A stretch of DNA of 41,226 nucleotides from Synergistaceae bacterium (lineage in GTDB: Bacteria; Synergistota; Synergistia; Synergistales; Synergistaceae): assembly GCA_031273805.1 (NCBI GenBank), contig JAISRE010000025.1, forward strand, positions 1 through 41,226, written 5' to 3'. The notes beneath the pieces were generated by a model. It did no database searches. It was not told the DNA's origin and was given only the letters and a program-made list of their open reading frames with translations. This document shows positions 1-41,226 of the stretch, piece after piece. How positions within the stretch are numbered: position 1 is the first letter of the stretch; every line of letters starts with the position of its first letter. The translations under genes were made by a program, and so were the position numbers.

Positions 1-82
1 GTTCGAGAACGTAGGTATCACCGTTCTTTTGGGTGTTGTGGACGATGCGAGTTTTGATCTCTCCGGACGGTTTTGCAGACAT
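1..82 (-). CDS. N-terminal fragment of a probable transposase
   Basis: A - strand reading frame starts at ATG 82 and runs off the left edge, giving 27 residues beginning MSAKPSGEIKTRIVHNT. A GGGAG ribosome site lies about ten bases upstream of the ATG. From memory, this start (KTRIVHNTQKNGD, then YVLE) resembles IS1634/IS4-like transposases of anaerobes; too little is visible to be sure. The region just upstream, to about 125, is AT-rich and carries a TATAAT-like box, as at the end of an insertion element. An ordinary gene with a similar start is the main alternative. Confidence 0.5.
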   Translation of the reverse strand, partial: MSAKPSGEIKTRIVHNTQKNGDTYVLE

Positions 83-208
83 AATGATCATCTCCCATTT
101 GAGTATGTATTATTATAACGCATACCCAAATAGAGTGCGACATCTATCCCTTGGAAATACAGGCTTTTTTAGAATTGGCGTACTATATTCTCGGTACTAT
201 TTCGTTTT

Positions 209-394
209 GTGTACATAAAATCCAACTTTCAGGATAATAAGGGAAATCCGCAATTTCAGGTCTCGTTAGGAAGCGAAAAAATAGCCGCGAGCTGGAAGGG
301 AAGACAGAACGTCGCCAAAGGGGAGACGATTCAGGCTGTCGTTGACTTTTACGATCCCAATGCGAACCCAAAACTTGTTTTAAAAACGCTTTAG
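209..394 (+). CDS. Short hypothetical ORF, probably a gene remnant
   Basis: This 61-codon frame starts at GTG 209 and has an in-frame stop at 170-172. I do not recognise the product. The composition looks like real protein: it has a hydrophilic start, then segments such as KGRQNVAKGETIQAVVDFYD, and a normal end. There is no convincing ribosome site upstream, and the frame sits between a probable transposase start and a B12 riboswitch. It may be the 3' end of a gene cut by the element on its left. A weak hairpin with a short T run follows it. Confidence 0.35.
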   Translation: MYIKSNFQDNKGNPQFQVSLGSEKIAASWKGRQNVAKGETIQAVVDFYDPNANPKLVLKTL

Positions 395-432
395 CCTGCT
401 GATTCGGTTAATTCCATAAACATTGAGAGGTG

Positions 433-451
433 AGCCCATTAGGGGGCTTTT
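433..451 (+). terminator. Weak hairpin after the remnant ORF
   Basis: AGCCC (433-437) pairs with GGGCT (444-448) around a six-base loop and is followed by a short T run. It lies about 40 bp after the stop of the ORF at 209-394. A five-pair stem is weak, so this is only a possible terminator. Confidence 0.3.
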
Positions 452-544
452 GAGAGATTTGAAATTTTGAGTTGCTTTGCGGGTGATTTTTTGAGGCTTT
501 AGGTGTATAATTTTCTCGCTGAGGTTATTTCTCACAACAAAATA

Positions 545-690
545 ATTAACGCATTGTTTAAGTCCTGTGTATGGGAATCCGGTGAAAGACCGGAGCGGCC
601 CCGCCACTGTAATCGGAGTGAAATTTTTTGCAAAACGCATGAGATTTCTCCCCCGAGAGCCAGGAACCAGCAGGATGGTTTTCTCGAGGG
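545..690 (+). promoter_or_regulatory. Cobalamin (B12) riboswitch, left copy
   Basis: The conserved aptamer core is visible: GGGAATCCGGTGAAAGACC, then CGGAGCGGCCCCGCCACTGTAA at about 573-612. The B12-box region GAGAGCCAGGAACC follows at about 655-668. A TATAAT box at 506-511 is a plausible -10 for the leader, though no good -35 is seen. An intrinsic terminator follows at 726-751, which suggests control by premature termination when adenosylcobalamin binds. It reads toward a decayed Synergist-CTERM gene and the intact one at 1309. Boundaries are approximate. Confidence 0.93.
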
Positions 691-725
691 GGGACATTTT
701 TAGTGCGCGGCGTGACAAACGCTCA

Positions 726-751
726 GGCCCTCTCAAAGAGGGTCTTTTTTT
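726..751 (+). terminator. Expression-platform terminator of the left B12 riboswitch
   Basis: CCCTCT and AGAGGG form a six-pair stem around a three-base loop, flanked by further weak pairs, and a run of seven T follows at 745-751. Its place between the aptamer and the downstream genes makes it the likely regulated terminator. Confidence 0.85.
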
Positions 752-831
752 ATTGCCTTCAGTCTCTTCTCGTAAAAAATGACCCATTGCCGATTGTGAA
801 GAAAGAGGTGATTTGACGGGAGTGGTGAAAT

Positions 832-1210
832 TTGTGTGTTGTGCGCCATCGGTATGAGTGTGGACTATGGTGGGCGCCATCCTTGTCCGAAGGCATAGGG
901 GCAAATCAGTATGTCTGGACGGATGAGTCGGGAAATGTGTTCGGCCCCGACGATACAGTCGAAGCCGGGCGCAGCTACTATCTCAGCGTTGCCATTCAGG
1001 ACAATAGCAGCTATGACTGGGATGATACATGATACACCCGGCGCTATTCTCGACCCGATGGCTCTGGTGGAGGTAACGGAGCAGAACGGAGCGGGTGGCA
1101 ATAGCAATGATGGATGCAACTCCGGGCTCGGTGGACAGAGCGGTGTATTAATAGCGGCAGCGCTCCTGGCAGTGTGCGGAAAACGCATGCGTTATAGCGC
1201 GGGCAGGTAA
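832..1210 (+). pseudogene. Frameshifted Synergist-CTERM surface protein gene
   Basis: Two frames join into one plausible protein end. The first frame gives a clean beta-type stretch (TVEAGRSYYLSVAIQDNSS) and hits TGA at 1030-1032. The second frame takes over near 1035, giving PGAILDPMALVEVTEQNGAG and then a Gly/Asn-rich linker, the motif DGCNSG, a hydrophobic stretch and a basic end at 1210. That tail matches the sorting signals of the genes at 1309 and 5207. The repeat GATACATGATACA at the junction may mark the mutation. No signal peptide or credible start is present, so the 5' end is lost too. The remnant lies right after the left B12 riboswitch, so it was probably a B12-regulated surface protein. 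Confidence 0.7.
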
Positions 1211-1308
1211 AGTTTTTTATGACTATCAGATGCCTCCGGCGGCTTGAGTCTCTGCCTGAGCTAGCTTGATAGTTATAAATTTTTTGAAAAGGTGAAGGAG
1301 GGCTTATA

Positions 1309-2994
1309 ATGAAAAATTCATTATTTAGTATCAAAATTAAGACCTTTATTGTGATGGCCTCTATTGCGGCGAGCGTTTTCACCGCAGGCATTGTTTCAGC
1401 GGCGAGCATAGAGGCCTCGTTTCGCGTCACTCGCGGAGCGGGACTCAGGGTTTTCGAGAAATCGATGGATGAGACCGGACGGATTCCGCATTTCGAGGCG
1501 TTTAAAGAATTCACTCTCACCAAGCTCACCAAGAGCGAGGGTGAGGTCTATGACACATATACCGGAACAATCGACGCCCCGACTGATTTTTTCCACTATG
1601 TTACCGGCGGTGGCGCGACAGGTTTTGTGAAGCAGGCCAAGGTTCTTAACGTCAGCGTATCGAGGGATATATCTATAGAAATAGACGCGACTCCGTTAGT
1701 TGAGGGGCGCAGGGAGGAGAACGGCTTCAGGGCGGACGACGTTTATCTGAATGTGAACGACGCTCAATACCTGCTGCTGGAGCCAAACGAGTCGTTTAAT
1801 CTAATCCCGACCCGGGTATGGCAGGCAATGGAGGGGGATACTGAAAACTACTTCATCGAGCCGGACTATGAGGTCGAGGTTATAGGTGGAGAGAGCGTGC
1901 TGAGCTCAACCTGGGGCGGCGCTCCCGGCCTCGAGTACGCGCGTCTTGCCGCGCTGAGCGAGGGAACTGCAATAGTGAAGATAACATACGGTCCGATTCT
2001 GCGCGAAATGAGCCAGGGCGGCGAGCCCAGGTACTTCAACGCCATAGACCCGATAAACACCGGGATCGTAGTGGTGAGCGTGGTTTCGGACAAGTATGGC
2101 GCTGACACCTCGAAAATCAGGACGAATATAGAGGCGCGCGAGTACGACACGGTGTACTTCGACAGGGCCAAGACCGACCACGCCGAGTACTCGTTCAAGC
2201 CAACGGTCGATGGCGATGATCCGGAGATCTCCGTGCGCGCTCACAAACCCATTCATGAGGGAGGCGCAACGTGGGGCGAGGCCTGGTCCGACGGGGTGGA
2301 GGGCGGCGACGGTTCATTCACGGTCGACCTGTATGAGGGCAGGAACATCATCGAGGTTTCGTCGTCCGGCTTAGGCTTCAAGGAGTACCACGTGATAACC
2401 GCGAAAGGTATCGGGATTACGCAGAGCAGGAAGGAGAACGGAGATGTGGAGATAAACTTCGACGGCATCAAGACTCCACTCGAAAAGATGGCCGGTCTTT
2501 ATAACCCGGGCTATGGAGGAACGTGCTACGTCCTCTACAAACGATCCGACGGAGGCGTTGTAAGCGGCGACGAGGGAGTTCAGTACAACCTTGCCGTGAA
2601 AAACACGCTGACTGTCACTCCCCCGCAGAGCGGATCGCTGACGCTGTCGGGCGGAGTGATAAACTGCCCGCACCTGGGAGATCCGCTTGGGAGCCACAGG
2701 ACCAAGATCGGGCATGAAAAGATATACAGAAATTTCGAAGCGCAGAGGATTGATGGCTTCTACAGCGTAATGCCGGATATCACTGTCACGGGGAGCGGTG
2801 AAGAGGAAGAGGAAGAGGAAGGCGAAGAGGAAGGCGAAGAGGAAGAGGAAGAGGAAGAGGAAGAGGAAGGCGAAGGCGAAGGCGAAGAGGCGTCATCAGG
2901 CGGCGGGTGTGACACAGGCGTCCCTGCGTTTGGCGCGATTGCGGCGATGCTCTGCCTGGGAGTGCGGTATGGACGCAGGGCTTTGATTAAGTGA
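1309..2994 (+). CDS. B12-regulated surface protein with Synergist-CTERM tail
   Basis: The 561-residue product has a signal peptide (MKNSLFSIKIKT, then a hydrophobic core ending near VSAAS). A beta-rich ectodomain with Ig-like spacing covers about residues 35-490. Next come an acidic Glu/Gly linker (about 494-528) and a tail with GGGC at 531-534, CDTG, a hydrophobic stretch and a basic end. Such a tail directs export and anchoring at the cell surface, as in other -CTERM families. The ATG has a strong AAGGAGGG site at 1295-1302. No catalytic motif is recognised. The gene lies on the same strand as, and downstream of, the left B12 riboswitch, with only a decayed relative between, so a role in cobalamin or corrinoid capture is the best inference. 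A generic surface-layer or adhesion protein is the alternative. Confidence 0.9.
   Translation: MKNSLFSIKIKTFIVMASIAASVFTAGIVSAASIEASFRVTRGAGLRVFEKSMDETGRIPHFEAFKEFTLTKLTKSEGEVYDTYTGTIDAPTDFFHYVTGGGATGFVKQAKVLNVSVSRDISIEIDATPLVEGRREENGFRADDVYLNVNDAQYLLLEPNESFNLIPTRVWQAMEGDTENYFIEPDYEVEVIGGESVLSSTWGGAPGLEYARLAALSEGTAIVKITYGPILREMSQGGEPRYFNAIDPINTGIVVVSVVSDKYGADTSKIRTNIEAREYDTVYFDRAKTDHAEYSFKPTVDGDDPEISVRAHKPIHEGGATWGEAWSDGVEGGDGSFTVDLYEGRNIIEVSSSGLGFKEYHVITAKGIGITQSRKENGDVEINFDGIKTPLEKMAGLYNPGYGGTCYVLYKRSDGGVVSGDEGVQYNLAVKNTLTVTPPQSGSLTLSGGVINCPHLGDPLGSHRTKIGHEKIYRNFEAQRIDGFYSVMPDITVTGSGEEEEEEEGEEEGEEEEEEEEEEEGEGEGEEASSGGGCDTGVPAFGAIAAMLCLGVRYGRRALIK
2800..2889 (+). repeat. Hexanucleotide microsatellite coding a Glu/Gly linker
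   Basis: About 15 units of GAAGAG or GAAGGC (with GAG/GGC order varying) run in frame inside the surface protein gene, just before the sorting tail. The unit is six bases, so gain or loss of units changes linker length without shifting the frame. Confidence 0.9.
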
Positions 2995-3006
2995 TTCCCT
3001 AACCAC

Positions 3007-3046
3007 AGTATGCCGTGGGCTTTCGAATCTCAGCCCACGGCATACT
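3007..3046. repeat. Perfect 15-bp inverted repeat after the surface protein gene
   Basis: AGTATGCCGTGGGCT (3007-3021) and AGCCCACGGCATACT (3032-3046) form a perfect 15-pair hairpin with a ten-base loop, 12 bases after the stop at 2994. No T run follows on either strand, so it is more likely a 3'-end stabilising structure than an intrinsic terminator. Confidence 0.85.
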
Positions 3047-3073
3047 CCTGACTTTGGCAGCAAAACAAGGAAA

Positions 3074-3116
3074 AAAGCCGCGTAAAACGTTGCAGTGCAA
3101 CGAATTACGCGGCTTT
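3074..3116. terminator. Two-way intrinsic terminator between converging operons
   Basis: AAAGCCGCGTAA (3074-3085) pairs perfectly with TTACGCGGCTTT (3105-3116). An inner stem CGTTG/CAACG sits above an AA/AA internal loop. A tracts on the left and TTTAT on the right give U-rich ends in both directions. It lies between the + strand surface gene (ends 2994) and the - strand receptor gene (ends 3163). Confidence 0.85.
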
Positions 3117-3162
3117 ATGATTGATTGGATTTTGTTGTGAAACGGAATTATTTTGCAAGAAT

Positions 3163-5220
3163 TCAAAACCTCATGTTGAGCGTCATGTAATATGTGCGTC
3201 CCTCTATCGGGTACCACAAAACCCTTGTCGGTCCGTCGAGTCCGCCGCTTGGGTGCATACGCCAGCCATCAGCGTCGTTGAATACGTCGTCCACGCCGAA
3301 GGCTAGCTGGGAGGTTGGGCTCAAATCGTATTTGACGCCTATGTTGAACAGGTTGCGGGCGTTGAACAAAACGGTCTCCTCCCTGTCCGCGTAGTTTTCG
3401 CCGACATACTGATACTCTATGAACGCCGAAGCTCGTTCGAACTTCCTCGTGAGGCGAGCGGTTCCGCTCCACTCAGGGCGGTTTGGCAGGGCATTGCCGT
3501 AGAAGCGGGACGAACCCTCCGCTGGAGATTTATTTATCCCCTCCATCCAGGTTGCGGATAAAGAGAGATTCCACTTATCCCAGTCCAGGCCGGTCTCCAA
3601 TTCCACTCCCTTCACCTCTGAGTCGGCTATGTTGGCGTATCTCGCGAACCTCTGCCCCTCCATGAGCAGTTCTATAAGATAATCGGTCTCGCGCCAGAAG
3701 CCCGAGAGTGACGCGTTTGCCCGGGCGCCGCCAAACGCGGTTCCGTTCCATATTATCCCTAAATCGAACTGAGTGCCGGTCTCCCATCTGAGATCGTCCA
3801 TCGGCTCTATTATAAACGCCCCGTCGCCGTATTTTTCGTATAGATTCGGGGCGCGGGCGTATGTTCCATAGGCGCTCTTGAGCATCAGGTTTGGTGAAAA
3901 TTCTTTCGTCAGGGCTATCTGCCATGTGAAGTGATCCTCGCCGTCGATACTGTGCCAGCGAATGGACGGAGTCGCCAGGAATGTGGCCATTCTGTCAAGA
4001 GCTATGGTGTCCTGAAGGTTGATATCCCAACCGGTCTGGCTGTAGTCCGAAATACCGCCCAGGTATTTGAAGGCCATGTCTCCGTCGACTTTCAGACTCT
4101 CGTCCGAGTACTCCGCCAGGAACTCCAGCAGGTGACGCTCTCCGATCGGCATGTTCGCGTTGATCGATACACCCAGCTTTGCGGCGTCGTACTCGCTTTC
4201 GTCCACGTCGCCGTGGCCTATTAAGCTTGCGGCGCCTCCGCGTCTGCTGTTGTAATATCTCTCTTGCGCGGTGTACATCAGCTCGACTGACCATTCGACA
4301 GGGCCTGAGATTTGAGTGCGGGAGAGTGAAAAATCCCATCTGTCAGTGTCCTGAATCGGCCAGGGGCGAGGGGCTTCCCAGGGCTTGTCGAGTGTGGGGC
4401 CGATCAGCGCGAGGTCGCGATTCCTTCGCACCCACGACGCGCGCGCGCGCCAATGATCGTCCTGCCACTTGAGCAGCAGGTCCATGTTTTCAAAGCCGTT
4501 GCCCTGCCTCCTGCCCTTGTAGTCATCCGTGTAGTTGTAGGCGGTGGCGTTATCGTTCCAGTATTCGAAGTCTCCGTCATACGTCTCGTATCCAAACGAG
4601 CCGAAGAATTTTCCGTTCCACATCTCATTGGAGTATGAGAGAGAGCCTTTATACCTGCCAAACGAGCCAATTCCGAGCGATAAGTTCATCTCAGGTTTCT
4701 GAGGCGATTTCGTGACGACGTTTATGACTCCGCCCATCGCCTGAGCGCCAAATCGAGTTGGAATATAGCCGCGGTAGACCTCTATTTTTTCAACGTTGTC
4801 GACTGGTATTGCGGACAGATCCACGGCAGCCTCGCTCTGCAGGTTCATCAGAATGCCGTCCACGTAAACCGCAACCTGAGACGAGGTGCTGCCGCGCACC
4901 GACGCGACCGCGTAGCCGTTGCGCCCCCTGAGGCGGATAACGCGAAGCCCCGGAACCTCCTCCAGGAGGTCCGGGAGTGTGCGCTGCTCGCCGGATTTTT
5001 CGTCTGGCCTGATGACTGTAACCATTCCAGGGGAGAGATATTTGTCCTCGTCCTCGTCGTATATCATCGACCCCTCGACCAACTCCTCCGGCAGCGTCAC
5101 CGCCGCATGTGCTGCGGTGGAGATGATAAATGCCAAAATGAGCGCTCCGAGGATGAGCTTATAAAAGGGCGAGCAATATGCCCGCCCTTCAAGAGCCTCA
5201 ATAAACTTAAGCTGTCTCAT
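3163..5220 (-). CDS. btuB: BtuB-like TonB-dependent outer membrane receptor
   Basis: The 685-residue product has a signal peptide whose hydrophobic core is LILGALILAFIIS, ending near AAHA. A plug domain follows: LPDLLEEVPGLRVIRLRGRN, VRGSTSSQVAVYVDGILMN, then RYGAQAMGG-like and INVVTKSP. A long beta-barrel ends in Phe, as expected for BAM-inserted proteins. The size and plug motifs fit vitamin-transport receptors of the BtuB type. The start is ATG 5220, which overlaps the stop of the upstream propeller gene by 14 bp. No good ribosome site is visible, so it may be translationally coupled. The n-region is unusually long (about 21 residues) and a terminator-like hairpin lies inside it. The gene shares the right B12 riboswitch, which supports cobalamin as substrate; other corrinoids are possible. 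The ATP-driven inner-membrane partner is not in the window. Confidence 0.88.
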   Translation of the reverse strand: MRQLKFIEALEGRAYCSPFYKLILGALILAFIISTAAHAAVTLPEELVEGSMIYDEDEDKYLSPGMVTVIRPDEKSGEQRTLPDLLEEVPGLRVIRLRGRNGYAVASVRGSTSSQVAVYVDGILMNLQSEAAVDLSAIPVDNVEKIEVYRGYIPTRFGAQAMGGVINVVTKSPQKPEMNLSLGIGSFGRYKGSLSYSNEMWNGKFFGSFGYETYDGDFEYWNDNATAYNYTDDYKGRRQGNGFENMDLLLKWQDDHWRARASWVRRNRDLALIGPTLDKPWEAPRPWPIQDTDRWDFSLSRTQISGPVEWSVELMYTAQERYYNSRRGGAASLIGHGDVDESEYDAAKLGVSINANMPIGERHLLEFLAEYSDESLKVDGDMAFKYLGGISDYSQTGWDINLQDTIALDRMATFLATPSIRWHSIDGEDHFTWQIALTKEFSPNLMLKSAYGTYARAPNLYEKYGDGAFIIEPMDDLRWETGTQFDLGIIWNGTAFGGARANASLSGFWRETDYLIELLMEGQRFARYANIADSEVKGVELETGLDWDKWNLSLSATWMEGINKSPAEGSSRFYGNALPNRPEWSGTARLTRKFERASAFIEYQYVGENYADREETVLFNARNLFNIGVKYDLSPTSQLAFGVDDVFNDADGWRMHPSGGLDGPTRVLWYPIEGRTYYMTLNMRF
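5161..5189 (-). terminator. Attenuator-like hairpin at the start of the receptor gene
   Basis: In - strand RNA, AAGGGCGGGC pairs with GCUCGCCCUU (ten pairs, one G-U) around the loop AUAUU and is followed by UUAU. It lies just after the stop of the propeller gene and within the first 20 codons of the receptor frame. It could lower receptor transcription relative to the propeller gene. The U tract is short. Confidence 0.5.
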
Positions 5221-6562
5221 TCGCGGAGGCCGTCTTTGACCAGCTGACGAACCTGCTGAACTTGCCCGAAATGCCGAACGCCAAAAGCGCGCATAGCGGC
5301 AGTAATGAGCCTGTTCCCGAGTCACAGCCTCCGCCTCCGCCTCCGCTGTTTCCGCCATTACCGTTATCATCAGGTTTTGTGCCTGGGTCATCAGGGTTCG
5401 GGTCTGGATCCGGGTTTGTTGCAATTCCTGAGTTCCAGATGTCAATAGAGTATGCGTCGCCGCCGAGTTCGAGCGGGGTGAATTTTCTTATCACGGCGCC
5501 TCTCTTGTCACGCGCCTCGATGCCGATCCCCCCCTCCAGCCAGAGTATCTCCAGTGCCTCGTCGTAGCGAACCAGCCAGCCGACGCCGGGGTTTTTTGTC
5601 AGCGCCGGGGCCAGGGTTCCTATATCCCCTCTCGAAAGTTTGTCGGTCGTGGTGACGTACAGTACCGGTTTATAGCTCCAGCTGTCGTCGGGGTCGTAGC
5701 CGCCGACGATGACGAACGCCGTTCCGTCTTTCGCTATGGAGATGCTGGCAGCTCCCGACGGAAATGTTATCGCGGATATCTTGTTGATGTCTATAACCTT
5801 TTCCGACGTCATGGAAGCCAGGTCCACCTCCCAGATGTCCCCCCACAGGCCTGCGCCCAACATGCCGCCCTGGCACGCGACGTACGCCTTGCCGTCATAG
5901 ATGGCCATTTCGAACGGATTTTTGCCTACTTTAGCCGAGCGCAGCGCCTTGAGGTCCGCGTCGAACTCCGTCACCTCACCCTGCTCATGGTTGAAAGCGC
6001 CGTCCCACGCTCCGTTCAGCGCGTACACTTTGTCGTTCCACAATACAACTCCCTGTGTTTTTTTTGGCTTACCGGATACGGGAGAGTACTGATGACTCCT
6101 GTCGGTGTTTCCATTCAGTCCGCTCAATGGTATGCGGGCAATCTGACCGGATATATCTCCAACACCTGTCTCGTATGTATCCTGCAGCGCGAGATAGAGA
6201 TTTTTCCCGTCGCTTGCGACCCCGTGAAGATTTCTCCCCCACTTTGTCGTATTTGCCACGGGCGTGGTCCAGTTCTTGAAATCGTATACGGACACCACGT
6301 CGTTGGCGCCGCTGTACTGGAACTCTCGTACCACCAGCTTGTCCGCGCCGTTCTGATCGAGGAATGTGCAGCCCCAGGCGTCCCCGCCCAGCCCCACCAG
6401 GACCTTCGGCGTTACAGTGAAACTGCCATTTGAGTTCCGCGTTATAAGCCCGACGGAACCCGCGACGTAGTCCGATACGGCGTAGAATAAGTCCGCCGAC
6501 GCCTGAGCGCTCCAGAGCGCAGTGAGAACCGCGAGCAAAACAAATACCCTTAACTTTTTCAC
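5207..6562 (-). CDS. Beta-propeller-like surface protein with Synergist-CTERM tail, BtuG-like role
   Basis: The start is GTG 6562, with an AGGAG site 11 bases upstream; the product is 451 residues. The signal peptide is VKKLRVFVLLAVLTALWSA, ending ASA. The body (about 25-375) has repeated blade-like units: GKNLYLALQD, NDKVYALNG, DGKAYVACQG and DGTAFVIVGG precede hydrophobic strands and loops such as SGQIARIPL, GEVTEFDA and GDIWEVDL. A Pro/Asp/Gly linker follows, then a six-Gly run and C413 in GCDSG, a hydrophobic stretch and a basic end. There is no lipobox. It is the first gene after the right B12 riboswitch and overlaps the BtuB-like gene. Bacteroidetes BtuG is a surface beta-propeller that binds B12 beside BtuB, so I infer the same role here. 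No homology to BtuG was tested, and blade number is not fixed. Confidence 0.85.
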   Translation of the reverse strand: MKKLRVFVLLAVLTALWSAQASADLFYAVSDYVAGSVGLITRNSNGSFTVTPKVLVGLGGDAWGCTFLDQNGADKLVVREFQYSGANDVVSVYDFKNWTTPVANTTKWGRNLHGVASDGKNLYLALQDTYETGVGDISGQIARIPLSGLNGNTDRSHQYSPVSGKPKKTQGVVLWNDKVYALNGAWDGAFNHEQGEVTEFDADLKALRSAKVGKNPFEMAIYDGKAYVACQGGMLGAGLWGDIWEVDLASMTSEKVIDINKISAITFPSGAASISIAKDGTAFVIVGGYDPDDSWSYKPVLYVTTTDKLSRGDIGTLAPALTKNPGVGWLVRYDEALEILWLEGGIGIEARDKRGAVIRKFTPLELGGDAYSIDIWNSGIATNPDPDPNPDDPGTKPDDNGNGGNSGGGGGGCDSGTGSLLPLCALLAFGISGKFSRFVSWSKTASANETA

Positions 6563-6630
6563 CTTAAAACAACTCCTTTCAGAATTTGACAGGATACCGA
6601 AAATATATATATACGAGACGGCCAGAGCTA

Positions 6631-6669
6631 TGAGTTCAAGGCCGCGCTGGAGTGGAAGCCTTGAACTCA
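6631..6669 (-). repeat. 12-bp inverted repeat in the propeller gene leader
   Basis: TGAGTTCAAGGC (6631-6642) and GCCTTGAACTCA (6658-6669) pair perfectly around a 15-base loop. It lies between the riboswitch terminator and the GTG start at 6562. No T run follows, so it is not an obvious terminator; it may protect the processed mRNA end. Confidence 0.75.
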
Positions 6670-6756
6670 CAACTGAAATCATTACCTGGCGCGTCTGCGG
6701 AATGAAGCGGCGTGTGCTATCGCGCACACCGCCATACCGAGCCAAAATATTGACGC

Positions 6757-6787
6757 AAAAAAAGAGACCCTCATAGACGAAGGTCTC
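6757..6787 (-). terminator. Expression-platform terminator of the right B12 riboswitch
   Basis: Read on the - strand, GAGACC and GGTCTC form the stem, followed by seven T (the A run at 6757-6763). It sits directly downstream of the aptamer and upstream of the propeller gene, so it is the likely regulated terminator. Confidence 0.85.
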
Positions 6788-6869
6788 CCGGATAATTCAA
6801 TCGCGTACGCTAACGTATGAATATGTCATATACCGCGAGTGGATAATAAATGCAGGCTGCGCCCTTCGC

Positions 6870-7045
6870 GCACACACCGGCAGGTTTCCTGACTCGTGTT
6901 CTCTCTACTCCCGCACCTTCCCAGCGCAAAAGGTCCTCATGCACGCCTTTTGTTATTTGCCAGTGGCTTAATTACACGGTTTCGTCACACTTACAGTGGC
7001 GAGGGCCGTTCCGGCTTAACCGGATTCCCTGTACCGGAATTGCTG
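6870..7045 (-). promoter_or_regulatory. Cobalamin (B12) riboswitch, right copy
   Basis: On the - strand the core reads GGGAATCCGGTTAAGCCGG, then AACGGCCCTCGCCACTGTAA. The B12 box GAGTCAGGAAACCTGCCGG lies near 6876-6895. This is a textbook aptamer. A promoter lies just upstream and an intrinsic terminator just downstream, so cobalamin should switch off the propeller-receptor operon. Ends are approximate. Confidence 0.96.
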
Positions 7046-7065
7046 AATTATTAAATTGTAAGAGT

Positions 7066-7094
7066 ATTATAAGCGTTTATCAAATCTTTGTCCA
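7066..7094 (-). promoter_or_regulatory. Promoter of the right B12 riboswitch operon
   Basis: On the - strand, TGGACA (5 of 6 to the sigma-70 -35 consensus) is followed after exactly 17 bases by TATAAT. Transcription would start near 7058, just before the aptamer. Confidence 0.8.
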
Positions 7095-7149
7095 TGCCCT
7101 TAAAGAGTGCTATTATCGCTATTATCGACGAACAGACAAAGATTGTTCC

Positions 7150-8646
7150 TTACCTCATAGAGCCAAGCAGCCTCAACCTCTCATGCCATGAAAAGGCTTC
7201 GTTTAAGAGATGAGGCTCATGTCCCTTATTGATTTCCGCTCTTTTTTTGTAATCTCGAAGCAGCTCTTTATAATCATGGTGGGAGCACTTTTCTATTATT
7301 TCATTGGATCTCTCCCTAGGGGACAGGCCTCTTAAATCGGCTGCGCCGTATTCAGTGACTATAATATCCACGTCATGTTCGGTGTGGTCTATATGAGAGC
7401 AGAACGGCACAATCTTGGATATTTTACCTCCAGAGGCGGTTGAAGGGCACAAGAATATGGTCAGATAGGCGTTTCTGGCGTAGTCTCCGGATCCTCCTAT
7501 GCCGTTGAGCATCCTGGTTCCCCCAGCCATTGTTGAATTTACATGTCCGTAAATATCGACCTCTAACGCTGTATTCATTGCGATAACCCCGAGACGCCGG
7601 ATAACTTCAGGGTTGTTGCTTATCTCCTGAGGGCGCAGCACTATGCGATTTTTGAACTCCTCGAGGCGATGATAGTATTTCGCGGCGCCGTCGGGGCTGG
7701 GAGTGAGCGCGGCGCTTGACGCGAACGAGATTTTCCCGCTGTCGAGAAGATCGAAAACGGCATCCTGAATAACCTCAGTGTATACTTTAAGATTATCGGA
7801 AGGCCATTCAGCAAGCCCGGCCAACACGGCGTTCGCTATATTGCCGACGCCGGATTGGAGCGGGAGGAGCTCTTTAGGCAGCTTGCCGGATTTTACCTCA
7901 GCGCTCAGGAAATCGAGAAGATTGTGCGAAATCCTGCCGCTCACGTCGTCAACCGGCGCCAATGGTCTCTGCGCGTCTTTGACGTCTGAATGCACTATCG
8001 CCACGATTTTCTCCGGGGAACAATGAAGATATGGGCTGCCTATACGATCCTGTACGTTTGTTATCGGAATGGGTTTTCTGTGGGGAGGATTTTCAGGCGA
8101 ATATATGTCATGTATGCCATCGAGTCCCTCCGGCTGAGCGGTATTTATTTCAACTATCACTTTATCCGCACTTTCGACAAATACGTTGGAATTGCCGACG
8201 GCGGACGTCAGCACTATATCTCCCTCGTTTGTGATACGGAGAGCTTCAATAATGGCGATGTGGAAACTGCCGTAAAAACCATACCTTATGTTCTGAGCGT
8301 TATGAGAGAGGTGAATGTCGGCAAATTGCACTGTGCCGGCGTTGATCTCCCTGCGAATGTCGTCGTTAGTCTGATATGGGTAGCGCCTTTTTATACAACC
8401 TGTGCGAGTGAGCTCTCCATCCAGTTCCGGGCCGACAGACGCCCCGGACCAAACAGTTACGGGGATTGGGCCATCGGATTCGGCCCTTTTCGCCAATGCC
8501 GTCGGTACGGCCTTAGGGTACCCGGAAGGCGTAAAACCGCTGCACCCCAATGTCATACCCGGCTCGATAATAAGAGCCGCTTCCTCTGCCGTGGTGATCT
8601 TATCGCGCAAGGTTCTATTTCCAACAAGTTCTTCGATGCTGTTCAT
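7150..8646 (-). CDS. Acetyl-CoA hydrolase/transferase family (succinyl-CoA:acetate CoA-transferase type)
   Basis: The 498-residue product is full length for the family. Near the N-terminus is PGMTLGCSGFTPSGYPKAVP, typical of the first CoA-transferase domain. The second domain has VYTEVIQD with the Glu expected to form the CoA-thioester intermediate. GGSGDYARNAYLTIF and EYGAADLRGLSPRER near the C-terminus are also typical. Such enzymes move CoA between acetate and succinate, propionate or butyrate and help recover energy in fermentation; the substrate pair cannot be told here. The ATG at 8646 has an AGGAAAGGA site upstream. It is not linked to the B12 operon: the riboswitch promoter at 7066-7094 follows it on the same strand. 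Confidence 0.93.
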   Translation of the reverse strand: MNSIEELVGNRTLRDKITTAEEAALIIEPGMTLGCSGFTPSGYPKAVPTALAKRAESDGPIPVTVWSGASVGPELDGELTRTGCIKRRYPYQTNDDIRREINAGTVQFADIHLSHNAQNIRYGFYGSFHIAIIEALRITNEGDIVLTSAVGNSNVFVESADKVIVEINTAQPEGLDGIHDIYSPENPPHRKPIPITNVQDRIGSPYLHCSPEKIVAIVHSDVKDAQRPLAPVDDVSGRISHNLLDFLSAEVKSGKLPKELLPLQSGVGNIANAVLAGLAEWPSDNLKVYTEVIQDAVFDLLDSGKISFASSAALTPSPDGAAKYYHRLEEFKNRIVLRPQEISNNPEVIRRLGVIAMNTALEVDIYGHVNSTMAGGTRMLNGIGGSGDYARNAYLTIFLCPSTASGGKISKIVPFCSHIDHTEHDVDIIVTEYGAADLRGLSPRERSNEIIEKCSHHDYKELLRDYKKRAEINKGHEPHLLNEAFSWHERLRLLGSMR

Positions 8647-8675
8647 AAAACCAGATCCTTTCCTAAATAAGCAAT

Positions 8676-8704
8676 ATTTTATCCCATACAGAGGCTCATG
8701 TCGC
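8676..8704 (-). promoter_or_regulatory. Candidate promoter of the CoA-transferase gene
   Basis: On the - strand, GCGACA (4 of 6) and TAAAAT (5 of 6) are separated by 17 bases and lie about 30 bp upstream of the start codon. The leader would be short but would hold the ribosome site. Confidence 0.4.
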
Positions 8705-9090
8705 GCAATTAAATATGAAGCGGAACGTTACAAGTCGGTGTGGATGGTTGACGTGGAAGTGGTGACAACGTACACGGATCACAGATATCTGCTTGCGGCA
8801 GGTGAAGACGTACCTCCACCGCGAGCAGTGTACGGCGATACATTGAAAGCGCTGATAATCGTGCTTTCACGGATAGCGTCTTCATTGTATTCGATCAGGA
8901 TACCGCCCGAGCTTTCATCTCGCATTGAGAAGGTAACATATTCGACAAACATACTATCTGTTGAGTAGGCCAAAAGAGGCGCCTGAAAAGGACTGTTCTC
9001 CGGCGTTTATCGCTCAACATGAACTTTATTTGGTATTGACTTGCTGGCGGCGGCGTGTAGGATTGTATTTGTCTTGCGGATCATTTCCTG
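8705..9090. other. Gene-poor region between divergent genes
   Basis: No clear gene is seen. A + strand frame from ATG 8744 to the stop at 8968 (74 codons) has a plausible amino-acid mix but no ribosome site and no family I recognise. A - strand frame covers almost the same bases (about 8779-8973) and is equally plausible, so neither is annotated. The rest (8970-9090) shows nothing I can name. Confidence 0.4.
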
Positions 9091-9118
9091 TTGACAGAGT
9101 TATGTATGAATATACAAT
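9091..9118 (+). promoter_or_regulatory. Promoter for gspG and the deaminase
   Basis: A perfect TTGACA at 9091-9096 is followed after 16 bases by TACAAT at 9113-9118 (5 of 6). It lies about 115 bp upstream of the gspG start. Confidence 0.7.
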
Positions 9119-9235
9119 GTCACAAAGCTCGATGGGGGAATATATTCATAAGCGCGGATACGTACATTTGTCGTGTGGCGCGGTTAGGCGCCACTTATAA
9201 TGTACTGCGAAATTATTACTGGGAGGTATGGAGTT

Positions 9236-9670
9236 TTGACAAAAGAAAGACGCAGGGGATTTACGCTGGTCGAGATAATGGTTGTGGTTGTTATAATAGG
9301 TCTCCTCGCGGCGCTGGTGGGGCCTCGCCTGATAGGACAGTCGGAGTCGGCAAAGATAACCGCTACAAAAGCTCAGATCAACAATCTTCAGCAATCGCTC
9401 GAGCTATTTCACATCAACAACGGCTTTTTTCCCACAACTGAGCAGGGTTTGGAGGCTCTGATAGAAAAACCGACAATTCCGCCGGAGCCCAAGAACTTTC
9501 AGAGGGGCGGCTATATCAATGCCAAGTCGGTTCCGAAGGATCCGTGGGGCAATGAATATCTGTATATATGTCCGGGTGAGAACGGCGACTACGATATAAT
9601 ATCTTACGGCGCAGACGGCAGAGAGGGAGGAGAAGAGGCTAACGCCGATATCACCAATTGGGATAATTAA
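9236..9670 (+). CDS. gspG: Type II secretion major pseudopilin GspG
   Basis: The start is TTG 9236, with GGGAGG about nine bases upstream; the product is 144 residues. The prepilin signature is RRRGFTLVE, cut after Gly by the prepilin peptidase, followed by the hydrophobic spine IMVVVVIIGLLAALVGP. The C-terminal half has the GspG pattern DPWGNEYLYICPGENGDYD, then YGADGREGGE, which matches the calcium-binding loop of the family. Pseudopilins of this type form the short pilus of type II secretion. No other secretion gene is next to it, so its machinery is encoded elsewhere or it serves another system. It is probably cotranscribed with the deaminase 41 bp downstream. Confidence 0.9.
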   Translation: MTKERRRGFTLVEIMVVVVIIGLLAALVGPRLIGQSESAKITATKAQINNLQQSLELFHINNGFFPTTEQGLEALIEKPTIPPEPKNFQRGGYINAKSVPKDPWGNEYLYICPGENGDYDIISYGADGREGGEEANADITNWDN

Positions 9671-9711
9671 TCAAGTTTGACGCTGTTTATTATGTCAGGA
9701 GGACAGCTCCA

Positions 9712-10269
9712 ATGCGAGATGCGGAAAAAATTGAGAAAATGCTCGAGGTTATACGGGATGAGATATTGCCTCTCACTGAGTGTGAAGTAAAGAGGGGCAA
9801 TCATGTGTTCGGGGGCGCTATACTTCGTCCGGATACGCTGACGTCCGTGATGGTGGGTTCTAACAACAGGATGGAGAACCCCCTGTTTCACGGGGAAATA
9901 GACACGCTAAACAGGTTTTTCAAGCTGCCGGTGCACCCGCAGGCGGACGAATTGATCTTTCTTGCGACTCACGATCCCTGTCCTATGTGCGCGTCAGCGA
10001 TAGCGTGGGCCGGTTTTCGCGAGGTGTGGTATCTGTTCGGTTATAAGGACGTTGAGGATGAATTTAACATGCCTGTAGATCTTGAGATGTACAGAGAGCT
10101 GTTCGGAGTTGACGGAGTACGCGCTGAAAACGCGTTTTTCAAGAAATATTCCATAAAAGAGGCGATATCCAATTGTCCCAATAGCGAGATTCTTTATGAG
10201 ATTGTGGGCGAGATAGAAAAACGGTATGCCGCCATGAAGGTTTCGGATTTCGCATATCCCGGCATGTGA
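9712..10269 (+). CDS. Nucleoside/cytidine deaminase family protein
   Basis: The 185-residue product has the zinc deaminase signature: H60-G-E62, where Glu is the proton shuttle, and P89-C90-P91-M92-C93 followed by ASAIAW. Zinc ligands would be H60, C90 and C93. FGGAILRP upstream fits the substrate-pocket strand. The family includes guanine, cytosine and tRNA-adenosine deaminases; the substrate cannot be told from sequence. It is longer at the C-terminus than TadA and lacks other TadA features I can see. The ATG has an AGGAGG site about ten bases upstream. Confidence 0.9.
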   Translation: MRDAEKIEKMLEVIRDEILPLTECEVKRGNHVFGGAILRPDTLTSVMVGSNNRMENPLFHGEIDTLNRFFKLPVHPQADELIFLATHDPCPMCASAIAWAGFREVWYLFGYKDVEDEFNMPVDLEMYRELFGVDGVRAENAFFKKYSIKEAISNCPNSEILYEIVGEIEKRYAAMKVSDFAYPGM

Positions 10270-10330
10270 CGCGGGCCTGTCCCGCTGCGGGATTTAATGC
10301 TCTCCTTGTATTTTTGACATCATTTATCGT

Positions 10331-10363
10331 GAGCGAGTCCTTATATTGTATGACTCGCTCTTA
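10331..10363 (+). terminator. Hairpin terminator after the deaminase gene
   Basis: GAGCGAGTC (10331-10339) and GACTCGCTC (10352-10360) form a nine-pair stem with a 12-base loop. Only a weak TTAT follows. It separates the gspG operon from uvrB. Confidence 0.5.
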
Positions 10364-10491
10364 TGGGAATTATACTGTCTTTAATTTTGCCCTCTGATTT
10401 GACTGTTTGTCGCATAGATCCTCTCTCCATGGAGTATAATATAATAAAGAAAATTTCCAAGAAAAGTTACAGCGGAGGATAAAGGGCGCCA

Positions 10492-12573
10492 GTGTTTGAA
10501 AATAATGAGAGCGGGCATTTCGAGCTGGTGTCTCCGTGGCCTGTATCCGGAGATCAGCCTGACGCTATAGAAAAACTTTGCAGGGGTTATGAGTCGCACG
10601 ACCGCGTGATACAGACACTTTTAGGCGTGACCGGCAGCGGTAAGACATTTACGATGGCCAATATAATCGCCAGACTGCAGCGGCCGACGCTGGTTATGGC
10701 GCCCAATAAAACCCTTGCCGCACAGCTCTACAGCGAGTTCAAGGATTTCTTTCCCAACAACGCCGTCCACTACTTTGTCAGCTATTACGATTACTACCAG
10801 CCGGAGGCCTACGTCCCAGCTCAGGATATTTACATAGAGAAGGACGCGTCGATTAACGAACGGATAGAAAAATTGCGCCTTGCCACGACAAAGGCTCTTA
10901 TCGAGCGCAGAGACGTGGTGGTTGTGGCGAGTGTGTCCTGCATATACGGTTTGGGCAAGCGGAAAAATTACGAGGACGCGGTGTTTCGTTTTGCGGTGGG
11001 GGATTTATGGCGCAGACGGGATTTTATGATGCGCCTCCTCGATAACTATTACGAACGCAACGACTCCGCATTCGCCCCGGGCGCCTTCAGGGTGCGCGGG
11101 GATGTCCTAGAACTTTACCCGTCCTACAGCGACACGGCTCTTCGGATCTCTTTTTTCGACGAGGAAATAGAGCGGATAGACGAGATAGACCCGGTTTCCG
11201 GACACACGATTATCTCGAAGGGCACGGCGTCGATATTCCCGGCGAAGCACTACGTGACCACCGACGACGCTATTCTGATCGCCAAGGAGAAGATAGAGGC
11301 CGAGCTGGAAGAGCGCGTCAGCGTATTCAACGAAAAAAACATGCTGCTTGAAGCTCAGCGGCTGACTAGCCGCACAAAGTATGACCTCGAGATGCTCTCT
11401 GAGGTTGGCTATTGTTCCGGCATAGAGAACTACTCTCGTTTTCTGGATGGACGAGAGCCCGGAGAGTCGCCAGGAACCCTTATGGACTTTTTCCCCGAGG
11501 ATTTTTTGCTCTTTCTCGACGAATCTCACATGACCGTTCCACAGATACGCGGGATGTACAATGGCGACAAGGCTCGCAAGGAGGTGCTGGTGGAGCATGG
11601 CTTCAGGCTTCCGTCGTGTCTCGACAACAGGCCTCTCAAATGGGACGAGTTCAGGGCGTTTATGAGGAACACTCTTTTTGTCTCAGCCACCCCCGGTGAT
11701 TATGAAATCGAGTCCTCGTCGTTCGTTGCTGAACAGCTCATTCGTCCGACCGGAGTTCCGGACCCGGATATCGAAGTATACCCGGCGACCGGCCAGGTAG
11801 ATCATCTGCTTGCCGAACTGCGTGATGTAATATCGAAAGGAGAGCGCGCCCTCGTGACAACTCTCACCAAACGAGCGGCGGAGGACCTCACTAAATATTA
11901 TGCCGAACTCGGGGTCAAGGTTCAGTATCTTCACTCTGAGATGGATACCTTCGAACGTGCTGAGATACTGCGTGACTTGCGCATGGGCGTTTATTCAGTG
12001 CTGATAGGGGTTAACCTCCTGCGCGAGGGGATAGATCTGCCGGAGGTGTCGCTGGTCGCCATAACGGAGGCAGACCGCGAGGGATACCTGAGATCGCACC
12101 GCTCACTGATACAAATGATAGGCCGGGCGGCAAGGAACGAGGCAGGGCGGGTGATCCTGTATGCTGACAATATGACAGGCAGCATAGATATTGCTATCAG
12201 GGAGACAATGCGTCGCAGAGCCGCTCAGATAAAGTACAATGAGGAGCATGGAATAACGCCGCATACCATCAGCAAGATAGTGAAAGACCTGCTTCCGGCA
12301 GAGCTGACTGGAGACAGAAGAGAGGATGGACGTATATCCTTCGTCTCCGATGAAGAGGGAAGCGCGCTGACGGCAAGAGATATAAAAGATCTGGAGCGCC
12401 GCATGTGGGAGGCGGTTGAACGACTCGACTTCGAGCTTGCGGCGGAGCTGAGGGATATCATTAACAGCAAAAGGAGTCAAAATGATGGAACTTTTGGTCT
12501 CGGACTGGATAAAAATAAGCGGCGCCCGTCAGCACAATTTAAAAAACATAAGCGTAGAACTTCCAAAAAATAA
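10492..12573 (+). CDS. uvrB: UvrABC excinuclease subunit B
   Basis: The 693-residue product is a helicase-like DNA repair protein that takes damaged DNA from UvrA and recruits UvrC. Walker A is GVTGSGKT at 45-52. The beta-hairpin region follows (YYQPEAYVP, then [16 protein letters not shown]). Later come helicase motifs [27 protein letters not shown] and a motif VI region ending QMIGRAARN. The C-terminal UVR domain ([20 protein letters not shown]) binds UvrC. The start is GTG 10492 with GGAGG 13 bases upstream. After the UVR domain is a very basic tail of about 30 residues, encoded entirely within the first 92 bases of uvrA. uvrB and uvrA form an operon. Confidence 0.97.
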
Positions 12574-15328
12574 ACTAGTGCTCCTCACAGGCCCATCCGG
12601 GTCCGGCAAATCGTCTCTGGCGTTCGATACGATATACGCGGAGGGTCAGCGCAGGTATGTGGAGTCTCTCTCGTCGTACGCGAGGCAGTTTTTGGGAATG
12701 CAGGACAAGCCGGATGTCGATGACATATCCGGGCTGTCTCCCGCTATTTCGATAGAGCAGAAGGGAACGAGCCATAATCCTCGTTCGACGGTTGGCACTG
12801 TCACGGAGATTTATGACTATCTGAGGCTGCTTTACGGAAGGGCCGGGACTCCCCACTGTCCGAAGTGCGGCAAACCTGTGTTCAGATACAGCCTCGACGA
12901 GATCGTTGATCGGATATTCGGAGAGTACAATGGCAAGCCGCTTGAGATAATGTCTCCCATTATAAGAGGAAAAAAGGGGGAGTATCGCAACCTGTTGCTT
13001 CAGCTCAAATCTCAGGGATACATGAGGGTGCGCATAGACGGCGAAACATACTGGCTTGAGGAGGAGGTCCCGCTCGATCGTAAAAAGCGTCACTCTGTAG
13101 AGGTTGTTGTGGATCGTCTGAGGGTAAAGGACGAGAGTAAATCACGTATATCGGAGGCGGTGGAGATATCACTGAGGCTTTCCGAGGGATTTGTTCTCAT
13201 TCACTCTGAGGGCATGGATGATTTAGAGCTGACTGAAAAATACATCTGTCCTGATTGTCAGGTGAGTCTGCCGGAGATAGAGCCCAGGCTGTTTTCTTTC
13301 AACAATCCCTTTGGAGCGTGTCCTGAGTGCTCCGGGATCGGGGTGCATCAGCACTTCTCACCGGAGCTGTCCGTGGCGGGGGAGTTGTCCGTATTGGACG
13401 GAGCGTTTCTTCCGTGGAGAAGTTACAAGTATATGATAGCGCGCGCGCAGATGATAGCGGAGCGCCATGACTGGGACCTATCCAAACCCTTCGATTCATT
13501 GCCCGAAGAGGTAAAGAATGTTATGCTCTATGGTTCCGAGGAGAAGATGACCCTCACCTTCGTCGATAAATATGGCGAGAGCGAATATCAGGGACACTAT
13601 GAGGGTCTGATACCCTGGCTCAGCAGGCGTTTTAATGAGACTGAGTCGGAAAACTGGCGGGAGGAGATGGTTCGCTATCGGGCGGAGGATGTCTGTGCCT
13701 CGTGCGGAGGGCGCAGGCTCAAGCCGGAGGCTCTCGCGGTCAAGCTCGGCGGATATGGCATAGCGGAGCTGACGGCGATGGCGGTCGAGGATCTCATGCC
13801 CACCCTCGAATCTCTCTCATTGACGGAGAATCAAAAAAAAATAGTCGGGCTCGCTCTGTCTGAGGTTCAAAAACGAATCTCATTTCTTGTAGATGTCGGC
13901 GCCGGTTACCTCTCTCTCGATCGAAGGGCCGACACGCTCTCAGGGGGAGAGAGCCAGAGGATCAGGCTGGCCACACAGATAGGTTCCAAACTGACAGGAG
14001 TTTTGTACGTTCTGGACGAACCGACTATAGGGCTTCACCCAAAGGACACAAACCGGCTGCTCGACACTCTCGCCGCGATCCGAAGCATCGGCAACACCGT
14101 GATAGTGGTGGAGCACGACAGGGACGCGCTCAAGTATGCTGACTACGTACTGGAACTCGGGCCCGGCGCCGGTGAACATGGGGGGCACGTGGTAATTCAG
14201 GGCGCCCCCGATAAGATAGAGGCGTCGGACTCCCTCTCAGGCGCTTTTCTGCGAGGCGAAGTGACCGGCATAGTGAAGGCAAAAGGAGGCAGGAGGAAAC
14301 CCCAGGGATGGATTAAAGCCACGGGCTGCCGCGAGAACAACCTTAAAAACGTAAATGTGTCAATTCCGAAGGGTGTGCTGGTCTCACTGTGCGGCTTATC
14401 CGGTTCAGGCAAGAGTACATTTCTTTATGAGATACTGTACAAGGGGCTGAGAATGAAACTCGATCCTGAATACCGCAACAGATCGGGAAAATTTGCCGCC
14501 ATTACAGGATTCGACGGGCTGCGCAATGTCGTTCTGGTGGATCAGAGTCCAATTGGCCGTACTCCTCGCTCGAATCCCGCCACCTACACCGGAGTGTTCA
14601 CCCCCATTCGGGAGTTTTTTGCCACTCTTCCCGAATCCAAGCTGAGGGGTTACCTCCCCGGGCGATTCAGCTTCAATGTAAAGGGAGGACGTTGCGAGGC
14701 GTGTTCTGGAGACGGAGTTATCAAGGTATCGATGCTCTTTTTACCGGATGTTTATGTAAATTGCGACATTTGCCGGGGTAAGAGGTATAATAGAGAGACC
14801 TTAGAGGTGACATATAAGGGGCTTTCTATAGCCGATGTGCTCAGCCTTACAGTCGATGAGGCGGTTACGCATTTTCATGATATGCCGAGAATCGCCTCAC
14901 GCCTTGCTGTTATTCAGGAAGCCGGACTTGGATATATAAGGCTTGGACAGTCGGCGACGACTCTGTCAGGCGGAGAAGCGCAGAGGGTGAAGCTTGCCTC
15001 CGAACTAGGCAAACGCTTCAGGGGCAGTGTGCTGTATTTGCTCGATGAGCCTACAACCGGTTTGCACTATACGGACGTAAAACATCTGCTCCTGCTCCTT
15101 CACAAACTGGTGGATCAGGGGAACTCAGTGTTACTGATAGAGCATAATATGGATGTTCTTATCTCCTCTGATTATCTCATAGATCTTGGGCCTGAGGGCG
15201 GAGAACGAGGCGGAGAGATTGTCGCGTACGGTACGCCGGAACAGGTGGCCAAAGCTGGAAAAGGATACACAAGCGCATATTTGGGCGAATATATGAAAGA
15301 GTTGAAGGAGTGCGGCAGAAAACAATGA
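12482..15328 (+). CDS. uvrA: UvrABC excinuclease subunit A
   Basis: The 948-residue product is full length. It is the ATP-driven damage sensor of nucleotide excision repair. Walker A of the first ABC module is GPSGSGKS at 37-44; that of the second is GLSGSGKST near 638. Both signatures are present: LSGGESQRIRLA with VLDEPTIGLHP, and LSGGEAQRVKLA with LLDEPTTGLHY. Zinc clusters appear as CPKC with CPDC and CPEC, and as CEAC with CDIC in the second half. The ATG at 12482 has a close AAGGAG site, and it lies inside uvrB. Confidence 0.98.
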   Translation: MMELLVSDWIKISGARQHNLKNISVELPKNKLVLLTGPSGSGKSSLAFDTIYAEGQRRYVESLSSYARQFLGMQDKPDVDDISGLSPAISIEQKGTSHNPRSTVGTVTEIYDYLRLLYGRAGTPHCPKCGKPVFRYSLDEIVDRIFGEYNGKPLEIMSPIIRGKKGEYRNLLLQLKSQGYMRVRIDGETYWLEEEVPLDRKKRHSVEVVVDRLRVKDESKSRISEAVEISLRLSEGFVLIHSEGMDDLELTEKYICPDCQVSLPEIEPRLFSFNNPFGACPECSGIGVHQHFSPELSVAGELSVLDGAFLPWRSYKYMIARAQMIAERHDWDLSKPFDSLPEEVKNVMLYGSEEKMTLTFVDKYGESEYQGHYEGLIPWLSRRFNETESENWREEMVRYRAEDVCASCGGRRLKPEALAVKLGGYGIAELTAMAVEDLMPTLESLSLTENQKKIVGLALSEVQKRISFLVDVGAGYLSLDRRADTLSGGESQRIRLATQIGSKLTGVLYVLDEPTIGLHPKDTNRLLDTLAAIRSIGNTVIVVEHDRDALKYADYVLELGPGAGEHGGHVVIQGAPDKIEASDSLSGAFLRGEVTGIVKAKGGRRKPQGWIKATGCRENNLKNVNVSIPKGVLVSLCGLSGSGKSTFLYEILYKGLRMKLDPEYRNRSGKFAAITGFDGLRNVVLVDQSPIGRTPRSNPATYTGVFTPIREFFATLPESKLRGYLPGRFSFNVKGGRCEACSGDGVIKVSMLFLPDVYVNCDICRGKRYNRETLEVTYKGLSIADVLSLTVDEAVTHFHDMPRIASRLAVIQEAGLGYIRLGQSATTLSGGEAQRVKLASELGKRFRGSVLYLLDEPTTGLHYTDVKHLLLLLHKLVDQGNSVLLIEHNMDVLISSDYLIDLGPEGGERGGEIVAYGTPEQVAKAGKGYTSAYLGEYMKELKECGRKQ

Positions 15329-15340
15329 GTCGTTCCCCGA

Positions 15341-16111
15341 TTGACGTTACAGATGCTGGATGAGCTGCGCCACAGGGGCGAGGACTACTGTTGGGGGAGG
15401 AACGGCGTTATTTCACTGCTCGAAGAATCTCCTGCCCATTGTTTGAAGGTCATGATCTCAAAGACGATGCAGGGCAGTGCGTCCGGAAAGATTGTTGAGT
15501 TGTGCCGAGTCGCGCATGTGCCGTATGTCTTTACCTCGATGCGAGCGCTGGACTCGATGTTGGATGGAGAGAACCATCAAGGCGTTGCGGCCATGCTGAC
15601 CCAGTCAGAATTGTTGAGCCTCGAGTCGGCTATGGGGCTTCTGCCGCCTCCTCCAGAACCGGCGCTTGTCGTGATGCTGGACCACATTCAGGATCCTCAT
15701 AATCTGGGAGCAATTATTCGCAGCTCTGAGGCGGCGTCAGCATCATTTATCGCTCTGCCCAGAAGAAGGGGTTCCTTGCCGACCGGGACCGTTGTAAAGA
15801 CTAGCGCGGGAGCGTCTTTGAGGTTCCCTCTGGCGTCCGTCGGCAACGTCGCGAATGCCGTCAGGGATATTCAGGATGGAGGACTGTGGGCTGTGGGGCT
15901 GGATGCGGAGGCGCCGGGCACCATATATGATACCCCTCTGCCTAAGAGGTGCCTGTTAGTGGTGGGCAGCGAGGGTTCCGGCTTGGGCAGGACAACTCAA
16001 AAGGCGTGCGATGAAACACTTCGCATACCGATACGCGGCGGGACCGGGAGCCTTAATGCCTCTATTGCGCTATCAATAACTATGTTTGAGTGGTCGAGAA
16101 TAAATTTATAA
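15341..16111 (+). CDS. rlmB: TrmH/SpoU-type 2'-O-methyltransferase, likely RlmB
   Basis: The 256-residue product carries the three SpoU motifs: DHIQDPHNLGAIIRSSEA, then VVGSEGSGLG, then RIPIRGGTGSLNASIALSI. The N-terminus RGEDYCWGRNGV fits the RlmB substrate-binding domain. RlmB methylates 23S rRNA at G2251; a tRNA target cannot be excluded. TTG 15341 is used as start, with ATG 15353 as the alternative; neither has a good ribosome site. It begins 12 bp after uvrA and is probably coupled to it. Confidence 0.9.
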   Translation: MTLQMLDELRHRGEDYCWGRNGVISLLEESPAHCLKVMISKTMQGSASGKIVELCRVAHVPYVFTSMRALDSMLDGENHQGVAAMLTQSELLSLESAMGLLPPPPEPALVVMLDHIQDPHNLGAIIRSSEAASASFIALPRRRGSLPTGTVVKTSAGASLRFPLASVGNVANAVRDIQDGGLWAVGLDAEAPGTIYDTPLPKRCLLVVGSEGSGLGRTTQKACDETLRIPIRGGTGSLNASIALSITMFEWSRINL

Positions 16112-16140
16112 AAAGAACAAATCAAACGGAGTGAAAAGAC

Positions 16141-17274
16141 ATGAAATCGCAGGAATCCAGAAACTCAGTTCTCATTGTTGACGATACTGATCTAAACATA
16201 GACATACTGGTCGATGCTTTGGGTGATCGTTATGATATCAGTGTAGCGCTTGATGGGAAGACTGCTCTCGAGCTTGTCAAGAAAAATTCACCCGATATCA
16301 TTCTGCTCGATGTGGTGATGCCCGGTATGAGCGGCTATGATGTTTGTAATGAGCTGAAATCAAATCCTGAAACTTCGGATATCCCGGTGATATTTCTCAC
16401 CGCAATGACCGACATAAACGATAAGGCCCGGGGTTTCGACCTCGGGGCGGTCGATTACATAGTGAAACCATTTGCGGTTATGGAGGTTCAGGCAAGGCTG
16501 GATGTTCACCTCTCCCTTCTCAACGCGAAAAAAGCCCTGAAGCAGCAGAATGAACTGCTGGAGGTGAAGGTCAAGGAGAGAACGCTGGAACTCGAGGTCA
16601 CTCAGAGCGTGATAATCGAGGCAATGGCAAGCCTGGCGGAGACGAGGGATCAGGAGACCGGCGATCACGTTATGCGAACCAAGTATTACGTACAGCTGCT
16701 GGCCGTCAAACTCAAGGCTCACCCCAGGTTTGAAAAATTTCTGTTTCAGCAGGACCCGGATGACCTCGGCACTGCCGCAACCCTCCACGACATAGGTAAG
16801 GTTGGGGTCCCCGACCATATTCTGTTGAAACCCGCCAGATTGACGCCTGAGGAGTTCGAAGAGATAAAGAAGCACACCACATATGGGCACAATATATTGA
16901 GCAAGCTGGTGAAGCGCCTGCCTGACAACTCATTTTTGAAGCTGGCCGACGATATAGCGTGGTCTCATCACGAGAAGTGGAATGGAAGCGGTTATCCGCG
17001 AGGTCTCAGAGGAGACGATATACCGATTCCCGGGCGTCTGATGGCCATAGCTGATGTTTACGACGCCATAGTGAGCCCAAGGGTCTATAAGGGGCCGATG
17101 TCAAATGACGAGGCCACAGATTTTATAATGTCCCAGAGCGGCACACATTTCGATCCGGATGTCGCGGCCGCGTTCCTGGAGCTCAATGATACATTCAAAT
17201 TTGTGGCGAACGAGATGACGACTGCATCTATGGAGGAGGTCTTCTCGACCGGGGCGTCTCTTGGCGTGGGCTGA
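16141..17274 (+). CDS. Response regulator with HD-GYP c-di-GMP phosphodiesterase domain
   Basis: The 377-residue product begins with a receiver domain: DD at 14-15, phosphoacceptor D57 in LLDVVMPGMSG, and VKPF later. A coiled-coil linker (about 125-158) joins an HD-GYP domain with H216-D217 in HDIGK, HHEKWNGSG, and GYP at 284-286. HD-GYP enzymes hydrolyse cyclic di-GMP. The layout is that of RpfG-type regulators. The ATG has a GGAG site about nine bases upstream. No histidine kinase gene is adjacent. With the EAL protein at 36847 it is one of two c-di-GMP phosphodiesterases in this window. Confidence 0.95.
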   Translation: MKSQESRNSVLIVDDTDLNIDILVDALGDRYDISVALDGKTALELVKKNSPDIILLDVVMPGMSGYDVCNELKSNPETSDIPVIFLTAMTDINDKARGFDLGAVDYIVKPFAVMEVQARLDVHLSLLNAKKALKQQNELLEVKVKERTLELEVTQSVIIEAMASLAETRDQETGDHVMRTKYYVQLLAVKLKAHPRFEKFLFQQDPDDLGTAATLHDIGKVGVPDHILLKPARLTPEEFEEIKKHTTYGHNILSKLVKRLPDNSFLKLADDIAWSHHEKWNGSGYPRGLRGDDIPIPGRLMAIADVYDAIVSPRVYKGPMSNDEATDFIMSQSGTHFDPDVAAAFLELNDTFKFVANEMTTASMEEVFSTGASLGVG

Positions 17275-17433
17275 CAGGGAGGGTTTCAGGGTATACGCGC
17301 TCGAGGCTGTTCCGCTTCTTTTAAGAATACGTTGAATTGCTGATCATCATTTCATATATTTCGCACCTCCTATTATTCCCTTCGCATGGTATCTCTTTAC
17401 CTGCGGTATGTGTGGCGAAAATGCGCTAAAAAT

Positions 17434-17462
17434 TTGACAAATTCTCTTTGTCTTGATATTAT
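17434..17462 (+). promoter_or_regulatory. Promoter of rpoBC
   Basis: A perfect TTGACA at 17434-17439 is followed after 17 bases by TATTAT at 17457-17462 (5 of 6). Transcription would start near 17469. This gives rpoBC its own promoter, as no ribosomal protein genes precede it. Confidence 0.88.
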
Positions 17463-17502
17463 CTACGACTGTACATGTCGTACTACCAAAAAAATTCACC
17501 TA

Positions 17503-17518
17503 GGGAGGTAGTTCTCCC
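17503..17518 (+). promoter_or_regulatory. Possible ribosome-site hairpin before rpoB
   Basis: GGGAG (17503-17507) overlaps the GGGAGG ribosome site and can pair with CTCCC (17514-17518) just before ATG 17520. The stem is five pairs with a six-base loop, so it could mask the site, but it is short enough to be chance. Confidence 0.3.
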
Positions 17519-17519
17519 C

Positions 17520-21190
<3,671 letters not shown>

Positions 21191-21191
<1 letters not shown>

Positions 21192-24100
21192 TGGCTGAAA
21201 ATAGATATATTTCAGGCGTGCGTATGAAACTCTCCTCTCCTGAGAGAGTCCGAGAGCTCTCGAGCGGGGAGGTCAAAAAGCCGGAGACCATAAATTATAG
21301 AACGCTCCGCCCTGAGAAGGATGGACTCTTTTGTGAGCGTATATTTGGTCCCACTCGCAGCTTCGAGTGTGCTTGCGGAAAATACAAGCGCAGTGGGCCG
21401 AAATTCAGAGGAGTCGTCTGTGACCGATGTGGTGTGGAGGTTACCGATAACAGGGTTAGACGCGAGCGCATGGGGCACATCGAGCTTGCGGCGCCTGTGG
21501 TACATATTTGGTATCTGAGGGGAATACCAAGCCGGCTCAGCCTTCTGCTGGGCACTTCAACCAAGGACCTCGAGAAGGTTGTCTACTTCGCGCCAACCCG
21601 CAAGAGGGAGCAGAAATACAAGGTTGTGGCGGACGGCAAGCGTCTCGATCTGGTCAGACGCGGCGATCTCGTAACCTCGGGGGAGGAGCGCATACACAGG
21701 CACTACGACCCGAAATTCAAGGCTGAAGAGGCTTATCGCATCACCAAGGTTGACGATATTCCGGTGGATATTGGAGACATCATCAGCGCTTCCCAGGCCA
21801 AGCGCGTCAGGGACGATTTTGGCGAGGGACTATTTCAGGTGGAGAAGGCGTTTAGAGTCGTTCACGAGGATTCAGACAATATCGGCGAGGTCTTTCCGGA
21901 GTCGCAGATTGACAGAATGAGGGAGTTCATGCCGGCGGCGGAATTCGCGCCTGTCAACATGCAGAATCAGGATTCGTACTTTGTCACGTCCGTGGTCCAT
22001 CTGCCATTTGGCAAGGGAGATGTGGTCTCTGAGAGCGAGTACTGGCTCTATCATCAGAAATATCCCGGAAGATTCACAGTACAGCCGGAGACGGAGACTG
22101 TGGAGGACCCATGCTCGATAGTGATTGACGGAGGGGACTCGCCATTTCAGCGCGCGGACATAATACTGGAGCGCGAGGAGAAGCTATGCTCGGCCTATGA
22201 CAAGGGATTTTCAGGGGGTATCGGCGCGGAGGGCGTATATTCGCTTCTTCAGAGGGTGGACCTTTCTGATCTGGTCAGCACTCTTCGCGAGGAGATAGCT
22301 GAGAGCTCCGGTCAAAAAAAACGTAAGCTGGTGAAGCGGCTCCAGATAGCTGAGGATTTTCGAAAGAGCTCCAGCAAGCCGGAGTGGATGGTTCTGTCCG
22401 TACTTCCGGTAATCCCGCCGGATCTTCGCCCTATGGTGCAGCTCGACGGCGGCAGGTTTGCCACCAGCGACCTCAACGATCTGTATCGCAGGGTCATAAA
22501 CCGCAACAACAGACTCAAGAAGCTGCAGGAACTGAGGGCGCCGGACATTATCATCCGCAACGAAAAACGCATGCTGCAGGAGTCCGTCGATGCTCTCATC
22601 GACAACGGCAGGAGGGGCAAGGCGGTCCTTGGCGCCGGCAACAGACCGCTGAAGAGTCTTACTGACCTTCTTCGGGGGAAAAAAGGCAGGTTCCGCCAGA
22701 ACCTGCTCGGCAAGCGCGTTGACTATTCGGGACGTTCCGTCATAGTGATCGGGCCTAACCTCAAAATATATCAGTGCGGATTGCCCAAGCAGATGGCGCT
22801 TGAGCTCTTCAAGCCGTTTGTGATGAACAAGCTTGTCGAGAACGGAATGGCGCCGAATGTAAAGAGCGCGCGTCGTTTCATAGAGCGGGGACGGGACGAA
22901 GTTTGGGCGATACTGGAGGGCATCATTAAGGATCATCCGGTTATGCTCAACCGCGCTCCTACTCTTCACCGGCTTGGAATACAGGCTTTTGAGCCTGTGT
23001 TGATAGAGGGAAAGGCAATAAGGCTCCATCCTCTGGTCTGCACGGCGTTCAACGCGGACTTCGATGGAGACCAGATGGCGGTCCATGTGCCTCTCTCCAT
23101 AGAGGCTCAGACGGAGGCGCGCATATTGATGTTGTCCTCGAACAATTTGCTCTCGCCCGCGAGTGGAAAATCGGTTGTGACCCCTACGCAGGACATGCTG
23201 CTTGGCATCTATTACCTTACCAGCATGTGGGATGGCAAGAAGGGAGAGGGGATGTACTTCAGGGATGCGGACGACGTCATCTCAGCGTTGGATCACGATC
23301 TGGTGCATATAAATTCGAAGATAAAGATTAAAGCGCTGCCTGAGTGGAACGTGCCTCATAGCGAACTTAACGAGCGAGGTTACTTTGAGACCTCGCCCGG
23401 CAGGGTTATATTCAATACCTCCCTGCCCGAAGAGCTGCGCTATATAAACCGTTCCATCACCAAAAAGGACTTGAGCGCTCTGCTCGATGATACGTATGAT
23501 CGCATAGGGCAGCATGCAATGGTTGGTATGCTCGATTCGATCAAGGTTCTTGGGTACAGGTGGTCCACCAGGAGCGGGATCAGCCTTGGCATTCACGACA
23601 TCACCGTTCCCGTCGAGAAGAAGGAGATCGTCGATTACTCTCTGGAAAAAGAAGTTGACCTCTCTGAGCAGCATGAGATGGGGCTTTTGGACGACGAAGA
23701 GTACATGAGGGAGAAGGATTTTATCTGGTCCGACGCCGGCAGAAGAATAGCTGACAGCATAATGGATCACATGGAGAGGTCAAACCCTCTTCGCATGATG
23801 GTCGATTCCGGCGCGCGAGGCACACGCGGACAGGTTGCTCAGATGGCAGGCATTCGCGGTCTTATGGCGGATCCATCAGGACGCATCATTGACTATCCGA
23901 TTGTGGCCAACTTCCGTGAGGGACTCAACATGCTCCAGTACTTCATATCCACTCACGGAGCGAGAAAGGGCCTCGCGGATACCGCCCTTCGCACGGCGAA
24001 GTCCGGATATCTCACTCGAAGACTGGTCGATGTTGCCCAGGATCTTATTATCACTGAGGACGACTGCTGCACAAAGCAGGGGATAGAGGTTCGTCCGCTC

Positions 24101-26215
24101 ATGGCGGAAGACAAGGTCATAATCTCTCTCGCGGAGCGTCTGACTGGCAGAATTCTGCTGAACGATCTGCATAATCCTGAAACGGGCGAGAAATTACTCG
24201 GTGAAGGCGAGGAGATATCCGCAAAAATGGCCGCCAGGATAGAGGAGCTCGGCGTCAAATCCGTGTGGGTCAGGAGTCCTCTGACGTGTGGCCTGCGGCA
24301 TGGGATCTGCCGCACATGCTACGGCAGAGACCTCGCAACCAGAAAGAAGATAGCCGTCGGAGAGGCGGTTGGAGTCGTGGCCGCTCAGTCGATTGGAGAA
24401 CCGGGAACTCAACTTACGATGAGAACTTTTCATACCGGTGGAGTACGCCAGTTCACCGGGGAGGATATCACTCAGGGTTTGCCGAGGATAGAGCAGCTGT
24501 TTGAGGTTCGCAGACCGAAAAAAGTTGCCATGCTTGCAGACCGCGATGGGGTGATAATGGAGATTCGCGAGACTGAGGGCAAGCGCAAGATTATAGTGGA
24601 GACGGACAGCAGAGATGGAGCTGAGGAGAGAATTGCCTGGAATGTTCCCGCAGTGCAGAGTCTCAAATCTGATATACAGGTTGGAACTCATGTCAGAGCA
24701 GGACAGGAGTTAACCGAGGGTTATAAGGATCCTCAGCAGCTTCTCGAGGTCGAGGGTCTGGAGGAGGTACAACGTTATCTTCTGGACGGAATTCAGGAAG
24801 TGTACAGGACGCAGGGCGTCTCCATAAACGACAAGCACATTGAAACAATCCTGCGCAAGGTTGCCCCTGTCAACAGAGTCAGGGTTGCTGAGGAGGGCGA
24901 CAGCGCATTCGTGGCAGGTGAACTGGTTTGGCGGGAAGACTTCAATGATGAGGTTGCCTCCATTAAACATGACAACGAGATTTACTCGAAAGAGGCGGTC
25001 GAATTCCTCTCAGGACATGTTCTTCTCGATGTAATGGGCAACGGAGTCGCGGATATAGCGAACAAATATCGAGGCTCCAATCTGACAGATGCTATTGTTA
25101 TGGATATATTGACCCCAGGGCGCGCTATAACAGAGATAATTGTCCAGGACGATGGAGAGTCACTTCGCGTTGTTGTGGGAGAGGCGGCATTTCGACACAT
25201 GCTGGAATCTCTGCTTCTTATAGAGGATTTCGTGGAGAATGACGAGGTAGTGGCCTCTGCCGGCACAACTCTCACAGCCTCTGACCTTCTCTCGTTTGTG
25301 AAGCTCAAGCCAAGGCCGGTTATGGTTTGCGATACAGAAGCTCTCGATTCGATGGAGGAGAGTAAGTATCTGGCGGAGGATATAGTCGTGGATGGCGAGA
25401 TAATAGCGCATCGCGACAGCATCCTCACCAGGGAAGTCCTTGGGGTTATGCGCGATTGCTTCGTCAAAACTGTGAAGGTATGGAAGTCGACAGAACTGAT
25501 CAATATACAGGACGCGATGCACCATATACTCATTGACCATTATTTCTGCAAACCATTGACTCAGGCTATAGGCCGGGATGGGAACGCGTTGGAGTCAGTG
25601 CCTGTGATGGTGGATGGAGGGATAGTGAGGGGGCTTGTAGAGGGCTCCATAGTTGCTGTTGACCTCGATGGCTCTATCCTCACGCATGAAAAGCTGATTC
25701 AGCAGGTGCTGAAGGAAAAGGCTTATGGCAAGATACTTCTGGAGAGTGTGCTTGACTCTGAAGGACACATCGTTGCGGATGCAGGCTGTGAGATAAATCA
25801 GGATACCATCTCTCGTATTGTCGAAGCTCACCCTGCTCATGTGATAGTTAGGGTTCAATCGGCTCCCACAGAGGTGAAGAGAATAATTCAGCGTGTTTCC
25901 TTCATTCATAGGTTGAGGGAGATTCCGGAGAGCCGTCCGGTTGTGCACGGAGTGACCAAGGCGGCGCTCGCCACCGATAGCTTCCTCTCCGCCGCGTCGT
26001 TCCAGCAGACAGCTCAAATTTTATCTGCCGCAGCAGTCAGGGGAGAGGTCGACGAGCTCCAGGGGCTGAAGGAAAATGTTATCATCGGGTTACTTATTCC
26101 CGCAGGCACTGGAATCGAGCGATATGCCAAGGTCAGCGTGGCTGAAAAACCAAAGGAGTTTGAGGAGACGCCGGATACCGAATCAAGCGCTGATGCGCAG
26201 ATACCTCAAGCGTGA
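21191..26215 (+). CDS. rpoC: DNA-directed RNA polymerase subunit beta' with two large insertions
   Basis: ATG 21191 (shared base with the rpoB TGA) gives 1674 residues, against about 1400 for E. coli. Zinc site 1 is C60, C62, C77 and C80. The catalytic NADFDGD lies at 621-627, about 160 residues later than in E. coli, which fits an insertion near 136-320. Zinc site 2 is C959, C1033, C1040 and C1043. The trigger loop ([15 protein letters not shown]) has no E. coli-type insert. A second insertion of about 300 residues lies at about 1255-1580, between the conserved [10 protein letters not shown] region and [20 protein letters not shown]. It holds four copies of a motif like the one before zinc site 2 (about 998-1030). 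Confidence 0.98.
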
Positions 26216-26236
26216 TAACAGCTGAATAAAAAATCT

Positions 26237-26268
26237 CGGAGAGCTTCCTGAAAGCTCTCCGTTTTTTT
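26237..26268 (+). terminator. Terminator of rpoBC
   Basis: CGGAGAGCTT (26237-26246) and AAGCTCTCCG (26252-26261) form a perfect ten-pair stem with a five-base loop, followed by seven T. It lies 21 bp after the rpoC stop. Confidence 0.95.
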
Positions 26269-26286
26269 GTGCCGCCGCGCCGTGAG

Positions 26287-26649
26287 TCATACTTTTTGTC
26301 TGCTATGGAATGTTTCGATAGCGGACCTATTGCCCTTGTCGGCTTCTTTGTCAGGGAATGGCACTATGTTTGTTAATACCTGAATTTCAAGGGCTTTTAA
26401 TATCTTCATAACAGTCCCTATTCGCGGGTCTGTCTCACCTGATAAAGCTGCGTAAAGAACCGAACGGGATAGCCCGGTTTCGCGCGACAGCGCAGACCAG
26501 CCTTTAGCCTCCGCTGCCTTGCGCAGAGCAAATAAAAGATAGTGTATATCATTTGTTTCCGTATATTCCTGAAAGCGCGCGTTCAAGTCTGATTTGAGAT
26601 GTGTTTGCTTGACACCAACTTCGATATTGGTATTATTTGTTACAGTCAT
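26287..26649 (-). CDS. HigA/XRE-type antitoxin-like protein, orphan
   Basis: The start is ATG 26649, giving 120 residues. The centre reads KGWSALSRETGLSRSVLYAA then LSGETDPRIGTVMKILKAL, a helix-turn-helix of the type found in addiction-module antidote proteins of the HigA-like class. These bind DNA and neutralise a RelE/HigB-like toxin encoded just upstream. Here the upstream side is the oppositely oriented sixA, and the downstream side is the rpoC terminator, so no toxin is present. No ribosome site is obvious, and a longer start up to 26748 is open but overlaps sixA. It may be a solitary regulator or the remains of a lost module. Confidence 0.8.
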   Translation of the reverse strand: MTVTNNTNIEVGVKQTHLKSDLNARFQEYTETNDIHYLLFALRKAAEAKGWSALSRETGLSRSVLYAALSGETDPRIGTVMKILKALEIQVLTNIVPFPDKEADKGNRSAIETFHSRQKV

Positions 26650-26724
26650 ATCGATGATGAACGCAAAATTTTGATGAGCCAAAAAGATGATTGATATGCA
26701 ACGCATTGGATGGGGTGAGCGCAT

Positions 26725-27213
26725 ATGAAGCTCTGTTTGATGAGACATGGAGACGCAATGAGTGCTATTAACGACTCGATCAGACCCCTTTCGGATAGAG
26801 GTCTGATCGAGTCGGAGGCAGCCGGCGTCTTTTTGCGTAAAATAGACGAGGTCCCGGATGTCATAATATACAGCACACTGCTGCGGAGTAAACTCACCGC
26901 TGAATGTGTCGCGGCATCTTCTGGCGCTGGTGATGTACTGGAGCAGTGGAGAGGGCTCGAACCATATGATTCGCCCGACTGTTTCCTGTCCGATTTACAA
27001 CTAACGTTTGGCGCCTCCGAACGCAATATATTGATAGTTGGGCATCAACCTTTTATATCTGAATTTGCCTCACTGCTGCTGAGCAGATCCGGGTTGGATG
27101 TCTCACTGAAATTCACGACTGGTTCTCTCTGTGGATTGAAGAGTGAGGGACTGGGCAAATTTTGGACTCTGCGTTTTCATATTACGTCGAAACATCTGCT
27201 TGGGCTTATTTAA
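26725..27213 (+). CDS. sixA: SixA-like phosphohistidine phosphatase
   Basis: The 162-residue product is a small histidine-phosphatase-superfamily protein. The catalytic R7-H8-G9 is near the start, R54 lies in STLLRSK, and the second catalytic His is H107 in VGHQPF. SixA proteins remove phosphate from phosphohistidine, for example on HPt domains or PTS proteins. The ATG follows a GGGGTGAG site. A 15-bp perfect inverted repeat lies inside the coding region around RPLSDRGLIES. The upstream region is shared with the divergent antitoxin-like gene. Confidence 0.88.
   Translation: MKLCLMRHGDAMSAINDSIRPLSDRGLIESEAAGVFLRKIDEVPDVIIYSTLLRSKLTAECVAASSGAGDVLEQWRGLEPYDSPDCFLSDLQLTFGASERNILIVGHQPFISEFASLLLSRSGLDVSLKFTTGSLCGLKSEGLGKFWTLRFHITSKHLLGLI
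26772..26814. repeat. Perfect 15-bp inverted repeat inside sixA
   Basis: CGACTCGATCAGACC (26772-26786) and GGTCTGATCGAGTCG (26800-26814) pair perfectly around 13 bases. Both strands then code nearly the same peptide, DSIRPLS[DE]RGLIES. In mRNA this would be a very stable hairpin about 50 bases after the start codon. Confidence 0.9.
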
Positions 27214-27256
27214 TATCAACTGGGTGACCGGGCAAAAAAACGCGCCGAATTTGATT

Positions 27257-27691
27257 TCATCGCCCAGTCTCCGCAAAAAGAGGCGTCCACAGGCGGCTTG
27301 ACGTGACACGTGAGCGATAGTACATGGCAAAATGCATATCATAGCAAGCTATATGATGCTTTAACATCTCTATAACATTCTTCTCGAAATCGATCACATT
27401 CGCCAGCGTGGCGCCATTCTCCAAATATCTTGCCCTAAACCTGTGTAATGTGACGATGTATTTTTTATGATGCGATTTATGCAGGTACGCATCTGGAAAA
27501 TCAAGAGCCTCGTGAAGATTTTCCTCCATACTAAAATTTTTTTTGACAAACTCCTCGAGGTTATCAAGCATCTGCAGCACTTTGCGCTGTTCGTGACGAA
27601 TATTTGCCAAATCATCCAATTGTGTAAAAATATCTATGTTTCGCTTATCCACACTCTCTATGCCAGTTTCCAATGATTTATTCCATAACAA
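27257..27691 (-). CDS. Hemerythrin-like protein missing two iron ligands
   Basis: The start is TTG 27691 with a strong AAAGGAGGGG site; the product is 144 residues. The four-helix hemerythrin pattern is clear: LWNKSLETGIESVD at the start, NFSMEENL in helix 2, HKSHHKK in helix 3 and HHIACYDMHF in helix 4. In the family the diiron site uses five His, one Glu and one Asp. Here the first His is replaced by N18 and the second by N52, while E56, H71, H75, H113 and D118 remain. The protein may bind a single metal or none, or act in sensing. It converges with sixA with 43 bp between the stops. Confidence 0.85.
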   Translation of the reverse strand: MLWNKSLETGIESVDKRNIDIFTQLDDLANIRHEQRKVLQMLDNLEEFVKKNFSMEENLHEALDFPDAYLHKSHHKKYIVTLHRFRARYLENGATLANVIDFEKNVIEMLKHHIACYDMHFAMYYRSRVTSSRLWTPLFAETGR

Positions 27692-27751
27692 AACGAACCC
27701 CTCCTTTACAGGATAAAATACTATCAGGAGAGGTATCGGTTAAAGAGGGTA

Positions 27752-27808
27752 TTAAACACTAAACTAGTCTAAGTGAATACTCAGAAGGGCCCAGAACTAA
27801 GTGTTTAA
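27752..27808. repeat. Inverted repeat upstream of the hemerythrin-like gene
   Basis: TTAAACACT (27752-27760) and AGTGTTTAA (27800-27808) are a nine-base inverted repeat 39 bases apart. It lies between two - strand genes and could be an operator or part of a long hairpin. Evidence for either is thin. Confidence 0.4.
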
Positions 27809-27843
27809 CAGGTGAGATTTTTATCCGGTGTTCCGTGCTCTTA

Positions 27844-27883
27844 GTATGGGCTGGGAGGATGACGCGCTCTCCACAGCCCATAC
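27844..27883 (-). terminator. Hairpin after glutamine synthetase III
   Basis: GTATGGGCTG (27844-27853) and CAGCCCATAC (27874-27883) form a perfect ten-pair stem, with an inner GGAG/CTCC pair. It lies about 11 bp beyond the glutamine synthetase stop. No T run follows, so it may be a Rho-dependent or stability structure. Confidence 0.5.
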
Positions 27884-27894
27884 CGCAGTATTCA

Positions 27895-30045
27895 TCACAT
27901 AGACAGGGACAAAAGATTTCTGTAGATCGGGTATGGCCAGATATCAGCGGAGATCAGAAGCTCCACCTCGTCGCACTTTTTCCTGACGTCGCGCATCAAC
28001 GGTACGACCTCGTTAACTATAACATCAGCGCGCTCTCTCGTCGACAGTTCACCGAGATGGGCTTTGGTCTTGGCCAGTTTGTCTGCGTCCTTCAGCAATT
28101 CTGCCTTGGCTCGTCCAAGGGTTTTGATGAATTCCTTCCAGTCCTTTCCCTCCGGGAAATCCTCGCCGTCAAGAGCCGAGAGCGAGCTCTTCTCCAGCAC
28201 CATCTGCTTGGATATCGCCGGCAAAACTCCCTCGTAAAGCATATCGAACATGAGCGCCAGCTCCACCTCTATAGCTGTGCAGAACGACTCCATGCGAATG
28301 TCGTGAATACCCTCTATCTCGATCTTTTTGTATACTCCGAGATCCTCCAGCAACTCTATGTTGCTTGGTTCCAGCATGAGATCTATAGCCTCCGGGGTGG
28401 TTTTGGATCTGATAAGCCCTCTCTTGTCCGCTTCCGCTCTCCACTCAGGCGTATAAGCGTCGCCCTCGAAAAGTATGTTCTCGGACTGCTTCATGACGTC
28501 GACGATTACCTCCAGCGCCGCGTCAAGCGGGTCAACGGATTTTTCGACCAGGGCTTCCATCATCTCTGTTACCTTCTTGATGCCCCAGCTCCATATCGAC
28601 GCAAGAGCGGTGACCGGAAGCGCAAGCGCCTGAGATGCTCCTGGGACGCGGAACTCAAACTTATCGCCGGTGAACGCGACAGGTGACGTTCTGTTGCGGT
28701 CGCTGTCGTGAGCGTTTATCTGCGCGAGTTTTGCCAGGCCTAAATCGATAGCCGGTTTCTTCTTGAACTCGGCGGAGCCGTGCTGAATCTCCTTGAACAT
28801 GTCAGTCAGCGCCGCTCCCAGGTAAACGCTGAGTATTGCGGGAGGCGCCTCGTGACCTCCGAGACGGTACATGTTGCCCGCTGTCGCGTTGACCGAGTGC
28901 AGCAGGGTGAAGTGCTTGGAGACACCATACACGCAGGACGCGAGGAACGTCAGGAACACTATATTCTTTCTGTAATTCGTGGAGGGCTTCAGAAGGTTGC
29001 GGCCCTCACTGTCCATCAGTGAGAAGTTGACGTGCTTGCCGCTGCCGTTCATGTGATCGAACGGCTTTTCGTGGAAGAGAAGCCTAAGCTCGTGCTTGCG
29101 CGCGAGTTTCCTCATTGTCTCCATTATCATCTGGTTCTGGTCGCAGGCTATATTAGCCTCCGCGAAGAGCGGCGCAAACTCGAACTGGCAGCGAGCCACC
29201 TCGTTGTGACGCGTCGCTATAGCGATGCCCAGCCTGGAGAGATCGCGCTCCACATCCTCCATGTACGCCAGCACCCTCGATGGGATTGCGCCGAAGTAAT
29301 GGTGGTCGAGTTTCTGGTCCTTGGCCGGTTGAGCGCCGATCAGCGTCCTGCCGCAGAAGCGGATATCCGGACGCTGCTGTGCCCTCGGCCTGTCCAGCAG
29401 GAAGTACTCCTGCTCAGCTCCGACGGTAAGGCGGACATACTTCACGCCTCTTTGGCCAAATAGGCGGAGCAGTTTGAGCGACTGGGTCTCTATCGAGTCC
29501 AGCGCGCGCAGCAATCCGGTCTTGAGATCGAGGGGGGTTCCATCGAAGGATAAGAACACGGATGGTATGCAAAGAGTTCCGCCCTTTGGGCTCTTTACAA
29601 TAAATGCGTTGCTGCTCATGTCCCAAGCGCTGTAGCCCCTTGCCTCAAAGGTGGAGCGTCTGCCGGCGGACGGGAAGGAGGACGCGTCGGGCTCGCCCTG
29701 TCTCAGGTCCGAACCCTTGAATGTCTCTAGCGGCGCTCCATCGTCAGACGGAAGAGTGAACGCCTGGTGCTTCTCGGCGGTAAGCTCGGTCAACGGGTGG
29801 AACCAATGCGTCCAGTGGGTAGCGCCGTTTGCAATGGCCCAATCCTTCATCGCCATAGCCACTATGTCTGCATCCGACTGATCGAGCGGTTTTCTGCCGG
29901 CCATAGCCTCCTCCAGGTTGCCGAACACATTCTTGGGGAGGTGATCCTTCATAGCCCTCCTATCAAATACAAGAGAACCGAAGATATCTCTCACGCGCGG
30001 GTATTGTTTCTCAGTACAGGTAACGCCAGTGGAATTTGCTCCCAT
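27895..30045 (-). CDS. glnN: Type III glutamine synthetase (GlnN)
   Basis: ATG 30045, with a strong GGAGGGG site seven bases upstream, gives 716 residues, the size of GSIII dodecamers. It joins ammonia to glutamate using ATP. Family motifs are visible: ATHWTHWFHPLT, EARGYSAWDMSS near the N-terminus, GAEQEYFL in the catalytic core, and FEFAPLFAEAN with KPFDHMNGSGKHVNFSL in the active site. The C-terminal half (about 500-716) is helical with the GSIII-type DVRKKCDEVE end. The gene stands alone on the - strand; no nitrogen regulator is adjacent. Confidence 0.96.
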   Translation of the reverse strand: MGANSTGVTCTEKQYPRVRDIFGSLVFDRRAMKDHLPKNVFGNLEEAMAGRKPLDQSDADIVAMAMKDWAIANGATHWTHWFHPLTELTAEKHQAFTLPSDDGAPLETFKGSDLRQGEPDASSFPSAGRRSTFEARGYSAWDMSSNAFIVKSPKGGTLCIPSVFLSFDGTPLDLKTGLLRALDSIETQSLKLLRLFGQRGVKYVRLTVGAEQEYFLLDRPRAQQRPDIRFCGRTLIGAQPAKDQKLDHHYFGAIPSRVLAYMEDVERDLSRLGIAIATRHNEVARCQFEFAPLFAEANIACDQNQMIMETMRKLARKHELRLLFHEKPFDHMNGSGKHVNFSLMDSEGRNLLKPSTNYRKNIVFLTFLASCVYGVSKHFTLLHSVNATAGNMYRLGGHEAPPAILSVYLGAALTDMFKEIQHGSAEFKKKPAIDLGLAKLAQINAHDSDRNRTSPVAFTGDKFEFRVPGASQALALPVTALASIWSWGIKKVTEMMEALVEKSVDPLDAALEVIVDVMKQSENILFEGDAYTPEWRAEADKRGLIRSKTTPEAIDLMLEPSNIELLEDLGVYKKIEIEGIHDIRMESFCTAIEVELALMFDMLYEGVLPAISKQMVLEKSSLSALDGEDFPEGKDWKEFIKTLGRAKAELLKDADKLAKTKAHLGELSTRERADVIVNEVVPLMRDVRKKCDEVELLISADIWPYPIYRNLLSLSM

Positions 30046-30195
30046 TTGTTTTCCCCTCCTCAAAATAGACAATGATTAACACTGTATTTCACTATTGATA
30101 AACAAAAAACCTTGCATAAATTAATAATATCTTGGACTTTTGCAGGGTATCACGATATTTAAGCAAAATCAAGTGGTTTTTAAAATTTTTGCCGT

Positions 30196-31458
30196 TTACA
30201 GATTACTCCTCACATCGCGCAAGATTATTTTCCTTATTTCGTGCAGCGGCAGATTTTTTTCTCGCGCTATTTCGAGTAAATCATCATACTCCGGGGTACA
30301 TCTGAGCGTTTTCCCGTCGAGCGACACGCTTTTGAATCGGACATCTCCGCATGATGTGTGAAGCTCCTCGATGTTTCTCCAGAGAGTGTAGCGATCTGTT
30401 TCGACCACCCTGACTCCGATTGTCGTCGTCTCTTTCAGGATAATCTCCGCAACTCTCTCCTCATCTCCTCTTTTAGTCAGACAACAGAGTTTCACGGCCG
30501 GACGGCCTTTTTTCATCAATATATTCTCACACCATACGTCAAGCGCGCCTCCGTCAAGAAGTCTCTCCATCACCAGACCGAAGTCCTGCGGATTCATGTC
30601 GTCTATGTTGGACGCCAGCAGTGATACCTCGTCACGCGCAAAGCGGACTTTGCCCTCGTCTATCTCTGATGGCTCGTATAGAATTGCGCGAAGTGCGTTA
30701 GGCAAATTCGGCGTATCCCTTCCTCCCAGACCGGTTCCGATGCACATTATTCTGCCGCAGGGAAGCGGACGAAATCCATCACTTCCCACTAAAATCCTGA
30801 TCAACAGCGCCCCGGTAGGGGTGGTCCTCTCAACCGGCTCACCGGCTGAATATATCTCCATGCCCTGGAGGAGCAGGGCTGCTGCCGGCGCCGGGACGGG
30901 AAGGATTCCATGCGCGCATCTGACCGTGCCCGAGCCCACGTTTACAGGGGACGAGCGCAGACGCGGCCATCCCAGACTCTCCATAATCAGCATAGCGCCT
31001 ATGATGTCGACTATCGAGTCCACGGCGCCAATCTCATGGAAGCACACCTCCTCAGGAGAGATGCCGTGCACGCGCCCCTCTGTTTCCGCAAGCAGAGTGA
31101 AAGCTGAGAGAGCGCGTTCTCTGACCTCGCGGGATATGTCGCTCTTCCGCAGGATCTCGCTGATATCCGACAAATTCCTGTGGTGACGCGCGCCGTGTTC
31201 CGCGTGTTCGCTCTCACTCTGCCTGCGGGGGTGGACGTCGACCTTGAGTCCCGTTATCGAGGCGCGTTTTCCGCGCGTCACGGACAAATCGTATTCGTCG
31301 ATCGATATTTTAGCCAGCAGCGAGCCAAGGTCGAAGTTGGGATCGAGTTGCCCTGCTATATCGGTCATAGCCCCAAGAAACATATCGCCGGAGATCCCTG
31401 CGATTGCATCCAGGTATATTATTCTTTCTCCTATAAATTTTCCCAAGAACCTCTCCAC
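30196..31458 (-). CDS. larC: LarC nickel-pincer cofactor synthesis protein
   Basis: The product (about 420 residues) begins with the family motif IIYLDAIAGISGDMFLGAM. A His-rich stretch follows (ESEHAEHGARHH), then CFHEIGAVDSIVDIIGA, PVNVGSGTV, and a C-terminal half with ASNIDDMNPQDFG. LarC inserts nickel into the pyridinium dithiocarboxylate pincer cofactor of lactate racemase and related enzymes. GTG 31458 is used as start; TTG 31464 and 31470 are alternatives and none has a clear ribosome site. The gene starts 36 bp after the aldo/keto reductase stop and is likely in the same operon. larB, larE and larA are not in the window. Confidence 0.92.
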   Translation of the reverse strand: MERFLGKFIGERIIYLDAIAGISGDMFLGAMTDIAGQLDPNFDLGSLLAKISIDEYDLSVTRGKRASITGLKVDVHPRRQSESEHAEHGARHHRNLSDISEILRKSDISREVRERALSAFTLLAETEGRVHGISPEEVCFHEIGAVDSIVDIIGAMLIMESLGWPRLRSSPVNVGSGTVRCAHGILPVPAPAAALLLQGMEIYSAGEPVERTTPTGALLIRILVGSDGFRPLPCGRIMCIGTGLGGRDTPNLPNALRAILYEPSEIDEGKVRFARDEVSLLASNIDDMNPQDFGLVMERLLDGGALDVWCENILMKKGRPAVKLCCLTKRGDEERVAEIILKETTTIGVRVVETDRYTLWRNIEELHTSCGDVRFKSVSLDGKTLRCTPEYDDLLEIAREKNLPLHEIRKIILRDVRSNL

Positions 31459-31493
31459 CTTCAATCGCAAAACTTCAACAGTGTGCCGCCAAA

Positions 31494-32657
31494 CTAGCTC
31501 GAAGCCGCGAAATCGGCGATCTCGTTCATGTACTTTGGAATATCTATTCCCTGCGGGCAGTGTTCCACGCACACTTCACACGCGGTGCAGTTATGAGCCT
31601 GCTCCGACGAAGTCAGCGAGCGGTAGGTGTTGCCGAACACTATCCGCGCCAATCCCGGAATACTGGCAAGAGATACGCGGTAGTGATTAAAGATCTCAAA
31701 TACTCGCGGAATGTCGACGCCTGACGGACAATCCATGCAGTAACGGCAGCCGGTGCATGGGATCGCGCCCGAAGCGCGGTAGATGGCGATAGCCTCTTTA
31801 AGCACATTCCTCTCTTCGTCGGAAAGCGGTTTGAATCCTGTCATTGTATCGATGTTGTCCTCCAACTGGTCCGGTGAGGTCATTCCGCTCAGAACCGTCA
31901 ATACGCCGGGAAGATCAGCCGCGTATCGAATGGCCCATGACGCAAGGCTTGCCTCCGGGTTGGCACGTTTTAGGACTGAGGCGGCCTCAGGAGTGAGAGA
32001 CGCCAGCGCGCCGCCGCGCACCGGTTCCATGACCACCACGGGAATACCGCGCTCAGTCAAAATTTCGTACTGACGCTTTGAGCCGAGCGTATCCCAATCA
32101 ATGTAATTGATCTGTATCTGCACGAAATCCCACTCATCATAATCATTCAATACGCGCGTCATCTGCTCGGTCGTATCGTGTATGGAAAATCCAAGACGCC
32201 TTATAGCGCCCTCTTCCTTCTTCTTGTGAAGGAACTCGTAAATGCGGTATTTGACGGCTGGCTCGTAATTGTCGGTGCACAGATTATGCATCAGATAAAA
32301 GTCAAAATAGTCAACATGGCATTTTTTCATCTGTTGGTTGAAGATATCTTCCGCTCTCGCAGCTGAATCCACCACCCACGGAGGCATTTTGGTGGCGAGG
32401 CAATACTTGTCTCGAGGATATTTTGACAGAGCCTCGCCCGCGAAAACCTCGCTCTTATTCTCGTGATAGATCCACGCGGTGTCAAAATAATTTATCCCGG
32501 CATCCAGAGCCCTTCCGACCATTCGTTCAGCCGTTGGGTAATCTATATCGGCGGTGACTCCGTTAAGTATAGGCAGCCGCATAAGCCCAAAACCCAAAAG
32601 AGAAATTTTCCGCCCTACACTTGCGAAAAAACGTTTTTCCATATTGCCGTCACTCAT
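31494..32657 (-). CDS. Aldo/keto reductase with C-terminal ferredoxin domain
   Basis: The 387-residue product has an NADPH-dependent barrel with the catalytic tetrad D59 (in NYFDTAWIY), Y64, K90 (in LATKMP) and H124 (in YLMHNL). The C-terminal 100 residues hold two 4Fe-4S cluster motifs, CTGCRYCMDCP and CTACEVCVEHCP. This ferredoxin-type family is common in anaerobes; substrates are mostly unknown. The ATG at 32657 has an AAGGTGG site. larC follows on the same strand, but no shared pathway is shown. Confidence 0.93.
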   Translation of the reverse strand: MSDGNMEKRFFASVGRKISLLGFGLMRLPILNGVTADIDYPTAERMVGRALDAGINYFDTAWIYHENKSEVFAGEALSKYPRDKYCLATKMPPWVVDSAARAEDIFNQQMKKCHVDYFDFYLMHNLCTDNYEPAVKYRIYEFLHKKKEEGAIRRLGFSIHDTTEQMTRVLNDYDEWDFVQIQINYIDWDTLGSKRQYEILTERGIPVVVMEPVRGGALASLTPEAASVLKRANPEASLASWAIRYAADLPGVLTVLSGMTSPDQLEDNIDTMTGFKPLSDEERNVLKEAIAIYRASGAIPCTGCRYCMDCPSGVDIPRVFEIFNHYRVSLASIPGLARIVFGNTYRSLTSSEQAHNCTACEVCVEHCPQGIDIPKYMNEIADFAASS

Positions 32658-33012
32658 GCTTTACACCACCTTATCATCAAATGAAGCGATCTCCCGGCAA
32701 ACCAAAAATATCTGATAAGCGACACGCCCTATACCCCGCTTAATATACGGGATATATCCCGCGTATACTTGTTAAACTTCATAGCAATATTAAATAATTG
32801 TAGCACAACACCACTTTATAATAAAATAACTGAGGAAATAAAGTTGGCAGTATGCAGAAAGTATGTCAAATTTCCAGCTTCCCCGCCGACATCCGACTTT
32901 TGCTTAGTAATATGATATGATCTTTGTTTCATGCTGACTGTCTCTAAAATGAAGGAGTTGGTATATAATCTTGATATGAATGGGAAAAATAAATTCCAGG
33001 TGGTGAAGTGAT
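32658..33012. other. AT-rich divergent promoter region
   Basis: No gene is seen between the divergent reductase and polyphosphate kinase genes. The perfect palindrome CGGGATATATCCCG lies at 32748-32761, flanked by TATA on each side, and is a possible operator for the reductase. A TATAAT at 32964-32969 is a plausible -10 for the + strand kinase operon, but no good -35 pairs with it. Confidence 0.45.
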
Positions 33013-34530
33013 GTGCTTGAGAAGATAGATCTGTCGCGCAAGCTGGACAAGGACGAGTACAAGAAGGTCGCGCCTCCTCTGCGTGAGAAGCTGGGAGAGT
33101 TGCAGAGGCAGGCTCGCGCAGCGAATGTGCCTGTGATTATCGTATTCGAGGGGTGGGAGGCATCGGGCAAGGGAACGCTTATGAACGAGCTGATACTGCC
33201 GCTTGACCCGCGCGGTTTCAGAGTTCACTACATACACTCCGAGAACGAGGACAACCAGAACGCGTATTGGCCCCCTATGAGGCGATTCTGGGATATCACT
33301 CCTCCGCGAGGACGCATTGGCATATTCAGTCACAGCTGGTACAGATCCTCGCTGGACGACGTTGGACTTTCGCCTGCGAAGGCACATGAAGCGTACGAGG
33401 ATATATCGTCATTTGAACGTCAGCTTGCGCAGGACGGATGCGTGATCATAAAATTTTTCCTGCACATATCCAAAAAGGAGCAGAAACTCCGTCTGAAAAA
33501 AATGGACTCAGACAGCTCGTCAACCTGGAGGGTCAACGAGAAGGAATGGCGTGAAAACGAAAACTACGACGCCAAAGCCAAGAAAATCGACGAGATGATC
33601 CAGTATACGGACAAGTCATACGCGCCGTGGACCCTGGTCGAATCTCACGACAAACGACACGCCACAGTCAAGATACTCGCCACTGTGGCAAGTATGATAG
33701 AAAAAAAGATGGAAGAAATCGAGTCTCACAGCTTGGATGAGCGTTCCCAGGAGACAGGTGAGACACTTGAAGTATTGGACAGGATATCAGGGCTTGCGGG
33801 ATCCACCCTCGCGCCATCTGTTTTGAAAAATCTCGACCTGAAAAAGAAATTGAGTCAGGCCGAATACGACGCGAAACTGCCAAAGCTCCAGAACCGGCTC
33901 CGCGAGCTGCAATATCAGCTGTATAAGGTTCGCAGGCCGATGGTAATCGCTTTCGAGGGGATGGATGCAGCGGGCAAAGGAGGGTGCATCAAGCGTCTGA
34001 CCCAAAAGCTGGACCCGAGGGGCTATCAGGTTTCTCCGACCGCCTCTCCGAACGATTGGGAAAGGGCTCATCACTATCTTTGGAGATTTTGGACCGCATT
34101 CCCGAAGGCTGGACATATAGGCATCTACGATAGAAGCTGGTATGGCCGCGTGCTTGTCGAGCGCGTGGAGGGTTTTGCCCTTGAGAGCGAGTGGCGCAGG
34201 GCATATGGAGAGATAAACGAGATGGAGGCGCAGTGGTCTCGATACGGCGCTATAATCGTGAAATTCTGGTTGCATGTGGACGAAGAGGAGCAGATGTCAC
34301 GCTTTAAGGAGCGCCAGGAAATCCCCGAGAAGAACTGGAAAATAACCGATGAAGATTGGCGGAATCGCGAGAAGTGGCCGCTCTATGAGGAGTCCGCTGA
34401 GGAGATGATGTTGCGCACGAGTACGACATACGCTCCTTGGACGATCGTAGAAGCAAATGATAAGTTCTACGCCAGAATCAAGGTTCTGAAGTGCGCCGTA
34501 AGCGCGGCAGAAAACTCGCTTCACAAGTAA
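33013..34530 (+). CDS. pap: Two-domain PPK2, polyphosphate:AMP phosphotransferase
   Basis: The 505-residue product holds two tandem PPK2 domains. The N-terminal one has a Walker-like FEGWEASGKGT (about 46-56) but SHSWYR where the active motif is DRSWYGR, so it is probably not catalytic. The C-terminal one has FEGMDAAGKGG (about 314-324) and the intact DRSWYGRVLVERVEGF (from about 374). This is the layout of class II PPK2, which makes ADP from AMP and polyphosphate. GTG 33013 is the start, with AGGTGG upstream. It begins a tight operon with the acyltransferase (3 bp gap). Confidence 0.93.
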   Translation: MLEKIDLSRKLDKDEYKKVAPPLREKLGELQRQARAANVPVIIVFEGWEASGKGTLMNELILPLDPRGFRVHYIHSENEDNQNAYWPPMRRFWDITPPRGRIGIFSHSWYRSSLDDVGLSPAKAHEAYEDISSFERQLAQDGCVIIKFFLHISKKEQKLRLKKMDSDSSSTWRVNEKEWRENENYDAKAKKIDEMIQYTDKSYAPWTLVESHDKRHATVKILATVASMIEKKMEEIESHSLDERSQETGETLEVLDRISGLAGSTLAPSVLKNLDLKKKLSQAEYDAKLPKLQNRLRELQYQLYKVRRPMVIAFEGMDAAGKGGCIKRLTQKLDPRGYQVSPTASPNDWERAHHYLWRFWTAFPKAGHIGIYDRSWYGRVLVERVEGFALESEWRRAYGEINEMEAQWSRYGAIIVKFWLHVDEEEQMSRFKERQEIPEKNWKITDEDWRNREKWPLYEESAEEMMLRTSTTYAPWTIVEANDKFYARIKVLKCAVSAAENSLHK

Positions 34531-34533
34531 CCC

Positions 34534-35415
34534 GTGAGGAGACAGCCGTTTATCTGGGCGACTCTGAGTTTTTTTATGCGCCTGTGCAATAAATTGTCTC
34601 ACGACCACGCGCTGAAACTGGGAGATTTCATGGGGCAGATGGTGAAAAAATTTTCTCCGCACAGAACCACGAAGGCGCGCGCGCGATGTTCGAGGATGCT
34701 TGGAGTGAAGGGACCGGAGGCCGGGAGAATAATTTCGCAGGTGTACTCACACTTCGGCAGAGCGTTGGTGGAGTTTATCAGGCTGCCGAAGATGTGTGGG
34801 CGTCTTGACGAGATAGTGACCGTGAAGGGTGAGGAAAATCTCAAATACGCGCTCAGTCTTGGCCGAGGGGTCATCATTCTTTCGGCTCATATTGGCTGTT
34901 GGGAGTACGCGGCGGCGCTCGTCGCCAAACACGGCATTCCGATAAATGTAATAGGCGCGGACCAGCGGGATGACAGGATAACGAACACAATAGCCAGTCT
35001 GAGAGAGCAGGCCGGAGTGAAGCCGATAGGCAAGGGCATCGACCTGAGAGGAGCTGTCAACTGCCTCCGCAAGGGGGAGGTCCTGGCGGTGCTTTTGGAC
35101 CAGGACGCTAGGGACGCGGGCGTCATATCGCCGTTTTTGGGTTCTCCGGCCAGCACCCCTGTCGGACCGATAAAGCTGGCTCAGAAATTTGGCAGCCCAG
35201 TGGTGCCGGTGCACATAGTCAGGGAACCTGACGGTATTCACATGATTATGACCGTGGAGCCGCCTCTGGAGGGTAGATGCGGCCGCCCATTCGGCGAGGA
35301 TATCCAGCACGCGGTGGACAGCTGCAACGAGGTTATATCGAGATGGATACGGGAGACCCCTGGACAGTGGCTATGGCTGTATCCAAGATGGGCATCGACG
35401 CTGAATGACCTGTGA
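34534..35415 (+). CDS. Lipid A-type acyltransferase (LpxL/HtrB family)
   Basis: The 293-residue product has an N-terminal membrane anchor (FIWATLSFFMRLC). The acyltransferase motif is SAHIGCWEYA, with His and Glu four residues apart as in the family's catalytic dyad. Later motifs are GKGIDLRGAVNCLRKG, LLDQDARDAG and PGQWLWLYPRW. It adds secondary acyl chains to lipid A or another glycolipid and indicates a diderm envelope. GTG 34534 lies 3 bp after the kinase stop; ATG 34576 is a shorter alternative. The stop overlaps the next gene by four bases. Confidence 0.92.
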   Translation: MRRQPFIWATLSFFMRLCNKLSHDHALKLGDFMGQMVKKFSPHRTTKARARCSRMLGVKGPEAGRIISQVYSHFGRALVEFIRLPKMCGRLDEIVTVKGEENLKYALSLGRGVIILSAHIGCWEYAAALVAKHGIPINVIGADQRDDRITNTIASLREQAGVKPIGKGIDLRGAVNCLRKGEVLAVLLDQDARDAGVISPFLGSPASTPVGPIKLAQKFGSPVVPVHIVREPDGIHMIMTVEPPLEGRCGRPFGEDIQHAVDSCNEVISRWIRETPGQWLWLYPRWASTLNDL

Positions 35416-35867
35416 AATCGATGACGTGCTGCGGCATTGATCCTGGCAGTGAAAAATTCGGTATGGCTATCGGGAGCGCGGAAGAACTCATGTTTTCCGC
35501 AATTATTCCATACGAGAAAGTTGATCTGGCTGTAAGGTGTGTGGCGTCAGGAGATATGCGCGGCATTGCCGAGTGGCGCGTCGAGGGCGACCTTCCTCCG
35601 GCTGGAGCGGCGCGTTTGGTGTATCTCGGCGGCGGCACAGGACATCGTCCGTATTTGGAACGTCTGACGATGGCGAAAGTAGAGTGTATAATTGTAGACG
35701 AATATAAAACAACGCTCGAAGGGAGGGAGCTTTACTGGAAGCTTCATCCCCCTGCGTTGCTGATGCGGATAATTCCTCTTTCACTGAGGGTTCCAGGGCG
35801 TCCTGTGGATGATTTGGCAGCATGGGCCATTCTAAAAAGGGGCTTGAATTCCCAAAATAGGTATTAA
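35412..35867 (+). CDS. YqgF/RuvX-like RNase H-fold protein
   Basis: The 151-residue product has three acidic motifs that fit the RNase H fold: CGIDPGSEKFGMAIGS near the start, VDEYKTTLEG (compare DExxTT of YqgF) near residue 95 and VDDLAAWAIL near the end. YqgF-type proteins process pre-16S rRNA; RuvC-like resolvases share the fold. The match is divergent, with a non-standard middle (GDLPPAGAARLVYLGGG), so the exact role is unsure. It overlaps the acyltransferase by four bases. Confidence 0.7.
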   Translation: MKSMTCCGIDPGSEKFGMAIGSAEELMFSAIIPYEKVDLAVRCVASGDMRGIAEWRVEGDLPPAGAARLVYLGGGTGHRPYLERLTMAKVECIIVDEYKTTLEGRELYWKLHPPALLMRIIPLSLRVPGRPVDDLAAWAILKRGLNSQNRY

Positions 35868-35990
35868 TGAATAGAATTTTTGTCTGAGTGATATTCTAGC
35901 ATTTTCACAGCGAATGATGTTAAAATAGTTATTACGATTTTTGGCGTATTAGCGCTCAAAAGTCATAGTTTAGAGGAGGTGTAGTGAGTA

Positions 35991-36482
35991 ATGTCCTCAA
36001 ATACAGCCAATTTACTTTCAACTTTGGTGAATTCATATACAGGGGCACTTATCAGCGTCAGCCAAACCGTTGGATTGGATGCGGAATTTCTCAAGACGGA
36101 GATAACTCCGGGGGTCAATGCTCCTGGAAGCAGGGTAGCGGCATTGATCGGTATAGTGGGCGGCAGTGTTCACAGTACCGCGTCGCTTATGGCGGATGAA
36201 AAGGCTTTTGAGGCGTATGTGTCGGCATTTACAGGCGGAATGATCAAAGCAGACACGGACGACCCCATGTCGATGAGTGTGCTGGGAGAACTTACAAATA
36301 TGATAAGCGGCCAGGCTCTGATAAAGGCGAACATACCTGGATTGGATATCACCCCGCCGCAGATGTTGTCGGGAGACAATATAAAAGCCATACCGGCAAA
36401 AAAATCCGATGTGAAGAGCTTTACACTCCCCTTTAGGGTCAATGACGGTAAATTATTTCTCATACTATCTGTTCACGGCTAG
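35991..36482 (+). CDS. cheX: CheX-like chemotaxis phosphatase
   Basis: The 163-residue product has the CheC/CheX/FliY signature LGELTNMISGQA with E100 and N103 as the likely catalytic pair. It would remove phosphate from CheY or a similar receiver. CheX proteins carry one such active helix. The ATG has a strong GAGGAGGTG site. No chemotaxis gene is adjacent, so it may act on receivers such as the regulator at 16141; this is inference. A terminator follows, so it is probably a single-gene unit. Confidence 0.88.
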   Translation: MSSNTANLLSTLVNSYTGALISVSQTVGLDAEFLKTEITPGVNAPGSRVAALIGIVGGSVHSTASLMADEKAFEAYVSAFTGGMIKADTDDPMSMSVLGELTNMISGQALIKANIPGLDITPPQMLSGDNIKAIPAKKSDVKSFTLPFRVNDGKLFLILSVHG

Positions 36483-36507
36483 CATTAACTTTGACATCAT
36501 TATATGG

Positions 36508-36541
36508 CTGAGGGAGGAGATGCTCCTCTCTCAGTTTTTTT
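36508..36541 (+). terminator. Terminator of cheX
   Basis: CTGAGGGAGGAG pairs with CTCCTCTCTCAG (12 pairs with one G-T) around a three-base loop and is followed by seven T. Confidence 0.92.
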
Positions 36542-36846
36542 GATGTGTAAGAGGATTGCTGATTTAATAACCCTTGATTAAGTAGAATACGTTATTCCTT
36601 AAATCTTAAATTATCCAACGCAAATCAAAATACAACAATAAGCCGAAATTTTCACTATATTCATTACAGTAAATATATTTGTGTTTAGTATAAACTGCAT
36701 TGTTACGCATTGTATTTTTGCAAAAAAACGCAGATATTTGTTAGTATTTGCACTCTTTCTGGTGCCCGTACTCAGTTTAAGATATCTGTCAGGGCCAATT
36801 GTAACGTTTACTATTAAAAGCGTTTGTAAATGGGGTGATCGAAATT
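36542..36846. other. AT-rich leader before the EAL protein
   Basis: This 305-bp stretch has no gene I can support. It is much more AT-rich than its neighbours and must hold the promoter of the gene at 36847, but no TTGACA-like box pairs well with a -10. The phrase GCTGATTTA near 36557 recurs in the inverted repeat at 40642. Confidence 0.5.
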
Positions 36847-39800
36847 ATGCCATGCGTCATGGAGCTGAAAGACTACGTGGACCTGGAATATCTTAAGGCG
36901 CTTCAAGATTCCTTTTCCGCCGCAGTGGGAATAAGCGTCGCCATAGTCAACCATGAATGTGTGCCGATTACAAAGTCCATCGACTGGGACAAAGATCTCG
37001 GCAATATCTGTGTGCAGCGGAACACAGAGGATGGTTGCTGTTCTGTCGTCAGTGATATCACAAATGCTGGTAATAAAAGAGATAAAGGGGGTGTTTTCTT
37101 CAACGATGAAAGTGAATTCGTGCTGGCGTCAGTCCCCATAATGGCAAATGACATCTGTATGGGCAGCTGGATCATGGGAAAGCGAATAAAACCGGCGCCG
37201 GACGCGGCGGCGTCAGGAGACGCGGACGAAAATCCGAAGGATGGGCCGCGCCGCTCAACTGTTACCCTCGATGCGTTCAAGCGGGCATTCTCGCTGCTTA
37301 ACGCTATCAATATCTCTCTGGTCAATATGATTGAGTCCGGAAGTCAGCTTAAGGACAGAGAGAAAGAGCTGAACTGCATGATCACTCAGATGGACGGAAA
37401 TAATAAGATTCTCCGCACATTTCTGAATTCCAGCGTGGTGGCCATGCACGTAACCGACTATTACACCGGTGAGATAATCATGGCAAACCAGCGCTACTGC
37501 GACGTGGTTGGATGTACCTTGGAGGAGATGCTGGGCAAAAAGTGCTGGGACGTCAACAACATCGTATCGGAGACGACATTCTGTTCTGACTGTCCCAGGC
37601 GTCGTCTGTTGGACGAGAACGGCAAACCGCTTTCTCCCGTCACGTGGACGATCTTCAATGAGAAATTCAAGACATGGATGCAGTGCACGAACCAAGTTAT
37701 GGAGTGGGGCGGAAGAGGACTTGTGCATATTGTGACCATGATAGACGTCACTAAAGAGATAGAGCTACGCAAAGAGCTTTCAAATATCGCGTTCTATGAC
37801 TCTCAGACCTCTCTTCCCAACGGACAAAAGCTGATTCAGGATTTTCGCGGACTAACCAAAGATGGCAAGGACCAGAGCCACTCGTGGAACTTGGCGAACG
37901 GTTGTTTTTTCTATGAGATGGATACCAAAGCGTCAGGGGCCGCAAGCAGCATAGATATTGTATCCTTCGAGCTGTCCGGGCTCCGCAGTTTCAATGATTC
38001 ATATGGCAGAGACGCAAGCTGCGACCTTTTAATCACTATATTGGAATGGTGCCGTGAATACGCCTGCATGGACGCCGATCTCTATCGGATAGAGCGGGAT
38101 GAATTCTGTTTCATGCTGATCGGAGCGGATCAGCACGCCGTCATGGAGATCGCCAGCTACATAAACAACCGTTTTGTAAAACCGTGGTATATCGACGTGA
38201 ACGGTCAGACTATATCTTACTTTTGCAGCGTCTCCGTCTCTGTTATTTTCGCGACAAGGGAGGGAATTATCCATGACGATATTCTGAGGCTGATAAGCAG
38301 CACGCTGGATGCCGCGCGCAAGAACAAGAATATTGTAGTGTACGATGAGGAGATGCATAAACTCGAAAAGGAACATCTGGTGTTCGAGCTCAGCCTGAAA
38401 AACTGCGTGAATAACGATATGGCGGGTTTTGAGGTGTATTATCAGCCAATAGTCGAAATTTCATCAGGGACCTGGATAGGCGTGGAGGCTCTGTGCAGAT
38501 GGACCAGCCCTGAGATGGGCATCGTTTCACCGGTGGAGTTCATACCGAAGGCGGAGAGCATCGGGCTCATATCCGCGATAGGGCTGTGGGTGCTGGAGAC
38601 GGCAATAAAACAATGCAGTGAATTTGGGCTCCCCTTTATCGATGGTTTTTTCCTGTCGGTCAATATGTCGCCGTTGCAGTTGATGGACGAACGGTTTGCC
38701 GAGGACGTTATCAGGATTCTTAAGAGGAACGGTTATCCCGGGAAGTGTCTCAATTTGGAGGTGACCGAGAGCGTGGAGCTGACTTTTAACAGCTTCACCA
38801 TATCCATAATAGAGCGTCTGCGCGGACACGGGGTGAAGATAGCTCTGGACGACTTCGGCACCGGATACTCCACTTTCAACAACTTGAGGAACCTGCCGCT
38901 CAACTTCATCAAGACCGAGTGCGAGTTCGTGAAGTGGGTGGAGCGCGACAACTATATGCGGTACTTCTTCCATATAATTTCAGAGATATCTCACGCGAAC
39001 AATATGTCGCTAATAGCTGAGGGGATAGAGACTAAAGAGCAGCTCGAAATAATCCAGAGCAACGGAGCCGACTACATTCAGGGCTATTTCTTCAGCAAAC
39101 CCATGTCGGCGAAGCAACTCTCCGACAAGATAGAGCGCTTCACGCACAGGGGAGAGGAAATTGCGCTAAAGCGGAGTGAGACGGATAATATCGGCAGATG
39201 GCTGAATGAGAAGAAATCATGCGTAGTAACCCCAAGCATCTTTAAGCTGCTGAACACGTGCATGTTCTACATAATGTCCGAAATAGGAAAGAGCTCCGGA
39301 TACTCGATGGCGTTGGAGGCGGTGGCCAGTCACTTCGGGGTCGGCGGGACATTTGTATTTATAAGGCAAAATGATAAATTCAACCTTCTCCACAAGTGGT
39401 GTGACGAGAATGCGTTCTCTCCAAAGAAGCTATTTGCGGACGAGGATACGGACAATATTGCGCAAAGCGTATTGACCCTTCTCAGAATGGATAGCGTGAC
39501 CGCAGTATCCGGCATAGATCAGCTTCCATATGAAATCCATGACACGCTGGCCGAGTTTGGAATTGGTTCCATAGCGATTATGCCGATAAGAAACGGAGAT
39601 GACATAGACGGTTTCATCGGTTTCTTCGACGCGAACCAGCGCGAATGGTCCCCGGACGAGATTATAATGCTCTGGAATCTGTGCATAATGACGTCAGGCT
39701 ACGCAAAAATGATAAAGTTCGCTGATTCAGACGCGGTAAATAGCTGCAGAATAAGCGTGATAAAGGACATTATGAACAACGCCGGTTTTAAGGCTCTTGC

Positions 39801-40620
39801 TGCCGACATTGAGACAAGGGAGATATTGTGGGTCAACGATACTCTGAAGTCCAAGTTCACCGGCAATAATATTCCCAAGGGAATGAAGTGCTATGAGGTG
39901 ATGTCAGATCGCGAGGATCGATGCCCAATCTGTTTTCTGGACGAGACTGCGGGTGGAGACAAGAGCTGTTCTGTCCCATTTGAATTTAACAACACGCACT
40001 GCGGCAGATCGCTTGTCGTGTACGATGGCCTTGTCGAGTGGGAAAACGGCAAAAAAGCTCACATCGAGCTGGTGCTGGACACAACAGAGCACAATATGAC
40101 CCAGGAGCAGCTCGACTACTTCGCGGCTGTCGATCCGCTGACAGGAACTCTCAACAGAAATGCTCTTTTTGCAAGAATGCGCAGAGCTCTGGCGGAAGCG
40201 CTCGCTGAGGGCTCTAAACTTTCGATCGCCTTCGTCAATGTCGACAGGCTCAGGTTCGTAAACGAGAAATATGGACACAGCGCCGGAGATATGGTGCTTA
40301 ATAATATAGTAAAGGCACTGAGAACTTATATACGCGGGAATGACATACTTGGGAGGGTCTGGGGTGACAAATTCGTCATAGTCTTCCCGTCGTGCGACAA
40401 GAATGTGGCCATGCGCCGAATGACGCAGGCAAAAAATCATCTGATAATCAGCAAGATACCTTTGATAGTCGAAAAAATTACGTTCAGCTATGGGATAGTG
40501 CAGAACAACGAGCTGTCTTATACCAACGAGAGTCATTACGTGGACGAGCTCCTTAACCTGGCAAATCAGAGGATGATCGACAACAAAAATCTAACCACTC
40601 TTTGCAAAAAAGCGGTTTAA
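36847..40620 (+). CDS. Large multi-sensor EAL protein with two degenerate GGDEF domains
   Basis: ATG 36847, eight bases after GGGGTGA, gives 1257 residues. Domains in order: a PocR-like sensory domain (about 10-115) with Cys residues; a PAS domain (about 184-305) containing CSDCP; a GGDEF-like domain whose motif is RIERDEF near 414-420; an EAL domain (about 510-765) with E547-A-L, LEVTES, D668-D669 in DDFGTGYS, and EGIE, all needed for c-di-GMP hydrolysis; a GAF domain (about 798-950); a second PAS-like domain with RCPICF; and a final GGDEF-like domain with VWGDKF near 1171-1176. Both cyclase motifs are altered, so it is predicted to be a phosphodiesterase only. It is cytoplasmic, with no membrane segment seen. 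Confidence 0.93.
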   Translation: MPCVMELKDYVDLEYLKALQDSFSAAVGISVAIVNHECVPITKSIDWDKDLGNICVQRNTEDGCCSVVSDITNAGNKRDKGGVFFNDESEFVLASVPIMANDICMGSWIMGKRIKPAPDAAASGDADENPKDGPRRSTVTLDAFKRAFSLLNAINISLVNMIESGSQLKDREKELNCMITQMDGNNKILRTFLNSSVVAMHVTDYYTGEIIMANQRYCDVVGCTLEEMLGKKCWDVNNIVSETTFCSDCPRRRLLDENGKPLSPVTWTIFNEKFKTWMQCTNQVMEWGGRGLVHIVTMIDVTKEIELRKELSNIAFYDSQTSLPNGQKLIQDFRGLTKDGKDQSHSWNLANGCFFYEMDTKASGAASSIDIVSFELSGLRSFNDSYGRDASCDLLITILEWCREYACMDADLYRIERDEFCFMLIGADQHAVMEIASYINNRFVKPWYIDVNGQTISYFCSVSVSVIFATREGIIHDDILRLISSTLDAARKNKNIVVYDEEMHKLEKEHLVFELSLKNCVNNDMAGFEVYYQPIVEISSGTWIGVEALCRWTSPEMGIVSPVEFIPKAESIGLISAIGLWVLETAIKQCSEFGLPFIDGFFLSVNMSPLQLMDERFAEDVIRILKRNGYPGKCLNLEVTESVELTFNSFTISIIERLRGHGVKIALDDFGTGYSTFNNLRNLPLNFIKTECEFVKWVERDNYMRYFFHIISEISHANNMSLIAEGIETKEQLEIIQSNGADYIQGYFFSKPMSAKQLSDKIERFTHRGEEIALKRSETDNIGRWLNEKKSCVVTPSIFKLLNTCMFYIMSEIGKSSGYSMALEAVASHFGVGGTFVFIRQNDKFNLLHKWCDENAFSPKKLFADEDTDNIAQSVLTLLRMDSVTAVSGIDQLPYEIHDTLAEFGIGSIAIMPIRNGDDIDGFIGFFDANQREWSPDEIIMLWNLCIMTSGYAKMIKFADSDAVNSCRISVIKDIMNNAGFKALAADIETREILWVNDTLKSKFTGNNIPKGMKCYEVMSDREDRCPICFLDETAGGDKSCSVPFEFNNTHCGRSLVVYDGLVEWENGKKAHIELVLDTTEHNMTQEQLDYFAAVDPLTGTLNRNALFARMRRALAEALAEGSKLSIAFVNVDRLRFVNEKYGHSAGDMVLNNIVKALRTYIRGNDILGRVWGDKFVIVFPSCDKNVAMRRMTQAKNHLIISKIPLIVEKITFSYGIVQNNELSYTNESHYVDELLNLANQRMIDNKNLTTLCKKAV

Positions 40621-40634
40621 GCGCGCTTATTACG

Positions 40635-40729
40635 AAGAATCGCTGATTTATTGGCGCCTAAAGGGTAAAGATTAAGGCCCCGATGATCTTACGCATCCAC
40701 AAGCGGTGGGAATTCAATCAGCGCTTCTT
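40635..40729. repeat. 14-bp imperfect inverted repeat, MITE-like or structured RNA
   Basis: AAGAATCGCTGATT (40635-40648) and AATCAGCGCTTCTT (40716-40729) match at 13 of 14 paired positions and enclose 67 bp. It starts 15 bp after the EAL gene stop. The size and ends could fit a small non-autonomous element or a structured RNA; no target duplication is clear. Confidence 0.55.
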
Positions 40730-40741
40730 GATGCTGTCTCA

Positions 40742-40825
40742 AAATTGTATATTCATACAATTTGCAGTTGTAAAAGTATGATGTACACTTTTTTATAAGA
40801 AAGCCGCAGGAACAAGAGGCGGCTT
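40742..40825 (+). promoter_or_regulatory. Two hairpins in the leader of the small ORF
   Basis: AAATTGTAT/ATACAATTT (40742-40763, four-base loop) is AT-rich and may be an operator in the promoter region. AAGCCGC/GCGGCTT (40801-40825, 11-base loop) lies just upstream of the ribosome site of the ORF at 40847. The function of both is unknown. Confidence 0.4.
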
Positions 40826-40846
40826 GTGAGAACGAGAGGTGATGCG

Positions 40847-40915
40847 ATGAGCGACGAATGCATTTACAGCTCGGGGCGTCGCAGCACAGATGGCTACAGC
40901 GCCTCGGGCAATTAA
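40847..40915 (+). CDS. 22-codon ORF, possible small or modified peptide
   Basis: ATG 40847 has a good GAGAGGTG site five to six bases upstream. The 22-residue peptide starts MSDECIYSSG and ends GYSASGN. It contains one Cys and two similar motifs, YSSG and YSASG, separated by a charged RRSTD stretch. It is very polar, with no signal peptide or membrane segment. A structured leader precedes it and an intrinsic terminator follows at 40991-41024, so it looks like its own short transcript. It could be a peptide precursor, a leader peptide, or chance; I do not recognise the family. Confidence 0.5.
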   Translation: MSDECIYSSGRRSTDGYSASGN

Positions 40916-40990
40916 ATTAAGGATAGTCAGCTAGAAAATTGGTCTTTTTAAAGAGTGCTAAAAATCCTCTCACATCTCCAACGAATCGCT

Positions 40991-41024
40991 CGAGTCGCCC
41001 CGACCGGGCGATTCGCCTTTTTTT
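40991..41024 (+). terminator. Terminator after the small ORF
   Basis: CGAGTCGCCC (40991-41000) and GGGCGATTCG (41006-41015) form a ten-pair stem with one G-T around a five-base loop, followed by CC and seven T. The upstream CGAATCGC (40982-40989) can pair with the same right arm and might compete with the terminator. Confidence 0.85.
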
Positions 41025-41117
41025 ATCCTGTAGTGACACTTAAAGAACATCTGATTAACTAGACATTAGGGTATACACCAACAGTCCTTCAAGAATGGAG
41101 AAGGAAGATTAAGAGGC

Positions 41118-41226
41118 TTAAAGACGCCTGTTTATATCATCAACCGGCAGGATTTGCCGGTATAATGAGCTTAATCCCCTATTCAGGGAATGGTTAATTT
41201 CTGCCGTTTCTGGTCCCAGCAGGCTC
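41118..41226 (-). CDS. C-terminal fragment of an unidentified gene
   Basis: A - strand frame enters from the right edge and stops at TAA 41118-41120, giving 35 residues. It begins SLLGPETAEINHSL and ends YRQILPVDDINRRL. The composition is protein-like (mixed charged and hydrophobic, amphipathic spacing) and there is no in-frame stop. I do not recognise it; too little is visible. A small hairpin (TCCTTC/GAAGGA) lies just beyond the stop. Confidence 0.4.
   Translation of the reverse strand, partial: SLLGPETAEINHSLNRGLSSLYRQILPVDDINRRL

Follow-up and report, generated by a model that had tools for sequence, protein, structure and literature searches.

Results

Organization of the locus

Within the 41,226-nucleotide stretch analyzed here (the window), two minus-strand genes lie head to tail, with the start of P0002, a BtuB-like receptor gene, overlapping the end of P0001, a β-propeller gene, by 14 nt. 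They are preceded by a regulatory leader and adjoined by a second riboswitch locus on the plus strand. The features are as follows.

7066 to 7094, minus strand: predicted sigma-70-like promoter, TGGACA-N17-TATAAT (consensus scan, 11 of 12 positions)
6862 to 7053, minus strand: cobalamin riboswitch aptamer RF00174 (cmscan, full length 1-189)
6762 to 6789, minus strand: intrinsic terminator (12-pair stem plus T run)
5207 to 6562, minus strand: P0001, exported β-propeller protein, 451 aa (open reading frame, signal, fold model, family profile)
5228 to 5335 (approximate), minus strand: Synerg-CTERM-like sorting tail of P0001, GGGGGGCDSG...SGKFSRF
3163 to 5220, minus strand: P0002, BtuB-like TonB-dependent outer-membrane receptor, 685 aa (Pfam, NCBIfam, PDB relatives)
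537 to 689, plus strand: second RF00174 aptamer (cmscan 52.1 bits against a gathering score of 31.5, full length)
725 to 751, plus strand: terminator-like hairpin plus T run after the second riboswitch
829 to 1207, plus strand: frameshifted remnant of a Synerg-CTERM surface protein, covering its C-terminal part and split over two frames
1309 to 2994, plus strand: P0003, exported surface protein, 561 aa, GGGCDTG tail (family A4)

The initial annotation had placed one promoter, one B12 riboswitch and one terminator ahead of the gene pair, and all three are borne out. The aptamer, which lies directly downstream of the predicted promoter, scores 79.4 bits (E 4e-18) against the RF00174 gathering score of 31.5, and the terminator, which folds as the dominant hairpin, is probably the expression platform of the riboswitch. 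There are only six RF00174 sites in the 2.7 Mb of the whole genome, so that the presence of one ahead of the pair is well above chance. The leader also contains a 12-bp inverted repeat (6631-6669), which is not a dispersed repeat when compared across the collected related loci.

P0001 is an exported β-propeller protein with a Synerg-CTERM-like tail

P0001 starts with GTG at 6562, about 10 nt downstream of AAAGGAG, and consists of a signal peptide (residues 1-23), a propeller (approximately 24-380), a linker (approximately 381-412) and a tail made of Cys413 followed by a hydrophobic and basic segment. The signal is of the Sec type and ends in AQASA, with DL following. Since the first Cys is residue 65, there is no lipobox, and the lipobox pattern is likewise absent from the N-terminal parts of P0001 relatives. 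These features bear out the original description of an exported, propeller-like protein with a GCDSG tail and no lipobox, encoded by a gene overlapping that of a receptor.

The propeller fold, at first a prediction, is now supported by a model. AlphaFold, run on residues 22-392 (signal and tail trimmed) with an alignment of only three sequences including two added relatives, returned a β-propeller with a pLDDT of 75.4 and a pTM of 0.83; a single-sequence prediction of full-length P0001 was set aside (pLDDT 36.6). When the model was compared with the PDB using Foldseek, the first of 879 matches was BtuG1 with cyanocobalamin (8ptd; E 2.9e-9, TM 0.61/0.65), and the top 50 also included BtuG3 of BtuB3G3 (8p97_B; TM 0.59/0.65) and XusB (E 1e-7). 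A family profile built from 33 P0001 relatives matched only propellers in the PDB at E < 0.001, including BtuG1 (8ptd, 4e-8; 8blw_B, 4e-7), and displayed internal repeats at offsets of approximately 57 and 104 residues (E 5e-6). However, nonrelated propellers reach E-values like those of the best PDB matches in the Foldseek search, and designed kelch propellers score equal to BtuG1 in the profile search, so that this resemblance by itself does not reveal the ligand. A search for P0001 relatives in viral contigs found none.

The tail of P0001 is composed of a Gly-rich GGGGGGCDSG motif, a hydrophobic segment and a basic end. Its Cys (Cys413) is invariant in the 33 aligned relatives and Gly411/412 are conserved in over 90%. 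The genome encodes the MrtS protease (NF040589, 215.8 bits for a cut-off of 130), which is above the cut-off in 126 of 188 Synergistota genomes. The C-terminal anchor proposed in the initial annotation is therefore backed by the invariant Cys and by MrtS. The tail of P0001 itself has no TIGR04564 match over cut-off, although matches to that model at E values up to 1 occur in 23 of 33 relatives.

P0002 is a BtuB-like receptor

P0002 matches the TonB-dependent barrel (8.6e-31) and Plug (5e-18) families in Pfam, PF00593 and PF07715 both being above cut-off, and its closest relatives in the PDB are structures of E. coli BtuB. Its best NCBIfam model is TIGR01779 (TonB-B12, 8e-45), which outscores all other models even though P0002 is under the equivalog cut-off (153.5 versus 599.7 bits). 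There are exactly two BtuB-like receptors in this genome, each with a propeller, while btuFDC is found downstream of an RF00174 site on another contig (C13). The genome encodes two secretins, and GspG is encoded in the window. Two more propellers of the family, on contigs C141 and C84, have neither a receptor nor a riboswitch, which indicates that this fold family is not purely B12 linked and that some members do something else.

The propeller-receptor pair is conserved in Synergistota

The pairing of propeller and receptor, usually under cobalamin riboswitches, is conserved across Synergistota in both directions. A receptor adjoins 44 of the 47 testable P0001 relatives (the exceptions being L059, L073 and L087) and, in the 188 Synergistota genomes, a same-strand family propeller is found within 1.5 kb of 64 of 77 related receptors. 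RF00174 is present within 800 bp upstream of the pair in at least 31 of 55 testable loci. The possibility that the pairing is an artifact of locus choice was rejected: only the propeller had served to select the loci, and starting from the receptor instead led to the same result. Of the findings that the initial annotation said would count against it, neither a non-propeller fold nor a lack of conserved pairing with BtuB-like genes was seen. Gene order varies among the 64 pairs, 42 being propeller-first and 22 receptor-first. In one locus (L055), btuF, btuD, btuC and ExbB and TonB family genes sit beside the pair, and several of these are near it in others (L058, L060, L063-L067, L079, L081, L083 and L088).

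A second riboswitch locus encodes a candidate accessory protein

The RF00174 aptamer at 537 to 689 on the plus strand was not reported in the initial annotation. In the remnant that follows its hairpin, frame 1 matches proteins from L140, L040 and L142 (E 5e-13 to 1e-5) and frame 2 has a GCNSG tail. Farther downstream, P0003 belongs to a family found under RF00174 in L145, L142 and L144, and in L040 and L042 the propeller is followed by a fused P0003-like domain. The L145 protein of this family contains, above threshold, a DUF4430 domain, a transcobalamin-like domain. P0003 is a candidate accessory of the corrinoid system. A DUF4465/BtuH-type identity was considered for P0003 and rejected, there being no Pfam or PDB match.

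Discussion

We propose, with a probability of roughly 0.8, that this operon provides the cell surface with a corrinoid uptake gate made of two parts, in which P0001 captures and P0002 imports. At low cobalamin levels in the cell, the riboswitch would permit read-through of the terminator, and P0001 and P0002 would be made. P0001 would be exported via Sec and its C-terminal Cys-plus-helix tail processed by MrtS, so that the C terminus would come to anchor the propeller in the outer membrane, and the protein would probably reach the surface through a type II secretion system. There, P0001 may capture corrinoids and pass them to P0002, which it would cap as BtuG does BtuB. Import would then be completed by BtuF in the periplasm and BtuCD in the inner membrane, whose genes lie at another site in the genome and have a riboswitch of their own.

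Three other readings need to be weighed. First, the propeller might be a surface or periplasmic partner that assembles, stabilizes or gates the receptor, with no corrinoid binding of its own. The structural matches to the P0001 model do include the scaffolding protein BamB (4imm), and propellers are much less conserved than receptors (28% versus 49% mean identity over 24 pairs, and 30% versus 65% when this genome's two pairs are compared with each other), something not usually expected of a constrained ligand site. However, the best structural match has cyanocobalamin bound, N111 and N215, which occupy equivalent positions of a repeated motif in two blades, are conserved in 31 and 33 of 33 relatives, respectively, and the ectodomains of the family are all acidic (net charge -7 to -48), as in BtuG where the binding face is negative (PMC10404256, PMC6143338). 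This makes a nonbinding partner unlikely. Second, the tail could leave the propeller anchored in the inner membrane and exposed to the periplasm instead of the cell surface, and we found no paper showing surface export of Synerg-CTERM proteins. Nevertheless, the related MYXO-CTERM/myxosortase pathway brings proteins to the cell surface (PMC11980579), and MrtS, GspG and secretins are all encoded in this genome, which argues for surface exposure and leaves an inner-membrane location improbable. Third, it is very doubtful that the pair takes up a non-B12 cargo (such as a corrinoid-binding protein or another cobalt complex) with B12 being only a regulator: while the ligand is deduced from regulation and neighbors and P0002 is far under the BtuB equivalog cut-off, TonB-B12 remains its best NCBIfam model, E. 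coli BtuB its best PDB relative, and btuFDC lies beside the pair in several genomes.

The proposed uptake gate resembles the BtuG-BtuB system of Bacteroides, in which an exported propeller is likewise found beside a BtuB-type TonB receptor with a cobalamin riboswitch (PMC6143338, PMC10404256). The acidic ectodomain is common to both, the closest solved structure to the P0001 model is BtuG1-cyanocobalamin, and multidomain propellers occur on either side, since BtuG1 carries a BtuH domain and P0001 relatives carry a P0003-like domain. In BtuG2, the residues that contact B12 include Trp194, Trp272 and Tyr316. Between the two systems there are also clear differences. The two systems are in different phyla, and the order of the genes varies in Synergistota. 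BtuG1 and P0001 share 12% identity in the structural alignment, and no match to the BtuG family PF16819 (DUF5074, surface lipoproteins) was found in P0001 or elsewhere in this genome by Pfam search, with one match at E 0.09 among the 33 relatives and one over cut-off across the 188 Synergistota genomes. BtuG is anchored by an N-terminal lipoprotein Cys, whereas P0001 has a C-terminal Cys in its Synerg-CTERM-like tail, and the hinge would therefore sit at the opposite end. The BtuG-like label initially given to P0001 is thus apt for architecture and probable role, but not for sequence family.

Comparisons with other systems are also informative. P0002 shares with E. coli BtuB and TIGR01779, its best-scoring named family, the plug and barrel, but it is below the equivalog cut-off and its gene adjoins that of a propeller, which E. 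coli btuB does not (PMC10404256, operon comparison). XusB of Bacteroides is, like the P0001 we propose, a surface propeller binding a nutrient complex, but its ligand is a ferric siderophore and it has a lipoprotein anchor; we know of no link between XusB and a B12 riboswitch. The tripartite tail of P0001, in which an invariant Cys precedes a hydrophobic stretch and a basic end, is reminiscent of the Synerg-CTERM/MrtS and MYXO-CTERM/MrtX sorting systems, which differ in having no known tie to a nutrient function.

According to earlier work, BtuG is found in no phylum other than Bacteroidetes, and its discoverers raised the question of what led that phylum alone to add this component (PMC6143338). 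We found no paper on a Synergistota analogue, in a search that covered few subscription journals. The recurrence of the pair across Synergistota, a phylum of guts and anaerobic consortia, suggests that a B12-capture lid probably exists outside Bacteroidetes, with a different membrane anchor. More tentatively, the lid on the BtuB-type receptor might have arisen or been rebuilt independently in Synergistota from another surface propeller of the phylum and not from BtuG, with a C-terminal, MrtS-processed tether hinging oppositely, and might work with a second surface corrinoid protein of the P0003 family. Should Synergistota have a counterpart of BtuG throughout the phylum, B12 capture lids would be a more widespread solution for which unrelated anchors can serve, Synerg-CTERM surface proteins would gain a nutrient role, and common descent versus convergence would become testable through structures.

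Results

The window is one complete contig (C155, 41,226 bases) of a 2.7-Mb assembly in 172 contigs, and the operon read from it in the initial annotation, a promoter, riboswitch and terminator followed by a propeller gene overlapping a receptor gene, is present in every element:

7094-7066, minus: promoter-like site
7053-6862, minus: cobalamin riboswitch (RF00174), 79.4 bits
6789-6762, minus: terminator hairpin
from 6562, minus: gene for P0001, the exported propeller-like protein (451 codons, GTG start)
from 5220, minus: gene for P0002, a TonB receptor (685 codons, ATG start), starting 14 nt before the P0001 gene ends

B12 receptors are the best named relatives of P0002, and searches of Pfam and NCBIfam assigned P0001 to no family. 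Between terminator and GTG start, the leader carries a perfect 12-bp inverted repeat (6631-6669; TGAGTTCAAGGC/GCCTTGAACTCA, 15-nt loop) absent from the other loci compared. A succinate CoA-transferase gene (TIGR03458; 7150-8646, minus) adjoins the operon, and another lies near the homologous pair in locus L055 (2458-3966); the propionate pathway, to which this enzyme can belong, uses a B12 enzyme.

The propeller fold, originally a prediction for the 451-residue protein, is borne out by profile comparison, structure prediction and Foldseek. A profile of 33 relatives matches solely beta-propellers in the PDB at E <0.001, including designed kelch propellers, KLHL20, KLHDC10 and Bacteroides thetaiotaomicron BtuG1 (8ptd, 4e-8; 8blw_B, 4e-7), while self-alignment of the family profile reveals repeats at offsets of ~57 and ~104 residues (E 5e-6). 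The AlphaFold model (P0001 residues 22-392 plus two relatives) reached pLDDT 75.4 and pTM 0.83. Among 350,542 PDB chains, Foldseek ranks BtuG1 bound to cyanocobalamin first (E 2.9e-9, TM 0.61/0.65); BtuG3, taken from the BtuB3G3 complex, and XusB, a propeller that captures siderophores, are also in the top 50. Since many other propellers rank close behind BtuG1, this comparison settles the fold and the likeness to BtuG, not the ligand.

The pairing of propeller and BtuB-like receptor recurs in other Synergistota, whichever gene the search starts from. P0001 has matches in 71 of 188 Synergistota genomes, part of them tail-only; relatives retrieved by name are Synergistaceae metagenome bins. When loci were picked by propeller alone, 44 of the 47 testable members had a P0002-like receptor as immediate same-strand neighbor (31 propeller-first, 13 receptor-first). 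Conversely, 64 of 77 receptors found at E <1e-60 have a same-strand family propeller no more than 1.5 kb away, and 56 genomes have both; contig ends are among the exceptions. Among the loci picked by propeller, an RF00174 aptamer precedes the pair by no more than 800 bp in 31/55 testable cases; in ten more it sits farther upstream, again on the same strand. Propeller and receptor distances correlate (r 0.77, 24 pairs), which carries little weight because common species history alone could yield this value. Against the BtuG-like reading, propellers diverge much faster than receptors (30% versus 65% identity between this genome's two pairs); possible causes are differing corrinoids, an arms race at the surface and a less strict role.

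In several loci, B12 genes neighbor the pair. In L055, the pair diverges from a riboswitch that heads genes for BtuF, BtuD, BtuC, an ExbB/TolQ-type protein and a TonB family protein; btuD and btuC, often joined by btuF and ExbB, also occur close to the pair in L058, L060, L063-L067, L079, L081, L083 and L088. This genome has six cobalamin riboswitches, two of them in the window:

contig C13: precedes btuFDC
contig C154: precedes a corrin synthesis operon (genes read as CbiC, CbiK, CbiD)
contig C35: precedes an anaerobic ribonucleotide reductase gene
contig C164: precedes the second propeller-receptor pair
window (two): precede the P0001-P0002 unit and the unit of the surface protein P0003

Two features had been proposed for P0001, the lack of a lipobox and the use of a Synergist-CTERM anchor. 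The first holds: the protein has a Sec signal, and its first cysteine comes no earlier than residue 65. In its tail, Gly-rich sequence is followed by Cys413, a hydrophobic segment and basic residues. In favor of the second, Cys413 is kept in 33/33 aligned relatives, 23 of which hit the Synerg-CTERM model with E ≤1, and the genome's single CPBP protease is by a wide margin MrtS, the protease of this system (126 of the 188 phylum genomes have MrtS above cut-off); against it, P0001's own tail does not match the model. Judged from its sequence, the anchor would be C-terminal and of the Synerg-CTERM kind. Proteins of the related MYXO-CTERM system reach the cell surface through the protease MrtX and type II secretion (PMC11980579). 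Here, a lone gene for the type II secretion major pseudopilin GspG (9200-9670, plus; TIGR01710, 179 bits) lies close to the operon, and its product possibly belongs to the export route of tail-anchored surface proteins; the genome encodes two secretins. Given that precedent, MrtS, GspG and the secretins, P0001 is likely to be exposed at the cell surface.

The second riboswitch of the window heads another unit:

537-689, plus: cobalamin riboswitch
829-1207, plus: frameshifted surface-protein remnant
1309-2994, plus: P0003 gene, with a Synerg-CTERM-like tail, convergent with the P0002 gene

Relatives of P0003 follow RF00174 in L145, L142 and L144, and are fused behind a propeller in L040, L042 and L041 (the last cut by the contig end). 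One of them, a 795-aa protein under a cobalamin riboswitch (L145:1772-4156), has a DUF4430 domain (9e-7, above cut-off). The fusions resemble Bacteroides BtuG1, a propeller with an additional B12-binding domain (PMC10404256). On these grounds taken together, P0003 is a good candidate for accessory corrinoid binding. The L145 contig holds three RF00174 aptamers within 7.5 kb.

Discussion

One point against the BtuG-like reading is that the propeller family is broader than B12, as the same genome encodes two more Synerg-CTERM-like propellers (L152:4621-5907 and L153:7459-8811) with neither receptor nor riboswitch. Elsewhere, a single cobalamin riboswitch in L154 (G039:C1:1336000-1355500) heads two family propellers, further large surface proteins and a BtuB-like receptor; the genome concerned has six propellers and stretches masked as N.

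The overall proposal, a BtuG-BtuB-like system with a different anchor, is largely supported by fold and pairing, but not as regards membership of the BtuG family. PF16819, which defines that family, was not found in this genome and the lipobox is missing; therefore, P0001 cannot be filed as BtuG and, by the features tested, is not a member. BtuG has been described as exclusive to Bacteroidetes (PMC6143338), and our literature search found no report of such a pair in Synergistota. Unlike BtuG of Bacteroidetes, the propeller described here comes from Synergistota, has neither lipobox nor PF16819 and would be anchored at its C-terminus in the Synerg-CTERM manner. Nevertheless, we predict, with a probability of about 0.8, that P0001 and P0002 work like BtuG and BtuB.
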